Source of the DNA: Chloroflexota bacterium
Lineage (GTDB): Bacteria > Chloroflexota > Anaerolineae > Promineifilales > Promineifilaceae
NCBI GenBank assembly: GCA_018004935.1
Contig: JAGNBF010000008.1
Location: forward strand, 8,052-72,051
Length of the DNA: 64,000 nt
Reading direction: 5' to 3'
In this document: positions 1 to 64,000 of the stretch, one piece after another
Numbering within the stretch: the first letter of the stretch is position 1
How the letters are laid out: the number at the start of each line of letters is the position of its first letter
Translations under genes and position numbers: made by a program
The notes under the pieces: model-generated
Seen by the model: the letters and a program-made list of their open reading frames with translations, nothing else
Told to the model about the DNA's origin: nothing
Database searches by the model: none

Positions 1-358
1 GTTGGCAAACGGTGCTTAACAGTTTGTAGGGCGATTTGGTAAATCGCCCACGAGACGATTTACCAAATCGTCCTACAAATTTGTAAAGCTGACCTGAACC
101 ATGCCCTCTACGGCGTGGTTCAAAAGTTGGCAAACGGTGCTTAACAGTTTGTAGGGCGATTTGGTAAATCGCCCACGAGACGATTTACCAAATCGTCCTA
201 CAAATTTGTAAAGCTGACCTGAACCATGCCCTCTACGGCGTGGTTCAAAAGTCGGCAAACGGTGCTTAACAGTTTGTAGGGCGATTTGGTAAATCGCCCA
301 CGAGACGATTTACCAAATCGTCCTACAAATTTGTAAAGCTGACCTGAACCATGCCCTC
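1..358. repeat. Tandem array of a 125-bp hairpin-bearing repeat (family A), 2.9 copies
   Basis: Three head-to-tail units start at 1, 126 and 251. The first two look identical and the third differs at one base and is cut short near 358. Each unit holds a hairpin (26-76 in the first) whose arms read GTAGGGCGATTTGGTAAATC and its near complement. It is flanked by a segment ending in GCTGACCTGAACCATGCC. A full single copy lies at 52928-53044. The near identity suggests recent duplication, and the array may continue upstream of the window. No gene is seen in 1-687. Confidence 0.9.
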
Positions 359-474
359 TCTACAAAAAACTGTGATATCGCAATTGTAGCCTACGATCCC
401 TATTTTGTCGGAACGTATCCAACTTGCACAAAATCGGTGCTACAATCGGTCTATTGGCGACAAGTTCGAGCGAA

Positions 475-594
475 TGGCATGGTTCAGGCCAACTTTACAA
501 ATATGTAGGGGAATTTTGCAAATCGCCCACTGGGCGATTTGCAAAATCCCCCTACAAAGTATTAAGCATCGGTACCAACTTTTGAACCACGCCG
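475..594. repeat. Family A repeat, divergent copy
   Basis: The hairpin at 505-555 has arms GTAGGGGAATTTTGCAAATC and a complementary 3' arm. The central bases differ from the copies at 1-358, but both arms changed together, so pairing is kept. The flanks match the 125-bp unit in the opposite orientation. The stretch 359-474 shows nothing else that can be supported. Confidence 0.8.
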
Positions 595-687
595 AGCAAA
601 TTTATGACACCGGATACAAAACCCGGATAGGGACGTGAGTTCCCAGAGTTCCTAGACGTTCCTACAAGTTCCCCGGCTGAGCATCTT

Positions 688-2487
688 ATGGAAGACGTAG
701 CTTTTGAAGAAGATGAGTTCGAGACCCAGTTTAATGGGCGCACGGTGTGGCGCATTCTGCAACAGGCGTTGCCTTATTGGCCCCGGCTGGCGAGTTTCCT
801 GTTTTTGATCACCTCGGTTGCCTTCCTTGACTCGGTATTTACATACCTGAGCAAACGGATTATTGATGAGGCGATATTGGGCCAGGACGCGGCCGCGCTC
901 CAATCCATCCTCACTGTCTATGGCGGTCTCATCATTGTCCAGGCCGCTGGGGTGTTCGGCTTCATCTACATCACCGCCAGCCTGGGCGAACGCATCCGCT
1001 ATGATTTGCGGCAAAAGGTGTTCGCCCATCTGCAAACCCTTTCCTTCAGTTACTTCAACAAAACCCCCGTCGGCTGGATCATCTCCCGCGTCACCTCTGA
1101 CACAGAGCGTATTGCCGAACTGGTGACCTGGGGTTTGTTAGACGTTACCTGGGGGCTGACAAGCATCCTCACCGCCACCGCCTTCATGCTGACCATCAAC
1201 TGGAAGCTGGCGATTATCGTCTTCATGTCGTTTCCCATTTTGCTCGTCGTGGCGGGCGAGTTCAAACGGCGCATTCTGGGTGAATATCGGGAAGTACGGC
1301 GTATCAACTCCCAGATAACCGGCTCTTTTAACGAAAACATCACCGGGGTGCGGGTGACGAAGGCGTTGGCGCGGGAAGATAAAGATTTGCAGGAGTTCCA
1401 ATCCTTATCGGGGAGTATGTACCAGGCGTCATTTAAGGCGGCCTGGCTGTCGGCCCTATTTTTACCGGTGGTACAGTTGATTAGCGCGGCCGCGATTGGG
1501 GCCGTTGTCTGGTACGGTGGCTTGCAGGTAGAGCTAGGCGACATGACCGTTGGCGGTATCCAGGCGTTCATCAGCTACATCACCTTCATGCTCTGGCCCA
1601 TCCAGGAAATGGCCCGCGTCTATGCCCAGATGCAACAATCCATCGCTTCCGCCGAGCGGGTTTTTGCCCTCATAGACGCCGTACCCGATATTCAGGATCA
1701 CCCGGATGCTATCAATGCTCCCATTGGGGGTGACATCCAGTTTGACCATGTTTCTTTTCATTACGAAGATGGCAAACCGGTGCTGACCGATTTCAACATG
1801 ACGGTTAAACAGGGGGAAGCCATTGCCCTGGTGGGAGAAACCGGTGGCGGTAAATCTACCATCGTCAATTTGCTTTGTCGCTTCTACGAACCTACCAGCG
1901 GCCGCATTCTTCTCAACGGCCACGATTACACCCATCTGACCCAACACGCCATTCAGTCACGCATTGGCATGGTGTTGCAAACGCCCCATCTTTTCTCTGG
2001 CACCATCCGGGAGAATATCCGCTACGGGCGGCTGGAGGCGACCGACGACGAGATCACCTCAGCCGCGACGTTGGCCGGGGCGCACGAGTTCATTATTAAG
2101 CTGAATAATGGTTATGATGAACCGGTTGGGGAAGGGGGTAATTTGCTCTCGGTGGGGCAAAAGCAGTTGATTAGCCTGGCGCGGGCGGTGCTGGCCCAGC
2201 CGGACTTGTTTATTATGGATGAGGCCACCAGTTCAGTGGATACGTTGACCGAGGCGTTGATTCAACAAGGGATGGAGCGGATGATGCGCGGCCGCACCAG
2301 CTTCATCATCGCCCATCGCCTTTCCACCATCAAGCGAGCCAGCCGCATTCTCGTCATCCAGCAGGGCAAGGTGATGGAGCAAGGCAGTCACGCCGAACTC
2401 ATTCGCCAAAAAGGGTATTATTACCGCCTCTACACCCAACAATTCCGCCGCGAACGGGAGGTGGCGTATGAACTGGCTCGGTCATGA
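688..2487 (+). CDS. ABC exporter half-transporter (permease fused to ATPase)
   Basis: This 599-residue protein has the usual length and order of a type IV ABC exporter (MsbA/multidrug-like). An N-terminal membrane domain of about six helices covers residues 20-320 and a nucleotide-binding domain covers 345-585. Walker A is GETGGGKST near residues 383-391, the signature is LSVGQ near 486 (Val in place of the first Gly of LSGGQ), Walker B is LFIMDE near 507, and the switch His lies in IAHRLST near 541. It should dimerise in the cytoplasmic membrane and export a hydrophobic substrate or drug; the substrate cannot be read from the sequence. No partner half-transporter is adjacent. Four GCGGCCGC copies lie in the gene. 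The family call is firm. Confidence 0.95.
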   Translation: MEDVAFEEDEFETQFNGRTVWRILQQALPYWPRLASFLFLITSVAFLDSVFTYLSKRIIDEAILGQDAAALQSILTVYGGLIIVQAAGVFGFIYITASLGERIRYDLRQKVFAHLQTLSFSYFNKTPVGWIISRVTSDTERIAELVTWGLLDVTWGLTSILTATAFMLTINWKLAIIVFMSFPILLVVAGEFKRRILGEYREVRRINSQITGSFNENITGVRVTKALAREDKDLQEFQSLSGSMYQASFKAAWLSALFLPVVQLISAAAIGAVVWYGGLQVELGDMTVGGIQAFISYITFMLWPIQEMARVYAQMQQSIASAERVFALIDAVPDIQDHPDAINAPIGGDIQFDHVSFHYEDGKPVLTDFNMTVKQGEAIALVGETGGGKSTIVNLLCRFYEPTSGRILLNGHDYTHLTQHAIQSRIGMVLQTPHLFSGTIRENIRYGRLEATDDEITSAATLAGAHEFIIKLNNGYDEPVGEGGNLLSVGQKQLISLARAVLAQPDLFIMDEATSSVDTLTEALIQQGMERMMRGRTSFIIAHRLSTIKRASRILVIQQGKVMEQGSHAELIRQKGYYYRLYTQQFRREREVAYELARS

Positions 2488-2516
2488 AGACGGTGGGTTT
2501 GAAGTGCAGGATAAGG

Positions 2517-2583
2517 GTAAGCGTTCAGTTATCTCGCCTGGTGGTCAAACCACCGGATGAATTTATATAACTGAACACTTACG
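2517..2583. repeat. Family E repeat (ends GTAAGCGTTCAGT / ACTGAACACTTACG)
   Basis: This is an inverted repeat of about 67 bp. The ends read GTAAGCGTTCAGTTA and TAACTGAACACTTACG, and the centre has an inner hairpin GGTGGTCAAACCACC. Related copies lie near 12530, 31371-31527 and 48088. It resembles a small palindromic mobile or MITE-like element, but no transposase is in the window. Confidence 0.8.
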
Positions 2584-2652
2584 GATAAGGGGAAGATTGC
2601 GGCCGCGGACGAGCCATGGTACTACAATCAAATACCATATCGCCCTACATTT

Positions 2653-2766
2653 TCGTAGGAGTTCCCCATGAACACGCCGCGCACCAAATTGAATGAAAAT
2701 AACGCCCCCATTTTCATCCCCATCCATGTTTCTTCCTATCTGTGTTTCCACTATCCGTGGTTATAG
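2653..2766 (+). other. Long form of the TKRDEN mini-ORF repeat
   Basis: A Shine-Dalgarno sequence GTAGGAG lies six to seven bases before ATG at 2668, and the frame runs 32 codons to TAG at 2764-2766. The peptide begins MNTPRTKLNENNA and continues with IFIPI, VSSY and FHYPWL segments. A second frame on the minus strand beginning at 33612 encodes closely similar segments. The short form of this element elsewhere stops after DENL. The rest of 2488-2909 contains family E and D repeats and no supported gene. Whether the peptide is made is unknown. Confidence 0.4.
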
Positions 2767-2853
2767 ACTTCGGTAAAACTGTACGAGCCTGTCGTCTCAG
2801 TTCCGTAGGTTATTTAATTTTTGATCCTAATGGTTCGCTCAAAATTAAGTTGG

Positions 2854-2878
2854 GTGGCGCGGTCAGGAGACCGGCCAC
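2854..2878. repeat. Family D palindrome around GGTCAGGAGACC
   Basis: The hairpin has outer arms GTGGC/GCCAC and inner arms GGTC/GACC with loop AGGA. Close copies lie at 6268, 24541, 26290, 27393, 53130 and 58273, in both orientations. Several share further flanking AT-rich sequence such as GTTATTT. It is always intergenic here. Confidence 0.85.
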
Positions 2879-2909
2879 AGCAAACTCAAAAGTTATTTGC
2901 GTGCGATCC

Positions 2910-3764
2910 CTAAATAAAAGAAGGGGCTGTGACAACCAAAAACCCTTCGCGGAGAAGCCGCGGCCGCAACCCCACCTTCACTCCCATCTCCCCCAACCGC
3001 CTGGCCGTCTGGACAAAATGTTGCCGCACCCCCCAGACGCGATAGGGCAGGGTTTCCCGGTATGCCTGGTGCCATTGCCTGAAAAATTGCTCAATCGGTT
3101 CACCCAGAACCACCCGGTGGATGAAGTTTTTGGGTAAAACGGGTTGGAACTGTTCTGGCGCAAATCCTGGGCGAAAGTTGGTGCTAAACAGTAACCCTTC
3201 TAGTAATAGTGTGTTGTTGGTCTGTTTGCGTACCAGATTGGCCACCCACACCTGCCCAAAAGGATCGGATGTGCCCTCGATAAGTAGTCCGCCGGGTAAC
3301 AAATGTTGCCCCATCAAACGCCACGCCTCGGTGACAGCGGGTTCTTCGTATTGGCGTAACACATTAAAGGCACGAATCAGGCGGATATGTTCACCCGGGT
3401 GTAGGGGTAAATTGAAACCCCCGAGGCGAAAATGGGTATGCTGATCGGCATAAGGCAACGCGGCCGCAACCCGCTCTCCCTCTATCTCCACACCTAACAC
3501 CGGCAAAGTCGGGTTTACCCTACGCAACCGTGCCGCACTTTCTAATGTCGTAAACGGCTCTGCACCATAACCTACATCCGCGAAGAGTGCCCGCGCAAAT
3601 GGTCCTTCCCGTCGCCCTATGAGATACCGTTCAGCCAACAGCAAATATGTGTCTACCCGGCGCAAACGGTTTTGCGCCGTCTTGCCCCGCGTTACCTGAC
3701 CGGCGGGTTTGTTGCGGCCGCGAATCTCTAAACGTGCCTTTTGCCTATCCATTAACTGACCCAT
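2910..3764 (-). CDS. Class I SAM-dependent methyltransferase-like protein
   Basis: This 284-residue protein has a Rossmann-type SAM-binding region. The segment FADVGYGAEPFTTLE (about residues 62-76) fits motif I (D-x-G-x-G), and VLGVEIE about 20 residues later fits the acidic loop of motif II. A charged N-terminal stretch rich in Arg and Lys (1-45) may bind nucleic acid or cofactor. A later LLPGGLLIEGT segment fits the strand 5 region. The methyl acceptor is unknown. The start at 3764 or the ATG at 3752 are both possible. The gene stands alone on the minus strand with repeats on both sides. The fold call is fair and the function unknown. Confidence 0.75.
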   Translation of the reverse strand: MGQLMDRQKARLEIRGRNKPAGQVTRGKTAQNRLRRVDTYLLLAERYLIGRREGPFARALFADVGYGAEPFTTLESAARLRRVNPTLPVLGVEIEGERVAAALPYADQHTHFRLGGFNLPLHPGEHIRLIRAFNVLRQYEEPAVTEAWRLMGQHLLPGGLLIEGTSDPFGQVWVANLVRKQTNNTLLLEGLLFSTNFRPGFAPEQFQPVLPKNFIHRVVLGEPIEQFFRQWHQAYRETLPYRVWGVRQHFVQTARRLGEMGVKVGLRPRLLREGFLVVTAPSFI

Positions 3765-3916
3765 ACCCCAGATCGTACCTCATTCCCCCTACGCTAACAC
3801 AATTCTGACAGCCAGATACCGGTGAGTGAGCTATGCTTAAACGTTGGGCATTGGTTGAGCAATCTACCAACACACCACTGATCAACTATAGCTTTTAAGA
3901 AAAAGATTTTGACGGT

Positions 3917-3970
3917 ACGGGCAACCCTTGTGGTTGCCCCAGTGCAGGGCAGGCACAAGGCCAGCCCCTA
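3917..3970. repeat. Family F repeat (GGGCAACCCTTGTGGTTGCCC type)
   Basis: Two adjacent small palindromes make up the unit: a GGCAACC/GGTTGCC stem and a second half reading GCACAAGGCCAGCCCCTAC. Related copies lie at 6088-6160, 22935-23045, 49340-49500, 51973-52032 and 54375-54590. It lies just before the SDR gene and makes the longer upstream reading frame of that gene unlikely to be real. Confidence 0.8.
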
Positions 3971-4011
3971 CTCAAAATCATTATCTTAAGGGTCTATACC
4001 AAAGAGGTATC

Positions 4012-4845
4012 ATGCACAACAAGACCATCATCGTTACCGGCGCGAATGCCGGTATTGGCCGGATTACGGCCCTGGAATTAGCTAAAATGGGGGCGCGGGT
4101 CGTCATGGTGTGCCGTGATAAAGAGCGGGGCGCGGCCGCACAGCAAGCTATCATCGCACAAACGGGTAATCGTCAGGTGGACCTGCTCCTGGCTGATCTG
4201 TCCAGTCAACAAGCCATCCGCCAATTGGTCAAGACCATTCAGCAAAAATACAACCGTCTGGATGTCTTGGTCAATAACGCCGGGGCCATGTTTGCTTCCC
4301 GGCGGGTATCTGTAGATGGATTGGAAATGACCTTTGCCCTCAACCATATGAATTACTTTCTGCTAACCGCCCTTTTGTTGGATATGCTCAAAGCCAGCGC
4401 TCCTAGCCGTATTGTCAACGTTTCGTCCGATGCTCATCAGGGGGCGCAACTCAATTTTGCCGATTTACAAAACGAGAAGCGTTTTATGGGCTTTCGCGTT
4501 TACGGGCAATCCAAATTGGCCAATATTTATTTCACCTATGAACTGGCGCGACGCCTGGAAGGTACAGGGGTCACGGTTAATGCTTTGCACCCCGGTTTTG
4601 TGGCTACCAATTTTGCCAAAAATAACGGCTGGCTGTATCGGGTGGGGATGTTTTTGATGCGGCCATTCGCTATGAATGATCAACAAGGGGCGGCTACTCA
4701 AATTTACCTGGCCTCGTCGCCCGAGGTGGAGGGGATTACGGGGAAATATTTTGCCAGAAAGAAGGCCGTAGCCTCTTCTAACGTGTCGTATGATATTGCG
4801 GCCGCGCAGAAACTATGGCAGGCAAGTGAGGAGTTAAGCGACTGA
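4012..4845 (+). CDS. Short-chain dehydrogenase/reductase (retinol-dehydrogenase-like)
   Basis: The 277-residue protein is a classical SDR. The cofactor motif TGANAGIG is at residues 9-16, NNAG follows at about 91, the catalytic Ser is in the VSSDA segment, and YGQSK at 164-168 gives the Tyr and Lys. The region and the C-terminal shape resemble the retinol dehydrogenase/WW-domain oxidoreductase group, which usually uses NADP(H). The ATG at 4012 is chosen because AGAGGT precedes it and the upstream extension would be translated repeat DNA. The substrate is unknown. It is a single-gene unit. Confidence 0.92.
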   Translation: MHNKTIIVTGANAGIGRITALELAKMGARVVMVCRDKERGAAAQQAIIAQTGNRQVDLLLADLSSQQAIRQLVKTIQQKYNRLDVLVNNAGAMFASRRVSVDGLEMTFALNHMNYFLLTALLLDMLKASAPSRIVNVSSDAHQGAQLNFADLQNEKRFMGFRVYGQSKLANIYFTYELARRLEGTGVTVNALHPGFVATNFAKNNGWLYRVGMFLMRPFAMNDQQGAATQIYLASSPEVEGITGKYFARKKAVASSNVSYDIAAAQKLWQASEELSD

Positions 4846-4896
4846 CGATGATCTTTTCGTACCTTATCACTCAACAAGCCTTAGCGGCCGCAGTTC

Positions 4897-5910
4897 TCAT
4901 TGTTGCATCAACCCTTCGCTGGAAACGGTCAACTTAATTTCTGGCTCGGTATGGGCATCGGCCAGTTTGAGGCGGACAAATAAGAGGGGAGCATAGTAGG
5001 CAATCCAGATACTGCCAAGGAAATAACGAAAAATACGGAGAGGAATAGCTAACCACAACGGGTCAGTGGGGAAAACGGCTTTAAGACCGAAAACAATTGC
5101 GGCCGCGACCGCCATGCCCACCACATAGCGCAAAATTTTCTTCCACCAGGGGCCAGTTTCTTTGAAGCGCACCCAACTTATTTCTAAAACAAAGCCTAAT
5201 CCCAACCCTAACAGTGATCCTACGGCTGTGGCGACGTGTTCCAGGCTGGCCTGCTCGGCATCATCAATATATTCGGCCCAGGCGACATCCATATCAGGTG
5301 CGCCTAGAGCAAAGCGCACTCCTATATAAAGGACAACAAACAAAAACACCACCAGCAACATAAACATGAGCCGTTGGCCCAGGATGCGGTTACGGAAGCG
5401 TTCATAAAAGTGGCGTTGCCAGGTGAAGTAACCAGCTAAAACCAGGATGGCAATTGCGGCCGCGGCCACCGTATCATGAACAAAATGCACCCCCAGGTAC
5501 ACCCGGCTCAGCCCCATGAGCAAAATCAACGTAAGGCACAAAGCCCATACCCAGTTACGGCGCAACCAGAAACTGATAAACAAGTACATCGTTGTCGCCC
5601 CTTGCACATGGCCGCTGGGGATGCCATAGGTGTCTTCCTCATCTAATCCTAAGCTACCATCCAACCAATAAGGGCGAGGTTGGCGCAAAAAATGTTTACT
5701 CAGACTATTCAAAATGTCAGAAAAAGCCAGGAGAAAAATGAGGTGCTTGCCCATCTGTTTGTTCAGGCACCAATAAATAAAGGGGGTAATAGCCAGGTAA
5801 AATTCAAACCGGCCCAATTCGCTGATGAACTGGAAAAACGGGGCAAGTTGGGGGTAGCTGGTCTGCCACCAACGGGTTGCGGCCAAACCAAACTCATACA
5901 AGGACTCCAT
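4897..5910 (-). CDS. PAP2-family membrane phosphatase
   Basis: This 337-residue integral membrane protein carries the complete PAP2 acid-phosphatase signature: K72 with R79-P80, PSGH at 98-101, and S135-R136 with H142 and D146. Such enzymes remove phosphate from lipid phosphates (phosphatidate, undecaprenyl pyrophosphate) at the membrane surface. A C-terminal half with about five more helices makes it longer than a minimal PAP2 protein. The start at 5910 is preceded by the strong ribosome site GGGAGGAAGG; the longer frame to 5994 has no such site. The lipid substrate is not determined. Confidence 0.92.
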   Translation of the reverse strand: MESLYEFGLAATRWWQTSYPQLAPFFQFISELGRFEFYLAITPFIYWCLNKQMGKHLIFLLAFSDILNSLSKHFLRQPRPYWLDGSLGLDEEDTYGIPSGHVQGATTMYLFISFWLRRNWVWALCLTLILLMGLSRVYLGVHFVHDTVAAAAIAILVLAGYFTWQRHFYERFRNRILGQRLMFMLLVVFLFVVLYIGVRFALGAPDMDVAWAEYIDDAEQASLEHVATAVGSLLGLGLGFVLEISWVRFKETGPWWKKILRYVVGMAVAAAIVFGLKAVFPTDPLWLAIPLRIFRYFLGSIWIAYYAPLLFVRLKLADAHTEPEIKLTVSSEGLMQQ

Positions 5911-6087
5911 GCCTTCCTCCCAGAGCAACGATGCACTTTTTATAGTTTTCTCTCTTCCCGCAGAGGATTGTAGCCATCCCTGGTAAATCGTCAACCATTG
6001 CCAGAGATGACCACCTGAATATAATCAACAGTTGTGGATACAGGGCGTCAGTAACCAGACACAATCTGTTAGGCTTCAGGATTTCAG

Positions 6088-6160
6088 AGGATTGACACCA
6101 TTTATAGGGGCAACCCTTGCGGTTGCCTTCGATGGGCAGGCACAAAGCCCACCCCTACAT
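6088..6160. repeat. Family F repeat
   Basis: It contains GGGGCAACCCTTGCGGTTGCC followed by GGCAGGCACAAAGCCCACCC, the same two-part layout as 3917-3970. The gap 5911-6381 holds this element, a family D palindrome and the 20-bp palindrome at 6349. No gene is supported there. Confidence 0.75.
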
Positions 6161-6267
6161 TTAGCCACACCCCGCGAATCCTGCAAGAACCAAAAGTTGT
6201 ACTCCCTAGATAAGGGGTTGTGGAAAGAACTTAATTTTTATTACAATTAGAACTCACGCGATTGCTC

Positions 6268-6291
6268 GAGCCGGTCTCCTGACCGTGCTCG
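6268..6291. repeat. Family D palindrome, inverted orientation
   Basis: The core reads CCGGTCTCCTGACCG, the reverse complement of the family D core at 2854-2878. It lies in the leader region of the two-component operon, about 60 bp before the 20-bp palindrome. Confidence 0.7.
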
Positions 6292-6348
6292 TTGTGGCTC
6301 GGTAGGACACCAGCCATAACGCGTAAATTCTAATAATTCCTAACAAGG

Positions 6349-6368
6349 ATGTTTCAGATCTGAAACAT
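6349..6368. promoter_or_regulatory. Perfect 20-bp palindrome before the response regulator
   Basis: The sequence ATGTTTCAGATCTGAAACAT equals its own reverse complement over 20 bases. It ends two bases before the ribosome binding site GGAGG (6371-6375) of the OmpR-type regulator. It is not one of the repeat families seen elsewhere in the window. Its place suits an operator for autoregulation or for a dimeric repressor; a role as an mRNA hairpin near the ribosome site is also possible. Confidence 0.55.
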
Positions 6369-6381
6369 AAGGAGGCCTCTC

Positions 6382-7071
6382 TTGAGTGGCAAGATTCTCG
6401 TTATTGAAGATGAAGAACGAATTCGACAATTTTTGAAACGTGGACTGGGGTTAGAAGGGTACACCGTAGACGCGGCCGCGGACGGCCCACAGGGTTTGGA
6501 TATGGCCCGCGAAAGCCCTCCCGACCTGGTGTTATTAGATGTGATGCTCCCCGGCATCAGTGGTTTGGAAGTATGTCGCCGTTTGCGTACCACCAGCGAT
6601 GTCCCTGTCCTCATGCTCACGGCCAAAGAAGCCATCGAAGATCGCGTAGCCGGTTTAGATGCTGGTGCCGATGATTATTTGGTAAAACCTTTCGCCTTTG
6701 ATGAACTGTTGGCCCGGGTTCGTGCCCTTTTGCGTCGCACCCAGCCCGCCAACCCCGATGTCTACCGCTTTGCCGATCTAGAATTGGACACCGGAACCCG
6801 ACAAGGACGGCGGAGTGGCACTACCTTTGACCTAACCGCCAAAGAATATGAATTGTTAGAGCTATTTATGCGTAACCCCCGCCGTGTGCTCACGCGTGAA
6901 GTAATTTATGATCGTGTATGGGGTTATGATTTTGGTGGCGAGAGCAACATTATCGAAGTCTATGTCCGTTACCTGCGTCAAAAAACCGAATGTTATGAAG
7001 GGGCCAGTCGCCTTATTCATACGGTGCGCGGCATTGGTTACGTCTTACGTGAAGAACAACAACAAAACTGA
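6382..7071 (+). CDS. OmpR/PhoB-family response regulator
   Basis: This 229-residue protein has an N-terminal receiver domain and a C-terminal winged-helix DNA-binding domain. The acidic pair is in VIEDEER at 8-14, the phosphoacceptor is D53 in LVLLDVMLP, the Thr is in LMLTAKE, and the Lys is in LVKPF. The DNA-binding part contains [16 protein letters not shown] and ends with [11 protein letters not shown]. It starts with TTG, six bases after GGAGG, and this start gives the conserved N-terminus. The kinase gene follows eight bases later, so the two should form one operon and one signalling pair. A 20-bp palindrome just upstream may be its own operator. Confidence 0.95.
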
Positions 7072-7079
7072 GGTCAAGC

Positions 7080-8564
7080 ATGTCCCTGCGTTGGCGTCTC
7101 AACCTGGTTTATACCGCCATTCTGGTGCTTGTCTTCGTGCTCTTTGGCGTAATTGTCTATACCCTCACCAGTACCATTCTCTTAGATGCCATTGATCAAG
7201 ATTTGCGTGACCTGGCGGGTGAGGTGGTAACCCAGGTAAAAGCATTTGATCGGGGGGTCGTCACCGAATTGTCTTTCCCGGCCGATGCAGGGGTCTTTGA
7301 ATCAGCGGCCGTGTTTATGATCGCTGTAGATGATCAGGGTACGGTGACGCCTCTCTCGCGTAATTTGCAGGAGCAGGGGTTTGATGAGTTGTTAAATCCG
7401 GTGGGGTTGACGGGGATAAACAACTTTAGTATTGTCGCACGTGATGGTTTGCGTCTGCGTGTATTAACCGCCCCCCTCATTCCCGTGGTAGAAAATGACC
7501 CAGCCAGTGGCGAACCAGAACTAATTGGCTACCTGCAAATTGCCCGGTTATTGACAGAATATGACCGGACTCTTATAAATTTAAGCTGGATGTTGTGGTG
7601 GACGGCGGTGGTGGCAGTTATCTTGTCGCTGTTTTTGGGTGATTGGTTTATGCAGAGTTCATTGCGGCCGCTGTATGAAATTGAGAAAGCGGCCGCGACC
7701 ATCACCAAAGCCGATGATCTGGGTCGTCGTGTACCAGATACCGGTCGCCATGACGAAATTGGTAGCCTGGCCCATGCCATCAACCATTCCTTGTCCCGGC
7801 TGGAAGATTCTTTCCGCGCCCAACAACGCTTTCTCGCCGACATCTCTCACGAATTGCGTACTCCCCTTACCACCATCCGTGGCAACGTAGATTTAATCCG
7901 CCGCCTGGGTGAGGCGGATGAAGAGTCCCTGAACGACATTCAGCAAGAACTGGAACGTATGACCCGGCTGGTAGAAGATTTGCTTCTGCTGGCCCGGGCA
8001 GATGCTGGCTCTTTGCCCATGGCACGCCAACCGGTGCAACTCGATACTATCTTTGCCGATGTATACCGTCAGTTCAGTCGCCTGGATGAGCATGTGAAAT
8101 TGGTGATGGCTGATTTTGATCAGGTGCAGGTGATGGGAGATGCGGATCGGCTCAAGCAATTGCTGATTAATCTAGTCAGTAATGGCATTAAATACACCCC
8201 AGCCGGGGGCACTGTCACCATGAGCCTACAGCAGGCGGCAGGGCAGGCGCAACTCATCGTGGCCGATACAGGCATCGGTATTCCAGAGACTGATTTACCT
8301 TACGTTTTTGATCGCTTTTACCGGGTGGATAAATCGCGGCAGAGTTCGCCTAAAACAGGCACAGGTTTGGGGTTAGCTATTGTGAAATGGATTGCTGAAG
8401 CTCATGAGGGCAGTGTGGGGGTACAGAGCCATCCCGGGGAAGGGACAATGTTTACGGTGACGCTTCCGGTGTGGCAAAAACCACAACCGGCAACACAAGT
8501 GGTGCAAGAAAAGGCCTCGCGCCGCCGACGACTGTTACAGTCTACCTTAACCGGGGAGCGGTAA
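7080..8564 (+). CDS. Membrane sensor histidine kinase, partner of the upstream regulator
   Basis: The protein has 494 residues. A first membrane helix lies at about 10-30 and a second at about 160-182, enclosing an extracytoplasmic sensor of about 130 residues. HAMP follows, then the dimerisation helix with ISHELRTPLTTIRG, where the phosphorylated His is H257. The ATPase domain has the N box NLVSNGIKYT, the G1 box DTGIGIPE, the F box and the G2 box GTGLGLAI. The protein should phosphorylate the regulator encoded eight bases upstream. The signal is not evident; the sensor region shows no named domain by eye. The short C-terminal tail is rich in Arg. Confidence 0.95.
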   Translation: MSLRWRLNLVYTAILVLVFVLFGVIVYTLTSTILLDAIDQDLRDLAGEVVTQVKAFDRGVVTELSFPADAGVFESAAVFMIAVDDQGTVTPLSRNLQEQGFDELLNPVGLTGINNFSIVARDGLRLRVLTAPLIPVVENDPASGEPELIGYLQIARLLTEYDRTLINLSWMLWWTAVVAVILSLFLGDWFMQSSLRPLYEIEKAAATITKADDLGRRVPDTGRHDEIGSLAHAINHSLSRLEDSFRAQQRFLADISHELRTPLTTIRGNVDLIRRLGEADEESLNDIQQELERMTRLVEDLLLLARADAGSLPMARQPVQLDTIFADVYRQFSRLDEHVKLVMADFDQVQVMGDADRLKQLLINLVSNGIKYTPAGGTVTMSLQQAAGQAQLIVADTGIGIPETDLPYVFDRFYRVDKSRQSSPKTGTGLGLAIVKWIAEAHEGSVGVQSHPGEGTMFTVTLPVWQKPQPATQVVQEKASRRRRLLQSTLTGER

Positions 8565-8570
8565 TATACT

Positions 8571-8745
8571 TGCCATGGTCATAAAGTGACATTTTGTTGG
8601 CGGCCACTGCCTGGGTCGGTTTGGGCTGAAGACCCATTCCCCGGCCCCCCAGCCATCTCAGAGGAAAGGGGAGAAACCCACTGGCGCGGTTTGAGGGCGT
8701 TCGCCCCAAACCGCGCCGAGAAAAGTTGCCCGCCCCTGGGTTGAT
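8571..8745. repeat. Family B structured repeat
   Basis: A hairpin at 8683-8717 pairs GGCGCGGTTTG with CAAACCGCGCC. It is flanked on the left by GGGGAGAAACCC and on the right by GCCCGCCCCTGGG. The left part is close to 48280-48360. Family B copies share these flanks, while the hairpin arms differ between copies yet remain complementary. Confidence 0.8.
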
Positions 8746-8791
8746 AAATCGCCAGTGGATGATTTACCAAAGGGTTTGTTTCAAATGAGTT

Positions 8792-8875
8792 GAATAATTA
8801 ATTGTTGAACAGTTGAATGGTTAATGAAGCGGTAGACGCTTCTTCGTTAATCATTCAACAATTCACCAATTCCCC
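8792..8875. repeat. Long imperfect AT-rich inverted repeat
   Basis: The left arm GTTGAATGGTTAATGAAGC and the right arm GCTTCTTCGTTAATCATTC pair imperfectly about a short loop near 8831-8836. Outer bases such as ATTGTTGAAC and CAACAATTCAC extend the pairing. It lies between the kinase gene and the convergent PspC gene, and may serve as a bidirectional transcript end. There is no clear T-run. Confidence 0.5.
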
Positions 8876-8917
8876 GATTAATTATTTTCTTCCTTTCAAC
8901 CGAAGTGAAACACACCC

Positions 8918-8960
8918 TTTACCAAATCGTCCTACAAATTTGTAAAGCTGACCTGAACCA
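8918..8960. repeat. Truncated family A repeat
   Basis: Only the right half is present: TTTACCAAATCGTCCTACAA followed by the GCTGACCTGAACCA flank. The left hairpin arm is missing. Confidence 0.75.
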
Positions 8961-8986
8961 GAGGATATTGGCTCGTTGTGCGGTGT

Positions 8987-9421
8987 TTATTTACGGCCAA
9001 AGAGCAGGTAAATTCCGGCCCCTACCAATATCAACGCGCCTAATCCCCCTAAACCTACCCAGGCAAAAAGGCCAAAGTTGTTGGCCAGGAAACATGAGCC
9101 TAGCAAAATAAGCACCGCGGCCGCGATACCGGCACTGTTTGGGCGGCGGCGAAACTGTTCCACACTTTCCTCAACTGTCTGGCCTGCGTGGGTCAGGTTA
9201 TCCGTGAGCAGATTGGCAAGTGGCAGGTGAGCATTGCCTTTGGTGGGTAGAATGAGCCAGAGCACAAGGTAAAGGAGTAACCCTACCCCACTGGCAAACA
9301 CCAGTAACATCAGGGCCAGGCGTACAAAAACAGAATCTATTTCCAGATACTCGGCTATTCCCCCACACACACCGGCCACGATTTTGTCCCGGTCACTGCG
9401 GACTAATGGGGATGATGGCAT
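8987..9421 (-). CDS. PspC-domain membrane protein
   Basis: This 144-residue protein begins with a typical PspC domain. RDKIVAGVCGGIAEYLEID is at about 11-29, then one long membrane helix with a VLWLILP end. A polar middle (about 70-100) leads to a second hydrophobic pair at the C-terminus, ending in GIYLLFGRK. PspC domains are known in the phage-shock envelope-stress system, but no PspA or PspB is in the window. The gene is a single unit converging on the two-component operon. Confidence 0.88.
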   Translation of the reverse strand: MPSSPLVRSDRDKIVAGVCGGIAEYLEIDSVFVRLALMLLVFASGVGLLLYLVLWLILPTKGNAHLPLANLLTDNLTHAGQTVEESVEQFRRRPNSAGIAAAVLILLGSCFLANNFGLFAWVGLGGLGALILVGAGIYLLFGRK

Positions 9422-9495
9422 GATTTTTGGCTCCTCTAGGTGATTTTGGGAGGCTATACGCGGGATATTGGGTGAAGTTGCGGCCGCGCTTTTCC

Positions 9496-10833
9496 CTATT
9501 CCCCCTCCGCCACACGGTACAATCCCCCCTGACGGGCCAGCACGTATAATTCTCCGTTCATGTCTTCCCCAAAACTGGTAATTAGGAGCAGGGTTTGGAG
9601 GGCCAGGGTAGTTTTAACCCAGGAGCCATTGATGGGGAATAGCCCCCAGACGGTGCCAAAACAAAAATCAGCAAAGAAATAGTTCCCATAGAGACCCGGA
9701 TAGTCGCGGCCGCGGTAGACATAGCCTCCTGTTACCGAACAACCTTCATCGCGACCATACAGCGTTATCGGCTCTATCAACCCATCACTATTACAGTTCG
9801 TGTTATTAAAACAGAACCATCCTTCCATGATGTTCCAGCCAAAATTGGCCCCAGGAGGTGAACCGGCGGGATAAAAGTCTATCTCTTCATAAGAATCCTG
9901 GCCTACATCAGCAATAAACATATCTCCGGTAGCCCGGTCAAAACTAAAGCGCCAGGGATTACGTAAACCCACGGCCCAAATCTCTAAGCGACCACCCCCA
10001 TTTACAAAAGGATTGTCCCCCGGAATGGCGTAAGGTTCCCCATTATTGACATCCAGGCGCAAAATTTTGCCTAACAATGTTTCTGTATTTTGCCCATTGC
10101 CGTGAGGGTCAGCCTGACTGCCCCCATCCCCCATGCCAATATAGAGATACCCATCTGGGCCAAACTCGATCTGACCCCCATTATGATTTTCATATGGCTG
10201 ATCAATCGTCAATAAAACGCGTTCACTACTGATGTCGGCCTCATCAGGATCCGTACCGACGTGAAACTCACTGATGACGGTATTCCCATCCAGGTTGGTG
10301 TAATCCACAAAAAACCGTCCATTGGTGGCATAATCTGGGTGGAAGGCCAATCCCAATAGACCTTGTTCGTTGCCTACACTACCAACACGCTCTTGAATGT
10401 TCAGAAATGGCTCAGGCAGAATTTGACCATTCTGCACAATGCGGATGCGTCCTGGTTGCTCCAAGATAAAAAGCCGGTCGTCTGTGGTGTGGGCCATTGC
10501 CACGGGACTTTCAAACCCTTCCACTACCAGATCAAGACGAACAGTGAATGCCTGTTGATCTGGTAACAAAGGAGTAGAGGTGGGCGCAGGGGTTGCCGTG
10601 GGTTCGGGTTCGCCAGGGGTGGGTGAGGCAAGCAGTTCCGGGGGAACAGTGGGTTGGAGTTCGTTGGTGGGGGGAGGGGGTAAGGTGTTCGCGGCCGCAA
10701 TCGCTGGAGTAACGGCAGGCAGGCTCGTGGGTGTGGGAGCAATGGGGGGCGTCAGTTCATTCTCGCCATCTGATTGTGTGCCACAGGCTACAAGGAATAA
10801 AACGAAAAACAAGGTAAAGGTTAACTGTTTCAT
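9496..10833 (-). CDS. Soluble PQQ-type sugar dehydrogenase, lipoprotein
   Basis: The 445-residue protein has a signal peptide with lipobox LVAC (Cys17). A Pro/Thr/Ala-rich linker runs to about residue 95, and a six-bladed beta-propeller follows, of the glucose/sorbosone dehydrogenase family. Family features include RLFILEQPGRIRIV, GLLGLAFHPDYATNGRFFVDYT, NHNGGQIEFGPDGYLYIGMG, GLRNPWRFSFD and ANFGWNIMEG. These enzymes oxidise aldoses with pyrroloquinoline quinone outside the cytoplasm. Here the protein should be anchored to the outer face of the membrane. The rfbB gene lies six bases upstream on the same strand, so they may be co-transcribed. PQQ use is inferred from the family. Confidence 0.92.
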   Translation of the reverse strand: MKQLTFTLFFVLFLVACGTQSDGENELTPPIAPTPTSLPAVTPAIAAANTLPPPPTNELQPTVPPELLASPTPGEPEPTATPAPTSTPLLPDQQAFTVRLDLVVEGFESPVAMAHTTDDRLFILEQPGRIRIVQNGQILPEPFLNIQERVGSVGNEQGLLGLAFHPDYATNGRFFVDYTNLDGNTVISEFHVGTDPDEADISSERVLLTIDQPYENHNGGQIEFGPDGYLYIGMGDGGSQADPHGNGQNTETLLGKILRLDVNNGEPYAIPGDNPFVNGGGRLEIWAVGLRNPWRFSFDRATGDMFIADVGQDSYEEIDFYPAGSPPGANFGWNIMEGWFCFNNTNCNSDGLIEPITLYGRDEGCSVTGGYVYRGRDYPGLYGNYFFADFCFGTVWGLFPINGSWVKTTLALQTLLLITSFGEDMNGELYVLARQGGLYRVAEGE

Positions 10834-10838
10834 TTTTA

Positions 10839-11867
10839 TTAAGCGCCAGCCTGCCGCAGTCTTTCCCCATATTGGGCTTCATAATATTGCTTAAACTCAC
10901 CGGATTTAATTTTTCGCCACCACCATTCGTTTTGGGCATACCAATGGGCCGTTTTGCGAATGGCTTCGGCCGCAGAATGGCGCGGTTCCCAGCCCAAATC
11001 TTTTATTTTGCTGATGTTCAGACTGTAACGACGATCATGTCCTGGACGGTCAGCTACGTGACGAATGAGAGAATCTGGACGTTCCAGGGTTTCTAACAAG
11101 ATGCGGACCATTTCCACATTTTCCATCTCAAAGCCAGTGCCAACGTTGTAAACTTCGCCATAAACGCCTTTGTGCAGTACCAGATCAATCGCTTCGCAAT
11201 GATCTTCGACGTATTGGTATTCGCGCATCTGGCGACCATCCCCATAAAGGGGCAAGGGTTGGTGGTCAATGGCGTTTGTGGCAAACAGAGGGACGGCTTT
11301 TTCCGGGTATTGGTAAGGGCCGATGTTGTTAGAGCCGCGAGTGATGGTGACGGGCAGGTTATAGGTGATGAAATAGGAATAGACGAGTAAATCACCGCCC
11401 GCTTTGCTGGCGGCATAGGGGCTACGGGGTTGCAGTTTGTCTGTTTCCAGGCTGGATTGGCCGTGGGGAATATGGCCATACACCTCATCGGTGCTGATCT
11501 GATGGTACCGTTCCAGGCCGAGTTTGCGGGCGGCTTCTAGCAAGACATAGGTTCCGTAAACACCGGTTTGGATGAAGGCATCCGGATTCATGATAGAGCG
11601 GTCTACATGGGTTTCGGCCGCAAAGTTGACAATGGTGTCAATTTGATGTTGTTTGAGGGTGGCCTCTACCGCGGCCGCGTCGCCAATATCGCCACGGACA
11701 AAGGTGTATTGGGGATCATCCGACACATCGAGCAGGTTGTCGAGATTACCGGCATAGGTGAGTTTGTCATAAACAATAATGTTGTATTCGGGGTGGGTGC
11801 GGCGCATATAGAGGACAAAATTGGCCCCAATAAAACCTGCTCCCCCTGTGATCATGATGTTTTTCAA
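10839..11867 (-). CDS. rfbB: dTDP-glucose 4,6-dehydratase
   Basis: This 342-residue extended SDR has the NAD motif GGAGFIG at 8-14, STDEVYG with the catalytic Asp-Glu pair, and YAASK with the catalytic Tyr and Lys. Also present are FAAETHVDRSI, RGSNNIGPYQYPEK and the C-terminal RPGHDRRY segment, all typical of RfbB. It converts dTDP-glucose to dTDP-4-keto-6-deoxyglucose in dTDP-rhamnose synthesis. rfbC lies upstream on the same strand, 72 bases away; rfbA and rfbD are not in the window. The downstream gene is a sugar dehydrogenase lipoprotein six bases away. Confidence 0.96.
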   Translation of the reverse strand: MKNIMITGGAGFIGANFVLYMRRTHPEYNIIVYDKLTYAGNLDNLLDVSDDPQYTFVRGDIGDAAAVEATLKQHQIDTIVNFAAETHVDRSIMNPDAFIQTGVYGTYVLLEAARKLGLERYHQISTDEVYGHIPHGQSSLETDKLQPRSPYAASKAGGDLLVYSYFITYNLPVTITRGSNNIGPYQYPEKAVPLFATNAIDHQPLPLYGDGRQMREYQYVEDHCEAIDLVLHKGVYGEVYNVGTGFEMENVEMVRILLETLERPDSLIRHVADRPGHDRRYSLNISKIKDLGWEPRHSAAEAIRKTAHWYAQNEWWWRKIKSGEFKQYYEAQYGERLRQAGA

Positions 11868-11939
11868 GGGAATTACCTCGTTCGTTAAAGGGTTAATTGA
11901 GAGTGAGAGATAGACTGCTCTGACAAACTCAATTACTGG

Positions 11940-12476
11940 TCACTGCTTCATCTTCTCAAGTACCACGGGCAAGCCGGGGTTGGCCATATCACGGCCAGAA
12001 ACAATGGGGTTAGTGACGCCCCAATCCAGATGGAAAGCTGGATCGTTCCATAACACACCGAATTCGTCGGTGCTGTCATAATAATTATCCACAATATAGG
12101 TCATGGTAACATCGGTGAGGGCGGCAAAACCATGGGCGACACCGGTGGGAATAAACAGGCCAATGGGGTTATGCTCCCCCATATCTATGGTTTGGGTGGC
12201 AAGAAAAGTGGGAGAATGCGGCCGCAAATCTACCATCACGGCACGTATCATCCCATGGGGTACATACCAGTAATCCACCTGTCGAAAATGGTAATGAAGC
12301 CCCCGCACAACTCCCTGTCGTGACTCGGAGCGGTTCGTTTGCACGATCTCCCAACTTCGTTGGGGGAACCATTCCTTGCGAAAGGTTTCAATAAAAAAGC
12401 CACGATCATCTGACCAGACCTTCAGCCGGGCAATATGGACATCAGCGATGAGAGAGGAGGATTCGATTTGTGTCAT
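11940..12476 (-). CDS. rfbC: dTDP-4-dehydrorhamnose 3,5-epimerase
   Basis: This 178-residue cupin-fold epimerase has the segment RGFFIETFRKEW, then QTNRSESRQGVVRGLHYH with the catalytic His at 61, and VPTG-like IPTGVAHGF, all typical of RfbC. It epimerises C3 and C5 of the 4-keto-6-deoxy sugar made by RfbB. It is the first gene of the rfbC-rfbB-dehydrogenase run on the minus strand. The protein is of normal length. The rest of the dTDP-rhamnose pathway must be encoded elsewhere. Confidence 0.95.
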   Translation of the reverse strand: MTQIESSSLIADVHIARLKVWSDDRGFFIETFRKEWFPQRSWEIVQTNRSESRQGVVRGLHYHFRQVDYWYVPHGMIRAVMVDLRPHSPTFLATQTIDMGEHNPIGLFIPTGVAHGFAALTDVTMTYIVDNYYDSTDEFGVLWNDPAFHLDWGVTNPIVSGRDMANPGLPVVLEKMKQ

Positions 12477-12529
12477 ATGTGTTAAATTCTTATGCTTGCG
12501 GCTGTTTCATAGACCAGCGCAATCTAAAT

Positions 12530-12590
12530 AACGTAAGCGTTCAGTCATATATATTCATCCGCCAGCGGGATAACTAAACGTTTACCTAAC
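12530..12590. repeat. Family E repeat
   Basis: The left end GTAAGCGTTCAGTCA and right end TAACTAAACGTTTAC form an inverted repeat, with TTCATCCGCCAGCGGGA in the centre. It belongs with 2517-2583 and 31371-31527. Confidence 0.7.
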
Positions 12591-12595
12591 AATTT

Positions 12596-12918
12596 CCGGC
12601 ATGGTTCAGGTCAGCTTTACAAATTTGTAGGACGATTTGGTTGTTGTTTAAAAAATTAATCAGGTAATGGAATCCTCCCCACCCCTAACCCCGCCCCCAG
12701 GGGCGGGGAACTTTTCTAAGGGTCATTTTTCGGGGCATTCGTCCCGAAAAATGCCCTATTGGAATTCCCCCTTCCCTCGGGAATCGGCAGGGGGGATGGG
12801 GTCAATGAAGTCGTTACCCGATTAAAAATTTAATGAACAAGTAAATCGTCCAGTGGGCGATTTACCAAATCGCCCTACAAAATGTTAAATACCGTTTGCC
12901 GACTTTTGAACCATGCCC
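12596..12918. repeat. Family A repeat split by an inserted family B element
   Basis: The left half of a family A unit ends at about 12640 with GTAGGACGATTTGG. The right half resumes at 12841 with GTAAATCGTCC and runs to the GAACCATGCC flank at about 12918. Removing 12641-12840 restores a normal family A hairpin. This gives a direct record of one repeat inserting into another. Confidence 0.8.
12641..12840. mobile_element. MITE-like family B element with about 27-bp inverted ends
   Basis: The ends (12641-12667 and 12814-12840) are imperfect inverted repeats beginning TTGTTGTTTAAA and TTGTTCATTAAA when both are read inward. The interior is a family B unit with a hairpin at 12722-12755 pairing GTCATTTTTCGGG with CCCGAAAAATG-C. 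The 200-bp unit interrupts a family A repeat. There is no coding capacity, so it would need a transposase from elsewhere. A target duplication longer than one or two bases is not evident. Confidence 0.6.
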
Positions 12919-13000
12919 AATTTGCTGAGACTTTGCTCAACAGTTAAAGCTGTTTGACTCCGGTAGCGACAATTTTTGCCGATAGTGTCGTTGTTACTGT

Positions 13001-14035
13001 CTAACGACGGAAAAGATTGCTGATAAAGAACCACAAATTGGCCGGACGTTCGGCCAGGCGGCGCATAAAATAAGGATACCAGGCGGTGCCGTAAGGTACA
13101 TAAATGCGGACACGATATCCTTGTTCGACCAATGCCTGTTGTAGTTCTGGGCGAATGCCATAGAGCATCTGGAACTCAAATGCCTCCGTAGGGATGTGAG
13201 TCTGCCGGGCGAAGGCTTTTGTTCCTTCAATCATAGCGGTATCGTGCGTGGCTACCCCCAAATAAACACCGTTTTGTCGGGCGGTCTCGCTTAACATTAT
13301 TTCTGTAAGCTTGAGGTAGTTGGCATCGGTGTCCGCCTTTAGCGGGAAGGCCAGTTCCGGGGGTTCAGCATAGGCCCCTTTGCACAGGCGCACCCAGGCT
13401 CCTTCGGCCACCAGATGGCGGACATCGGCTTCACTGCGGTACAGATAAGCCTGAATGACGACACCGACATTGTTAAAACCCTTCTGATCCCGGAGCCAGC
13501 GATAAAGGGCCAGGGTTTTATCAACCATGGCACTTTCTTCCATGTCTAGACGGATTTTATTTTGGTATTGGTTGGCACGACTGAGGATTTGTATCAGATT
13601 ATCACGGGCCAGGTCTTCGTCTAATTTTAAACCCAGTTGGCTGGGTTTGAGAGAGACATTTGCCTGAACGCCGGTTTGCTGAATTTGGTCTAGCAGGCGA
13701 AGAATTTCGTCACGGGCTTGATTTGCTTCCGCGGCCGCGGTAACGCTTTCACCCAGGTAATCTAAGGTGACACTCATCCCACGCTCATTTAAGGCCCGCG
13801 TGGCTTTCATGGCCGCATCAATCGTTTCCCCCGCCACAAAGCGGCTGGCCACGGCGTGCGCCAGAGGAAGATGGGTGACAAAAGAGCGTGCCCACGCGGC
13901 CGCGGAGAGATAGAGCAATATGCTTCTAAACCAATGTTCACCGTTATAGTAGAATAAGATGAGAAAAATCAGAAAAAAAAGTAAGAAAACCAGTGAACCG
14001 ATTAGTCTGTTAGTGGCGGGGTGTTTGTGGGTCAT
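13001..14035 (-). CDS. Proline dehydrogenase (monofunctional)
   Basis: With the start at 14035 the protein has 344 residues. A hydrophobic N-terminus (about 10-30) is followed by a PutA-type beta/alpha barrel. Family segments are TLDYLGESV, SLKPSQLGLKLD, RLDMEES, QAYLYRSEADV, VRLCKGAYAEP, GVATHD and EFQMLYGIRPELQ. The C-terminal VRIYVPYGTAWYPYFMRRLAERPAN supplies the Arg pair that binds proline carboxylate. It should oxidise proline to pyrroline-5-carboxylate with FAD. The N-terminal membrane helix is unusual for short family members and could be read-through from a wrong start, but no better start codon is visible. A frame continues to 14116 using a non-ATG start. Confidence 0.92.
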   Translation of the reverse strand: MTHKHPATNRLIGSLVFLLFFLIFLILFYYNGEHWFRSILLYLSAAAWARSFVTHLPLAHAVASRFVAGETIDAAMKATRALNERGMSVTLDYLGESVTAAAEANQARDEILRLLDQIQQTGVQANVSLKPSQLGLKLDEDLARDNLIQILSRANQYQNKIRLDMEESAMVDKTLALYRWLRDQKGFNNVGVVIQAYLYRSEADVRHLVAEGAWVRLCKGAYAEPPELAFPLKADTDANYLKLTEIMLSETARQNGVYLGVATHDTAMIEGTKAFARQTHIPTEAFEFQMLYGIRPELQQALVEQGYRVRIYVPYGTAWYPYFMRRLAERPANLWFFISNLFRR

Positions 14036-14161
14036 AGTTATAGGAGTGGGGTAAGCAGTCTGGCCCATGCCAGATACTAAGTGAGTGACATTAAACCTGA
14101 TTTTAGCGTGGCCCAAGAAATCAAGCCAAAAAGGGTATGCGGTTAGTACCCTGAGAAAATG

Positions 14162-14218
14162 AACCTTCCGAAGGTTTCTGTATAGATGTTGACCAGTGGT
14201 ACAAACCTTCGGAAGGCT
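14162..14218. repeat. Inverted repeat AACCTTCCGAAGGTTT / AAACCTTCGGAAGG
   Basis: The two arms at about 14163-14178 and 14204-14218 are reverse complements, separated by TGTATAGATGTTGACCAG. Parts of the unit recur near 33830-33866 and 47005-47025. It lies in the divergent gap before the sigma factor gene. Confidence 0.6.
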
Positions 14219-14324
14219 GAACGGTTACCAAAAAAGAAGCGAACCGTGACCTTCATGTGTATCAAACGACTAAGGATTAACGATTGAACGTATCTTGTTA
14301 CTATACAGCCTCGCTGGAGTAACC

Positions 14325-14460
14325 GGGTTTTTGCTTAGGCCAAGCGGGAAGGGGAAACCCCATTTGTCTCATTTTTTGCAGGCGTTCGCCCGTAAAAAAT
14401 GACACAAGAAAAAGTTCCCCCCCTCTGAAGTGGAGTTAGGGGTGGGGGAAACTCTATACC
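14325..14460. repeat. Family B structured repeat
   Basis: The hairpin at about 14365-14406 pairs TGTCTCATTTTTTGC with GTAAAAAATGACACA around a GGCGTTCGCC tip. Left flank GGGGAAACCCC and right flank GTTAGGGGTGGGG match the other family B copies. In the 14036-14623 gap only this, the inverted repeat at 14162 and the dyad at 14558 are seen. Confidence 0.75.
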
Positions 14461-14557
14461 GGTATTAATTTGTTGAATCTCAAAATCTTGAACTCTTTAA
14501 CAAAATTTGCCGGAAGGAGTTCTGTTTATACAATTGTAATAATCTTTTGCCATACTA

Positions 14558-14574
14558 TTGCACAGATTGTGCAA
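14558..14574. promoter_or_regulatory. Dyad TTGCACA-GAT-TGTGCAA upstream of the sigma factor
   Basis: Two perfect seven-base arms flank a three-base spacer, 50 bases before the ATG at 14624. The size and spacing suit a dimeric helix-turn-helix regulator. The surrounding region is AT-rich and includes TATACAATTGTAATAAT at about 14527-14543, a possible promoter. There is no experimental basis for either. Confidence 0.4.
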
Positions 14575-14623
14575 GGTTTTGTGCTAGTTGATTGAGGACT
14601 ATAACTGCTAATGTTCCCTTTAG

Positions 14624-15889
14624 ATGGCAAGCGGTAACATTAGCGATGAGGATGGCAGGGTCATGTTATACAAAGTCAACCATTCCTTCACCGAAACTGA
14701 ACTTGAGACTTTGGTCAACCTGGCTATCCAACAGGAGCAAACGCTGACAGCCGAGCAGGTTTATGCCGTTATTCCTTGTGTGGAAGAGGATGTAGACCAG
14801 TTTTTGGTTGTGAAAGATGCTTTACGGGGGCGCGGAGTGATGGTGACGGATGATCAAAATGAGATCATCGTGGCGGATAGTGAAGAGGATTTTGTTCCGG
14901 CTGATGATGAAGAAAGTTGGCTGGCAACGTCAGCTTTAGAGGAGTTGCTAGTATCCGCACCCATTACGCACCGTTTTCATAACCAAACGAGCGATGCCCT
15001 TGATTTGTACTTTCAAGAGATGCGTCAGCAATCCCTGTTGACAGCCACGGAAGAGATTCAGTTGGCAAAAGCGATAGAAGCCGGGCGCGTGGCCGCAAAC
15101 AGCCTACAAAAAGTCAGGCATCCCCATGCAGTTCCCTCGGCCGTTCAGGATGCTTTGGTCATGGCCGAGGCGGCACGGAGCCGTTTGGCTCTCTCCAATA
15201 CGCGTCTGGTTATTAGCATTGCCAAGAAATATCAAGGTCGAGGCCTCCCCTTATTGGACCTGATCCAGGAAGGCAATATTGGTTTGTTGAAGGCGGTAGA
15301 CAAATATGACTATCGCCTGGGCAACCGTTTTAGTACCTATGCGACGTGGTGGATTCGCCAGGCAGTAGCCCGGGCGGTTCTCAACTATGGGCGCATGATT
15401 CGTTTACCGGCCCATTTGAGCCAGGAGTTGAACCAACTGTACCGGGTGGCTCAAGACCTGGAACAGAGAGAAGGGCGAGCACCCTTGCCGGAAGAGATTG
15501 CCGAGCAAACAGCCATCCCCCTCTCACGGGTGGAATGGCTGTTGAGTGCCAGCCAGCGACCCATCAACCTGGAGCAAACCTTTGGGGAGGAAGGGGAAAC
15601 GGAAGTAGGCGAATTGGTGCAGGATAAAAATACCCCGGCCCCCAGTGAAGTCGTTGCCGAAAGTATGCTGGTGGAACATGTAGAAGGTATTCTGGCCCAA
15701 TTGCCCCAGCGAGAAGCGGAAATTTTGCGCCTGCGTTTTGGTTTGCAGGGGTATGAACCGCATACTCTGAAAGAAATCGGGGCTATGTTTAACCTCTCTC
15801 GCGAGCGCATCCGGCAGTTAGAGAAGCTTATTCTTAGCAAGTTGCGTGTGCCGGAGATCGCTGGTCATTTACAGCCCTTCCTTTATTAG
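14624..15889 (+). CDS. RNA polymerase sigma-70 family factor (RpoD/SigA-like)
   Basis: The protein has 421 residues. An acidic N-terminal winged-helix-like part (about 10-90) resembles sigma region 1.1. Region 1.2 starts at SDALDLYFQEM. Region 2 contains NTRLVISIAKKYQGRGLPLLDLIQEGNIGL and FSTYATWWIRQAVARA (core and -10 binding). Region 3 follows, and region 4 ends with LKEIGAMFNLSRERIRQLE for -35 binding. The regions match a primary or group 2 sigma factor. The ATG at 14663 is an alternative start that keeps all domains. A dyad at 14558-14574 may control it. The gene lacks GCGGCCGC, unlike most neighbours. Confidence 0.93.
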   Translation: MASGNISDEDGRVMLYKVNHSFTETELETLVNLAIQQEQTLTAEQVYAVIPCVEEDVDQFLVVKDALRGRGVMVTDDQNEIIVADSEEDFVPADDEESWLATSALEELLVSAPITHRFHNQTSDALDLYFQEMRQQSLLTATEEIQLAKAIEAGRVAANSLQKVRHPHAVPSAVQDALVMAEAARSRLALSNTRLVISIAKKYQGRGLPLLDLIQEGNIGLLKAVDKYDYRLGNRFSTYATWWIRQAVARAVLNYGRMIRLPAHLSQELNQLYRVAQDLEQREGRAPLPEEIAEQTAIPLSRVEWLLSASQRPINLEQTFGEEGETEVGELVQDKNTPAPSEVVAESMLVEHVEGILAQLPQREAEILRLRFGLQGYEPHTLKEIGAMFNLSRERIRQLEKLILSKLRVPEIAGHLQPFLY

Positions 15890-15926
15890 GACGAGCCAGA
15901 GAAAAGGTGCCAGCGTCTGGTACGCT

Positions 15927-16008
15927 GGAGTATATCCACGTTTTGTGGGAGACCTGACAGGTTTTAGAAACCTGTCAGGTCTGTGCCCCACGATTTATGG
16001 GTATACTC
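15927..16008. repeat. Family C long palindromic element
   Basis: The centre GACCTGACAGGTTTTAGAAA and its complement form a long hairpin near 15949-15981. Outer sequences are TATATCCACGTTTTGTGGGA on the left and CCCCACGATTTATGGGTATA on the right. The same roughly 80-bp unit is present in reverse orientation at 27466-27548. Shorter versions with only the core are at 19095, 24703 and 57062. Here it follows the sigma factor gene and could also end its transcript. Confidence 0.85.
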
Positions 16009-16164
16009 GGTACGCTGGCTCTCGCTTCATTTCCCCCCTACCGTGTGTTACAATCTAACCTTGCGCTCTGAGCGCGGCCGCGACGTAACGTATACCCCAT
16101 GCGTTACGTTTTCTTTTTCTGTACCCCATTTAGGGGGCACTTTTCATCACAGAAGGTTTACTCT

Positions 16165-17364
16165 ATGTCTAATCGTGCCTTGAATATTCTGGCCGTCATG
16201 TTAGTTGTTGCTATGGCTTCCCTGGCTTTCATCGCTGGCTACTTCTTCAATGACTATGTTGAAGCACGCCCGGCTACCAACTCCCACATCGCCGCTAATG
16301 ATGATGAATTCGCCATTTTTTGGGAAGCCTGGAACTGGGTGGAAAAAAGTTTTATCGGCGAGTTACCCACCCCACGGGAAGTGGCTTACGGGGCTATCCG
16401 TGGGGCACTGACAACCTTAGAAGACCCTTATACCGTTTTTATTGAACCAGTAGTGCGCCAACAAGAGATAGACAGTTTGCGTGGCAATTTTGGAGGCGTT
16501 GGCGCGACTATTAGTCGCCTGGAAACAGGTGAAGTCGTTTTGGAGCCAATTCCGGGTAATCCGGCTGAAGAAGCGGGCATCCTATCCGGCGATATTCTGC
16601 TGGCCGTAGATGGGGTAGCGATTTCCGCGGAGATGAGTGTGGAGGATATTGCCAACATTGTGCGTGGTGAAAGGGGAACTGAAGTAATCCTGACGGTTAT
16701 TCACCCCGAAACAACGGAATCTGTAGACATCACTATTGTTCGGGATGATATCCTTATCCCTTCGGTGGCGTACCGTCTGTTGGAAGAGGATCAGACAATT
16801 GGTTATATCTGGTTGACCCGGTTTAGTGGTGAGAGCAATAGCGAAATCGAAGTGGCTATGCAAACATTGCAGGCACAGGGAGCCACCCGCCTTATCCTGG
16901 ATTTGCGGGGTAATGGAGGTGGTCTGTTAGATGCCGCGGTGGCGATTGCCGATCAATTCCTGGAAGATGGCATCATCATGCACCAGGAAAGTGCCCTTGA
17001 AGGGACGAAGACCTATAGTGCAACGGCTGGAATGGTAGCCGGGGAAATGCCTGTGGTGGTGTTGATTGATGGGGGGACAGCCAGTGCTTCAGAAATTTTA
17101 GCCGGTGCTTTGCAAGACCGGGGACGCGCTATTTTGATGGGCCAGCAATCATTTGGGAAGGGGTCGGTGCAGTTGGTGTATGACCTTAGCGATGGCTCTT
17201 CTGTGCATGTGACTTCAGCCCGTTGGTTCACCCCTGACCGGAATGAGATTGACCAACACGGGCTGACGCCGGATGTTGTGGTGGAACCTTCGGCGGAAGC
17301 TCTGGCGAATAACCGAGATGAGACGCTGGCGCGAGCTGTGGAATATTTGCAGAATGGGGAGTAA
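16165..17364 (+). CDS. Carboxy-terminal processing protease (S41), membrane-anchored
   Basis: The protein has 399 residues. A membrane helix or uncleaved signal lies at about 8-30, a PDZ domain at about 95-185 and the S41 protease domain at about 190-380. The catalytic Ser is S307 in GTASASEILAGA and the general base is K332 in SFGKGSVQ, 25 residues later as in E. coli Prc. It should act outside the cytoplasm on the C-termini of envelope proteins. The ATG at 16165 follows AGAAGG; a frame upstream to 16099 adds nonconserved residues. A second S41 gene follows about 180 bases downstream, so this is a tandem paralogue pair. Confidence 0.95.
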   Translation: MSNRALNILAVMLVVAMASLAFIAGYFFNDYVEARPATNSHIAANDDEFAIFWEAWNWVEKSFIGELPTPREVAYGAIRGALTTLEDPYTVFIEPVVRQQEIDSLRGNFGGVGATISRLETGEVVLEPIPGNPAEEAGILSGDILLAVDGVAISAEMSVEDIANIVRGERGTEVILTVIHPETTESVDITIVRDDILIPSVAYRLLEEDQTIGYIWLTRFSGESNSEIEVAMQTLQAQGATRLILDLRGNGGGLLDAAVAIADQFLEDGIIMHQESALEGTKTYSATAGMVAGEMPVVVLIDGGTASASEILAGALQDRGRAILMGQQSFGKGSVQLVYDLSDGSSVHVTSARWFTPDRNEIDQHGLTPDVVVEPSAEALANNRDETLARAVEYLQNGE

Positions 17365-17419
17365 GGGTAAGAGTGGGACCACGCAAAAGGGCCACCGGCC
17401 AAGAAATGGTGTGCCTACG

Positions 17420-17505
17420 GTAGCTACTAGCCCTCCCGAAGGCTGAGCTTGCCGAAGCCCGTTTGCCTTCGACAAGCTCAGGCAACAGGCTTCGTAGTTA
17501 TATCA
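17420..17505. repeat. Family G repeat (CCTTCGACAAGCTCAGG type)
   Basis: GGCTGAGCTTGCCGAAGCC and GCCTTCGACAAGCTCAGGC face each other. The CTGAGC-TTGTCGAAG core recurs near 39908, 41220, 42650, 53190, 56270, 57390 and 60808. Similar CTTCGACAAGCTCAGG repeats are common in bacterial genomes and have no settled function. Confidence 0.8.
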
Positions 17506-17546
17506 TACGAATATTTGTGGGTTGAATCCAGATACGGAGTGTACGG

Positions 17547-18968
17547 ATGAATAAGATGATAAAACGGATGAGCTGGTTATGGGGGTTAGTCGCGGCCGCG
17601 GCCCTGCTTTTGGCCTGTAGTACATTAACGGGAACACCCAGCACCTCCGGCCCCATGGTGGTTGTGACCCAAATTGTTGAAGTAACCCGGATGATTGTCG
17701 TGACGCCCGTGCCTGATGCCCTTGTGGGGCCAGGTGATGAAGCGGGGAATAATAACAGTAATAATAACGCCACGGGACAAGATCAGCCGGAAATAGAGAT
17801 GGTGACGGTAACACCTGGTGGCTTTAACCCCACGCGGCCGCCCTTACCGACGCCTACCGCTGGCCCTACACAACCACCGCTCCTGCCTGGTGAATCTGAT
17901 TTCTCCGCTGAGGATATAGACCTGTTTTTTGAAGTATGGCAACTGGTAGAAGAAAGTTATGATGGCAACATCCCCTCAGAGCAACAGTTGACAGATGCTA
18001 TTATCGCGGCCGCGCTGGAAACGTTGAATGATCAGTTTACCCTCTACCTGAATGCCGCCACTGCCGAACGCTCCCGTGAATCCTTTGCTGGTTCTTACGA
18101 AGGCATCGGCGCTTTTGTGGAGCAAAACGAGGAAGGTTATTTCGTTATCGTCCGCCCCATTGCCGGACAACCAGCGGCCCTGGCAGGCATTTTGCCCAAT
18201 GATATCGTACTGGCCGCTGATGGTGTTTCCCTCATTGGTCAGACGATGGATGAGAGTATCGCCCTGGTGCGTGGCCCCGAAGGGACACCGGTTACCCTCA
18301 CCATCTTGCGTGAAGGGGTAGAACCTTTCGACCTGGTGATTGTTCGCCAACAGATCGTCATTCCTGTAGTCGAGTTTGAGCCGGAACTATTGGAAGGGGG
18401 AATCGCTTATGTGCGTCTTACCAGTTTCAATGCTCAGGCATATGATCAGTTAAACAATACCTTGAACACCCTGATGGCCCAAAATCCCACCGCACTCATC
18501 CTCGATTTGCGCGATAATCCGGGTGGTTTCCTCAATCAATCCATCCTGGTCGCTGATTTGTTCTTACCCGAAGGTGTGGTACTGTATGAGCGAAATATTC
18601 GTGGCCTGGAAGAAGTTTATGAATCCCATACGGGTGACATTGCCGAAGAGGTTCCTTTGGTGGTGTTGATCAATCCAGGCAGTGCCAGCGCCTCAGAAAT
18701 AGTGGCCGGGGCGATTCAAGACCAGGGACGCGGGGTTATCATTGGGGAAACATCTTTTGGCAAGGGGTCGGTGCAATCTGTGTACACCCTTTCTGATGGT
18801 TCTGAGTTACGCGTAACTATTGCCCGCTGGTATACACCGAATAATCAGAGTATTAGTGGGGAAGGGATTACCCCAGATATTGAAGAGACCCCTTCACCCC
18901 TGGAATTTGGTGGGCCAGATGATAATCAACTTCAGCGGGCGATTGAGTATCTTTTGACTGGTAGTTAG
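17547..18968 (+). CDS. Carboxy-terminal processing protease (S41), lipoprotein
   Basis: The protein has 473 residues. The signal peptide ends in lipobox LLAC (Cys24). A long Asn/Pro/Thr-rich linker (about 65-115) joins it to a PDZ domain and an S41 domain. S381 in GSASASEIVAGA and K406 in SFGKGSVQ are the catalytic pair. It is paralogous to the upstream gene but lipid-anchored rather than helix-anchored. The two may divide substrates or places in the envelope. Three GCGGCCGC copies fall in the gene, one of them giving Arg-Pro-Pro in the linker. Confidence 0.95.
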   Translation: MNKMIKRMSWLWGLVAAAALLLACSTLTGTPSTSGPMVVVTQIVEVTRMIVVTPVPDALVGPGDEAGNNNSNNNATGQDQPEIEMVTVTPGGFNPTRPPLPTPTAGPTQPPLLPGESDFSAEDIDLFFEVWQLVEESYDGNIPSEQQLTDAIIAAALETLNDQFTLYLNAATAERSRESFAGSYEGIGAFVEQNEEGYFVIVRPIAGQPAALAGILPNDIVLAADGVSLIGQTMDESIALVRGPEGTPVTLTILREGVEPFDLVIVRQQIVIPVVEFEPELLEGGIAYVRLTSFNAQAYDQLNNTLNTLMAQNPTALILDLRDNPGGFLNQSILVADLFLPEGVVLYERNIRGLEEVYESHTGDIAEEVPLVVLINPGSASASEIVAGAIQDQGRGVIIGETSFGKGSVQSVYTLSDGSELRVTIARWYTPNNQSISGEGITPDIEETPSPLEFGGPDDNQLQRAIEYLLTGS

Positions 18969-19094
18969 GTGTGGCAAAAACCCTTTGCCTTTGTGGTTGT
19001 GGCAGGGCTGGCACAAGGTTAGCTCTTACCCCACGAAACCCCAAAGAACCATCATTATCTTAGGGTCCGTAAAAATGTAACTGTCCCGTTTAGA

Positions 19095-19125
19095 CCTGGC
19101 AGGTTTCTGAAAACCTGTCAGGCCT
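19095..19125. repeat. Family C core hairpin
   Basis: ACCTGGCAGGTTTCTGAAAA and the complementary CCTGTCAGG arm form a hairpin. The upstream phrase about GGGTCCGTAAAAATGTAACT is repeated near 57038 beside another copy. Confidence 0.75.
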
Positions 19126-19174
19126 TAATGGAATTTAATCTTTTACTGACCATTAGGGTCTATAGAACTAGAGT

Positions 19175-19657
19175 ATGGCAAAACAGAAGGGAATGACCGA
19201 CGCGGCTTTTAAAGTGGTTGCCAATAACAAACGGGCGACGTTTGATTATGAGTTGTTGGAGAAGTTTGAGGCTGGCCTGGTGCTGAAAGGGACGGAGATT
19301 AAATCTGTGCGGGCGAACCAGGTGAGTTTGCAACGGAGTTATGTGCAACCGACGAATGGGGAGTTGTGGCTGTGTGAGGCGAATATTGCCCAGTATGTGC
19401 ATGGCAACCGGGAAAATCATGAACCAACGCGGCCGCGTAAACTCCTGCTTCATCGTCGTGAAATTGCCCGCATTGTCACTGGTCTTAACGAAAAGGGCTT
19501 AACCATGATACCGGTACGCCTTTACCTGAAAAATGGCCGGGCCAAGCTGGAAGTGGCGCTGGCGCGAGGCAAGAAGAAGTTCGACAAACGGGCCGCGATT
19601 GCGGATCGGGATTCCAAACGTCAGATTGAGCGGACGTTGAAGATGAAGTATACGTAA
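19175..19657 (+). CDS. smpB: SsrA-binding protein
   Basis: The 160-residue protein matches SmpB throughout: NNKRATFDYELLEKFEAGLVL at the start, KGTEIKSVRANQVSLQRSYV, and the tmRNA-binding barrel. The basic C-terminal tail is GKKKFDKRAAIADRDSKRQIERTLK. SmpB brings tmRNA to stalled ribosomes for trans-translation. No tmRNA gene was recognised in the window. The gene stands alone and ends 42 bases before a strong terminator. Confidence 0.97.
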   Translation: MAKQKGMTDAAFKVVANNKRATFDYELLEKFEAGLVLKGTEIKSVRANQVSLQRSYVQPTNGELWLCEANIAQYVHGNRENHEPTRPRKLLLHRREIARIVTGLNEKGLTMIPVRLYLKNGRAKLEVALARGKKKFDKRAAIADRDSKRQIERTLKMKYT

Positions 19658-19698
19658 GCCGGTAGAAAGCCGGTAGAAGTAGGGGAACTGCTGATTAG

Positions 19699-19738
19699 AG
19701 GACGAAGGATGGGGCTGGCCCCATCCTTCGTCCTTTTT
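19699..19738. terminator. Strong intrinsic terminator after smpB
   Basis: AGGACGAAGGATGGGG pairs perfectly with CCCCATCCTTCGTCCT around a CTGG loop, followed by TTTTTAT. The stem is 16 base pairs. It lies between convergent genes, with the stop codon of the minus-strand gene at 19737-19739 at its edge. A run of A residues on the other side is weak, so it favours the plus strand. Confidence 0.92.
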
Positions 19739-21962
19739 ATTCTTCGGGGGGGGCACTGGGAATGACGGGGCTGGATTGACGGCGGCGCAACCACCAAAAC
19801 AGTGCGGCCGCAATCAGCACCACACCACCGCCTATGATAAAGGGCAACCCCCTTATCTCTGAACTGGACGTAGTTGTGTCAGACGCGGCCGCGTTGTTAT
19901 CTGTTCCATTTTCCCCAATGGCTTCCCGAGTGGATGAACCCTCGGCTACCATTTGGGTAGCTAAAAAGGCGACCAATGTATCCACCTGAGTAGATGACAG
20001 CCGCTCTGCATAATAATCGGGCATAATGTTAGGCAGACAGGGGCCATTAGGGCAGTCGGGAGCCAGATGGGCATTCGGCTGTAGGATAGATTGGCGAATA
20101 TATTCCTCGGCGGTAAGCTCAGCGATGCGGTTCGCGGCCGCGTTACCAATTTGGCTCAAGTCCGGCCCAACTTTACGGCTTTCCCCAATATCGCCAATCT
20201 GGTGGCAGGAGCCACAACCCGCATTATGAATAATGTCTTCCGGGGTTTCTCCATGAATGGGGCTAAGGGTGGGCGTTGGTTCAGGTGTGGGCGAACTATC
20301 TGGTTCGGGCGTATTCGTCGGTGTTGGCGTTAACTCCGCCATCTCTTCACTGGTGGGCTGGTGTAACTGTTCACTGGGGCTGATACGTAAGATCGCCTCA
20401 CAGGGTGAAAAATCGGGAGCCGGTTCGGGCATACACCACCAGATACCTCCTTTCTTGGTTTTCAGGAATGGGATATACCAAAAAACGATGTTTTGCTCGG
20501 ATAGTTGCTCGTTGTTGAGCCATTGGCGTGGTGGTTCAAAGGTATCGGCTGAACCCGGTAAAATGGGATCATTCCCTTCGCCATCATTCCATTTTAAGGC
20601 AAAAAGTAAACCATCATCCAATTGTAGAGGATCTGTGGTGATTGGTTGCCATTCATAGAACTGATCGCCGTTGCTAACGGCCAGCCGCGATTGTTCCAAT
20701 GAGAGCGGAGTGAAGAGGGAAAATTCATTCTCCTGATCTGCTTCTATCCAGTGAGCGCCATTCCACTCCCACAATTGATCATCATTATCGGTTGTGCCGT
20801 CCAGGTCAATGCGCCAGAAGGGGCGATAAATGGAGAGATCATCACAGCCTGGCCCTTGGGAGATGAAGCGCGGCTCAAAACTGCCGTCGTCATAGAACCG
20901 GATGATCTGTTCATAGCGATAACAGCAAATACAGTTAGGCCAGTCAAACGGCTCCGTGAAAAGTTGATGGACTTCAAACCCATCTTCAACCTGGTTGACG
21001 GTGGTGCCAAATTTAGGTGGTACACTACTGTTGAAGCCGATTTCGTCCCGGTAGCCACCTGGCCAGGCGGGGTACCATACCTCAACCTGCCCGATTTTGA
21101 TGCTAGAAAAGACTGGCTCTTCATTGAAGGTTGCGCCATAGAAGTTGAGACCATCATGGGCGGTCATTTCCCAACAGACATTCCAACCATCTTGTTCATG
21201 ACAACCATCGTCGAAGAGATTGCCTGTGCCCACGGGGTCAGGGTTGTTGTAAAGCTGATTGGTGGGGCGGCTACGGGTAGAGAAGACGCGGGCGACCTGG
21301 TTCTGTTGCATGTTGACAAAGACGTGGACAACTTTGCCACTACCATCGGGGGCGGCGAAGGTGAGGTCTACGCACCAATCCTCACTACAGTCATCATCCA
21401 TGAGCCAGGCGGCCATTGGCACCATGACCATTTTCAGCGCGGCCACGTTGCCGAGCAAGATTTGCACCCGTTTATCCGCGGCCGCGATGTTTAGCGCTTT
21501 GGGAATAACGGTGCGGCTGGCTCCAGGGCGGGCCGTTACATCTTGCCAATAAGAGATGACCCGGCTGGTTTCTCGATTGACGACCAGTTCAAAGGTACCC
21601 CCATCGGTGTAATTGTATAAGGTGACGTGGGAACAATTGGCCGGGCCACAGCCAGCCTGGCGCCATTCTGCGGACTCACTGGCCGCCAGGGGTACAGCGT
21701 ACAAAAAGTCATAGACTTTGTCATTGAGTAAACGAGCCACTGTTGGGTCGGCCAGGGTAATGTTGCGAGCAATGGCTTCATCACCGGTAAAATTGACCGC
21801 ATTGGCCACACTGGTGTATGTGCCTTTGGCAACAACATTGATCGTTTTATCATTGGTGTGGGCTAACCACCAGGTGAGGGCTACCAGAGCCAACAAAAAG
21901 GGAAGAAGAAAGGGGAGTCTGCGGCCGCGACGGGGGCCTGTTATTTCAGAATGTGTGGGCAT
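19737..21962 (-). CDS. Membrane-anchored mono-haem cytochrome c with copper-amine-oxidase-like body
   Basis: The protein has 741 residues. An N-terminal membrane helix (about 17-35) and a C-terminal helix before RRRQSS (about 708-728) frame a large outer part. Near the end a cytochrome c domain has C583-x-x-C586-H587, a Lys/Pro-rich GPDLSQIG segment and an axial Met candidate in NIMPDYY. A Thr/Pro-rich linker precedes it. The 600-residue middle resembles the fold order of copper amine oxidases, with WEMTAHDGLNFYGATFN, a later CYRYEQIIRFYDDGSFEPR strand pair and WRIDLDG. The usual Asn-Tyr-Asp/Glu cofactor motif is not seen, as Cys precedes the candidate Tyr. The resemblance is an inference from reading. 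An electron-transfer role is likely. Confidence 0.7.
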   Translation of the reverse strand: MPTHSEITGPRRGRRLPFLLPFLLALVALTWWLAHTNDKTINVVAKGTYTSVANAVNFTGDEAIARNITLADPTVARLLNDKVYDFLYAVPLAASESAEWRQAGCGPANCSHVTLYNYTDGGTFELVVNRETSRVISYWQDVTARPGASRTVIPKALNIAAADKRVQILLGNVAALKMVMVPMAAWLMDDDCSEDWCVDLTFAAPDGSGKVVHVFVNMQQNQVARVFSTRSRPTNQLYNNPDPVGTGNLFDDGCHEQDGWNVCWEMTAHDGLNFYGATFNEEPVFSSIKIGQVEVWYPAWPGGYRDEIGFNSSVPPKFGTTVNQVEDGFEVHQLFTEPFDWPNCICCYRYEQIIRFYDDGSFEPRFISQGPGCDDLSIYRPFWRIDLDGTTDNDDQLWEWNGAHWIEADQENEFSLFTPLSLEQSRLAVSNGDQFYEWQPITTDPLQLDDGLLFALKWNDGEGNDPILPGSADTFEPPRQWLNNEQLSEQNIVFWYIPFLKTKKGGIWWCMPEPAPDFSPCEAILRISPSEQLHQPTSEEMAELTPTPTNTPEPDSSPTPEPTPTLSPIHGETPEDIIHNAGCGSCHQIGDIGESRKVGPDLSQIGNAAANRIAELTAEEYIRQSILQPNAHLAPDCPNGPCLPNIMPDYYAERLSSTQVDTLVAFLATQMVAEGSSTREAIGENGTDNNAAASDTTTSSSEIRGLPFIIGGGVVLIAAALFWWLRRRQSSPVIPSAPPEE

Positions 21963-21975
21963 TGTCAGAACTATT

Positions 21976-22005
21976 ATCCTTTTGTGTAATCAATCACAAA
22001 AGGAT
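21976..22005. promoter_or_regulatory. Inverted repeat in the leader of the cytochrome gene
   Basis: ATCCTTTTGTG and CACAAAAGGAT are perfect 11-base arms with an eight-base spacer. They lie 14 bases before the ATG of the minus-strand cytochrome gene. The arm nearer the gene contains AAAGGAT, its only visible ribosome-site candidate, so a hairpin could mask translation. A protein operator is the other reading. Confidence 0.45.
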
Positions 22006-22108
22006 TATACCCTGATTTTTAGCGGACAGGCTGAGAAGCTATTTTCACCGGAGGCTAACGGTTTTAACTGTAGGCAAAACCTGTCTATGTTCAAATGAGA
22101 GTCTATTG

Positions 22109-22170
22109 CAAAAAGCCCAGTTTCTGACTAATTTAACCGTCGCTTCCCGAGAAAAAGAAACCGGGCTTTT
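22109..22170. terminator. Hairpin AAAGCCCAGTTTCT / AGAAACCGGGCTTTT
   Basis: The arms pair with one mismatch and the 3' arm ends in TTTT, followed by a second T-run at about 22184-22189. Outer phrases TCAAATGAGAGTCTA and AGTAGACTCAAATGAG add a partial repeat around it. No gene ends just upstream on the plus strand, so it may be an element remnant or terminate a transcript not recognised here. The gap 21963-22403 has no other feature that can be supported. Confidence 0.4.
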
Positions 22171-22403
22171 AACTGTTTTGACCTTTTTTCAGTAGACTCA
22201 AATGAGAATTACTACCGGAATGTTTACCCCAGGGTGGTTACCAAAGAGGTACTGATAGACCATAAAAAGAAGTTAGTATCCACTATACAATCTCTTGAAC
22301 AAGACTTTGTGGCCCGAAGAAGTATAATTTGCGCCCTAGATCTCCAAATCGCGTGAATGTGGAAAGATCAGAAGTGCCCCTATAACCTGTAAACTGGGAG
22401 AAG

Positions 22404-22871
22404 ATGACTGTGAATTATCTCCAACCTAATTCGGACTATTGTTTCATCTGCGGCCGCCTTAACCCACATGGTTTGCACATGCGTTTTTATGATAATGGCC
22501 ATAATCAGGTCGTTTCTGAATATACCGTTCCCACCGAATACCAGGGGTATCCCGGTGTGGTTCATGGGGGCATTGTGTCAGCCATGTTAGATGAGGTTGT
22601 TGGGCGTGTTGCTTTGATTGGCGACCATCATCATTTTATGATGACAGTAAAAATACAGGTGAAATTTCGCCAGCCTGTCCCAGCGGAAACGCCGCTACGC
22701 CTGGTGGGAGAGGTCGTGAAGCTTCGCGGCCGCATTGGGCAAGCCATCGGTCGTATTGAACTGCCCGATGGCACCATCGCGGCCGAAGCCGAACTGGTTC
22801 TAGCCGATTTGCCCGCCGAACTACGCCGCACCGATGTAGAAGTTTTAGGCTGGCGTCTGGATTCTGTCTAA
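22404..22871 (+). CDS. PaaI-type hotdog-fold thioesterase
   Basis: This 155-residue protein has the PaaI/YbgC-like hotdog layout. CFICGRLNPHGLHMRF is at about 13-28, and GYPGVVHGGIVSAMLDEVVG at about 48-67 holds the HGG turn and the catalytic Asp/Glu on the central helix. VKFRQPVPAETPLRLVGEV forms the next strands. These enzymes hydrolyse acyl-CoA thioesters. The N-terminal CxxCG-like start is common in a subgroup of unknown substrate. The ATG follows GGGAGAAG closely. It is a single-gene unit. Confidence 0.9.
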   Translation: MTVNYLQPNSDYCFICGRLNPHGLHMRFYDNGHNQVVSEYTVPTEYQGYPGVVHGGIVSAMLDEVVGRVALIGDHHHFMMTVKIQVKFRQPVPAETPLRLVGEVVKLRGRIGQAIGRIELPDGTIAAEAELVLADLPAELRRTDVEVLGWRLDSV

Positions 22872-22934
22872 ATAAGAGAACCTGGTTTTTTGAGGCATCG
22901 CCCGAAAAACTGCACGCACAAACATTTTCGGTTC

Positions 22935-23045
22935 TTTCGGAATTCGCGGGGTGTGGCTACATGTACGGGCTGGCCTTGTGCCTGCCCCGCCAAGGGCAAC
23001 CACAAGGCCAGCCCCTACATCTGGTGTCAACCCCCTGAAATCCCG
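22935..23045. repeat. Family F repeat, long form
   Basis: The unit runs from GAATTCGCGGGGTG through GGGCTGGCCTTGTGCCTGCC and GGGCAACCACAAGGCCAGCC to the GTCAACCCCCTGAAATCCC end. The two middle segments pair with each other. The same outer ends occur at 49340-49500 and 54375-54590. Confidence 0.8.
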
Positions 23046-23145
23046 AAGGCCCACATTTTCTCGTTTTCTGGATACATTCACCCTTTTTCTACAGCATTAA
23101 CCAGGACGTGTTATACAATGAACAATACCTGGTAACCCATTCATC

Positions 23146-24516
23146 ATGTGGCAATTATATTTACGTGAACGCCGTGTAGACTCCCTCCGGTTAGTCTTTC
23201 CCATACTGACCGTTATTCTGCTAATAGTCGGTGTATTTGCGGCCGTCGTTATTGGCTCTAACAGTGGCACCGAACCGTGGAGTATTTGGGTTGCGGTTAT
23301 CGTATCACCCCTCACTCTGGCTCTGATATGGCGGCTGGTTCGTCATGATGAACGACAATCATTGGCGGGCACACTGTATGTCGCTATCCACATTATTCTA
23401 CTGGTTCTCATCTATTGGCAATTGTGGTCGTCTACCAATCTGGTTCCCTTTCTTTTTGCTGGCCTGATCATTGCCAGCAACATGATCCTGTACAATGGAG
23501 CCAGTTTTTCCATCTGGCTGATCTCGTCTATTGCCATCATAATTGTGGCCACAATAGCCAGTGAGCAAAATCTCAACGATATTACCCACCTCATCGTTCC
23601 CATCCTGGTCAATTTGGTTCTGGCCATCATTTCCTTCATGTCAACCTATGACTGGGAATTGGCGCTAGAATCGGTAAATGATATTCGAGAAAAAGCCCAG
23701 GCGCGGCGGGATGAACTCTTTGCCATCAAGGAAACCTTAGATCAAACGAATGCCCAATTATTGGCCTCGAATGAAGCGCTAGAAAAAGCCCGGCAAGATG
23801 CGCTCAATGAACGAGATTTGCGTACCCGGTTCATGAACAATGTCAGCCATGAATTACGCACCCCGCTAAATGCCATTGTCAATTTTGCCCATATTATTGG
23901 AGCAGGGGCTTGTGGCCCCGTAACCGAAAGGCAAACAGATTACTTAAAGCGCATTGAACAAGCAGGCTGGCATTCGCTTAATGTGTTGAATGATTTGTTG
24001 GATCTGGCACAGATTCAAGCGGGTGCGTTTTACCTCAATTTGCAGGTAGTTCATCTGTATGATATTTGTGAAGATGCCATGAGCAACACCAGAGGTTTGA
24101 TTTTGGAGCGCCCAATCGATCTCATTCGGGATTACCCGGCACAATGGCCTTATGTGCAGGCGGATGCGGTTCGTTTGAAACAGGCGCTGATTAATCTGTT
24201 AGGTAATGCCGCTAAATATACGGATGAAGGATCTATTGGTTTGCGGGTGCGTCAGGAAAATGGTTGGGTCAAAATCATGATTGCCGATACCGGTATTGGT
24301 ATTGCCCCGGAATATCATGAGGTGATTTTTCAGGAGTTTCGTCAGGTTAATGAAGGGGATGCCCGTAAACGGGTAGGTACTGGCCTGGGATTACCGATTA
24401 CGCGCCACCTGATTGAACAACATGGCGGTACACTTACATTGGTGAGTGAACCGGCTAAGGGATCCGTGTTTACGATTACACTGCCAGTGTCCCCGCCGGA
24501 AAATGTTAAGGAATGA
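23146..24516 (+). CDS. Sensor histidine kinase with a multi-helix membrane sensor
   Basis: The 456-residue protein has about six membrane helices in residues 15-170 with very short loops, so sensing may be within the membrane. A coiled coil follows at about 175-225, and NVSHELRTPLNAIVNFAH places the phosphoacceptor at H235. The kinase domain has the N box NLLGNAAKYT, DTGIGIAPE and GTGLGLP. It lacks an attached receiver. The receiver-only protein at 24837, about 320 bases downstream with repeats between, is the likely partner. The gene has no GCGGCCGC copy, only near matches. Confidence 0.94.
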   Translation: MWQLYLRERRVDSLRLVFPILTVILLIVGVFAAVVIGSNSGTEPWSIWVAVIVSPLTLALIWRLVRHDERQSLAGTLYVAIHIILLVLIYWQLWSSTNLVPFLFAGLIIASNMILYNGASFSIWLISSIAIIIVATIASEQNLNDITHLIVPILVNLVLAIISFMSTYDWELALESVNDIREKAQARRDELFAIKETLDQTNAQLLASNEALEKARQDALNERDLRTRFMNNVSHELRTPLNAIVNFAHIIGAGACGPVTERQTDYLKRIEQAGWHSLNVLNDLLDLAQIQAGAFYLNLQVVHLYDICEDAMSNTRGLILERPIDLIRDYPAQWPYVQADAVRLKQALINLLGNAAKYTDEGSIGLRVRQENGWVKIMIADTGIGIAPEYHEVIFQEFRQVNEGDARKRVGTGLGLPITRHLIEQHGGTLTLVSEPAKGSVFTITLPVSPPENVKE

Positions 24517-24536
24517 GAATTAAATAACTTGTTCGT

Positions 24537-24600
24537 TGAGAGTGGCACGGTCAGGAGACCAGCCACAGCAAACCGCTAAGTTAAAAACGAACGATTATTT
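24537..24600. repeat. Family D repeat
   Basis: The GGTCAGGAGACC core is inside GTGGC/GCCAC arms. The phrase GAGAATTAAATAAC before it is repeated at about 53100 before another family D copy. Confidence 0.75.
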
Positions 24601-24702
24601 ACCACGGTCATAAAATAACATTTTGTGGGCGGCAATAGATTGGACTATCCAGGTTATTTGTGGGCCATTACTAATGCCCCCTTAACAAGATTGTTGGGCT
24701 TA

Positions 24703-24740
24703 CAAACCTGACAGGTTTTCAGAAACCTGTCAGGTTTATC
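24703..24740. repeat. Family C core hairpin
   Basis: AACCTGACAGGTTTTCAGAA and AACCTGTCAGGTT pair over 13 bases or more. Between 24517 and 24836 only this and the family D copy are seen. Confidence 0.8.
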
Positions 24741-24836
24741 ACAAACTCTTTGTTAAAGATGCACTAAGAACGCAATTAGACGCCCCCACCCCGGGTGACT
24801 GATTGTCACACCAGTCTGGATTTGATACACTTGCCT

Positions 24837-25250
24837 ATGATGACGAATATTCTTGATAAAGCGACGATTATTGTGGTAGAAGATGATCCCAATGCCCATC
24901 TCATTGCCCTGGATCTGTTGCATTTGGGTGGAGCAAATCGGTGTTATGCACGCCGGAATGTCGCGGCCGCAATCAAATTTGCTGAACAGTTGCCTCAGGT
25001 AGACCTCTTTCTGGTGGATGTTAATATGCCTGACCAAAGTGGTTATGACCTGCTCCGCCTGGTACGTAGCCATAACAAACTCCAGGAAGCCAAAATTGTG
25101 GCCGTTACTGCTGGCACCCTGGCTGAAGATGTGGAAAAGGCCCGGACGGTTGGTTTTGACGGTTTTATCAGCAAACCCCTCAAGCCGGATAAATTTGCCG
25201 GTCAGGTACAAGATATTCTGAACGGAAAACATGTCTGGGATTCTCGTTAG
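24837..25250 (+). CDS. Single-domain response regulator
   Basis: This 137-residue protein is a receiver domain without an output domain. The acidic pair is in VVEDDPN, the phosphoacceptor Asp in LFLVDVNMPDQSG, the Thr in AVTAGTL, and the Lys in GFISKPLKPDKF. Such proteins act in phosphorelays or by protein contact. The kinase upstream is the natural candidate partner. Two ATG codons in a row (24837, 24840) could start it; a frame to 24795 exists. Its last 20 bases overlap the next gene, which suggests coupled translation. Confidence 0.92.
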   Translation: MMTNILDKATIIVVEDDPNAHLIALDLLHLGGANRCYARRNVAAAIKFAEQLPQVDLFLVDVNMPDQSGYDLLRLVRSHNKLQEAKIVAVTAGTLAEDVEKARTVGFDGFISKPLKPDKFAGQVQDILNGKHVWDSR

Positions 25251-25662
25251 ACGCCATTGGTTCACCTTTGTCCTTATCTGCCTGCTGGGTGTGGCGTTGG
25301 TGGTTGCCTGTGGCGGTAACGATGAACCCCAATACGGCCATCAGGTGATCCTTAATGGCACGGCAGTCCTGGCCTGTTCCCAAGAATGCCAGGATCGGGG
25401 CCAGTGTGGCCTGGCCGAGGCTACGCAATCTCAGGTGGTGCTCATTGGGAGTGGAGAAAGGCCCACGATGCGGCCGCGACAGTTTGCTTTGCCGGTTGGG
25501 TCACAAGTGGCTATCAACGGTCAACCCCAAACCATAAACCTCATCCTGGCGACTAACGCCAACACCCGTGAAACGGCTTACTTCTACTCCGTAACCATCC
25601 CAGATCGCCAGAACCAAAATGGCTGGGTTGCGGGGTGGTGCCTTACAGCACCGGCGCAGTGA
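25231..25662 (+). CDS. Small lipoprotein of unknown function
   Basis: The 143-residue protein has a signal peptide with lipobox VVAC (Cys27). The mature part has a Cys pair (ACSQECQDRGQCG) and a C-terminal WVAGWCL segment, which recalls the end of SH3-like outer domains. I do not recognise a family. It overlaps the receiver gene by 20 bases, so it is probably made together with the two-component proteins and may be a sensing accessory at the membrane. That role is a guess from position. Confidence 0.7.
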   Translation: MSGILVRRHWFTFVLICLLGVALVVACGGNDEPQYGHQVILNGTAVLACSQECQDRGQCGLAEATQSQVVLIGSGERPTMRPRQFALPVGSQVAINGQPQTINLILATNANTRETAYFYSVTIPDRQNQNGWVAGWCLTAPAQ

Positions 25663-25704
25663 ATGACCATTCCCCCCTAATCCTTATTTCTATAGCCGGT
25701 CTCT

Positions 25705-25914
25705 ATGGCCCTGCGGTATACCAAGAGGGATGAAAACAGCGAGTATGCGAGTGGGCGTTCCTACCCGCTACTCGCATACTCGCAAACTCATTTTCGTAGG
25801 AGTTCCCCATGAGCCTACAGCACACCAAGAGGGATGAAAATCTGTAGGACGATTTGGTAAATCGTCCACTGGGCGATTTACCAAATCGCCCTACATTTTC
25901 GTAGGAGGTATAAA
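25705..25914 (+). promoter_or_regulatory. Tandem leader: TKRDEN frames, two hairpins and two ribosome sites before a membrane-protein gene
   Basis: In order there is an ATG at 25705 whose frame reads MALRYTKRDEN. A perfect hairpin at about 25738-25786 follows (GCGAGTATGCGAGT with its complement), then a TTTTCGTAGGAG ribosome site. The mini-ORF at 25809-25847 is next, with its stop inside a family A hairpin (25844-25894), and a second TTTTCGTAGGAGG site precedes the ATG at 25915. The first copy uses a different hairpin after the same peptide start. The layout resembles a translation-coupled leader or attenuator, but it is also a mobile repeat, so function is unproven. Confidence 0.5.
25809..25847 (+). 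CDS. Recurrent 12-codon mini-ORF, peptide MSLQHTKRDENL
   Basis: TAGGAG lies six bases before the ATG, and the stop TAG is the first part of the following hairpin arm. Four other short copies share the pattern M-x-L-x-x-TKRDENL (26545, and minus strand 33498, 33717, 60755). Codons for Leu (CTA, CTT), Arg (AGG, CGG) and the last Leu (CTG, TTG) differ between copies without changing the residue. This may reflect selection on the peptide, or simple drift in a repeat. Confidence 0.45.
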   Translation: MSLQHTKRDENL

Positions 25915-26271
25915 ATGCGTATAGACCGTATTAAGGAAGCCGAACTGAAGAAACGGAAAGGCATTACCATCAAGACGATTATTCAACTGCTCTGGTTGAG
26001 TATTTCTTTTGTGATAGCCTATTTTCTGACTGCCTACATTTTTGCCAATACCAGTTTTAACCTGTCATTTATTTACGCCAACTTTTTTATCCCTCCCATC
26101 GTGCCCCAATGGGTTGTTCAAGGTGCTTTTATTTTTTTGATAGTGGTAATCATGCAGTTCATTTTTGCGATTGGCTTCGCCCTGGGTAGCCCTGAAGGGC
26201 GGCGGCGTACCGGCAAACCACGCATTGATTCCCGTGATCCTGATCCTTTTGATGAACATAGACCCTATTAG
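25915..26271 (+). CDS. Small two-helix membrane protein, unknown function
   Basis: The 118-residue protein has a basic N-terminus (1-18), a membrane helix at about 22-46 and a second at about 65-92. A polar tail rich in Arg, Pro and Asp follows (GRRRTGKPRIDSRDPDPF). I do not recognise a family. The ATG is preceded by GTAGGAGG at good spacing, and that site is the end of the repeat-derived leader at 25705-25914. Confidence 0.75.
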   Translation: MRIDRIKEAELKKRKGITIKTIIQLLWLSISFVIAYFLTAYIFANTSFNLSFIYANFFIPPIVPQWVVQGAFIFLIVVIMQFIFAIGFALGSPEGRRRTGKPRIDSRDPDPFDEHRPY

Positions 26272-26284
26272 CTTAGGTCTTACG

Positions 26285-26400
26285 GGGTCGCTTGAGCTGG
26301 TCTCCTGACCGTGCCACCTAACCCTGCCCCCAGAGGCAGAGAACTTTTTCTCGTGTCATTTTTCGCGGGCGGACGCCCGCGAAAAATGACACGAATGAGT
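26285..26400. repeat. Family D palindrome joined to a family B hairpin
   Basis: GAGCTGGTCTCCTGACCGTG is a family D core. Family B follows, with a perfect 20-base-pair stem at 26352-26392 pairing CGTGTCATTTTTCGCGGGCG with its complement. The right flank GGGGGACGGG continues to about 26440. Confidence 0.85.
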
Positions 26401-26532
26401 TTTCCCCCTTCCTGCTAGGATCGCAGGGGGACGGGTCTTTTGTGGTAGCCATGCTATGCCCGTATTATTGCGGAAAAACTCAGAAACCGTGTTCATTCCT
26501 ATCCGTATTTCCAGTATCCGTGGCTATTTTCG

Positions 26533-26648
26533 CAGGAGTTCCCCATGGGCCTTTGGCGCACCAAGCGGGATGAAAATTTGTAGGACGATTTTGTAAATCG
26601 TCCACCGGGCGATTTACAAAATCGCCCTACATTTCTCAGGAGAAAAAC
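26533..26648 (+). promoter_or_regulatory. Leader: mini-ORF MGLWRTKRDENL, hairpin, ribosome site, before the AhpD-like gene
   Basis: CAGGAG (26533-26538) precedes the ATG at 26545 by six bases. The 12-codon frame stops at 26581-26583, inside the left arm of a family A hairpin (26580-26630), and a second CAGGAG at 26637 serves the ATG at 26649. Order and spacing match the leader before 25915. The hairpin arms are GACGATTTTGTAAATCG and the complement, a compensated variant of the 25844 stem. Confidence 0.5.
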
Positions 26649-27236
26649 ATGGCCGATCTCATAATCACCGCTGATGAACGTATTGCCTGGTTAACGATCA
26701 AACCCGAAGAAGAGTTAGACCCCAGTTTTCGCAAACTCTTTGCCAAAGCGCGGGAAACGCTGGGTTTTGTGCCTAATGTATTTGTAGGGTACATGGCGCG
26801 GCCGCAACATTTCAGCCTGTGGTTTAACCATTTCCGCGAATTAACTCTCGGCGATTCCCAACTGAGCCGTGCCGAACGAGAAATGATCGCCGTCGTGGTT
26901 TCTTCTCTTAACCATTGCCTCTACTGCCTCGTCAGTCACGGGGCCGATCTGCGCCTTTCCCTCGAAGACCCAATCCTGGCCGACCGCATCACCCTGGACT
27001 ATCGCCGTGCTGGCCTGGATGCACGCACCCGTGCCATGCTCGACTACGCCGCGAAAATCACTACCAACCCGGTCGAATGTGATGAAAGCGATATCCAACA
27101 CTTGCGTGGGTTTGGCTTTAACGATGAAGCCATCTTTGACATCGCCGAAATTGCCGCCATGTATAACTTTACCAATCGGCTGGCGTCAGCGACCGGAATG
27201 CTCCCTAACCGGGAGTATCACAACCTGGGACGTTAA
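26649..27236 (+). CDS. AhpD-like peroxidase-related protein (CMD family)
   Basis: The 195-residue protein belongs to the carboxymuconolactone decarboxylase/AhpD superfamily. The redox motif is C90-LY-C93-LVS-H97 in NHCLYCLVSHG, on the helix after ERE(M)IAVVVSS. The shape fits the uncharacterised peroxidase-related group, whose members likely use the Cys pair for peroxide or thiol chemistry. No AhpC partner is nearby. The gene has the TKRDENL leader just upstream, like the membrane protein gene before it. Confidence 0.9.
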   Translation: MADLIITADERIAWLTIKPEEELDPSFRKLFAKARETLGFVPNVFVGYMARPQHFSLWFNHFRELTLGDSQLSRAEREMIAVVVSSLNHCLYCLVSHGADLRLSLEDPILADRITLDYRRAGLDARTRAMLDYAAKITTNPVECDESDIQHLRGFGFNDEAIFDIAEIAAMYNFTNRLASATGMLPNREYHNLGR

Positions 27237-27329
27237 ACCTTCCCCGGGCTTCATAATTTCGTAAACAACCAACACATCTGGTAGGCCAGTTTTTGATTTG
27301 CCCATAGTATCTTCTCAGATAGGGTAAAC

Positions 27330-27425
27330 CCCGGCTGAAGACGAAACCGCGCCGGAAAGCGCTCTCCACCCCCGGGAGCGAGGCTAGGGGTGTGTGGCCG
27401 GTCTCCCGACCGTGCCACCCGTTGT
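27330..27425. repeat. Degenerate family B unit with a family D core
   Basis: The unit reads GGCTGAAGACGAAACCGCGCC with GGGAGCGAGGCTAGGGGTG after it; one hairpin arm is missing. A GGTCTCCCGACC family D core lies at about 27398-27413. Confidence 0.55.
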
Positions 27426-27465
27426 TATCCGATAAATCTTACCTGTCAGATTACCCTCTTCCCTT

Positions 27466-27548
27466 GAGTATACCCATAAATCGTGGGGCACAGACCTGAC
27501 AGGTTTCTAAAACCTGTCAGGTCTCCCACAAAACGTGGATATACTCTC
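27466..27548. repeat. Family C long palindromic element, inverted copy
   Basis: This is nearly the exact reverse complement of 15927-16008, including both outer phrases (TATACCCATAAATCGTGGGG and CCCACAAAACGTGGATATAC). The central loop differs slightly. Confidence 0.85.
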
Positions 27549-27643
27549 TTCCCTTGTACCTCATTTGTAACTTCTGCCTACTATCATATCCTTACCCCAT
27601 CATTTACCATTTACTGTTCACCTTTCTGCACCTGGAAAATATC

Positions 27644-28408
27644 ATGCGTCTACAAAATAAAGTTTGTCTCATCACAGGTGGAGCCGCCGGGATTGGCCGG
27701 GCCACCGCCGAAAAATTTGCCCAGGAAGGGGCGATTGTGGCGATTGCCGATGTGAATGAGGATCGCGGCCGCGAACTCCTCTCCGCCCTCGGTCCCCAAC
27801 ACCTCTTCCACAAAGTCAACGTCGCCGACTCCGCCGAAGTGCGGGCCTGGGTCGAAGATGTCGTCGCTCAAAAAGGGCGGGTAGATGTCCTCGTCAACAA
27901 CGCCGGTATCCTGCGCGATGGCCAGCTCGTCAAAATGAAAGACGGCGTCGTCGTCAAACAGATGTCCGAAGCCGATTTTGATCTGGTTATCAGCGTCAAC
28001 CTCAAAGGGGTGTTTAATTGCACCCAGGCCGTCACCCCCCACATGATCAACCAGGGCGGTGGCGTCATCCTCAACGCCTCATCCATCGTCGGGCTGGATG
28101 GCAACTTCGGCCAGACCAACTACGTCGCTACCAAATCCGCCGTCGTCGGTATGACCAAGGTGTGGGCGCGGGAGCTAGGCAAATACAACATTCGCGTCAA
28201 CGCCATCGCCCCCGGCTTCATCGCCACGGAAATGGTCACGGCCATGCCCGAAAAAGTATTGGCCGGGATGCGCGAACACACACCTCTGGGCCGGTTGGGA
28301 GCACCCTCCGACATCGCCAACGCCTATGCCTTCCTCGCCTCCGACGAAGCCGCCTACATCTCCGGGGAAACGCTGAGAGTAGATGGCGGCATTGTCATTG
28401 GCACGTAA
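27644..28408 (+). CDS. SDR, 3-oxoacyl-ACP reductase (FabG)-like
   Basis: The 254-residue protein has TGGAAGIG at 11-18, NNAGI near 86-90, a Ser in NASSIVG, and YVATK at 160-164. The C-terminal AYAFLASDEAAYISGETLRVDGG is typical of FabG-like reductases. It should reduce a 3-keto group with NADPH. The start at 27644 gives the conserved MRLQNKVCLITGG N-terminus; upstream residues in frame look noncoding. It starts the cluster with the KAS III-like and acyl-CoA ligase genes, suggesting a dedicated acyl-chain pathway. This gene and the next two appear richer in GC than the kinase and receiver genes upstream. Confidence 0.92.
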   Translation: MRLQNKVCLITGGAAGIGRATAEKFAQEGAIVAIADVNEDRGRELLSALGPQHLFHKVNVADSAEVRAWVEDVVAQKGRVDVLVNNAGILRDGQLVKMKDGVVVKQMSEADFDLVISVNLKGVFNCTQAVTPHMINQGGGVILNASSIVGLDGNFGQTNYVATKSAVVGMTKVWARELGKYNIRVNAIAPGFIATEMVTAMPEKVLAGMREHTPLGRLGAPSDIANAYAFLASDEAAYISGETLRVDGGIVIGT

Positions 28409-28411
28409 AAG

Positions 28412-28590
28412 ATGAGTATATTGGTATATTGGTATATTGGTATATTGGTATATTAGTGAAATACGTCAATAAACTAATATACTAATAAACTAATATATTA
28501 ATAAACCAATACACCAATACACCAATACACCAATACACCAATACACCAATACACCAATACACCAATACACCAATACACCAATACACTAAC
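28412..28590. repeat. 8-bp microsatellite in two facing blocks
   Basis: The left block repeats TATTGGTA (about 28419-28457). The right block repeats CAATACAC about eleven times (about 28506-28587), and the two are roughly complementary. AT-rich copies of the same theme (ACTAATATACT) lie between. It fills the space between the SDR and the KAS III-like gene. Copy number may vary by slippage and alter spacing or RNA folding. Confidence 0.92.
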
Positions 28591-28605
28591 AACCAACAAC
28601 TCCCT

Positions 28606-29604
28606 ATGCCCCCACACCCTCAAATCCTCGCCACCGGCCGTTATGTGCCGGAAAAAATGTTGCCGAATAGCTATTTCGACGAAATTCTCAACCGGCCTGT
28701 TTCGGACTGGCTGGTAGAAAACGTCGGCATCCGGGAGCGGCATGTCATGGCCCCGGAGCAAACCACCAGTGACCTGGGCTACCAGGCCAGCGTCCAGGCG
28801 CTGGCACGAGCCGGTCTACAACCCACCGACCTGGATTTGATCATCTTTGCCACCGATACGCCCGATTACCTCAGCCCGGCAACGGCGACGGTGTTGCAGT
28901 ACAAATTGGGAGCGACGCGGGCGGGGACGTTCGACGTGAACTGCGCCTGCGCCGCCTGGGTCACAGCCCTCGATCTGGGGGCACGGCAAATCTTGACCGA
29001 CGACGACATCCGTTATGTCCTGGTTGTGGGCGCGTATGGTATGAGCCGCTACGTGGATTACAGCGATCATCGCACCTGCACCCTCTTTGCCGATGGGGCC
29101 GGGGCGGTTATCCTGGGCGCGGGCGACCAGCCGGGCTTTTTGGCCGGGAAAACGGTCGCCAGCGGCGAATATTATGACGCTCTGGGCATCTACACCGGCG
29201 GCGTGGCCTGCCCCACCACCCCGGCGGCGATCAATAATGGCATTCCCCGGGTGCAATTTGTCAAAAAATTCCCTGCCACCTTCAACGCCGAACAATGGCC
29301 CGCCCTGATCAACAAGGTGGTCGCCAAAGCCAACCTGACGTTGGACGAGGTGGATTGGTATTATTTCACCCAACTGAATGTCAACACCATTAAGCAGGTG
29401 ATGGAAATTTTGGGCCAGCCGCTGAGCAAAACCCATTGGATTATGGACAAATGGGGGTACACCGGCTCGGCCTGCATCCCCATGGCCCTGGACGATGCGC
29501 TAGAACAACCCTCGCGGCCGCGGCCCGGCGACACGGTTCTCTTCTGTGCCAGCGGCGGGGGCATTTCGTTGGCCTGCAATGTGTGGCGATGGACGGCGGA
29601 ATAG
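28606..29604 (+). CDS. KAS III-like (FabH-like) condensing enzyme with altered active site
   Basis: The 332-residue protein has the FabH fold order. The catalytic Cys is C115 in FDVNCACAAW. The position of the usual His (HQAN) holds T255 in FTQLN, and the position of the usual Asn (GNTS) holds Y285 in WGYTGSA. The C-terminal GGGISLACNVWRW matches the normal end. Loss of His and Asn suggests no malonyl decarboxylation, so the enzyme may do acyl transfer, another condensation or thioester hydrolysis. It sits between a FabG-like reductase and an acyl-CoA ligase. The alignment was made by eye. Confidence 0.88.
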   Translation: MPPHPQILATGRYVPEKMLPNSYFDEILNRPVSDWLVENVGIRERHVMAPEQTTSDLGYQASVQALARAGLQPTDLDLIIFATDTPDYLSPATATVLQYKLGATRAGTFDVNCACAAWVTALDLGARQILTDDDIRYVLVVGAYGMSRYVDYSDHRTCTLFADGAGAVILGAGDQPGFLAGKTVASGEYYDALGIYTGGVACPTTPAAINNGIPRVQFVKKFPATFNAEQWPALINKVVAKANLTLDEVDWYYFTQLNVNTIKQVMEILGQPLSKTHWIMDKWGYTGSACIPMALDDALEQPSRPRPGDTVLFCASGGGISLACNVWRWTAE

Positions 29605-29635
29605 CATTTCAGCATCGCTAGCCGCTGGCTGTTAG

Positions 29636-29668
29636 CTGACTAGCTGACTAGCTGACTAGCTGACTAGC
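29636..29668. repeat. 8-bp tandem repeat GCTGACTA, four copies
   Basis: GCTGACTA is repeated about four times directly before the acyl-CoA ligase gene. It is a second 8-bp array within about 1.2 kb. Confidence 0.9.
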
Positions 29669-29682
29669 TAAGCGAAGCAATT

Positions 29683-31317
29683 ATGTACATCGGCGATTAT
29701 CTGGGACGACGGGCGATTTATTCGCCGGATAAAGTGGCGATTGTGGATGCAGGCAAGGCTCCGGCCTGGCGGCTGAGTTATGCCCAATTGAACGAACGAG
29801 CCAATAAACTGGCGCACTGGCTGAGGCACGCGGCCGCGATCCAGCCCGGTGATCGGGTCGCCATTCTGGCCCGTGATGGGGTGGAACATCTGGATTGTTT
29901 CTTCGCCTGTGGCAAACTGGGGGCCATCCACACCGCTCTGAATTGGCGGCTCCACTGGCAAGAGCTGGCGGGCATTCTCGCCACCACCACCCCTCGTGTC
30001 CTCATCTACTCCGACGACTTCCGCAAGGCAGTCGAACAAATCAGAACGCACGGGCTGTGGCCGGTGTCCTCACCGAGCCACGACGAGCACGGTCAGGCTC
30101 GCACTGAGCGAAGCCGAAGTGAGACCGGCTCGATCAATCCCCTGCCTGGCGCGGCCGCGTTGACCCACTTTCTCCACCTCGATGGCCCTGGCGTCCCTGG
30201 TTCGCTCCCCTTTGAGGCCACCCTGCAAGCCTCAGCCAACACCCCCATTGTCAACGAGCAGGTACAGGCCGAAGATGTCGTCGCCCTGATTTTTACCGGT
30301 GGCACGACGGGTTTGCCTAAAGGGGCGCAGGTTACCCACCGCATGATCGCCTGGAACAGCCTCAACACCATCATCCACGACCTGCACCACGACGACACCT
30401 ACCTGAACGTCTTTCCCCTTTTCCACACCGGCGGTCTCTTCGTCTACACCCTACCCAACGTCATTCTGGGCGGCACGACGATTCTGGTGCGCCAGTTTGA
30501 TCCCGTCCAGGTGCTCAACCTGATCGAGCAGGAGCAGGTGACGGTGTTTGCCGGTGTACCCACGATGTACCAGACGTTGACGACTGCATCCAACTGGCCC
30601 ACCGCCAACCTCAGTTCGCTCCGTTTCTGCACCAGCGGTGGCGCACCGTTGCCCGTGCCTCTGGTAGAGCAATACACCCACGAGAAAAATATCCGTTTCA
30701 AACAAGGGTTTGGCATGACCGAATTTGGCCCTGGCATCTTTGCCCTGGCCCCCGAAGACGCCATCCGCAAGGCGGGGAGCATTGGTCGGCCCAACTTTTA
30801 TGTGGACGCCCGCATTGTGGATGCTGACAACCAGCCCCTCGGCCCGGATCAGGTGGGGGAATTGGTGCTGAAAGGGCCGAGTCTGTCATCTGGCTATTTC
30901 AACAACCCGTCTGCCAGTGCTGAAGCGATAGACGCTGAAGGTTGGTTCCACACCGGCGACCTGGCCCGTCATGATGAGGGGTGGTATTTCACCATTGTGG
31001 ATCGCAAAAAGGATATGTTTATCTCCGGGGGGGAGAATGTGTATCCGGCGGAGATTGAGGCGGTATTGTACCAGCACCCGGCGGTGCAGATGTGTGCCGT
31101 TATTGGCCTGCCGGATGTGAAGTGGGGCGAGGTGGGGCTGGCGTGTGTGGTGCTGAAGAAGAACGCGGCCGCGACCCCCGACGAACTCCTCTCTCACCTA
31201 CAAACCCGGCTGGCCCGCTACAAAGTCCCGCGTCAGGTGGTCATCCTGGAGAGCCTGCCCATCTCTGCCGCGGGCAAAATCCTCAAACGAGAACTGCGGG
31301 ATCAGTTTACCGATTGA
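29683..31317 (+). CDS. Acyl-CoA synthetase/AMP-dependent ligase
   Basis: The 544-residue protein carries the adenylate-forming motifs in order: FTGGTTGLPKG near 205, QGFGMTE near 344, GWFHTGDLA near 424, DRKKDMFISGGENVYPAEIE near 443, and the C-terminal Lys in AAGKILKREL. It should activate a carboxylic acid to the acyl-AMP and then the CoA ester. It is downstream of FabG-like and KAS III-like genes and likely in their pathway. Residues about 128-150 are not conserved-looking and come from a repeat at 30064-30130. That insert is in frame and sits in a surface-like region before the A3 motif. Confidence 0.93.
   Translation: MYIGDYLGRRAIYSPDKVAIVDAGKAPAWRLSYAQLNERANKLAHWLRHAAAIQPGDRVAILARDGVEHLDCFFACGKLGAIHTALNWRLHWQELAGILATTTPRVLIYSDDFRKAVEQIRTHGLWPVSSPSHDEHGQARTERSRSETGSINPLPGAAALTHFLHLDGPGVPGSLPFEATLQASANTPIVNEQVQAEDVVALIFTGGTTGLPKGAQVTHRMIAWNSLNTIIHDLHHDDTYLNVFPLFHTGGLFVYTLPNVILGGTTILVRQFDPVQVLNLIEQEQVTVFAGVPTMYQTLTTASNWPTANLSSLRFCTSGGAPLPVPLVEQYTHEKNIRFKQGFGMTEFGPGIFALAPEDAIRKAGSIGRPNFYVDARIVDADNQPLGPDQVGELVLKGPSLSSGYFNNPSASAEAIDAEGWFHTGDLARHDEGWYFTIVDRKKDMFISGGENVYPAEIEAVLYQHPAVQMCAVIGLPDVKWGEVGLACVVLKKNAAATPDELLSHLQTRLARYKVPRQVVILESLPISAAGKILKRELRDQFTD
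30064..30130 (+). repeat. Repeat element carried in frame inside the acyl-CoA ligase
   Basis: The stretch includes CACTGAGCGAAGCCGAAGTG and GGTCAGGCTCG next to a matching GAGACCGG, the same style as the intergenic CTGAGC-type repeats. It encodes the Ser/Arg/Glu-rich segment near residues 128-150. Reading stays open through it. This is a case of repeat DNA becoming coding sequence. Confidence 0.65.
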
Positions 31318-31370
31318 TGGTAGCAATTCTCAATTTAGCCTGAACGTCTAAATATCCCTATGAATTAGCG

Positions 31371-31527
31371 TAAGCGTTCAGTCATAACTATTCATCCGCC
31401 AGACCCGCCCGGTCGTAAACGACCGGGCTATGGTTACAAAGGGCGCTGGCCTGGGCTTTTAGCCCGCAAAGCTCCGTAGGTTTAGCCGGGCGGTTTGACC
31501 GCCGGACGGGGTAACTGAACGCTTACG
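31371..31527. repeat. Family E repeat, full form with inner hairpins
   Basis: Ends GTAAGCGTTCAGT and ACTGAACGCTTACG are perfect inverted repeats about 157 bp apart. Inside are CGGTCGTAAACGACCGGG and CGGGCGGTTTGACCGCC hairpins. The right end supplies the stop codon of the tyrA-like gene (TAA, minus strand, 31523-31525). Confidence 0.85.
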
Positions 31528-32395
31528 AATTAGCATCTCGTTGTTGTTCATAAAAGAGCCGCTCGGTCTGACGAGATTCCAACCAGTGCCGTAACGCGGC
31601 CGCATCCCCCTGGGCCAATAATGCCCGTACTTTGTGCCACCCTGCCAATGCCTCATCTAATTGGGCTAACACAGCCTGCTGGTTGGTGAGCAAAATATCC
31701 AACATCATCGCCGGGTCAGAAGCGGCCAGGCGGGTGGTGTCGCGCAAACCGGCCGCACTGACAGGATAGACGGCGGTGTGGGTTGCGGCCGCGGCCGCGA
31801 CTGTCCCCATCAGGTTGGCGGCAACCAGATAGGGCAAATGACTGGTGACGGCCACAATTGCATCATGTTCATCTGGGGTCAGAATGACTGGTTGAGCTTC
31901 TAACCAGGTGATGATCTGGTTGGCGATGGCGTGCAGTGTGGGGGTACTGTTACGGGTGGGGCATAGGACAAACGTGCGGCCGCGGTATAGGTCAGCCGTA
32001 GCGGCCGCGAAGCCGGTAGCCGTTTTGCCACACATGGGGTGGCCGCCAATAGCGGCAAAAGCGGAGGGGAGTTGCTCTAGAGCGGAGCAAATGGCCTGTT
32101 TGGTGCTCCCTAAATCGAGGACGTAACAACCTTGCGGCCGCGCCTGGGGTAATTGGGCCAGTAAGGACAAAATAACCCGCACCGGTGTCGCCAGAATTAT
32201 CAGGTCGGCGGACTCAACGCCAACGGCAAAGTCGGGGGTGATCACATCGGCCAGGGGGGTGGCCGCGGATAGGTGGGCCGGATTACTGTCTACCAGGGTG
32301 AGGTGGTTAAGGTGCGGCCGCAGGGCCAAAGCCAATGAACCACCCATGAGGCCACAGCCGATGATGGTAACATGGGAAGGGAAGGGAGATGTCAT
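31523..32395 (-). CDS. tyrA: Prephenate dehydrogenase family protein
   Basis: With the start at 32395 the protein has 290 residues. The NAD motif GCGLMGGSLALAL is at about 10-22, a DLIILATPV strand follows, and GGHPMCGKTATGFAAA contains the prephenate-binding His region. Then DEHDAIVAVTSHLPYLVA and SAAGLRDTTRLAASDP are typical of TyrA. It should oxidise prephenate (or arogenate) in tyrosine synthesis. A frame extends to 32461 with no clear ribosome site. No other aromatic gene is adjacent. Its stop codon lies in the end of a family E repeat, so the last residues may have been altered by the insertion. It is unusually rich in GCGGCCGC (seven copies). Confidence 0.9.
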   Translation of the reverse strand: MTSPFPSHVTIIGCGLMGGSLALALRPHLNHLTLVDSNPAHLSAATPLADVITPDFAVGVESADLIILATPVRVILSLLAQLPQARPQGCYVLDLGSTKQAICSALEQLPSAFAAIGGHPMCGKTATGFAAATADLYRGRTFVLCPTRNSTPTLHAIANQIITWLEAQPVILTPDEHDAIVAVTSHLPYLVAANLMGTVAAAAATHTAVYPVSAAGLRDTTRLAASDPAMMLDILLTNQQAVLAQLDEALAGWHKVRALLAQGDAAALRHWLESRQTERLFYEQQRDANS

Positions 32396-32494
32396 GGCTG
32401 AATGGGTTGTGAGCAGTGAAAATATGGGTGATTGCGGTGTTATGACGGTGATAAGCGGCATGGTTCAGGTTTTTGCCGACTTAATGTTTGCCCG

Positions 32495-33394
32495 TCAGGC
32501 GTGGATTTTTTGGCGAGCGGCCATAAACTGTTCTCTGGTAAGGTCTAATCCACGGGCAATACGGCGGATTTGTTCACTTTCTTCATGGAATAGACCTCGG
32601 TCAGCGTTGGCGATGGCGAAGAGGGCATCCAGAAAGGTTGTGCGCTCACTTTCGTTGGTAACGGCGTTGAAACCAGCAATCAGTTCGTAATAATCTAGCC
32701 CTTCCTGGATTTCGCTGAGGGCGACTTCCGTGACAAAGGTCGCGGCCGCGTGGTCTACTTGCCAGTTTTGTTGCAAGACGTTTACCATTGCCGTTTGCTC
32801 TTCTGGAGCAATATGCTGGTCTACATGGGCCACTCGGGCTAACAAACCTCCGGCCAGACTGAGTTTACGCAGATTGGCCTCACTTAGATTTAACTCTTTT
32901 TGTGCCAGTCGTTCGCATACCCGGTAATAGACGCGGTTATGGACAAATTCGTCAAATTGGGCCTCACGATTGGGTATAGTTGCGGCCGCGGTCTGCCGCT
33001 GGTGTATGGCCTGTTGCACCAACCGCCCTAGCCGACCTAAAACGGTTACATCGGCCTGATCAATCGCCTGGAGCATTTCGGTGATGGCTGTTGCTTCTGT
33101 GGGAGTGACAGTGCCATCGGCTTTGATGACATCTTGTAAGGCTTCATGGATTTGCTGTTTATCGTCTTCGCGAACCAGTCGGCTGGCTAAGTCCTGAACC
33201 AGTCGGCCTCTTTCTGCCTCACCTACGGGCGAACCCAGGTACATTTCTAGCCTGGCCCATTCATGGGCGCTGATTTGTAAGGGTGAGAGCCACTGTTTCA
33301 GACTTTCATATTCAGTTTTGCTGATAGAACCGTCTATCCACGCGGCCGCGATCATTACTTTTGCTAATGCTAATACCAGTTCTTTGTCTGTCAT
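32495..33394 (-). CDS. TerB-like protein with two TerB domains
   Basis: The 299-residue protein looks like two copies of the helical TerB/tellurite-resistance fold, about 1-120 and 170-299. Each has the acidic metal-site style: AWIDGSISKTEYE and KADGTVTPTEA in the first, and AHVDQHIAPEEQTA and ANADRGLFHEESEQ in the second. TerB-like domains occur in stress and membrane-associated complexes, and the exact role here is unknown. The start is preceded by CAGGAGAGG, which ends a doubled repeat leader. No other ter gene is present. Confidence 0.85.
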   Translation of the reverse strand: MTDKELVLALAKVMIAAAWIDGSISKTEYESLKQWLSPLQISAHEWARLEMYLGSPVGEAERGRLVQDLASRLVREDDKQQIHEALQDVIKADGTVTPTEATAITEMLQAIDQADVTVLGRLGRLVQQAIHQRQTAAATIPNREAQFDEFVHNRVYYRVCERLAQKELNLSEANLRKLSLAGGLLARVAHVDQHIAPEEQTAMVNVLQQNWQVDHAAATFVTEVALSEIQEGLDYYELIAGFNAVTNESERTTFLDALFAIANADRGLFHEESEQIRRIARGLDLTREQFMAARQKIHA

Positions 33395-33459
33395 GCCCGC
33401 CTCTCCTGCGTAAATGTAGGGCGATTTGGCAAATCGCCCGGACGATTTACCAAATCGTC

Positions 33460-33498
33460 CTACAGATTTTCATCCCTCTTGGTGTGCCAAAGGCACAT
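33460..33498 (-). CDS. Mini-ORF, peptide MCLWHTKRDENL
   Basis: It is a 12-codon frame with TAGGAG six bases upstream and TAG inside the next hairpin. It matches the copy at 33679-33717 except for codon 2. The TerB-like gene starts 66 bases after the stop. Expression is unproven. Confidence 0.4.
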   Translation of the reverse strand: MCLWHTKRDENL

Positions 33499-33678
33499 GG
33501 GGAACTCCTACGAAAATAGCCATGGATAGTGGAAACACGGATAGGAAGAAACACGGATGGGAATGAAAATGGTGGCGTTATTTTCATCCCTCTTGGTGTA
33601 CGTTCCGTCCACGTGAAACTCCTACGAAAATGTAGGGCGATTTTGTAAATCGCCCGGTGGACGATTTACAAAATCGTC

Positions 33679-33717
33679 CTACAGATTTTCATCCCTCTTG
33701 GTGTGCCAAAGGCTCAT
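33679..33717 (-). CDS. Mini-ORF, peptide MSLWHTKRDENL
   Basis: It has the same layout as 33460-33498: ribosome site, 12 codons, and a stop in the hairpin arm. The following hairpin (33632-33682) uses the TTTTGTAAA variant, while the copy nearer the gene uses TTTGGTAAA/TTTGCCAAA. Expression is unproven. Confidence 0.4.
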   Translation of the reverse strand: MSLWHTKRDENL

Positions 33718-33825
33718 GGGGAACTCCTACGAAAATAGCCACTGATAATGGGAACATGGATAAAAACCTTGCCCGATTATACGTTGTTTGGGAGCAAATT
33801 TCTGGTTAATTTTTGCGGCGTAACC

Positions 33826-34020
33826 GTGCAACCTTTCAAAGGTTTATACTACTGGTCAACATCTACTCCCCCGGGGAAGGGAGAAAAATCACTTGGGGAC
33901 GTTTTTCGCGGGCAGACGCCCGCGAAAAACGTCCCATAAAAGGTTCTCCACTCCTGGGGCAGGGGGAAACCCGGTGTGCAATCGCCCGCATTCCTGGTCC
34001 CTGGGACGGGGGAAAACCGA
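33826..34020. repeat. Short inverted repeat plus family B unit
   Basis: AACCTTTCAAAGGTTTATAC is followed by CTGGTCAACATCTAC, phrases also found near 14163-14200. The family B hairpin at 33896-33935 pairs GGGACGTTTTTCGCGGGC with its perfect complement around AGAC. Confidence 0.8.
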
Positions 34021-34077
34021 AAAGGCGATGGCTCTAGAGGAATCGGTAAATCTAATGCCCTGTGTTAGAATTGTTTT

Positions 34078-35454
34078 ATGAATAAAGAACTCATTGTGAT
34101 TGGTGGGGGATTGGCTGGGTGTGAAGCGGCCTGGCAGGCCGCGACGTTGGGCCTGCAAGTAACGTTGTACGAAATGCGGCCGCGAACCCCAACCCCTGCC
34201 CATGTCACCGACAAACTCGCCGAACTCGTTTGTAGCAACTCCCTGGGATCCCAGGGGATCAACACCGCCCCTGGTTTACTCAAAGCCGAATTAACCGGGC
34301 TGGGGTCACTCATTCTCGATTGCGCGGCCGCGGCCGCTTTACCCGCTGGTTCTTCCCTGGCCGTAGACCGGGAGCGCTTTGCCGCCGAGGTAACGGCCAA
34401 AATCGAGGCCCATCCCCGCATTCAACTTGTGCGTGAAGAAGTTACCACCATACCCGAGTCACCTACCATCATTGCCAGTGGTCCTCTGACCTCAGCCCCC
34501 CTTACAGCGGAGATTGCCCGATTGAGTGGGAGTGAAGCGCATTTATACTTTTACGATGCCATCTCCCCTATTGTCAGCCTGGATTCGGTGGACATGAGCG
34601 TGGCGTTTCGTGGCTCCCGTTATGACAAAGGAGTGGCGGAAGAAGGGGATTACCTGAATTGCCCCCTCAGCGAAGCCGAATACAACCGGTTTATTGAGGC
34701 GCTGATCACAGCCGAGACGATCACCCTGCGCCAGTTTGAACAGGAAGATCCCCATTTTTTTGAGAGTTGCCTGCCGGTTGAAGTATTGGCCAAACGAAAT
34801 GAAGAAGCCTTACGCTTTGGGCCAATGCGCCCGGTAGGGTTAAACAATCCACATACAGATGAGCGGCTTTATGCGGTTGTACAGTTACGCCAGGATAATC
34901 TGGCGGGTACGTTGTATAACCTGGTAGGGTTTCAGACGAATCTCAAATGGGGTGAGCAAAAACGGGTATTGCAGATGATTCCTGGTTTGCAGAAGGCCGA
35001 ATTTTTGCGCTATGGCATGATGCATCGCAATACCTACATCAACGCGCCCCATTTGCTTCAGCCTACATTGCAATATCGCGGCCGCGCGGATCTGTTTTTT
35101 GCCGGTCAGATCATTGGCGTAGAGGGGTATGTGGGTAACGCGGCCGCAGGACTGGTCGCTGGTCTCAATGCGGCCCGTTTATTACAAGGACAGATGCCTG
35201 TCATCTTCCCCACCAAAACCATGTTGGGGGCTTTGCTCCATTACGTCACCCATGCCGAAGCCAAACAATTCGCCCCCATGAAGGCGAACTTTGGGTTAAT
35301 GCCTGCGCCAGAGAACAAAATGGGAAAACAGGAACGGTATCGTTACTATAGCGAACGGGCACTCACCGCTATGCGCCGTTTTGCCCGGGAGAGTGGCGTG
35401 CCTTATGACCGGGAACGGGCGGAAATCGGTGTGGGTGTAGCGAATAATGCGTAA
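34078..35454 (+). CDS. trmFO: tRNA (uracil-54-C5)-methyltransferase, folate/FAD-dependent
   Basis: The 458-residue protein is a clear TrmFO: FAD motif GGGLAGCEAAWQAA at 8-21, then VTLYEMRP, CSNSLGS and KAELTGLGSLI. The central part has YYDAISPIV-like FYDAISPIVSLDS, and the C-terminal region has FAGQIIGVEGYVGNAAAGLVAG and PMKANFGLMP. It makes ribothymidine at position 54 of tRNA with methylene-tetrahydrofolate. The last bases overlap the next gene by eight, so translation is probably coupled. GCGGCCGC copies appear in all three frames (Arg-Pro-Arg, Ala runs, Gly-Arg). Confidence 0.97.
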   Translation: MNKELIVIGGGLAGCEAAWQAATLGLQVTLYEMRPRTPTPAHVTDKLAELVCSNSLGSQGINTAPGLLKAELTGLGSLILDCAAAAALPAGSSLAVDRERFAAEVTAKIEAHPRIQLVREEVTTIPESPTIIASGPLTSAPLTAEIARLSGSEAHLYFYDAISPIVSLDSVDMSVAFRGSRYDKGVAEEGDYLNCPLSEAEYNRFIEALITAETITLRQFEQEDPHFFESCLPVEVLAKRNEEALRFGPMRPVGLNNPHTDERLYAVVQLRQDNLAGTLYNLVGFQTNLKWGEQKRVLQMIPGLQKAEFLRYGMMHRNTYINAPHLLQPTLQYRGRADLFFAGQIIGVEGYVGNAAAGLVAGLNAARLLQGQMPVIFPTKTMLGALLHYVTHAEAKQFAPMKANFGLMPAPENKMGKQERYRYYSERALTAMRRFARESGVPYDRERAEIGVGVANNA

Positions 35455-36334
35455 AATAGTTCTGTTGCTATGGTTTTGCCTGGTGGGCTGTAACGCGGCC
35501 GCACCCACACTCACTCCTGTTACGCCAGTGCTGACTGCGGCCACGTTGCCTACCTCTCTGCCCACACAAACACCGGCCCCCTCTATGACGCCCACACCTA
35601 CCCCAATACCGTCCCCTACTGCCCCACCCGTGGGAACGGTACTACAAATGGAGCCTGAACTGTTGACCACGCGGCCGCATGATCCCACAGCCTTCACCCA
35701 GGGCCTCATCTTGTACAATGGCTCTCTTTACGAAAGCACTGGTCTATACGGTCAATCCAGCCTGCGTGAAGTGGATCCCGCCACCGGAACGGTCATTCGC
35801 CAGATACCCCTGACTGAATTATATTTTGCCGAAGGGTTAGAGCGAGTCGAAGATCGGCTGATCCAGATTACCTGGCAAGAGCAAATTGCCTTCGTTTACG
35901 ATATTGCCACCTTTACCCAGATCAAAACCTTCACTTACGAAGGGGAAGGGTGGGGTTTGTGTTATGATGGAACGGCGTTGTATATGAGCAACGGTAGCGA
36001 CCAACTAACCGTGCGTGATCCTGATACCTTTGTTGTACGCCAGACCATCCCGGTAACATTGGACGGACAACCAGTTGTCCGCCTGAATGAGCTAGAATGT
36101 GTCGGTAGTACCATCTTTGCCAACATCTGGCAGACGGATACCATCGTGCAGATTGACAAAGTAACAGGGCAAGTGGTTGCGTCTATTCAAGCCGATGGTT
36201 TACTGACGCCAGAAGAGGCCGCGGCCGCGGATGTGCTGAATGGTATCGTCTACCTACCCGCAACTGATACCTTCCTCATCACCGGCAAATTGTGGCCTGC
36301 CATGTTTGAAGTCCGGTTTGTCCTGACGGAATGA
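35447..36334 (+). CDS. Glutamine cyclotransferase family lipoprotein
   Basis: The 295-residue protein has a short signal with lipobox LVGC (Cys15), a Thr/Pro-rich linker to about 60, and a five-bladed propeller of the plant-type glutaminyl-peptide cyclotransferase family. Family segments are HDPTAFTQGLILYNGSLYESTGLYGQSSL and ITWQEQIAFVYD, with GWGLCYDG, LNELECV and the NGIVYLPATDTFLITGKLWP end. These enzymes form N-terminal pyroglutamate. It overlaps trmFO by eight bases, though the functions seem unrelated. Confidence 0.92.
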   Translation: MRKIVLLLWFCLVGCNAAAPTLTPVTPVLTAATLPTSLPTQTPAPSMTPTPTPIPSPTAPPVGTVLQMEPELLTTRPHDPTAFTQGLILYNGSLYESTGLYGQSSLREVDPATGTVIRQIPLTELYFAEGLERVEDRLIQITWQEQIAFVYDIATFTQIKTFTYEGEGWGLCYDGTALYMSNGSDQLTVRDPDTFVVRQTIPVTLDGQPVVRLNELECVGSTIFANIWQTDTIVQIDKVTGQVVASIQADGLLTPEEAAAADVLNGIVYLPATDTFLITGKLWPAMFEVRFVLTE

Positions 36335-36389
36335 ACCATAACAGATGAGTTCCCCAGAGTTTCAATGAATCCTTTGGTAAGGAGAAAGC

Positions 36390-38012
36390 ATGTCTAATGA
36401 ACTGATCATTGAATCGCAAGTGGTACAGGTGACGGTATACCCGGATCGGGCGCGAGTGACGCGACAGGGAACGGGTGAAATCACCACCGAAACGCAAAAA
36501 ATCATTCTGGATGAATTGCCCACAACACTCCTGCCCGATTCGGTGCGGGTAGCCGGACGGGGAACGGCACGAGTACGTATTCAGGGAGTGGATACAAAAT
36601 GGCATTATTACACCGAAACGCCAACAACTCGTGTGCGTGACCTGGAGCAGGAAATTCAGAAGTTGGAAGATGAAAGCCGTGGCCTCACCGATCAGAAAGC
36701 CGGTTTGGCCGCCCGGATGAAATACCTGGAGGGCCTGGCCAGTGCGACACTGGAATTTGCCAAAGGGTTATCACGCGGCCGCACCACCATCGAAGATCAA
36801 AACCAATTAGTCTCCTTCCTCGCCGGGCAAGATAACGCCATTCGGGCTGAACTACGTGCCCTGGACCTGAGCCAGCGTGAACTCAATAAACAACTGGAAA
36901 AGTTACGCAACGAGTTAAAACAGATCCAAAATGCGCGGCCGCGCCAACGGTATCGCGCCACCATCGAAGTTGTCGTAAGCGAACCAGGCAATTTCACCGT
37001 CGAACTCAGTTACGTGGTACAAAATGCGGGCTGGCAACCCCTGTATGATTTGCGTTGGATGGAAAACAATGGCTCCCGCAAACTAAGCCTCACCTACCTG
37101 GCCCAGATCACCCAAAACAGTGGCGAAGATTGGCCCACCATCCAACTGGCTGTCTCCACCGCTCGCCCGGCTTTAAATCAGCAGTTACCCGAATTAAAAC
37201 CCTGGTACATCAACGTCTTTGTGCCCCACCCACCACCCCAGGCCAAAGCTATGATGTCGCGTGCGGCCAGTGCGCCTGTGCCCATGGCCCCTCCCGCTGA
37301 ACAAATGGCCGATATGGTGGCCTTTGGCATGCAAAGTATGCCCGCCCCGGCAATGGCCGAGGCCGAAATCGCTACTGCCACCGTTGAGAGTCGTGGCGTA
37401 GCCGTTACCTTTAAAATTGGCGGCTCTACTGATATACCCAGTGATGGTGCACCGCATAAAACCACCATCCAGATGTTTGAACTCGACCCCAAAGTAGATT
37501 ATCTCTGTGTGCCCAAACATACGGATGCCGTTTTCCGTCGCCTCACGGTGACAAATACGACAGCGGCACCGTTTTTGGCTGGGCCGGGCAATCTGTTTGT
37601 GGGCGAAGAGTTTATCGGTACGACCCAATTAGAATATGCCCCCAGTGGCGAAAAAATAGAACTGCTCTTTGGGGTGGAAGAGCGGATCACAGTGAGCCGG
37701 GAATTGGCTAAAAGGGATGTGGATAAGACATTCCTGCGTGATAACCGCCAATTGCGTTATGGTTATAAAATAGAGTTGCAAAATTTGTTGAGTGCGGCCG
37801 CGGTCGTCGAAGTTCATGACCACATTCCGGTTTCCCGCCACGAACAGATTAAGGTGAAACTGGAACAGGCCACACCCGAACCTATCACCAAGAGTGACCT
37901 CAATTTACTGGAGTGGCAAATGAACCTGCCCCCATCCGCCAAAGCAACCCTACAATACGTTTACCTGGTTGAACATCCTCGTAGTTTGTCTGTCGTTGGT
38001 CTGATTGATTGA
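36390..38012 (+). CDS. MuiA/DUF4139 family protein
   Basis: The 540-residue protein has the two-part layout of the mucoidy-inhibitor MuiA family. An N-terminal beta domain (VVQVTVYPDRARVTRQG) is followed by a long coiled coil (about 80-185). A DUF4139 beta domain then begins at about 195 with YVVQNAGWQPLYDLRW and continues through VDYLCVPK and VEVHDHIPVSRHEQIKV to the C-terminus. The middle contains a Met/Ala/Pro-rich loop. The function is not settled, and there is no signal peptide. GGAG precedes the ATG by seven bases. It lies 55 bases after the cyclotransferase gene and may share its transcript. Confidence 0.9.
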   Translation: MSNELIIESQVVQVTVYPDRARVTRQGTGEITTETQKIILDELPTTLLPDSVRVAGRGTARVRIQGVDTKWHYYTETPTTRVRDLEQEIQKLEDESRGLTDQKAGLAARMKYLEGLASATLEFAKGLSRGRTTIEDQNQLVSFLAGQDNAIRAELRALDLSQRELNKQLEKLRNELKQIQNARPRQRYRATIEVVVSEPGNFTVELSYVVQNAGWQPLYDLRWMENNGSRKLSLTYLAQITQNSGEDWPTIQLAVSTARPALNQQLPELKPWYINVFVPHPPPQAKAMMSRAASAPVPMAPPAEQMADMVAFGMQSMPAPAMAEAEIATATVESRGVAVTFKIGGSTDIPSDGAPHKTTIQMFELDPKVDYLCVPKHTDAVFRRLTVTNTTAAPFLAGPGNLFVGEEFIGTTQLEYAPSGEKIELLFGVEERITVSRELAKRDVDKTFLRDNRQLRYGYKIELQNLLSAAAVVEVHDHIPVSRHEQIKVKLEQATPEPITKSDLNLLEWQMNLPPSAKATLQYVYLVEHPRSLSVVGLID

Positions 38013-38016
38013 TGAT

Positions 38017-38237
38017 TTGTATCTATACAGCCAAAGGGCATAATCTGACATTTTCCCGCCGTGTCGGTGTGTCGCTTTAGTGCCGCGTTGGTAATATCCA
38101 AGATCCCCCCTAACCTCGCCCCAGGGCGGGGAACTTTGCCCCCCCCGGGGCGGGGAATTTTTCTCGGCGCGGTTTCTCCCCTTCCCACGGGGATCGCCGG
38201 GGGGATGGGTCTTCAGCCCAAACCTGTATAGATACAA
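38017..38237. repeat. Family B element bounded by TTGTATCTATACAG inverted ends
   Basis: Perfect 14-base inverted ends lie at 38017-38030 and 38224-38237. The inside matches the reverse complement of 48405-48530 at the left (GGCATAATCTGACATTTT) and then has GGCGCGGTTT at 38166-38175 with the other hairpin arm missing. GGGGCGGGGAA occurs twice in a row, which suggests a local duplication and deletion. Confidence 0.75.
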
Positions 38238-38278
38238 TAATTCAATCGTCATACATCAATCAAAAATGGTAAGTGCTT

Positions 38279-39595
38279 ATGCGTACATATGACACAACAA
38301 CGCCCCAAGAGCGTGCCTTCTTAGTGGGGGCCGAATGGAAACGAACTCGTCCCCTGTTGCCGGTAGAACAGAGCCTGGATGAACTGGAACGGTTGGCCGA
38401 TACGGCTGGTTTGGCTGTGGTGGGTCGGGCCGTGCAACGGTTTGATCAGCCGGATAATGCCACTTATATCGGTTCCGGCAAGGTGGAAGAGGTCAAAATG
38501 CTCATCAATGAGCAAAACGCCGGTGTCGTTATTTTTGATGACGAACTTCTGCCGCGCCAACAGCGGGAACTAGAAGAGGTTTTTGGCGAAAACACCAAGG
38601 TTTTAGACCGTACCGCCCTCATTCTGGACATTTTTGCCCAGCACGCCCAAACCCGGGAAGGGCAACTCCAGGTAGAACTGGCCCAATTGGAATACCGATT
38701 GCCTCGTCTGACGCGCATGTGGACCCATCTGGCCCGGCAAGCTGGCGGCCGCGCCGGTGGGGCAACTGGTGGGGTAGGGGTGCGCGGCCCTGGTGAAAAA
38801 CAGATTGAAGTAGACCGCCGCGAAATCGGTCGCCGCATTGCCGCCATTAAAGAAGAGTTGGAAATGGTGCGAGCGCACCGGCAACGCCACCGGGCCAAAC
38901 GTCAGCAGACGGAGCTGAAGGTGGTGGCGATTGTAGGTTATACCAATGCGGGTAAATCTACCTTGCTCAATAAACTTACAGGGGCGGATGTGTTGGCTGA
39001 GGATCGCCTGTTTGCCACGCTGGATCCCACGACCCGACGGCTGGAGACGAGTAGCGGCCGCGATATTTTGCTTACAGATACGGTTGGTTTTATCCAGAAG
39101 CTCCCCACCCAAATCGTAGCCGCCTTTCGGGCCACTCTGGAAGAAATCGCCGATGCGGATGTGTTGTTGCATATTGTAGATGCCACCCATCCCCAGGCCC
39201 AAGCCCAGATTGAATCGGTGGAAGACACGCTGGCCGAACTGGAACTGGATCATATTCCTACCGTGATTGCCCTGAACAAAATAGACCAACTCCCGGCTGG
39301 TGCCGATCCGCGTTCTGGTTTGACCCTCAATCACATTGCCGTGCCTGTGTCAGCGGTAACGGGGTTGGGGTTGCATGAATTGGTACTGGTGTTAGAGGCA
39401 GAGATGGAGCGGTATTTGCGACCGCTACACGTGCATTTGCCGTATAATCGGGGCGATTTGTTGGCGATGTTGTATGGTCGCGGCCGCGTTGAGTCTGAAG
39501 AACACAGCGAAACCGGCATCACCATCAAAGCTCGCCTGCCTGAACGGCTCCACGCTTACTTCCAACCGTATTTTTTAGCCGCCGGTAAACCGTAA
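38279..39595 (+). CDS. hflX: GTPase HflX
   Basis: The protein has about 438 residues. The HflX N-terminal domain ends in the glycine-rich ARQAGGRAGGATGGVGVRGPGE segment with a following coiled helix (GRRIAAIKEELEMV). The G domain has GYTNAGKSTLLN, DTVGFIQKLP and NKID. HflX binds the 50S ribosomal subunit and can split stalled ribosomes. A GTG two codons upstream (38273) is an alternative start. There is no hfq next to it. It follows the family B element. Confidence 0.96.
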   Translation: MRTYDTTTPQERAFLVGAEWKRTRPLLPVEQSLDELERLADTAGLAVVGRAVQRFDQPDNATYIGSGKVEEVKMLINEQNAGVVIFDDELLPRQQRELEEVFGENTKVLDRTALILDIFAQHAQTREGQLQVELAQLEYRLPRLTRMWTHLARQAGGRAGGATGGVGVRGPGEKQIEVDRREIGRRIAAIKEELEMVRAHRQRHRAKRQQTELKVVAIVGYTNAGKSTLLNKLTGADVLAEDRLFATLDPTTRRLETSSGRDILLTDTVGFIQKLPTQIVAAFRATLEEIADADVLLHIVDATHPQAQAQIESVEDTLAELELDHIPTVIALNKIDQLPAGADPRSGLTLNHIAVPVSAVTGLGLHELVLVLEAEMERYLRPLHVHLPYNRGDLLAMLYGRGRVESEEHSETGITIKARLPERLHAYFQPYFLAAGKP

Positions 39596-39660
39596 ACGGT
39601 GGTCAGTAAATAGCTTTTCCGTTGCTGAGCACTGGTGACTGTTCCCTGTTCCCTGGAATT

Positions 39661-39882
39661 ATGAACAACATCCTCAATAACCTCATTGAACGCGCCAATG
39701 ATTTCCTTGCCGAACGCCCCGGTTTGTTACCGTTTATCGGTATCGGGCTGATCGCCCTTAATTTTTTGTTGCGTCTGTTCCTAGGCCCAGATCATTTGCT
39801 CACCAGCGTTGATTGTCTGCTCCATCTGGGTTTGCTCATCAGCCTGGTGGGGTTGATGTTGGTGAAGGTTTTTCGTGAGTAA
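39661..39882 (+). CDS. Small membrane protein, unknown function
   Basis: The 73-residue protein has an amphipathic start (NNILNNLIERANDFLAER) and two hydrophobic helices, at about 23-39 and 48-68. I do not recognise a family. It follows hflX by about 65 bases on the same strand and may be co-transcribed. The ATG at 39661 is preferred over the one at 39622, which adds uncharacteristic residues. Confidence 0.55.
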   Translation: MNNILNNLIERANDFLAERPGLLPFIGIGLIALNFLLRLFLGPDHLLTSVDCLLHLGLLISLVGLMLVKVFRE

Positions 39883-39904
39883 CGGTAGGTTTTAAGTAAC
39901 GATA

Positions 39905-39990
39905 TACGATCTCAAGGGCGGAGCTTGGCGAAGTTCGGCTCTGCCTTTGACAAGCTCAGGCAAAGTCGTAAACCACTTGTATAGATACGA
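39905..39990. repeat. Family G repeat
   Basis: GGCGGAGCTTGGCGAAG and CTTTGACAAGCTCAGGC face each other. The right end TTGTATAGATACGA resembles the ends of the family B element at 38017-38237. Confidence 0.75.
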
Positions 39991-40016
39991 TTTTAAGATG
40001 TAACTATTCACCCCTC

Positions 40017-41183
40017 ATGGATGCTATCAATCACCTGATTCAAAACTCAACCATTCGGGCCGTGGTCGCCACTATGCCTGCCCGTCTCGCAGGCCTGGTT
40101 GACCTGGCCGTGACGATTCAACAAATCCCGGCTCCTACCTTTGCCGAGGCGGAAAGGGCCGCGTTTGTGCAGTCTCATCTGGTGGCTCTGGGGCTGACGG
40201 ATGTGTATCAGGATGAACTGCATAATGTGTATGGTCGCCTGCGCGGGCAAAGGCCAGGAACTCCCGTGGTTATCTCTGCCCATCTGGATACGGTATTTGC
40301 CGCCGAAACCAATTTGACGGTGCGGCGTGAGACCCAACTGGTGCATGGGCCAGGTATTGCTGATAATTCTATGGGGGTGGCCGGGTTATTGATACTGGCG
40401 GAGTTGCTCCAGCGGTCAGGCCTGCGGCCGCAACGAGATATATGGTTTGTTGCGAATGTGTGCGAAGAAGGGTTGGGCGACCTGCGGGGGATGCGGGCGG
40501 TGGTAGAGCGATTTGGCCGCGACGCGGCCGCGTACATCATCCTGGAAGGGGGCGTCTACGGCCATATCTTCCATCAGGCCATTGCGGTTCGCCGTTACCA
40601 CATTGAAATTACCACCCCGGGCGGCCATTCCTGGGGCAACTTTGGCACACCAAGCGCCATTCATCTCCTTGGTCGCCTTATCACCACACTGGATCAAATT
40701 CAGGTTCCCGACAAACCCCGTACTACCTACAATGTGGGCAAAATCGAGGGAGGCACAACCATCAATACCATTGCCGCCCAGGCCAGCCTGTTGTTGGATT
40801 GCCGCTCCGAAGATAATCAAGCCCTGGCCAACCTGTTAAATCAGGTACAAAAGGCTATCGCCACCGTTAGCAACATACCTGATGTACAGGTGAAAATAAC
40901 CTCAATTGGGGATCGCCCGGCGGGGTACATCCGTCTTAACCACCCCCTCATTAAAATGACCGAAGCCGCCCTGCGCCAGAGTGGGTGCACCGAGGTTTTT
41001 TTCAGTAGTGGTAGTACCGATGCCAATATTCCCCTCAGCCAGGGTTTACCGGCTGTTTGCATTGGTCTGGCCCAAAGTCACAATGCCCATCGCCTGGATG
41101 AATATCTGGATATAACCAATCTGTCTGCTGGCATGGTGCAGTTGTTTCTTTTGACGTTGGCCGCGGCCGCATTTAGCGGTTAA
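40017..41183 (+). CDS. M20-family zinc peptidase
   Basis: The 388-residue protein has the M20/M28 co-catalytic zinc site. SAHLDTVF near 87 holds the first His and Asp, GPGIADNSMG near 116 the bridging Asp, and VCEEGLGDLRG near 147 the Glu pair. ILEGG and the C-terminal SQSHNAHRLDEY supply the last ligands. The lid domain begins at about 185 with YHIEITTPGGHSWGNFG. It is likely a peptidase T or aminoacylase-like enzyme in the cytoplasm, with substrate unknown. The gene is flanked by family G repeats. Confidence 0.92.
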   Translation: MDAINHLIQNSTIRAVVATMPARLAGLVDLAVTIQQIPAPTFAEAERAAFVQSHLVALGLTDVYQDELHNVYGRLRGQRPGTPVVISAHLDTVFAAETNLTVRRETQLVHGPGIADNSMGVAGLLILAELLQRSGLRPQRDIWFVANVCEEGLGDLRGMRAVVERFGRDAAAYIILEGGVYGHIFHQAIAVRRYHIEITTPGGHSWGNFGTPSAIHLLGRLITTLDQIQVPDKPRTTYNVGKIEGGTTINTIAAQASLLLDCRSEDNQALANLLNQVQKAIATVSNIPDVQVKITSIGDRPAGYIRLNHPLIKMTEAALRQSGCTEVFFSSGSTDANIPLSQGLPAVCIGLAQSHNAHRLDEYLDITNLSAGMVQLFLLTLAAAAFSG

Positions 41184-41207
41184 AAACGAGTGTTTGTTCA
41201 ACCAGCA

Positions 41208-41300
41208 ATTCGTAACGACTAAGGCTCCCGAGGGCTGAGTTTGTCGAAGCCTCGTGTTGCCTTTGACAAGCTCAGGCAACGGCTTGGTAATCGTCCGTTT
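41208..41300. repeat. Family G repeat with AACGACTAAGG flank
   Basis: GGGCTGAGTTTGTCGAAGCC faces GCCTTTGACAAGCTCAGGC. The phrase CGTAACGACTAAGG before it recurs near 53087. Confidence 0.8.
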
Positions 41301-41334
41301 TTAACTTAGGGTTCGTAATCGTAGGAGTATCCAA

Positions 41335-42483
41335 ATGAATTTTGAACTAACAACTGAACAAAAACAGTTCCGTGACTTTGTCCATGATTTTGTCGCCAGA
41401 GAGGTAAAACCCCTGGCGCGTGAGACAGATGAAACGGGCGAATTTAACTGGAAAGCAGTTAAAAAAATGGGACCAATTGGGCTGTTGGGGCTGGAAGTGC
41501 CCGAAGAGTACGGAGGTGCCGGGCTGGATGCCGTCAGTGCGGCGATTGCTATTGAAGAGTTGGGCTGGGGTTGTGGCTCCACCGCCCTGGCCGTATCAGC
41601 CCATAATGGGTTGGCGCTTGGCCCCATTGTCAAATTTGGCACGGAAGAACAAAAACGTGCCTGGTTACCCCGCCTGGCTTCGGGTGAAGGTCGGTTGGGG
41701 TGTTTGGGATTGACCGAGCCAGGGGCTGGCTCTGATCTGCAAGGTGGTGTTCGTACGGCGGCAGTTAAAGAGGGTGATTCCTGGATTATTGATGGCAATA
41801 AAATGTGGCTGACCAATGCCTCTATTGCTGATCTGATGGTTTTGTTGGTGCGCACAGATCCCCAAGGGGGTAGTCGGAGCTTGAGCCATATTCTTGTGCC
41901 TGCGGATTCAGAGGGTATTTCGATGGGATCACCCGAGAAGAAAATGGGTCTGAAAGGTTCCCCTACTCATGCCGTAAATTTGGATGAGGTGCGGGTGCCC
42001 TTGGGCAATTTGTTGGGGAAAGAGGGGCGTGGTTTGCACCAGACGCTAGAGGTGTTGGATGGCGGCCGCGTTAGCATTGGGGCGTTGGCGGTTGGCCTGG
42101 CCCAATCGGCTTATGAAGCGGCTTTGCAATATGCGCATGAACGAGAGACCTTTGGTCAGCCCATTGCCCATCACCAGGCTGTGCAATGGATGCTGGCTGA
42201 TGCCGCCACAGAAATCCAGGCGGCCCGCCTGATGGTTTACTGGGCCGCCTGGCACAAAGCGCAAGGCCAACTAACTCCCAAGGTGGCCGCCATGGCGAAA
42301 CTATTTGCTACGGAAGTCAGCGAGAAGGTCTGTCGTAATGCGATTCAAGTACATGGGGGTTATGGCTATAGTCGGGAATTTGAAGTGGAACGAATGTATC
42401 GGGATACACGTTTGATGACAATTGGTGAAGGGACGAGTGAAATTCAACGTCTTGTTATTGCTCGGGCCATTCTTGGTTTGTAA
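41335..42483 (+). CDS. Acyl-CoA dehydrogenase
   Basis: The 382-residue protein has the full length of the medium/short-chain family. GCLGLTEPGAGSDL (FAD and substrate) lies near 122, then KMWLTNASIADLMVL, and AYEAALQYAHERETFGQPI. The C-terminal IGEGTSEIQRLVIAR has the catalytic base Glu at about 365. It should oxidise acyl-CoA to the 2-enoyl-CoA and pass electrons to ETF. No etfAB gene is near. AGGAG is seven bases or so before the ATG. A link to the acyl cluster at 27.6-31.3 kb is possible but not shown by position. Confidence 0.95.
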   Translation: MNFELTTEQKQFRDFVHDFVAREVKPLARETDETGEFNWKAVKKMGPIGLLGLEVPEEYGGAGLDAVSAAIAIEELGWGCGSTALAVSAHNGLALGPIVKFGTEEQKRAWLPRLASGEGRLGCLGLTEPGAGSDLQGGVRTAAVKEGDSWIIDGNKMWLTNASIADLMVLLVRTDPQGGSRSLSHILVPADSEGISMGSPEKKMGLKGSPTHAVNLDEVRVPLGNLLGKEGRGLHQTLEVLDGGRVSIGALAVGLAQSAYEAALQYAHERETFGQPIAHHQAVQWMLADAATEIQAARLMVYWAAWHKAQGQLTPKVAAMAKLFATEVSEKVCRNAIQVHGGYGYSREFEVERMYRDTRLMTIGEGTSEIQRLVIARAILGL

Positions 42484-42639
42484 GTAAATGTGGAGTGTCG
42501 TACATCTTTGTGAAAGTGGGGGTGTGTTTTTATGATTAGCAGGCTGTCGGAAAAGGTAATCGTTCAGTCCAGAGACGATTTTGTGCCATTTTGAATGACA
42601 TGAACGGATTTTGCAAGGACGGATTAAAGGCGACCTCGT

Positions 42640-42725
42640 AACCACTAAGCCGTTGCCCGAGCTTGTCGCAGGCAACATGAGGCTTCGACAAGCTCAGTCC
42701 TTGAGAGCCTTAGTAGTTATGTGAC
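42640..42725. repeat. Family G repeat with complementary ends
   Basis: GCCCGAGCTTGTCGCAGGC and GGCTTCGACAAGCTCAG face each other. The outer GTAACCACTAAG and CTTAGTAGTTAT are near complementary. The 42484-42836 gap otherwise shows nothing supported. Confidence 0.8.
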
Positions 42726-42836
42726 CTCTGGAAAATGTGATGCTCTGCTTCAGCCTTTGTGGACTTTCCTTGTGATGTGATGACAAAAATCGTGTGGAAA
42801 CGATTATAAAGTCGTTTTGCAAGTCCTCAGGTCATT

Positions 42837-45800
42837 ATGAGTCTGTTTAGCCAATACATTCCGTTGGATCGCCAGCAAGCATTAAGTCAGGGGCGTAATT
42901 TGCCTAATCGTACTCAAGGGGCAGTGTTGTTTGCTGATGTGGCTGGATTTAGCCCGTTGACGAAAGCGTTGACTCAGGAGTTGGGGCCACAGCGGGGGGT
43001 TGAAGAGCTAAGTGCTACCATTGGCCTGGTGTACCAGTCATTGATTACGGAAATCCATCAGTATGGTGGTGTAGTGATTGCCTTTGGAGGGGATGGTATT
43101 ACTTGTTGGTTTGATCAGGATGAGGGGGCGCGAGCTTTGACGTGTGCGCTGGCAATGCAGGAAGCTATGCGGCCGCATACCACCATTTCTACCCCCACCG
43201 GTTTGCTCCTGACGATTAGCCTGAAGATAAGCCTGGCTGTGGGGCCAGCCCGACGTTTTGTGGTGGGGGATCCGGATATTCAATTGATTGATGCTTTGGC
43301 TGGGGCCACCCTAGAACGGGTAACGATTGGGGAAATGATAGCCCAGCAAGGCGAAATTTTGTTGGATGAAACGGGCGCGGCCGCGTTAGCACCTTACCTT
43401 CATATCAAAACCTGGCGGCAGGCCGAAGGACATCGTTTTGCTGTCATTGGCGATTTTACCCGGCCTGTTGCCCCTGATTTAGCGGTAGCTCTGGTTGATC
43501 TACCCGATGAAACTGCTCGTCCCTGGTTGTTACCGCCTGTCTATGAACGACTGAAACGGGGTGAAGGAGATTTTTTAGCCGAATTACGGTTGGCGGTGGC
43601 CATGTTTGTGGCATTCGGTGGCCTTGATTATGACGAGGATGAAGATGCTGGCGAGCATTTGGATCTTTACATTCGTTGGGTACAGAGGGTGTTGGCCCGG
43701 TATGAGGGGTACCTGATTGATTTGTCCATGGGTGACAAGGGGACGCATCTTTATGCGGTTTTTGGGGCACTGAAGGCCCATGAGAATGACCCGGTGCGGG
43801 CGGTCGCGGCCGCGGAAGAGTTGCTTCACCCTTTGTTAGAGTGTCACTGTATTCGAGATATTCGTATAGGCATTAGCCGGGGGCGGATGCGTTGCGGAGT
43901 TACCGGTTCACAAAGCCGCAAAACCTATGGTGTTCATGGCAACGAGGTCAATGTGGCCGCCCAGCTCATGACTTTGGCTCAGCCTCAGCAAATTTTGGTG
44001 ACAGAACGGGTGGTGAGTGCTCCGGGACAACGCGTTGCTTTCCGGCTGTCTGGCGAAGTTCATTTGAAAAAGGACCTGACCCCCCTCAAAATTTATATAC
44101 CGCAAGAAATGGTGCCCCAGGTGATGGCTACCTCTTTTCCAACCTGGGCACTGCCTTTAATTGGGCGTGAGCAAGAGCAAGATCTGGTGCAGGGTCTCTT
44201 GCGCCAGGTACGCCAGGATGCCGATGTTCGCTACTCTGTTTTTATTGAGGGGGAAGCGGGAATTGGTAAATCCCACTTGTTGTATAACATTACCGTGCAG
44301 GCCAGGCAGTTAGGGTTAACCCCGTTGATAGGGGAAGCCAATGCCATCGAAAAATCTACACCTTACTATGCCTGGCGGATGATTTTTGCCCAATTAATGC
44401 ACCAGATAGCGCCCGCAGGGGTAACGCTGGAAACACCAACGGCCTGGCGGGAGCATGTATTAGGGCAACTAAACGCGGCCGCGCCCTTTGCTACCCAACT
44501 CGCCCCATTGCTAAATGGCATCTTGTCCCTGGATTTGCCCGAAAATGAGACGACGCAAGGTTTGAGTGGTGAGATTCGAGCCAACAATATACGGTGGATA
44601 TTAATGGCGTTGCTACAACGGGCCGCACAACAGGGGCCATTGATCTTCATTCTGGAAGATATCCATTGGCTGGATTCGGCTTCCTGGGCCTTACTGATGG
44701 CGATGCACCAAGTGGTGCAACCCATAGTGACAGTGGCTACATTGCGGCCGCTGTCTGGCTCCATCCCCGTTGAATACACCCTGTTGCGCCGACAACCCAC
44801 CAGTTATCATCTGCCCCTCTCTGTTCTTACCCATTCCCAGATCAGAGACCTGATTTGCCAGCGCCTGAAAGTCTCATTTCTGCCGGAGCCTGTGGTCGAA
44901 CTTATTCACAGCAAGGCTGAGGGACATCCATTCTTTAGTGAAGAGTTGGCTTATACCTTGCGGGATGCCGGTCTCATTATGATTGAAAATGAGGTGTGTC
45001 GGCTTACCCCCCAGGCAGATGACAAACTTCGCCTGATGAACTTCCCGGATACCATTGAAGGGGTGATCACCAGCCGCATTGATTTGCTCCCCGCGCAACA
45101 ACAACTGGCCCTGAAGGTGGGTAGTGTTATTGGGCGGGCCTTTGCTTATCGCACCCTCTACGATATTCACCCTGTCGAGGCCGACAAACCCCAGTTGCAT
45201 CTGCATCTGTCAGGGTTAGAAAAATTAAACGTGTTGGCCGCCGAGCATTTGGGAACAGATACTTCTTATCTGTTTAAGCATGTATTGTTTCAGGAAGTAG
45301 CCTATAACCTGATGACCTTTTCCCAACGGCGACAGTTACATGAACAAATTGCTACCTGGTATGAACAAATTTATGCCGATGATCAGAGTCAGTTTTACTC
45401 GTTACTGGCTTACCATTGGACGCGTGCCGAAAATGCGCCTAAAGCGCTGGTAAATCTGGAGCAGGCGGGTGAGCAGGCGTTTTTAAGTTTTGCCAATGAA
45501 GAAGCGATTACCTTTTTTAATCAGGCGTTGACGTTGGATGCTAAAACGGGGTATCACACGGAGCCATTACGGCGGGCTGGTTGGGAGTTACGGCTGGGTG
45601 AAGCACAGGTGCAACAGTCACGGTATCAGGAGGGGCAGAAGCATCTGGAAGCGGGGGTTGCATTGTTGGGATACCCGGTGGCGGCTCGCGGCCGCGCTGG
45701 TTTAGGTTTGCTGAAAGAGGTTGTTGTACAACTGGCCCATCGTTATTTCCCCGCGACCTTCTTTGGTCGGGCAATGGCACAACAGGACACACTGATCAGA

Positions 45801-46916
45801 ACCACACGGGCTTACAACCGCCTGACCGAAGTGTATTATTTTAACGGTGAAACAACCTTGTCTCTGTTTACGGCTATCCGGGCGGTGAACATAGGTGAAT
45901 TGGTTGGCGTGTCTCTAGAATTGGCGGAAGCTTACAGTCCTGTGGCTACTGCCGCCAGTATGCTCTATCTATTCCGAGTCAGTGACCGCTATGCTCAACG
46001 CGCTCTGACTATTGGGCGTCAGGTCAATGAACAGGCCCTGGTGTCACCCGATATGATTATCGGGGTACATTACCAAAACAATGGCCAATTAGCGGAGTCG
46101 GCGCAATTACTAGAACACCTGGTGCAAATAACCCAAAAGTTGGGCGATCACCGGCGCCATTTGGATGGGTTACATTGGTTGAGCCGGTGGAATTTTCAGC
46201 GTGGGGATTACGCCGGGGCGATGTTGCTGGCCGATCATCTCTATGAAACGGCAACGCGCCGACAAGACCCACGTTTTCAGGCCTTGGCTTTGTATGTGCA
46301 AGGCTTTTGCCTGTTGCACACCGGCAAAACCCAGGAAGCCTTACATGTTTTGCGGGCGATTGTCCGATTTTTTGCCGAAGATCAGATTGTGGATGTGCCG
46401 CTAGAAAAGGAGATGACGGGTTTGTTGGTATTGGCACATCTTCGGCAGAAGGCGTATGACCTGGCACAATCGCATGCTCGTCAGTTGGTGACGATGACAG
46501 CGGTGATGGAAGGCCATAGTTTTTCTAATCTGGCGGTAGCGCATGCCGTGGAGCTGTACCTGACATTGTGGGAGCAAGGAGATGTACAGGTACAAGGGTT
46601 GGCGAAAAAAGCTATGGCCAATTTGCGTTTTTATGCCGGGGTGTATCGGATTGGGCAACCGCGTTTTTGGTTGCATCAAGGATGGCAGGCCTGGTTGCAG
46701 GGGAAGGAAAAGAAGGCCCAGCAATGTTGGCAGAAATCTTTGCAATGGGCGGAGAAGCATGGGATGGCGTATGATCGCGGCCGCGTTCATTACGAAATTG
46801 CCCGCCACCTACCCGTCCATGATCCGGCCCGTGCCACCCATCGCCAGACCGCTGAGACAATTTTCTGGGAGATTGGGGCGCGATATGACCTGGAAAAGTG
46901 TCAGGAGTTGGCGTGA
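42837..46916 (+). CDS. sAC-like protein: tandem class III cyclase domains, AAA ATPase, TPR-like region
   Basis: The protein has 1359 residues. Cyclase domain 1 (about 27-195) has metal Asp candidates D34 in LFADVAGF and D86 in FGGDG. Domain 2 (about 235-420) has GDKGTHLYAVFG, RIGISRGRMRCGVTG and GNEVNVAAQLM, where the usual transition-state Arg is replaced by Gln (N372 to Q376). An NTPase domain follows with GEAGIGKS near 474 and LIFILEDIHWLD, and then a long helical TPR-like C-terminus. This order matches mammalian soluble adenylyl cyclase (C1-C2-NTPase-TPR). Activity is doubtful because of the Gln. Signalling by cAMP, or by protein contact, is inferred. Confidence 0.9.
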   Translation: MSLFSQYIPLDRQQALSQGRNLPNRTQGAVLFADVAGFSPLTKALTQELGPQRGVEELSATIGLVYQSLITEIHQYGGVVIAFGGDGITCWFDQDEGARALTCALAMQEAMRPHTTISTPTGLLLTISLKISLAVGPARRFVVGDPDIQLIDALAGATLERVTIGEMIAQQGEILLDETGAAALAPYLHIKTWRQAEGHRFAVIGDFTRPVAPDLAVALVDLPDETARPWLLPPVYERLKRGEGDFLAELRLAVAMFVAFGGLDYDEDEDAGEHLDLYIRWVQRVLARYEGYLIDLSMGDKGTHLYAVFGALKAHENDPVRAVAAAEELLHPLLECHCIRDIRIGISRGRMRCGVTGSQSRKTYGVHGNEVNVAAQLMTLAQPQQILVTERVVSAPGQRVAFRLSGEVHLKKDLTPLKIYIPQEMVPQVMATSFPTWALPLIGREQEQDLVQGLLRQVRQDADVRYSVFIEGEAGIGKSHLLYNITVQARQLGLTPLIGEANAIEKSTPYYAWRMIFAQLMHQIAPAGVTLETPTAWREHVLGQLNAAAPFATQLAPLLNGILSLDLPENETTQGLSGEIRANNIRWILMALLQRAAQQGPLIFILEDIHWLDSASWALLMAMHQVVQPIVTVATLRPLSGSIPVEYTLLRRQPTSYHLPLSVLTHSQIRDLICQRLKVSFLPEPVVELIHSKAEGHPFFSEELAYTLRDAGLIMIENEVCRLTPQADDKLRLMNFPDTIEGVITSRIDLLPAQQQLALKVGSVIGRAFAYRTLYDIHPVEADKPQLHLHLSGLEKLNVLAAEHLGTDTSYLFKHVLFQEVAYNLMTFSQRRQLHEQIATWYEQIYADDQSQFYSLLAYHWTRAENAPKALVNLEQAGEQAFLSFANEEAITFFNQALTLDAKTGYHTEPLRRAGWELRLGEAQVQQSRYQEGQKHLEAGVALLGYPVAARGRAGLGLLKEVVVQLAHRYFPATFFGRAMAQQDTLIRTTRAYNRLTEVYYFNGETTLSLFTAIRAVNIGELVGVSLELAEAYSPVATAASMLYLFRVSDRYAQRALTIGRQVNEQALVSPDMIIGVHYQNNGQLAESAQLLEHLVQITQKLGDHRRHLDGLHWLSRWNFQRGDYAGAMLLADHLYETATRRQDPRFQALALYVQGFCLLHTGKTQEALHVLRAIVRFFAEDQIVDVPLEKEMTGLLVLAHLRQKAYDLAQSHARQLVTMTAVMEGHSFSNLAVAHAVELYLTLWEQGDVQVQGLAKKAMANLRFYAGVYRIGQPRFWLHQGWQAWLQGKEKKAQQCWQKSLQWAEKHGMAYDRGRVHYEIARHLPVHDPARATHRQTAETIFWEIGARYDLEKCQELA

Positions 46917-46918
46917 GG

Positions 46919-47030
46919 CGCAAACAAAGGGGGGAAACCCCATTCGTGGCATTTTTCGCGGACGTCCGCCCGCAAAAAATGCCACGGGAAAAAGTCCTCT
47001 CACCCTGCCGAAGGTTTGTACCACTTCTCA
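46919..47030. repeat. Family B structured repeat
   Basis: The hairpin at 46945-46986 pairs CGTGGCATTTTTCGCGG with CCGCAAAAAATGCCACG with small mismatches. The end CCGAAGGTTTGTACCACTT also occurs, complemented, near 14195-14215. Confidence 0.75.
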
Positions 47031-48071
47031 CCCCTCTGCCCATAGCCGTTCAACGGCGGCAATAATGCCCGTTGGTTCTGTACCAATGACAAGATGATAA
47101 TGGCTCGCGGCCGCAATCAGCCGTTTTGCTTGCTGTAAATTATGTTGCCACGCGGCCGCGGTATCATAAAAGATACTGTTCGCCATCACCGCTTCCCAGA
47201 TGGTCGCCAGGGGGGCCGGTTCAACTCTTGTTTCCCTCTGCCCTGACCGCCGCAACAAACAAAGGGTGATAACTTCCGGGTGCACTGCTTTGGTGATAGC
47301 CAGTTCTGGTTGCCATTGGCGTAAGTCAAAAATCTGTTTTGTCTCCTGCCGTACCGGCTCCGGTGTCAGCAGATGGTGAATTTCTGGGAATAGGGGAACC
47401 ATATCCTGGCGCAATTTGACCCGGCCAACCGGGAAACCCATCAGTTGTAATTGCTCTTGATAAGGGGAAACATAAATCTGGCTATCGGAGATCAGTTGGT
47501 TGCCCGCCAGTACCAGGCGGAAGGCGGTGGTAGATTTGCCACTGTTGTGGGGGGCCATGAGTAATAACGCCCGCCCCTGCCGCCACAAACCGGTACAGTG
47601 CAACATGCCGTAACCCAGGCCAATGAAAAAATTGGTGAAGATAGTGTTGAGCAATCCCCGGCTGACCAGATCGGGACGTTGGGCCAGGGTAGGATCCAGA
47701 ACGGCGATGGCTTCACCGGCTCTGGGGTTTATCTGACAGTGCCCCCAGGGGCCAATGTGCAGGGAAAGCCAGTCGCCGTAACCGGTGTAACGAATGAGGC
47801 TGAGCAGGTCTTCTGGGGGTGGGCCGGGGGATTGGGGGGCGGGGCGGACGATGAGGTGGATGGTAAGGGGGGGCTGGTTGGCAGGGGGAGCGGTGGAATA
47901 GAGGGGGATGGCGTGATCTGCGGCCGCGATCACCCCTTCATCATTACTCAACAACCGGATCACCCGGTCAAATAACGTAAACTCCCGTTGAAAAACAGGC
48001 TCATTGGTGCGTCGCCCCCAGAAATCTTCCAGTTGATCCTGGTGTTGATGATATAACCGGGCAAAATCCAT
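47028..48071 (-). CDS. HPr kinase-like ATPase domain protein
   Basis: This 347-residue protein has a beta-rich N-terminus and a C-terminal half with the HprK/PEP-carboxykinase-like P-loop APHNSGKSTTAFRLV near 184-198. LISDSQIYV follows at the place of the acidic metal loop. Other HprK features, including a clear HPr-binding strand, cannot be seen, so HPr is unlikely as the substrate. HprK-like domains of this sort occur near peptide-modification genes in some bacteria, but no such genes are near here. It ends close to the sAC-like gene, convergently. Confidence 0.7.
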   Translation of the reverse strand: MDFARLYHQHQDQLEDFWGRRTNEPVFQREFTLFDRVIRLLSNDEGVIAAADHAIPLYSTAPPANQPPLTIHLIVRPAPQSPGPPPEDLLSLIRYTGYGDWLSLHIGPWGHCQINPRAGEAIAVLDPTLAQRPDLVSRGLLNTIFTNFFIGLGYGMLHCTGLWRQGRALLLMAPHNSGKSTTAFRLVLAGNQLISDSQIYVSPYQEQLQLMGFPVGRVKLRQDMVPLFPEIHHLLTPEPVRQETKQIFDLRQWQPELAITKAVHPEVITLCLLRRSGQRETRVEPAPLATIWEAVMANSIFYDTAAAWQHNLQQAKRLIAAASHYHLVIGTEPTGIIAAVERLWAEG

Positions 48072-48087
48072 AAGGAATGGGTAAGCG

Positions 48088-48200
48088 TTCAGTGACCCTG
48101 GAGAAACCAGGTTTTTAGAGTGTCTAAAGTAAATATCAGCCAGTACGCGTTCAGTTATCCCGCCCGGTGGTCAAACCACCGGGCTAAATGTACCAGAGTT
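48088..48200. repeat. Family E repeat, partial
   Basis: GTAAGCGTTCAGT lies near the start of tandem pieces, followed by CGTTCAGTTATCCCGCCCGG and GGTGGTCAAACCACCGGG. The inner hairpin is the same as at 2517-2583. The right end differs from the full copy at 31371-31527. Confidence 0.65.
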
Positions 48201-48261
48201 TTACGGGCTAAAAACCCCAGGCCAACGGCCTTTGTAATAATAGCCCGGTCGTTTTACGGCC

Positions 48262-48535
48262 AGGTGGGTTTGAGTGACATTTTGTTAGCGGCAACAGATT
48301 GGTAGGTTTGGACTGAAGACCCATCCCCCTTCGATTCCAGAGGGAAGGGGGGAGAAACCTACCGGCGCGGTTTGGCGAGCGTCTGCTCGCCAAACCGCGC
48401 CGAAAGTAGTTCCCCGTCCCTGGGGGCGGGGTTAGGGGTGGGAGTGGCCTTGGATAAACCCAACACGACGATAAAGTGAGACGGCGACAGGGCGAAAAAA
48501 TGTCAGATTATGCCTTTTGGCAGTATAGAAGGTCA
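48262..48535. repeat. Family B structured repeat, full length
   Basis: The perfect hairpin at 48363-48402 pairs CGGCGCGGTTTGGCGAGC with its complement around GTCT. Left flank GTGACATTTTGTTAGCGGC matches 8585-8605; right flank (48405-48530) is the reverse complement of 38025-38130. This is the most complete copy, so family B is about 260 bp long. No gene is supported in 48072-48532. Confidence 0.85.
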
Positions 48536-49264
48536 GAATGTCTTCCAGGGATTCAGGCCCATGGCTTTGGCCCGCTGATATACCAATACCACATAGGTCC
48601 AGTTGGCAACGGCCGCACTGAAGAAAAGAATGTGAACGGTTAGATTGGTGGTATGGGTAAATATATTGAGCAGGTAGGCGGTGAAATTGCCCACTGCCAT
48701 GCCCAGGGCAATATAAAATGATTGGCCTTCCAGCCCTTTCCGGGCATAAAACATGGCGATGAAGAGAAGCCCCATTTCCAGAGCCAGGGCATAACCGGTA
48801 TAAACGCCACTAAATAAGCCGAGTTCCATAAAATCCCCGTAGCCGGGTACACCAGGGTTGGGGCGAAAAAAATCCGTTTCTACGGAGTAGATGAGGCCAG
48901 CGGCGGTGAGCAGACCGAAGGCGACGATGGGATAGAAATATTTTACCATGAGGGGTTGCGTAAATTTGGAGCGCCCATAACGCAAGATGGTATAAAGAAT
49001 GACGATGTCGAGGGTGAACGCGGCCGCGTTACCCCCTCGCATCAACCACATGGGGCAATCAGCCCAGGTGACGGAGCAGGCAGGAAAAACACCCGTACTA
49101 TATAAAAACTCCCAGGTGATGTTGCCGCACAGGGCAATGAGGGGCATGCCATACGTCTTTTCCTTCAACCCATGCTTGATGATGAGAATGTAGGCGGGAA
49201 CCCACCCGACGGCTTCGATGATGAACATGAGGGAGATGACCCAATTGGGTACAGATGATTCCAC
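48533..49264 (-). CDS. Seven-helix membrane protein resembling PaxB/Pyr4 terpene cyclases
   Basis: The 243-residue protein has about seven membrane helices and no large loops. The segment PAYILIIKHGLKEKTYGMPL (24-42) and GNITWEFLYS (48-57), with Glu52, closely recall the fungal membrane-bound terpenoid cyclases, where a Glu in the same setting protonates the epoxide. LDIVILYTILRYG follows at about 85-97. The second catalytic Asp of fungal members in the last helix is not obvious here. No prenyltransferase or isoprenoid gene is adjacent. The family call rests on these motifs by memory, and a function as cyclase is not assured. Confidence 0.7.
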   Translation of the reverse strand: MESSVPNWVISLMFIIEAVGWVPAYILIIKHGLKEKTYGMPLIALCGNITWEFLYSTGVFPACSVTWADCPMWLMRGGNAAAFTLDIVILYTILRYGRSKFTQPLMVKYFYPIVAFGLLTAAGLIYSVETDFFRPNPGVPGYGDFMELGLFSGVYTGYALALEMGLLFIAMFYARKGLEGQSFYIALGMAVGNFTAYLLNIFTHTTNLTVHILFFSAAVANWTYVVLVYQRAKAMGLNPWKTF

Positions 49265-49339
49265 GATGACCTCCTTGAGTATAGAGATGGTTGATAAGAA
49301 AGTGGGCCGTAAATGGCCTTACTCACAAGAAACAAATGG

Positions 49340-49500
49340 TGGGTCTTGGGGATTTCGTGGGGTGATCGGTAGGGTTACTGGTTCTTGGGGAATTCAGGGG
49401 GTTGATACCGGATGTAGGGGCTGGCCTTGTGCCTGCCCTGTGTGGGGCAATCACAAGGGTTGCCCGTACCCACGAAACCCTAAAGAACCGGGTTACTTTT
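49340..49500. repeat. Family F repeat, long form
   Basis: It contains GGGGCTGGCCTTGTGCCTGC and GGGGCAATCACAAGGGTTGC with the outer GAATTCAGGGGGTTGATACC phrase and a CCCACGAAACCC end. It fills most of the gap between divergent and convergent neighbours (49265-49554). Confidence 0.8.
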
Positions 49501-49554
49501 ATCTCTACCAATTTTATTCCCTCATGCTTGAGGAGGATGTTTCTGAAAAACGGT

Positions 49555-51942
49555 TCACCCAGGCTGACTGGCTAATAAAGTAAGCTCCTCGCAGGTCGCG
49601 GCCGCGACTTCAGCGATATGCCAGTTCATAACAAAATAGGCCCCATGTAACCATGCGTCTATCATATCGCCATAATGTTCACTGCTCCAACTACCCGATT
49701 GTCCTGGTGCGTACATGGCTACCGATTGTCCCCAATTGCCTGGCTGGACAATCTGCCGGTAGGAAACAGCTTGAGCATTGGTTTCATAGGGACGATCTAC
49801 CCGCATGGCCGTCTGATTAACGGTATCGGTGTCTCCCCCTACCGGAAAAGGTCCCTGGCTGAAGAGGCGATTGAGCGGCCGCACCGCACCCAGCGCATGG
49901 TTAAACCGTACCCCATGTAACTGGCCCCAACGCCATTGTCGTGTATCTTGCCCTAACAAGTGGCGTAAGGTTTGGGTTGTTTCGGCCAGGGCTTGAATGA
50001 GCAGACGATCTTGTTGTATGACGGATAGCCATAACGAGTCGGGTTTATCCAACAGGTCAAGCAAGACGGGTGTCAGGCGACCATAAAATTCATTGGTAGG
50101 GGCGAAAAATTCATTGGGGCCAGCTCCTACGAGACGATTAAATAGGGCTTCTCCCAGTTCGTTGTGGAGGAGTAAACGGGTAAACCGTTGCATAAAAACA
50201 GTGTATACGGCGGGGCCAGCCTGATCTGGTCCCATCCAGCCTCCCCAGCGGTGTAAAATGTCCAGAGCCAGTTGGGCATCGGCTGGCAGAGAAAAGTTTC
50301 GCTTTTCGGTTAGACCGAGTTTCCGTTGCAATTTTTCTTTTAGTTCTAACCCGGGCAGGGAAAGCCAATCCATCTGGAATTGACGACAATCGTCAGGGGA
50401 GATGCGTTCATGACGGGCGAAAAGCTGTTCCAGGCGGGCGGCACGGTAGCCATTGACCCATTGGCTTCCCAGATAATAGGGGTACTCTGTGCCGATGAGG
50501 CGGTGATTGGCGGAGATGATGTACCCACGAGCCGGGTTGAAGCTGTGGGGCATTTCGGCAAAGGGGATTTCGCCTATCCATTCGTGCTCGCTGGTCCAGC
50601 CGGGGGCGGGCACGATCCCTTGCCCTTGTGCCCGAATGGGCACGCGGCCGCTGACATAATGTCCGATGTTGCCCGCGCTGTCAGCATAGAGCAGGTTGAG
50701 GGGGGGGGCGGTCATTTCATCTACCGCTTCCACAAATTCGGCCCAATTTTGGGCGGTGTTGAGTCGGGCAAAGCCATTAAAAATGGGGTCAGGGCGTAAG
50801 GCCATTGAGTTCAGACTGAGGGCGACCTGTTCTGCGGCAGGATGAAAATTTCCCAGTACCGGACTGATGAGGGGGCCGTGGTGGGTGAGGCGAACAATTT
50901 CGTGATGAGAATCGCGGCCGCGCACCTGGATTTCTTCGGCAATGGCTTTGATCTTGCGCCAACCGTTGCCAAAACGGTAGCGGGTAGGATCGTGGGGATG
51001 GAGCTTCTCGATGAATAAATCTTCCACATCGGTGAAGGCGAGTGTGGCCCCCCAGGTAATGTGGTCGTTATGGCCTACCAGGACATAGGGCAAACCGGGT
51101 TGGGAGACCCCGGTAACATGAAAACCATCGTCGCTGAGGAGATGGTTGAAGTACCACAGGGCGGGGGTGCGCACGGGCAGATGCATATCGTTGCAGAGGA
51201 TGGCCTGCCCGGTACTACTTTTCCAGGGGGCAATGACCCAGCCGTTGCTCCCTCGGCCATCGGCTTCTGGGGCGCGTGTAAGGAAGGGGCCTGCGGCCGC
51301 GGCTATCATTTTATCCACCTGCAACTGGTTCAACTCTAGCCCATCGGGCAGGGTAACGGGGTGGCGTTCCGGGTAGAGGGGTTCTAACTCCGCCGCTTTT
51401 TCAGGGCCAACCTTTTCGATAAGTTGCGCCCTTACCAGTTCACTGGCCCAGCCAAAGGAGAGCGCCCACGCCTGTAAATAACCAAACGCGACACTATCCA
51501 ACACGGTCCAGGGAGCGGGTTGGTGGCGGAGCAGGGTGAATTCGAGGGGGCGGGGGAAGGGGCCATTGAGGTAGGCGTTGACTCCGGCGGTATAGGCGTT
51601 CAGGTTTGCCTGAATATCGGCATAAATATGAGGTGTGCCTTCTTGAGCCAGCCGGGTAAAACCAAGTGTGCGCGAGAGGCGGTCTGTATCCAGGGCCAGG
51701 GGGCCGAGCATGGCGGCCAGGGTGCCATGGGCGGCGCGGCGGTTAAGTTCCATCTGCCACAGACGGTCTTGGGCATGAACAAACCCTTGGGCGAAGAAGA
51801 GGTCAGGCTGGCAGGTGGCCCGAATGGTGGGGATGCCCCATTGGTCACGCTGGATGGTAACGCGGCCGCGAAGCCCCTTCAGCTTTTGTTGCCCACCGGT
51901 TTGGGTGCGCCGTTGCCTACCGGAATGCTTTGCTTGAGACAT
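49555..51942 (-). CDS. Penicillin acylase family protein (S45)
   Basis: The 795-residue precursor fits the Ntn-hydrolase penicillin amidase layout. An alpha part carries QRDQWGIPTIRA and FAQGFVHAQDRLWQMELNRR. The processing site is G231-S232 in GRGSNGWVIAPWKS, giving Ser232 as the new N-terminal nucleophile. The beta part follows with CNDMHLP, ending in GQSGSWSSEHYGDM. The known reactions are amide hydrolysis of penicillins, acyl-homoserine lactones or other N-acyl compounds. There is no clear signal peptide, since the N-terminus is basic and polar, which is unusual. The true substrate is unknown. Confidence 0.93.
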   Translation of the reverse strand: MSQAKHSGRQRRTQTGGQQKLKGLRGRVTIQRDQWGIPTIRATCQPDLFFAQGFVHAQDRLWQMELNRRAAHGTLAAMLGPLALDTDRLSRTLGFTRLAQEGTPHIYADIQANLNAYTAGVNAYLNGPFPRPLEFTLLRHQPAPWTVLDSVAFGYLQAWALSFGWASELVRAQLIEKVGPEKAAELEPLYPERHPVTLPDGLELNQLQVDKMIAAAAGPFLTRAPEADGRGSNGWVIAPWKSSTGQAILCNDMHLPVRTPALWYFNHLLSDDGFHVTGVSQPGLPYVLVGHNDHITWGATLAFTDVEDLFIEKLHPHDPTRYRFGNGWRKIKAIAEEIQVRGRDSHHEIVRLTHHGPLISPVLGNFHPAAEQVALSLNSMALRPDPIFNGFARLNTAQNWAEFVEAVDEMTAPPLNLLYADSAGNIGHYVSGRVPIRAQGQGIVPAPGWTSEHEWIGEIPFAEMPHSFNPARGYIISANHRLIGTEYPYYLGSQWVNGYRAARLEQLFARHERISPDDCRQFQMDWLSLPGLELKEKLQRKLGLTEKRNFSLPADAQLALDILHRWGGWMGPDQAGPAVYTVFMQRFTRLLLHNELGEALFNRLVGAGPNEFFAPTNEFYGRLTPVLLDLLDKPDSLWLSVIQQDRLLIQALAETTQTLRHLLGQDTRQWRWGQLHGVRFNHALGAVRPLNRLFSQGPFPVGGDTDTVNQTAMRVDRPYETNAQAVSYRQIVQPGNWGQSVAMYAPGQSGSWSSEHYGDMIDAWLHGAYFVMNWHIAEVAAATCEELTLLASQPG

Positions 51943-51972
51943 TGTGTTTACTCAACTTTGTTATGTGCTTCT

Positions 51973-52032
51973 TTGGGAATTCAGAGGGTTGACACCCGAT
52001 GGACGGGCTGACTTGTGCCTGTCCTGTGTGGA
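51973..52032. repeat. Family F repeat, partial
   Basis: GGGAATTCAGAGGGTTGACAC is followed by ACGGGCTGACTTGTGCCTGT, as at 49390-49440. The second half is missing. Confidence 0.65.
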
Positions 52033-52041
52033 GCTACCATT

Positions 52042-52809
52042 TCATGGGTTACAGCCTGGGTTTGCCTGGCACAATTGTACCCCGGCTTCGGCACAGGCGT
52101 AATGGACGGCCAGACCGAGGTAAGGCGATGGGTCAATGGTATTGGTGAATTGCAATTCGTTGCGATAAGAGCCGTTGCCATTATCCAGGACGATGGAGAA
52201 GTGGAGATGAATGCCGACGGGCTTGAGGGGGTTGCCACTGTAGTTGCCGGTGTAACCCAGGAGTGTGCCCTGGCTGACAAAAACCTCGTGGGTGCCCGGG
52301 GGGAAATCAGCCACAATGAAATCATTGCCATTGGGGTCGGCCATGTGGGTGTAGTAGAGCCAGATTTGCCGCCCCGGTTGCCGGGGATCGTCGGGGATGC
52401 GTTGGATGAGGGTGCTTTTCCAGGTGTTTTCGCGGGTGAGGTAGCCATCGTAAGCCGCGTAGACGGGCGTGACGCCCAGGTCAGAGTTGCTGAAGATGTC
52501 TATGCCCTGATGCGGCCGCGACCGCGAATATGGCCCTCTTGGATCCCCATACAACAGGCCAATGTACCCATCTGCCGGTAGGATGAACGGGGCACCGGGA
52601 CAGGCATCTCGTTGCACGGTGATGAGCGCTTCACGGGTGGCGGGTGTGCCGCTCCACCATTGTACAAAGGTCTGGTTGCGTGGACTGTTCAGGTCGCGCA
52701 GGAACCCAATTAGCCAGATGGCCGCATAAATAGCGCCCAGCAGGACTAAGACGAGAAGGGGTTTACGGTAGTGCCAGAGGCGTGTTTGCAGACGTGATAA
52801 GAAGGTCAT
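52042..52809 (-). CDS. M23 family metallopeptidase, membrane-anchored
   Basis: With the start at 52809 the protein has 255 residues. A single membrane helix (about 17-37) anchors an outer LytM-type domain. Zinc ligands are H100 and D104 in HQGIDIF and the last His in GIHLHFS. The intervening part has PVYAAYDGYLT and VSQGTLLGYTGNYSG. Such proteins cleave peptidoglycan cross-links or regulate amidases. The ATG at 52809 gives a normal anchor; the frame to 52938 adds residues that look noncoding. The neighbouring repeat starts just upstream of the longer frame. Confidence 0.9.
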   Translation of the reverse strand: MTFLSRLQTRLWHYRKPLLVLVLLGAIYAAIWLIGFLRDLNSPRNQTFVQWWSGTPATREALITVQRDACPGAPFILPADGYIGLLYGDPRGPYSRSRPHQGIDIFSNSDLGVTPVYAAYDGYLTRENTWKSTLIQRIPDDPRQPGRQIWLYYTHMADPNGNDFIVADFPPGTHEVFVSQGTLLGYTGNYSGNPLKPVGIHLHFSIVLDNGNGSYRNELQFTNTIDPSPYLGLAVHYACAEAGVQLCQANPGCNP

Positions 52810-52927
52810 AAGGTGGATGTGGTGATCACGCAAGGATTGTGATGAATTGACGGAGGGAAAGGATGATCTGTACGCGGCCGCGGTTTCAATCGGATTGATC
52901 TGGTCCGGTGTCAAGTTCAGCAATTCG

Positions 52928-53044
52928 GCGTGGTTCAAAAGTCGGCAAATGGTGCTTAACAGTTTGTTGGGCGATTTTGTAAATCGCCCACGAGACGATT
53001 TACAAAATCGTCCTATAAATTTGTAAAGCTGATCTGAACCATGC
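52928..53044. repeat. Family A repeat, complete single copy
   Basis: It matches the 125-bp unit at 1-125 from GGCGTGGTTCAAAAGTCGGC through GAACCATGCC. The hairpin arms read GGGCGATTTTGTAAATCG and its complement, both altered relative to the tandem array so that pairing is kept. Confidence 0.88.
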
Positions 53045-53086
53045 CAGCAATTCTTAATTTAACCAACGGTTTTTGCGTTTTTCCGT

Positions 53087-53235
53087 AACGACTAAGGAAT
53101 GAGAATTAAATAACCTGCTGGCTAAGAGTGGTACGGTCAGGAGACCGGCCACAGCAGTTTCGTAGGTTATTTAATCTTCGATCCTAAGCCGTTGCCTGAG
53201 CTTGTTGAAGGCCATTGGTTTCGATAGGCCCAACC
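53087..53235. repeat. Family D palindrome followed by a family G segment
   Basis: After CGTAACGACTAAGG comes GAGAATTAAATAAC with a GGTCAGGAGACC core (about 53138-53149), then GTTATTTAATCTTCGATCCT and GCCTGAGCTTGTTGAAGGCC. The flanks are shared with copies near 2790-2880 and 24513-24600. Confidence 0.75.
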
Positions 53236-53249
53236 AACTTCACCCCACT

Positions 53250-54335
53250 TTATTGAGAAGATACCTCTTTTTCTCCCCAGGGGGGCAAGTTAAGGAGCCG
53301 GGCACGAATATAGCGGCCAATAATGCCTACCGTGGCCAGCACCGGTAAAACAACCAGTGCCCCCAATACACCTTGCAGGATAATCGCCCCGATAATAGCG
53401 ACGAAGGCCAGACCGGTATTCATGTGCATGAAGCGACCCATAACAATGGGTCGTAGCCACAGGGATTTAATCTGCATGATTACGATGTAAATAACCATGA
53501 CCAGTAGCGCAAACCAGAGGTTAGAGATAGGCAGAAAGCGAGACCCTTCGACCAGGGCTACCAGTGAAGCGATGATCGCGGCAATTATGGGGCCAATTTC
53601 GGGGATCATACTTAATAGTCCGGTGAGCAACCCCAAACCAAAAGCCCCAGGCAGGCCAATCGCCGTACCAATGATAATAAAGACAATGCCCATGATGAGC
53701 ATGAGTACCAGGGTTCCACGTACGTAGGCCCACCAGATAATATCCACCTCTGCGAGAAGGCGTTGAATGTCGGACTGTTCTTGTTCAGGGAACAGTCTGA
53801 TCAGCCAATCGCGTAGGCCAGACCAATCCACTAAAAAGTAATAGCTGGATACCAAAATCATAATGAGGCTGATGAGACTACTGGATGTGGTTTCTAAGAC
53901 TTGTACAGCATCTTCGGCGGCGGGGGTGAGGGCTTCGCCGATAAGTCCTAGAATGTAAACCCAGACCTGATCGAGAAAGATGACCCGGTCCATGAACAAG
54001 ACGGGATCGGCCAGGTAAGTCTCTACCTGTGTTTGTACCTGGGAAAGTTCGGTGGTGATGGTGCGGAGTTCGTTGATGAGGATAGGCGCTATGGTACTTG
54101 GGGCCGCAATGAGTAACACTAAAAAGATGAAATAGACGAGGGTAGCGGCGATGCGGTGTCGCCATTTGAAGCGTTGAGCCAGGCTATGTGCCAGGGGGGT
54201 GAGGATGTAGGCGATGAGGCCAGCGATGATCAGTGGGGGGATGATTGGCTGTATGACATAGATGAAGGCGCCGATGAGGGCCAAAACGAGGCCAATTATC
54301 AGAGTACGGGTGAGTGGGGTCCATTCGCGTGTCAT
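53250..54335 (-). CDS. AI-2E family transporter
   Basis: The 361-residue protein has the AI-2E layout. There are membrane helices at about 10-48 and 62-85, a long outer amphipathic region (90-150), and then helices in the C-terminal half including PEIGPIIAAIIASLVAL near 238. QGVLGALVVLPVLATV ends it. The family includes the E. coli TqsA exporter and also sodium/proton antiporters, so the substrate is open. No luxS is present. The gene has no GCGGCCGC copy, only GGGGCCGC. Confidence 0.92.
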   Translation of the reverse strand: MTREWTPLTRTLIIGLVLALIGAFIYVIQPIIPPLIIAGLIAYILTPLAHSLAQRFKWRHRIAATLVYFIFLVLLIAAPSTIAPILINELRTITTELSQVQTQVETYLADPVLFMDRVIFLDQVWVYILGLIGEALTPAAEDAVQVLETTSSSLISLIMILVSSYYFLVDWSGLRDWLIRLFPEQEQSDIQRLLAEVDIIWWAYVRGTLVLMLIMGIVFIIIGTAIGLPGAFGLGLLTGLLSMIPEIGPIIAAIIASLVALVEGSRFLPISNLWFALLVMVIYIVIMQIKSLWLRPIVMGRFMHMNTGLAFVAIIGAIILQGVLGALVVLPVLATVGIIGRYIRARLLNLPPWGEKEVSSQ

Positions 54336-54374
54336 ATTTTCTAGTGTATCACCAATTTTCTGTAGATTTAAACG

Positions 54375-54590
54375 AGATGGGTTTTCAGGATTTCAGGGGG
54401 ATGATACCCTGTATGACTATGGGTTGATAGGCAGATAATGGGTGAGGGGTTGGTGCTCGTATCATGTATGGGTCTTCGGGATTTCGTGGGGTAAGGGCAA
54501 CCCTTGTGGTTGCCCCACACCGGTCAGGCACAAGGCCAGCCCGTACATATGGTGTCAACCCCCTGAATTCCCAAAGAGCCTCATGTATTT
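54375..54590. repeat. Family F repeat, long form
   Basis: The outer phrase GGATTTCAGGGGGATGATAC and a GTCAACCCCCTGAATTCCC end enclose GGGCAACCCTTGTGGTTGCCC and GGCACAAGGCCAGCCCGTAC. It occupies most of the gap 54336-54629. Confidence 0.8.
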
Positions 54591-54629
54591 GTTGCGGCCG
54601 CAATCCCCCCATGATACAACCTCTGCTCT

Positions 54630-56276
54630 ATGATTACCTTTCGCCACGTTAGCTATACTTACCCCAACCGCTCGGAACCTGCTCTAAGGGAGATTTCCCT
54701 CGTCATTCAACCCGGTGAGTTTGTCTTGCTGTGTGGTGAGTCGGGGTCGGGTAAGTCTACCCTGTTGCGGGCGATCAATGGCCTTGTACCGCATTTTACC
54801 GGCGGCCGCATTGCCGGACAGGTTATCGTGAATGGGCTGGATACGGTAAAGGTGGGACCACAACAGTTGAGCCGCCAGGTTGGTTTTGTCTGGCAAAACC
54901 CAGAGGCCCAGGCGGTGCTGGATCGTGTGGAGCCGGAAATTGCTTTTGGTTTGGAGAATGCCGCTCTGCCCCGTCCAGAGATGCAACAGCGGGTTGCCGA
55001 GGTGTTGGCCGGGTTGGCCTTGACCCCCTTACGCGACCGCCCGCTCAAAACGCTTTCTGGTGGCGAACGGCAAAGGGTGGCGATTGCTTCCGCGTTGGCC
55101 TTGCGGCCGCAAATCCTTGTCCTTGATGAACCGACCAGCCAGCTAGACCCGGCCTCAGCGCAGGAACTGCTAGATGCTTTGGCCCGCCTGCGGGAGCAGT
55201 TAGGGCTGACGGTGATCCTGGCGGAGCATCGGTTGGAGCGGGTGGTGGGGCAGGTAGATAGAATGGTGGTGTTGGATCGCGGCCGCGTTATTCATGATGG
55301 TTTACCCCAAGATGTTCTACCCCATCTGGCCCATGTGCCCCCGGTGGTGGCCCTGGGGCGGCAATTGGGGTGGCACCCCTTGCCCCTGACTGTGGCGACT
55401 GCTCAGGAAAGGATGCCCACTTTTCCCCTGGTTGTTCCCCTGGCGGAGCGAAGGGAGCCAAAAGAGCGGCCGCAACCCGCCCTTACCATCGCCCAATTGA
55501 CATACTCATACAAGGACAAAATCGCCCTGCGCGATGTCTCGCTTCAGGTGGGGGCGGGAGAATTGGTTGCCATTATGGGGGCGAATGGCTCGGGCAAGAC
55601 GACGCTTTTGAAGAATATGGTGGGGTTGTTGCGGCCGCGATCTGGCTCCATTCGGCTTGATGGAGTCTCCCTGATAGACAAGCCGGTGGCCGAAATTTGC
55701 CGCCAGTTGGCTTACCTGCCGCAAAACCCGGATGATTTACTCTTTGCGGAAACCGTCGCCGATGAACTGGCCCAAACCCTGAGCAACCATGCGCTTTCCC
55801 CCCATCACCAATCTCCCCCTATCCCCATGACGAACCTGTTGGAACAGCTTGGCCTGTCCTCTGTGGCCCACCTTTACCCGCGTGATCTCTCGGTGGGGCA
55901 GAGGCAGAGGGTGGCGTTGGGGGCGGTGACGGTAACGCGGCCGCGATTTCTGCTCCTGGATGAACCAACACGGGGTCTGGATAATCAGGCCAAACAAAAC
56001 TTACTGAGCTTGTGGGATGAGTGGTTAAAACAAGGTATGGGCATTCTACTTGTGACCCATGATGTGGAATTGGTGGCGCAAATGGCTCACCACGTTATCC
56101 TCTTGCATCAGGGCAGTGTAATGGATGCTGGCCCCCCCGCCGATGTTCTCCCGCGCCACTCCACCTTTGCGCCCCAAATGGCCCACCTGTTCCCGCACTA
56201 CCATTGGCTAACAGTAAAAGATGTTTTAGAAGGGGTAAAAGTGACTTCTCAATCATGCAGGGTCGCCATGGGTTGA
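54630..56276 (+). CDS. ECF-type transporter ATPase, two fused ABC domains
   Basis: The 548-residue protein has two ABC domains in one chain. Domain 1 has GESGSGKST at 36-44, LSGGERQRVAIA near 142 and ILVLDEPTSQLD near 162. Domain 2 has GANGSGKTT near 317, LSVGQRQRVAL near 422 and FLLLDEPTRGLD near 442. The pair corresponds to EcfA1 and EcfA2 of vitamin or metal importers. No EcfT or S-component gene is adjacent, which is unusual. The adenosyltransferase downstream hints at cobalt or cobalamin. The last residues run into a family G repeat that provides the stop, so the natural end may be lost. Confidence 0.92.
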   Translation: MITFRHVSYTYPNRSEPALREISLVIQPGEFVLLCGESGSGKSTLLRAINGLVPHFTGGRIAGQVIVNGLDTVKVGPQQLSRQVGFVWQNPEAQAVLDRVEPEIAFGLENAALPRPEMQQRVAEVLAGLALTPLRDRPLKTLSGGERQRVAIASALALRPQILVLDEPTSQLDPASAQELLDALARLREQLGLTVILAEHRLERVVGQVDRMVVLDRGRVIHDGLPQDVLPHLAHVPPVVALGRQLGWHPLPLTVATAQERMPTFPLVVPLAERREPKERPQPALTIAQLTYSYKDKIALRDVSLQVGAGELVAIMGANGSGKTTLLKNMVGLLRPRSGSIRLDGVSLIDKPVAEICRQLAYLPQNPDDLLFAETVADELAQTLSNHALSPHHQSPPIPMTNLLEQLGLSSVAHLYPRDLSVGQRQRVALGAVTVTRPRFLLLDEPTRGLDNQAKQNLLSLWDEWLKQGMGILLVTHDVELVAQMAHHVILLHQGSVMDAGPPADVLPRHSTFAPQMAHLFPHYHWLTVKDVLEGVKVTSQSCRVAMG

Positions 56277-56415
56277 GCTTATCGAAGCCTCAGGTTGTGT
56301 CTGTTGCCAGTATATTTCTGGTGCGGTTTGGCGGGCAGTTATTTTTTACAAGCCTTAAGTTCCCTCATCCAATCATTGAAAATCCTGTCTCAACCATCTA
56401 CAATCGTCAATTACT

Positions 56416-56979
56416 ATGCCTAAACTGACAAAAATTTATACCAAAACCGGGGATGATGGCACCACTGCTCTGGGCAGTCGCCAGCGGGTGGCAAAAGATG
56501 CTTTGCGCGTGGCCGCTTATGGCACAGTGGATGAGCTAAACTCTGTGTTAGGGGTGGCCGCGGCCGCGGGCCTGTCACCGCGCCTGTCCACCTTGTTACC
56601 TACCATTCAAAATGAGTTATTTCACCTGGGTTCTGACTTATGCTTCCCTGAAGAGGACAAGCAGACGTATCAGATACCCCAGATTGAAGCGCGGCATGTG
56701 CAAGCGTTGGAAACTCTCATAGATGAACTGAGTGAGGTAGTAGGGCCGTTGGCGAACTTCATTTTGCCCGGTGGCTCGGTGGGGGCGGCTCATTTGCACG
56801 TGGCGCGAGCCGTGTGTCGCCGGGCAGAACGGGAAGTGATTACCTTGCGGCGGCATGAGCTTGTTGGCTCCTTTGTGGTACCCTATTTGAACCGCCTCTC
56901 GGATGCGCTATTTGTGATGGCACGTTATGAGAATCACCAACGTGACATCCCCGAACCTTTGTGGGATAGTCGGTTGTAG
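56416..56979 (+). CDS. PduO-type ATP:cob(I)alamin adenosyltransferase
   Basis: The 187-residue protein matches the PduO/MMAB family. [14 protein letters not shown] at 5-18 binds ATP, then [42 protein letters not shown] with the active Arg, and the [18 protein letters not shown] end. It makes adenosylcobalamin. It lies 140 bases after the double ECF ATPase, which suggests that uptake and activation of cobalamin or cobalt may be linked. No other cobalamin genes are in view. Confidence 0.95.
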
Positions 56980-57039
56980 AAGGCCGTATTTTGGATGGTC
57001 CGTCAAAGCCTGAAAGTACGAGTGGTAGCCTCAGGGTTC

Positions 57040-57110
57040 GTAAAAATATAACTTCCCAGTTTAGATCTGACAGGTTTCCGGAAACCGGTCAGGTCTTGAC
57101 GGAACTTAAT
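57040..57110. repeat. Family C core hairpin
   Basis: GATCTGACAGGTTTCCGGAA pairs with the following AAACCGGTCAGGTC. The flanks GGGTTCGTAAAAATATAACT and GGAACTTAATCTTTTAC are also found beside the copy at 19095. Confidence 0.8.
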
Positions 57111-57178
57111 CTTTTACAGGCCCTTAGCCCTTAGAACCAGTCAGGATAGCGGGACAAGATTCAGAAAGAGGAAGAGAA

Positions 57179-57331
57179 ATGGGAAATTTAACCGTACTTG
57201 CTGTTATTATCATTATTTTCTGGTTGGCGGTGCTGATTGTGTACATGATCAGTTCCCGCCAACAGTCCGATATACAGGCGGATATCGAGTCATTGGAGCG
57301 TGAGGTCGAGAAGTTGGAAAAACAGAAGTAA
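57179..57331 (+). CDS. Small membrane peptide, CcmD-like
   Basis: This is a 50-codon gene, starting at ATG 57179 after the site AGAGGAAGAG. The peptide MGNLTVLAVIIIIFWLAVLI continues to one membrane helix (about 5-24), then a charged coiled coil ending in LEREVEKLEKQK. One helix plus a short heptad tail recalls CcmD, the small haem-exporter subunit, but no ccm genes are near. The good ribosome site and amphipathic pattern support it as real. Confidence 0.65.
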   Translation: MGNLTVLAVIIIIFWLAVLIVYMISSRQQSDIQADIESLEREVEKLEKQK

Positions 57332-57384
57332 CCCCGTTGGACGAATCGTTGGCTTGTCAGGAATGGTATCTTCTCAATATTTTG

Positions 57385-57490
57385 GGGGAGCTGGCCTGAG
57401 CTTGTCGGAGGCCGTAGGTTTTGACATTTCGAGGTGAACATGGCCTGAACTTGTCGAAGGCCGTTGGTTTTGACAGGCTCAACCAACATC
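57385..57490. repeat. Family G repeats, two units
   Basis: GGCCTGAGCTTGTCGGAGGCC and GGCCTGAACTTGTCGAAGGCC follow each other, separated by GTAGGTTTTGACATTTCGAG. The GACAGGCTCAACCAACATCA end recurs near 53225. Confidence 0.8.
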
Positions 57491-57532
57491 ACTGCGTTTT
57501 ATTGAGAAGCTACTCAGGAATCCCGGATAAGG

Positions 57533-58198
57533 ATGTGGGCCATGTGGCGAATGATGATGTGGTTGATTCTCGGTGTATTCGCGGCCGCGCTGGTCGCTTG
57601 TAATCAGGCTAATAATGAACCCTTACCCTGTAATGAAAACGGGGCCGTGTTCCGCGATGATTTCAGCGAAGGGCGGAACTGTGGCTGGACCGTTTATGAT
57701 CAGGGAGGGGGCAAAGTCGAAATTGCCAATGGCCTCTTATCCATCAGCTCCAGCCAGCCCAACCAGATTTGGTGGACGAACCCTGGCAAAGATATGGATG
57801 ATCTGGTTCTGCGCGTACAAACACGCCAGGTCAGTGGACCAGACGACAATGCCTTTGGGGCTATTTGCCGCTACCAAAACGAGAGCAACTTCTATGTGTT
57901 TCTCATCAGTGGAGATGGTTATTACGTCATTGGCAAGTATCAGACCGGGCAACCCGTGCAGTACATTTCTGGCAATGGGCAGTTTCAGTATAGCGATGCT
58001 ATCAACCAGGGGACAGCCGTCAACGATGTGGAGATCAGTTGTATTGGCAATCAGTTATCCCTGCGGGTGAATGGCATTGCCCTGGCGACTGTTACCGATC
58101 CCACCTTTGTGCGGGGAGATATAGGCTTAGGGGCCAGCCCTTTAGAACCGGGAACAACCATTGTCGAATTTGACGATGTGGCGGTGACAAATCCCTGA
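57533..58198 (+). CDS. Lipoprotein with a concanavalin/LamG-like domain
   Basis: The 221-residue protein has a signal with lipobox LVAC (Cys23). The mature part begins with CNENGAVFRDDFSEGRNCGWTVYD and continues as a beta sandwich (YQNESNFYVFLISGDGYYVIGKY, VNDVEISCIGNQLSLRVNG). This resembles the DUF1080/LamG type of jelly-roll found in glycan-binding and glycosidase-like proteins. No catalytic residue is evident. The ATG at 57542 is an alternative start. It lies about 200 bases after the CcmD-like gene. Confidence 0.82.
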   Translation: MWAMWRMMMWLILGVFAAALVACNQANNEPLPCNENGAVFRDDFSEGRNCGWTVYDQGGGKVEIANGLLSISSSQPNQIWWTNPGKDMDDLVLRVQTRQVSGPDDNAFGAICRYQNESNFYVFLISGDGYYVIGKYQTGQPVQYISGNGQFQYSDAINQGTAVNDVEISCIGNQLSLRVNGIALATVTDPTFVRGDIGLGASPLEPGTTIVEFDDVAVTNP

Positions 58199-58261
58199 CC
58201 TTACGGAAGAATTGAAAAGGAACCCACCAGGCGGGAGGATGGGTTCATTTTGGGGGAGTAG

Positions 58262-58345
58262 GTAATCGCCCCGGTGGCACGGTCAGGAGACCGGCCACAG
58301 CAAACACAAAGTTATTTGCAAACGAACCCTCAATTAAAAACGAAC
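58262..58345. repeat. Family D repeat
   Basis: GTGGCACGGTCAGGAGACC and GGCCACAGCAAACACAAAG fit the family D unit. AACGAACGGATATTTAG after it recalls the segment near 24590. Confidence 0.75.
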
Positions 58346-58370
58346 GGATATTTAGCTGAAGGAGGCTGTT

Positions 58371-59618
58371 ATGCGGCGCAAACGATGGTCAGTACTCTTG
58401 TTATTGGTTTTGTTGGGCGTGAGTGTTGGTATACAGGACGCGGCCGCGTGTGGTGGCCTCTTCTGTCAAAACATCCCCGTAGACCAGAATGCTGAACGGA
58501 TCATCTTCACCGATAACGGTGATGGTACTATTTCAGCTTATATCCAGATTCAGTACACCGGCTCTGCCCCCGATTTCTCCTGGATTTTGCCCCTGCCTAC
58601 CCCCATCACCGCCGAAGACCTTGAGGCCCCAGAAGATGCCATGGCCGCTTTCACCGAATTAGAGACCTTAACTAACCCGGTGTTTATTCCACCCCCATTT
58701 CCTGACTGTGCTGAAGAGGTTTTCGATGATATGGCTGTTCAGGAAGGAGCTATACCCTCAGCTGGTGGAGTAGAAATATTTGCCACCGGTGAAGTTGGCC
58801 CCTTTGGATTTGATGTGATTGGTTCTGAAGACCCGTCCGCCCTCATTACCTGGCTTCGCACCAATCAGTATACCGTTACGGAACAGATGGAGCCGCTAAT
58901 CAACGTTTACGTTGCTGAGAAATTTGTTTTCCTGGCTATGCGGCTTCTGCCTGAAAGTACGGTGCAGGACATTCAACCCATCAAAATCACCTACGCCACA
59001 TCCAAACCGATGATCCCCTTGCGTCTGACAGCCGTTGCCGCTAACCCGGATATGGCTGTCATTGTCTGGTTCTATGGTTCCAGCCAATACGTACCAGAAA
59101 ACTATACCCATATGGAAATTAAAGATGAAGATATTACCTTCTTCACCTTTGGTGGGCATGATTATCGGGCTTTAATGGGGCGCACGGCGGATAGCTTTAA
59201 TGGGCAAGCCTTTGTGACTGAGTATGCGGCTCCGGCGAATCTGCTGACTGTCACGCACCCGCTTTTGTTAGACCTGAGCCAAAAACATGCCTACCTGACT
59301 CGTCTGAACACGGTCATCTCTCCCGAAGAAATGACCCTTGACCCGGTATTCAAATATGATCCGAGTCGCGCCGATGTCAGTAATATCCATGATCTGAGCG
59401 GTATGACCGGCCTTTATGATTGTGAACGGGAGAGTAGTGGCCTGGGCATTAATTTGCCCTTCCTGGGCAATACCAATGAGTCCGGATCGGGTTCCGGTGC
59501 CCAGGCTGGGGCAACGAACTACACCATACCTGCATTGGTGCTCTTCTCGGTTTGCCTGTTCGGGGTTGTGGGCGGTGGCCTGGTTGTGTTTGGGCTGATG
59601 CGTTTGCGCCGTCGGTGA
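58371..59618 (+). CDS. DUF2330 protein, secreted and membrane-anchored
   Basis: The 415-residue protein begins with a signal peptide (about 6-26, cleavage near AAACGG). The DUF2330 motif is CGGLFCQNIPVDQNAERIIF at 27-46, and the body contains the family phrase FSWILPLP. A C-terminal membrane helix (about 388-410) and MRLRRR anchor it. The family is of unknown function, in bacteria with complex envelopes. A Gly/Ser linker precedes the anchor. GGAGG is five to six bases before the ATG. Its neighbours do not suggest a pathway. Confidence 0.92.
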   Translation: MRRKRWSVLLLLVLLGVSVGIQDAAACGGLFCQNIPVDQNAERIIFTDNGDGTISAYIQIQYTGSAPDFSWILPLPTPITAEDLEAPEDAMAAFTELETLTNPVFIPPPFPDCAEEVFDDMAVQEGAIPSAGGVEIFATGEVGPFGFDVIGSEDPSALITWLRTNQYTVTEQMEPLINVYVAEKFVFLAMRLLPESTVQDIQPIKITYATSKPMIPLRLTAVAANPDMAVIVWFYGSSQYVPENYTHMEIKDEDITFFTFGGHDYRALMGRTADSFNGQAFVTEYAAPANLLTVTHPLLLDLSQKHAYLTRLNTVISPEEMTLDPVFKYDPSRADVSNIHDLSGMTGLYDCERESSGLGINLPFLGNTNESGSGSGAQAGATNYTIPALVLFSVCLFGVVGGGLVVFGLMRLRRR

Positions 59619-59689
59619 GTGGGTAGGCACAGGGCCTAATCCCGCCCCCAGGAGTGGGAATCTTTAAGCTCCGGTAACCTGTTGCCCAT

Positions 59690-59890
59690 ATGACGAAACA
59701 CTTGCACGAACAATACCAGCCCGCTGACTTGGTGGAGATCCAATTTGGGAAGGATGAACGATGGTACCGCGGCCGCGTTGTGCGCCATGATCCTCCTGGT
59801 GTTTGGGTACAAATAACCAACGGGCAAATGTGGTTTGTCACCAACACCCGGCGCATCCGCCAGGCCAAGGCCATAAGTGCTGAGGAGTGA
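59690..59890 (+). CDS. Small Tudor/SH3-like protein, unknown function
   Basis: The 66-residue protein has a beta-barrel pattern: ADLVEIQFGKDERWYRGRVV, HDPPGVWVQITNGQMWFV, and a basic end (NTRRIRQAK). It recalls small SH3/Tudor-like domains that bind nucleic acid or peptides. No family is firmly recognised. It is close upstream of the methyltransferase (about 43 bases) and may be in one operon with it. Confidence 0.55.
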   Translation: MTKHLHEQYQPADLVEIQFGKDERWYRGRVVRHDPPGVWVQITNGQMWFVTNTRRIRQAKAISAEE

Positions 59891-59933
59891 TAGGCATGTA
59901 TGGGTCAGGAATTCCCAATATCAGATAACCGAT

Positions 59934-60659
59934 ATGAACGAGACCATTGCCCAACAACTCCTTGCCCTCAACCGAAGCTTTTATGATCAGGTTGCTGAAC
60001 CGTTTGCCCAGAGTCGAGCGCGGCCGCAACCGGGTTTTAACCTGCTTCTGGAGCATCTGCCTCGACCCTGCCCCCATTTGTTGGAACTGGGTTGTGGCGA
60101 GGGACGGTTTGGCCGTTTCTTGCTTGACCGGCAGGCGATTACCGCCTATACCGGTATAGATTTCAGTGCCCCCCTGCTGGCCAAAGCGGCCGCGTTGACT
60201 CCCGGCACCTTTTTAGAACGAGACATCAGCCAGCCAGGTAGCCTGGAAGGTGTGGGGAGTTTTACGGCCATCGCCTGCCTGGCAGTTCTCCAGCACATAC
60301 CCGGACGTGAAAACCGGGTGCGTTTACTGCGCGAAATAGGGAGACACCTGGGGGAACGCGGCCGCGTTGTCCTTTCTAGCTGGCAGTTCCAGACCAGCCA
60401 GCGGCAACAACGCAAAATCGTAGAGTGGGCTACCATCGGTTTAGACCAGAGTGATATCGAAGCAGACGATTATTTATTGACGTGGCAACGGGGCGGAACG
60501 GCTTTACGCTATGTATGCCTCATAAATGCTGATGAAACCGTGGCCCTGGCCGCGGCCGCGGGTTTGACCTGCCTGCACCAATTCCGTAGTGATGGTAAAG
60601 AAGGGGATTTAAGCCTGTACTCGATCCTGGCAAAAGAGGGAGTAGATAGTAAACAATGA
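59934..60659 (+). CDS. Class I SAM-dependent methyltransferase, Trm9/ABH8-like
   Basis: The 241-residue protein has LLELGCGEGRFGRFL at about 49-63 (motif I), YTGIDFSAPLLAKA (motif II), and AIACLAVLQHI (motif IV). The layout and ENRVRLLREIGRHLGERGRVVLSSWQF region recall Trm9/ABH8 tRNA wobble methyltransferases, yet small-molecule targets are possible. The start at 59934 is preferred because the frame to 59877 lacks a ribosome site and overlaps the previous gene. The substrate is open. Confidence 0.85.
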   Translation: MNETIAQQLLALNRSFYDQVAEPFAQSRARPQPGFNLLLEHLPRPCPHLLELGCGEGRFGRFLLDRQAITAYTGIDFSAPLLAKAAALTPGTFLERDISQPGSLEGVGSFTAIACLAVLQHIPGRENRVRLLREIGRHLGERGRVVLSSWQFQTSQRQQRKIVEWATIGLDQSDIEADDYLLTWQRGGTALRYVCLINADETVALAAAAGLTCLHQFRSDGKEGDLSLYSILAKEGVDSKQ

Positions 60660-60663
60660 CTCC

Positions 60664-60780
60664 TACGAAAATGTAGGGCGATTTGGCAAATCGCCCGGAC
60701 GATTTACCAAATCGTCCTACAAATTTTCATCCCTCTTGGTGCGCCGTAGGCCCATGGGGAACTCCTACGAAAATGTAGGG
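60664..60780 (-). repeat. TKRDENL mini-ORF element without a downstream gene
   Basis: On the minus strand the mini-ORF 60755-60717 encodes MGLRRTKRDENL, after TAGGAG. Its stop is in the hairpin at 60720-60673, and a second TTTTCGTAGGAG follows at about 60668-60662. The next gene on that strand is not near, since 60659 is the end of a plus-strand gene. So this copy is not a leader here. Confidence 0.6.
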
Positions 60781-60905
60781 CGATTGTATCTGTACAGGTG
60801 AGGTATGGCTCTGCCTGAGCTTGTCGAAGGCGGAGCCGGGCTTCGACAAACGTAGTCCCCGAGGACGTGTATAGTTATGGGCGATTTACAAAATCGCCCT
60901 ACAAA
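60770..60905. repeat. Family A hairpin interrupted by a family G segment
   Basis: GTAGGGCGATTG at 60776 is the left arm of a family A hairpin. The sequence then turns into TATCTGTACAGG and a family G pair (GAGCTTGTCGAAGGC, GGCTTCGACAAACG). It returns at about 60879 to GGGCGATTTACAAAATCGCC and CCTAC. This is a second case of nesting. The gap 60660-60990 is therefore all repeats. Confidence 0.7.
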
Positions 60906-60990
60906 TTTTCCTTCGTGGCGAAAACGCCTCTTTTTATTGCCCTCCAGTGAATCCTTCGACAACTCCCCCGAGAACGAAGATAATAATAAC

Positions 60991-63432
60991 ATGTCCCCCA
61001 CAAATGATATGGAACGTCGCTACCAAGATGCCTCCCTCCTGACTGGCAACAGCCTAAAATCGGTAGCTTTTTCTCAAAAATTGCGTGATCTCTCCACGCT
61101 CACCTTGCCCGAAGTTGAAAACATCATCAACCGCATCTCTCGTATCATTCCTGCGGGGAATGTGCCTGGCGTCATTTTGAATGGATTGGTGCGCCTCTCC
61201 GGGCGACGGCCACCCTCGCAAACAATTCGCCGGGATATTAACCTCATCTTCAAGGGGGTAGAGCAAACGATAGACCGGTTGGTGTATACCACTTTTTTTG
61301 CTGGCCCGGCGGCGGTAATGATGGGGTACCAGCGTCTTTTGCAGTTGGCAGGTATTGATCCCAATGATGCTTTCCCAGATGGCTTGTGGCAATTTTATGT
61401 GGAATATGCCTTGCGCGATGATACGGCTCATCACGCCAATGAAACCACCGGTTTTGATGCCGTTCTGAAAGCGCATGGCATTCGTATGGAATTGGCCGAC
61501 CGGATGACGGCCTGGGTCATGGCCGCGGTTCATACCCTGCACCAGTACAACGATATTCTGGCCAATGAATGGCGCGAACGTGTGTACACAGACATGTACG
61601 TCAAATTGACGGAGAATATGAATGAGGCCCGGCAAGCCCGACGGCTTTACACCGATTGGGAAAAAAGACGCCCGTATGGGCGCACAGATGAAACGCGGCC
61701 GCAAGAAAACTATTCTGCCTTCCGCCAGCGCAAATTCAATGATTATCTGACCGCCGCCACCCAGAGCTTCCCCGAATCCCTGAAGCAGACCTGGCGACAA
61801 CAGGTAGTCGTTATGGCTAATGAAAAATTACCCCCTTACCAACAGCAGATGTCTATTTTGGCCTCGCTCAAACCAGGAACTTATGAAGAAGAGCGGATGC
61901 CGATCATCTGGCAGAAAGCTAACATTGGTCTTATTATCCAGGGGCATTACTACTTCATTCCCGTAAGTCAGCCGGGTAACGACCAACCCATTGATGCGGG
62001 CACTGTACGCACCCACATCGCCGCTATTTTGGCAAATAAACCAACCAAATCCCCTGCCCAATTACAAGCCCTGGCCCGTCTCAAACGCTCCTCTTTGTCG
62101 CTCATGCGGGATCAGCTAAATCCTACTCTGGTACAAGAACTTAATATTTTGCGCCAGACACCCGTGCTGATTAACTTTGATACGCGGGCGGGGCGACAAC
62201 CATTAGCCCAAATACGCCAGGCAGAGCGGGGGATAGGTGGTCATGCCCTCACGTTGTTTGATACTGGCGATAGTATGGTTTTTGATCAATCGCATATCTT
62301 TTTTGATGGGGCATGGGGGGCGGCTTTGGCCGAAATAATGACCAACGAAGCCCTGTCCTGGGCGGTTTACCTGTGTAAATTACCCACCGCTCAACCGGCT
62401 CGTTCGCGGCCGCATTCTCCCGCCTTTCACCTCACCAATGACGACCATACCAAACTTCGTTCAGTCGCCTACACCGCCATCGAAGCCAGTGCCGAAAGTA
62501 ACGCTGTTAATCTGCCCGCCATGCTTTCTCTGCGTAAATTATTTAAGCGGCGCAACGACTTACTCAACCTTACCGTCAACGATTTGCTTATCCTCTACCG
62601 GGCCGTCCATGCCGCTACCTACGAGCCGGATCCCAGCCTGGTTGCCGAACTGAACCTGCTAACTGAACAGCCCGATCTGACAGAAGCGGTGCAACAAACC
62701 CTGGAGGCCATTACGCGCCCGGCTTCCGCCAATCCCACCATTCTTATCCCTGTAGATGCCAGCCGCCGCAACCCTGGGGATCGTGTTCACCCGCTCAGCT
62801 TTGAAGTCCCTCTGGTAGATCTAGATTTGATTGGCTTGCACCGGCGCACGATGGAAGCTCTGGATAATTACAATAAAGCCCGGCATGATCGCGCTACGGC
62901 TTATGAACAATTTGACGCTCTGCAACGGCATTACCTGGCTACTTTGACCGCCTATGGCATGGTGATGAATCAGATCAAGAATGCCGCCCAAATAGGGGAA
63001 ACACACAGTATCACCACGATAAAATTGATGGCCCATGTGCCCAAGCCATTGGTGCAATGGTTAGACAAAATCCCCGGCCAGTTTGATGTCTTAAATGATC
63101 TGATTAAAGGGCGGGAGGTATTCTCCAACATTGGCGCCGTGGTACGAACTAGTTCGCTCACCCGGTTCATTACGGCCAAAGATGATAATGAGAAGAAATC
63201 GTTGGCTTGGGGGGTATTGACAACAGCGAACGGCATGACCGTTGTGACGTTGCGTGATTTTCGGCCACACGTGCCTCTGCTCGCGGCCGCGGGCCAGCTT
63301 AATCTGGCACATCGGGTGGCTCAAGATTATCTGGATACCTATATCCGTGGGCTAAACCAATTCCTCTTCGATCTGCACCGTCTGACCATGGCCAGCCGTG
63401 AAACCCACGCTACCCAGCCCCGACCGTTATAA
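60991..63432 (+). CDS. Large unrecognised protein with an HxxxDG motif
   Basis: The protein has about 813 residues from the ATG at 60991. It looks soluble and mostly helical with no signal. A segment ALRDDTAHHANET (about 150) may bind metal. Later INFDTRAGRQPLAQIRQAERG leads to QSHIFFDGAWG, in which H435-x-x-x-D439-G fits the CoA-dependent acyltransferase/condensation motif. The C-terminal half ends with LRDFRPHVPLLAAAG and helices. I do not recognise the family; an acyltransferase link is only a motif-based guess. The frame extends upstream to 60877 but would translate repeat DNA. Confidence 0.6.
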   Translation: MSPTNDMERRYQDASLLTGNSLKSVAFSQKLRDLSTLTLPEVENIINRISRIIPAGNVPGVILNGLVRLSGRRPPSQTIRRDINLIFKGVEQTIDRLVYTTFFAGPAAVMMGYQRLLQLAGIDPNDAFPDGLWQFYVEYALRDDTAHHANETTGFDAVLKAHGIRMELADRMTAWVMAAVHTLHQYNDILANEWRERVYTDMYVKLTENMNEARQARRLYTDWEKRRPYGRTDETRPQENYSAFRQRKFNDYLTAATQSFPESLKQTWRQQVVVMANEKLPPYQQQMSILASLKPGTYEEERMPIIWQKANIGLIIQGHYYFIPVSQPGNDQPIDAGTVRTHIAAILANKPTKSPAQLQALARLKRSSLSLMRDQLNPTLVQELNILRQTPVLINFDTRAGRQPLAQIRQAERGIGGHALTLFDTGDSMVFDQSHIFFDGAWGAALAEIMTNEALSWAVYLCKLPTAQPARSRPHSPAFHLTNDDHTKLRSVAYTAIEASAESNAVNLPAMLSLRKLFKRRNDLLNLTVNDLLILYRAVHAATYEPDPSLVAELNLLTEQPDLTEAVQQTLEAITRPASANPTILIPVDASRRNPGDRVHPLSFEVPLVDLDLIGLHRRTMEALDNYNKARHDRATAYEQFDALQRHYLATLTAYGMVMNQIKNAAQIGETHSITTIKLMAHVPKPLVQWLDKIPGQFDVLNDLIKGREVFSNIGAVVRTSSLTRFITAKDDNEKKSLAWGVLTTANGMTVVTLRDFRPHVPLLAAAGQLNLAHRVAQDYLDTYIRGLNQFLFDLHRLTMASRETHATQPRPL

Positions 63433-63520
63433 GCGGAAATCCCATCAGCAGAATCGTCGGGGGGGAACACTGGCCACAGCACATAACTCCTATGCACTGT
63501 TATAGGCCAGTGCCTGTAAC

Positions 63521-64000
63521 CTAAAACTCCCCAATATCCGCATACCGAAACCGCTCAATGGCGATAAAACCGGTGGCGCACACCAGCAGTAGAATCGTAC
63601 TCATCGCCACTGCCTGACCAATATTCAGCGCTCCTGGTTGACTCAAATACCGCTCGATAGCGATAGGAATGGTGAGAAAATTGCTATCTGGTCGGATGAT
63701 GAAGCTGGTGGCCCCGAATTCTCCCATACTGACGGTAAATGCAAACAGTGCCCCCACCAGCAGGGCACGCCCTACGATGGGCAAATCTACCTCGCGCCAT
63801 ACCTGCGCCGGAGATGCACCCAAAGTCGCGGCCGCGTCTCTGAGCCTTTGCCGTATCCCTAACCACACCGGTAACACTGAGCGCACCACAAAGGGAAAGG
63901 CCACCAGGGTATGGGCAATCAGCACGAGTAGGGGGGATGTGCGTAACCAATGAAAGGTGATTACATACCCAAAACCTAATGTCACCGCCGACACCCCTAA
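63521..64000 (-). CDS. ABC transporter permease (ThiP/FbpB-like), 3' end only
   Basis: The visible 159 or so residues are the C-terminal part of a binding-protein-dependent permease. The EAA loop reads DAAATLGASPAQVWREVDLPIVG, and membrane helices and FTVSMGEFGATSFI follow, which resembles thiamine or iron(III) permeases. The N-terminus is outside the window, as the frame is open to base 64000; the in-frame GTG at 63994 is probably internal. The final residues are ERFRYADIGEF. The substrate needs the full operon. Confidence 0.88.
   Translation of the reverse strand, partial: LGVSAVTLGFGYVITFHWLRTSPLLVLIAHTLVAFPFVVRSVLPVWLGIRQRLRDAAATLGASPAQVWREVDLPIVGRALLVGALFAFTVSMGEFGATSFIIRPDSNFLTIPIAIERYLSQPGALNIGQAVAMSTILLLVCATGFIAIERFRYADIGEF

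Follow-up and report, generated by a model that had tools for sequence, protein, structure and literature searches.

A putative mobile element of Promineifilaceae that homes to Shine-Dalgarno sequences and may restore them

Leader peptides and attenuators combine a short open reading frame, equipped with a Shine-Dalgarno (SD) sequence, with a stop codon inside a hairpin and a gene downstream. A layout of this kind recurs in a 64,000-nt stretch of a Chloroflexota genome of the family Promineifilaceae, hereafter the window, where a preliminary description read it as a possible leader peptide system or mobile expression element. Several described families of short repeats offer closer parallels. 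The PATEs of Haloquadratum are too short to encode a transposase, lack terminal inverted repeats, and carry subterminal palindromes and a short conserved terminal oligonucleotide around heterogeneous interiors; they are attacked by SMR-A repeats, a second small-repeat class that enters their palindromes (PMC3119063). In IS200/IS605 elements, guide bases at the feet of hairpins determine which short flanking sequence is the target and which bases terminate the right end (PMC6006769). REP and REPIN sequences, associated with RAYT/TnpAREP, form hundreds of intergenic hairpin copies, some of them tagged with GTAG (PMC3116915; PMC6006769; PMC3733652). In Beggiatoaceae, TAACTGA repeats stand in fixed orientation directly upstream of many start codons (PMC4679880). 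Bacterial MITEs of the DDE type are likewise short, non-autonomous and dispersed.

The repeated unit described here is probably a non-coding, non-autonomous mobile element of about 100-115 nt that homes to SD sequences and restores them, with an architecture closest to that of haloarchaeal PATEs and of IS200/IS605 ends. It shares all the PATE features listed above, including the second small repeat. In contrast to PATEs, its terminal oligonucleotide is AGGAG, a ribosome-binding sequence that is re-supplied to the gene, and no IS605-type transposon sharing its ends was found here. It resembles REP and REPIN sequences in its hundreds of intergenic hairpin copies, and GTAG-tagged REPs in that one class of its interiors, the A-type payload, starts with GTAG at the hairpin foot. 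Unlike these, it lies between SD and start codon in a fixed orientation, with a modular 5' leader and a 3' AGGAG, and no RAYT gene flanked by copies was found here. The fixed orientation before start codons recalls TAACTGA; however, those are 7-nt tandem repeats that overlap the ribosome-binding region and lack SD character, whereas the present element is a structured unit with its own SD, present or absent at orthologous sites. From DDE-type MITEs, it differs by its lack of terminal inverted repeats and its insertion at a fixed sequence, and from leader peptides by the lack of a conserved peptide, codons or frame. We know of no described element that lands on an SD sequence and rebuilds it, and a search limited to open-access papers returned nothing comparable to SD-targeted insertion.

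Five short frames with the pattern M-x-L-x-x-TKRDENL-stop had been reported in the window, starting at 25809 (+), 26545 (+), 33717 (-), 33498 (-) and 60755 (-). All five are present, each starting 6 nt 3' of AGGAG and with its TAG inside the 5' arm of an A-type hairpin. In three cases a second AGGAG and a gene come next, as described. The list is nevertheless incomplete, since a core with another payload (25720), a GTG-start unit (33612) and a variant (2657-2699) lie in the window as well. The window has seven matches to the core, whereas shuffled sequence would yield 0.01, which excludes chance, and no Rfam covariance model matches the window above its gathering score.

The array before the gene at 25915-26271 (+; 118 aa, no Pfam hit) consists of two units, first C and then A, both on the plus strand. 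Unit 1 (25709-25802) has a degenerate left end, its left limit being approximate, followed by the core ACCAAGAGGGATGAAAA (25720-25736), a C-type payload (GCGAGTATGCGAGT...ACTCGCATACTCGC) and the right end ATTTTCGTAGGAG (25790-25802). The AGGAG of this right end (25798-25802) is shared, serving also as the left ribosome-type site of unit 2. The latter (25803-25907, 105 nt) begins with TTCCCC and comprises the ATG at 25809, a small hairpin (25811-25823), the core (25824-25840), an A-type hairpin payload (25841-25894) and a second copy of the right end ATTTTCGTAGGAG (25895-25907), whose AGGAG (25903-25907) is the ribosome site of the gene. The mini-ORF contained in this unit, MSLQHTKRDENL-stop (25809-25847, +), is incidental and shows no coding selection.

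A single unit (26539-26642, +) lies behind an AGGAG at 26534-26538 and contains an ATG (26545), a core (26560-26576), an A-type payload and the right end ATTTCTCAGGAG (26631-26642); the CMD-family gene that follows (26649-27236, +; 195 aa) uses the element's AGGAG. On the minus strand, a three-unit array (33403-33728) carries payloads in the order A-B-A, with mini-ORF starts at 33717 (ATG), 33612 (GTG) and 33498 (ATG), and the frame of the GTG-start unit runs through 34 codons. Its right end ATTTACGCAGGAG (33415-33403) stands before a TerB-domain gene of 299 aa located directly 3' of the array (32495-33394, -). The unit with the mini-ORF start at 60755 (60660-60766, -) has a right end at 60672-60660 with no gene start after it, and a diverged unit (MNTPRTKLNENN..., 2657-2766, +) has a B-type payload and no recognisable right end. 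Separately, a perfect inverted repeat surrounds CGCGGGCG...CGCCCGCG at 26351-26394 of the window, and a similar palindrome, GCCGTTTTTCGCGGGCG...CGCGAAAAACGGC, occurs three times in another locus of the genome (e.g., L117:51-79), constituting a further dispersed palindrome family.

Copies extend throughout the genome. The exact 17-nt core is present 170 times in the whole 8 Mb, a 43-nt leader pattern with at most three mismatches 311 times, and the unit junction TTTTCGYAGGAGTTYCYCATG matches 449 places. The 234 units extracted from 1.1 Mb of the genome, which form 99 arrays with between 1 and 10 members each, reveal a common plan: AGGAG, 5-6 nt usually ending in ATG, a small hairpin, a ACCAMGATRAATGAAAA-like core, a variable stem-forming payload, and ATTTTCGNAGGAG. 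Typically, AGGAG is followed by TTCCCC-ATG, a stem-loop of about 13 nt (e.g., GTGCC-TTT-GGCAC or GAGC-GGGGT-GCTC), the core ACCAAGAGGGATGAAAA, the payload and the right end ATTTTCGYAGGAG. In the small hairpin, the two arms covary (GGGC/GCCC, CGGC/GCCG, GTGC/GCAC and GAGC/GCTC, as well as CCC/GGG in a genome of another family). The element ends, TTTCCATGGG... and ...TTTTCGAAGGAG, are not complementary, so that terminal inverted repeats are absent. Palindromes lie close to both ends: the covarying hairpin is within about 10 nt of the left end, and about 8 nt separate the payload stem from the right end. The left boundary is not wholly constant, because a variant at two different loci in two species (L178 and L179) starts at TAGCGCACC (TAGCGC) directly after AGGAG and lacks the 5' 13 nt, including the ATG and the left hairpin arm.

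Payloads fall into a few mutually unrelated families, and payload sequence is freely exchanged between units. The A payload is a near-perfect hairpin of 50 nt, B is an ATCCGTG-rich sequence, C a GCGAGT palindrome, and D is TTATCCACAGATT-like. An inverted repeat, ATGAAAAT...ATTTTC, internal to the element, encloses the payload. Units with a single payload measure 99-123 nt, too short for a transposase. They stack head-to-tail, with array periods of 102, 105, 114 and 123 nt. Preservation of a reading frame through periods divisible by three was considered and rejected, since other frequent periods (101, 106 and 115 nt) follow hairpin length. A second small repeat (AAAGGGTGTGTTTCAT...) in the payload hairpin repeatedly parts the leader from the right end. 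This repeat, with inverted ends AAAGGGTGTGTTTCATT...AATGAAACACACCCTTT, sits in the loop region of A-type payloads (GGTAAA/TTTACC), for which sites in the same genome are L042:9605, L057(-):9458, L082:9351, L069:7774 and L116:10118.

Evidence for mobility comes from two sister species, isolates BJ8 and ACE_CHL11, which can be aligned gene by gene. Five near-exact pairs of filled and empty sites with conserved flanks were found (L178/L219, L171/L212, L172/L221, L176/L225 and L174/L227). The empty site reads ...AGGAG-ATAAC-ATG, and the filled site reads ...AGGAG, then 112 or 202 nt ending in CGAAGGAG, then ATAAC-ATG. The added length is 202 nt, or two units, in L178/L219 and 112 nt in each of L171/L212, L172/L221 and L176/L225. 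For example, the empty sequence CGACAATTACACAGGAG-ATAACATG of L172/L221 corresponds to CGACAATTACACAGGAG, the insertion TTTCCATGGGC...TTTTCGAAGGAG, and ATAACATG in the filled site, and in L178/L219 the 202 nt lie at the junction of TTTTCACAGGAG and TTAATTGAGATG. The pairs L171/L212, L176/L225 and L174/L227 are alike, with a few substitutions near the start codons, and L185/L214 shows small differences at its left junction. Insertions absent from the sister were found in both species, and near-identical copies occupy non-orthologous sites of the two (e.g., L183/L192, 96/96 nt). The difference between filled and empty sites most plausibly reflects insertion and not precise loss. AGGAG stands on both sides of the element; a longer duplication is excluded, and a 5-bp duplication would look the same as an element-borne AGGAG. 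In L178, L172 and L176, the right AGGAG is preceded by CGA, which belongs to the element and not to the host; this indicates that the element brings its right end along and that at most AGGAG itself could be duplicated. A length difference between L173 and L180 was rejected as a copy of the element; it is a separate palindromic insertion of about 97 nt (CGTTCAG...CTGAACG, bordered by repeated GAAAC), which BJ8 has and ACE_CHL11 lacks, and represents another young mobile repeat.

The position of the arrays relative to genes is equally distinctive. Among the 79 arrays whose right end is clear, 53 have, 3-12 nt further on, a same-strand start codon opening an ORF of 60 codons or longer, compared to 277 of 1543 AGGAG sequences (18%) elsewhere in the same DNA; an opposite-strand start lies beside the left end in only 2 of the 79. 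These orientation statistics, together with the precise empty sites, largely support the mobile-element alternative raised in the preliminary description, and the same-strand enrichment directly before start codons that it had considered is borne out. Among 239 right ends, 152 lead into another unit, 56 into a gene and 31 into neither. About a third of array ends have no recognised start after them, and 14 of the 99 arrays lack a right end that can be recognised. The host pentamer immediately before an array is AGGAG in 57 of 87 cases, and the DNA further upstream varies by site. What is recognised as the target is probably a short sequence, and selection probably contributes to the enrichment at genes; part of that enrichment could stem from selection against other insertions.

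In the proposed mechanism, the element would enter the gap between SD and start codon, immediately 3' of AGGAG and always in the same orientation, and would itself terminate in CGNAGGAG on its 3' side. After insertion, the old AGGAG would face the 5' end of the element, in most cases with an ATG following after 5-6 nt, and the new AGGAG would face the host gene, such that the ribosome site is kept at a normal distance. Because each element ends in the target sequence, later copies can land behind earlier ones, generating head-to-tail arrays. Insertion 3' of AGGAG by an element with a 3' AGGAG of its own would explain where copies sit, why they share one orientation and stack, and how genes tolerate them.

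The same leader is found by pattern scan in four other genomes of the family (G008, G017, G026 and G032). Among the named genomes scanned, MAGs of Anaerolineae and of other Chloroflexota also carry it, one being labelled Ardenticatenaceae. A family-wide core, CACCACGATRAATGAAAA, is matched with at most two mismatches in 40 of the family's 52 genomes, representing 21 of its 22 genera, although single-copy matches may be due to chance. Outside the family, in a sample of 396 genomes of the class, one genome (G051) carries 13 copies with the plan AGGAG-TAGCC-ATG-CCCGGATGGG-CACCACGATGGATGAAAAT-payload-ATTTTCGAAGGAG. Payloads in relatives (L118-L168 and L169-L198) are made of ATCTGCGTTTATCCGCGTTAATCTGCG-type and CGGTCGGCGGTC-type repeats, which suggests that dispersed repeats of this sort can be carried along inside the element.

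Three readings that dispense with an SD-homing element can be weighed against these data. On the leader-peptide reading raised in the preliminary description, TKRDENL is translated from the first ribosome site, and termination within the hairpin might expose the second. Most copies do have an ATG at ideal spacing from AGGAG, A-type units hold the stop in a hairpin arm, and in relatives an ATG lies 5-6 nt after GGAG in 51 of 74 GGAG-bearing copies. However, about 30% of copies have no ATG, 14 copies in relatives have ACG, and the leader peptides of relatives (MGAAHHDK*, MGNCPPR*, MGSSAPR* and MPGWAPR*) end after 7-8 codons and are unrelated. B-type units run through 34 codons, and 35 of 222 copies (16%) are out of the TKRDENL frame through changes in hairpin length. 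Synonymous differences over a preserved peptide had been claimed, yet across 234 copies of the ACC-AAG-AGG-GAT-GAA-AAT core, 38 changes are synonymous and 206 non-synonymous; the synonymous fraction, 16%, is below the neutral expectation of 21%, and changes at codon positions 1, 2 and 3 number 130, 76 and 38, the third changing least. Coding selection on the mini-ORF is rejected accordingly: the TKRDENL peptide is not maintained by selection, and the pattern found is the one named beforehand as speaking against a leader peptide. Nor does the second site need a terminating ribosome to open it, as it lies outside the payload stem and is already more accessible in RNA folding than in interior-shuffled controls (unpaired 0.42 vs. 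0.31, p = 0.003). A leader peptide is thus very improbable. The common ATG might instead belong to an end that is recognised during movement, or act as a trap for ribosomes at the old SD. The arrays could also be functional regulatory 5' leaders, each an RNA element for a protein or sRNA, spread as a post-transcriptional regulon. Their consistent position and orientation before genes and the covarying hairpin fit such a role, for which a precedent exists in Beggiatoaceae, where TAACTGA repeats precede start codons (PMC4679880). It is rendered unlikely by the presence or absence of units at orthologous genes of sister species, the free exchange of payloads, the 31 of 239 right ends before neither gene nor unit, and the lack of an Rfam match in the window. 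Finally, the repeats might not be mobile at all: intergenic repeats already in place could have multiplied by tandem duplication and by gene conversion among themselves. Slippage could lengthen head-to-tail arrays, where periods of 102, 105 and 114 nt occur, and may account for array length; for dispersed copies, the clean absence of single units from orthologous sites with intact flanks and the near-identical units at unrelated loci contradict this origin, leaving it with very little probability.

Within the preferred reading of an SD-homing mobile element, no mobilising enzyme was identified. An active Y1 (HUH) single-strand transposase acting on a PATE-like or REP-like element is possible, if doubtful. 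It would suit the lack of terminal inverted repeats, the subterminal hairpins near both ends, the fixed orientation, the insertion 3' of a fixed short sequence, the heterogeneous interiors, and the second small repeat that enters its palindrome, as in PATEs, IS605-type elements and SMR-A (PMC3119063; PMC6006769). Against it, this genome has no intact Y1 transposase. Its single Y1_Tnp homologue (L117:646-1812, 388 aa) is a response-regulator receiver-like domain fused to a Y1 transposase-like domain, single-copy and family-conserved; its HUH motif is degenerate and not conserved, and it was rejected as the resident mobiliser, the fusion possibly being domesticated. No element ends were found beside Y1 genes at 32 loci of relatives, and no RAYT gene flanked by copies was found there or in the genome itself. 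TnpB is absent from the genome. The two reverse-transcriptase domains present (G000:C4:9097-9738 and C157:19052-19642) have no core near them in either fetched locus (L291 and L292), and insertion resembling that at an integron attC was dropped, as right flanks do not start with TT. By analogy, the IS200/IS605 mode would be a natural engine; because the enzyme was not found, a step in which an IS200/IS605- or PATE-like enzyme acts on single-stranded hairpin ends is proposed only tentatively, and the claim is limited to an element that works like these types, not one identical to them. Less probable still is an undescribed element class for which the SD itself is the recognised target, possibly moved by a translation- or mRNA-coupled mechanism without a transposase, and which would supply interchangeable cassettes rebuilding translation starts across the family.

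An insertion between ribosome site and start codon should silence the gene. For an element that brings its own ribosome site, the same spot becomes a neutral landing place before very many genes, which explains how several hundred copies are tolerated. Strong-SD short ORFs in such genomes can consequently be by-products of mobile DNA, a warning for their interpretation. The element also provides a clear test system for target choice by short non-autonomous elements, and a natural case in which 5' untranslated regions have been repeatedly rebuilt.
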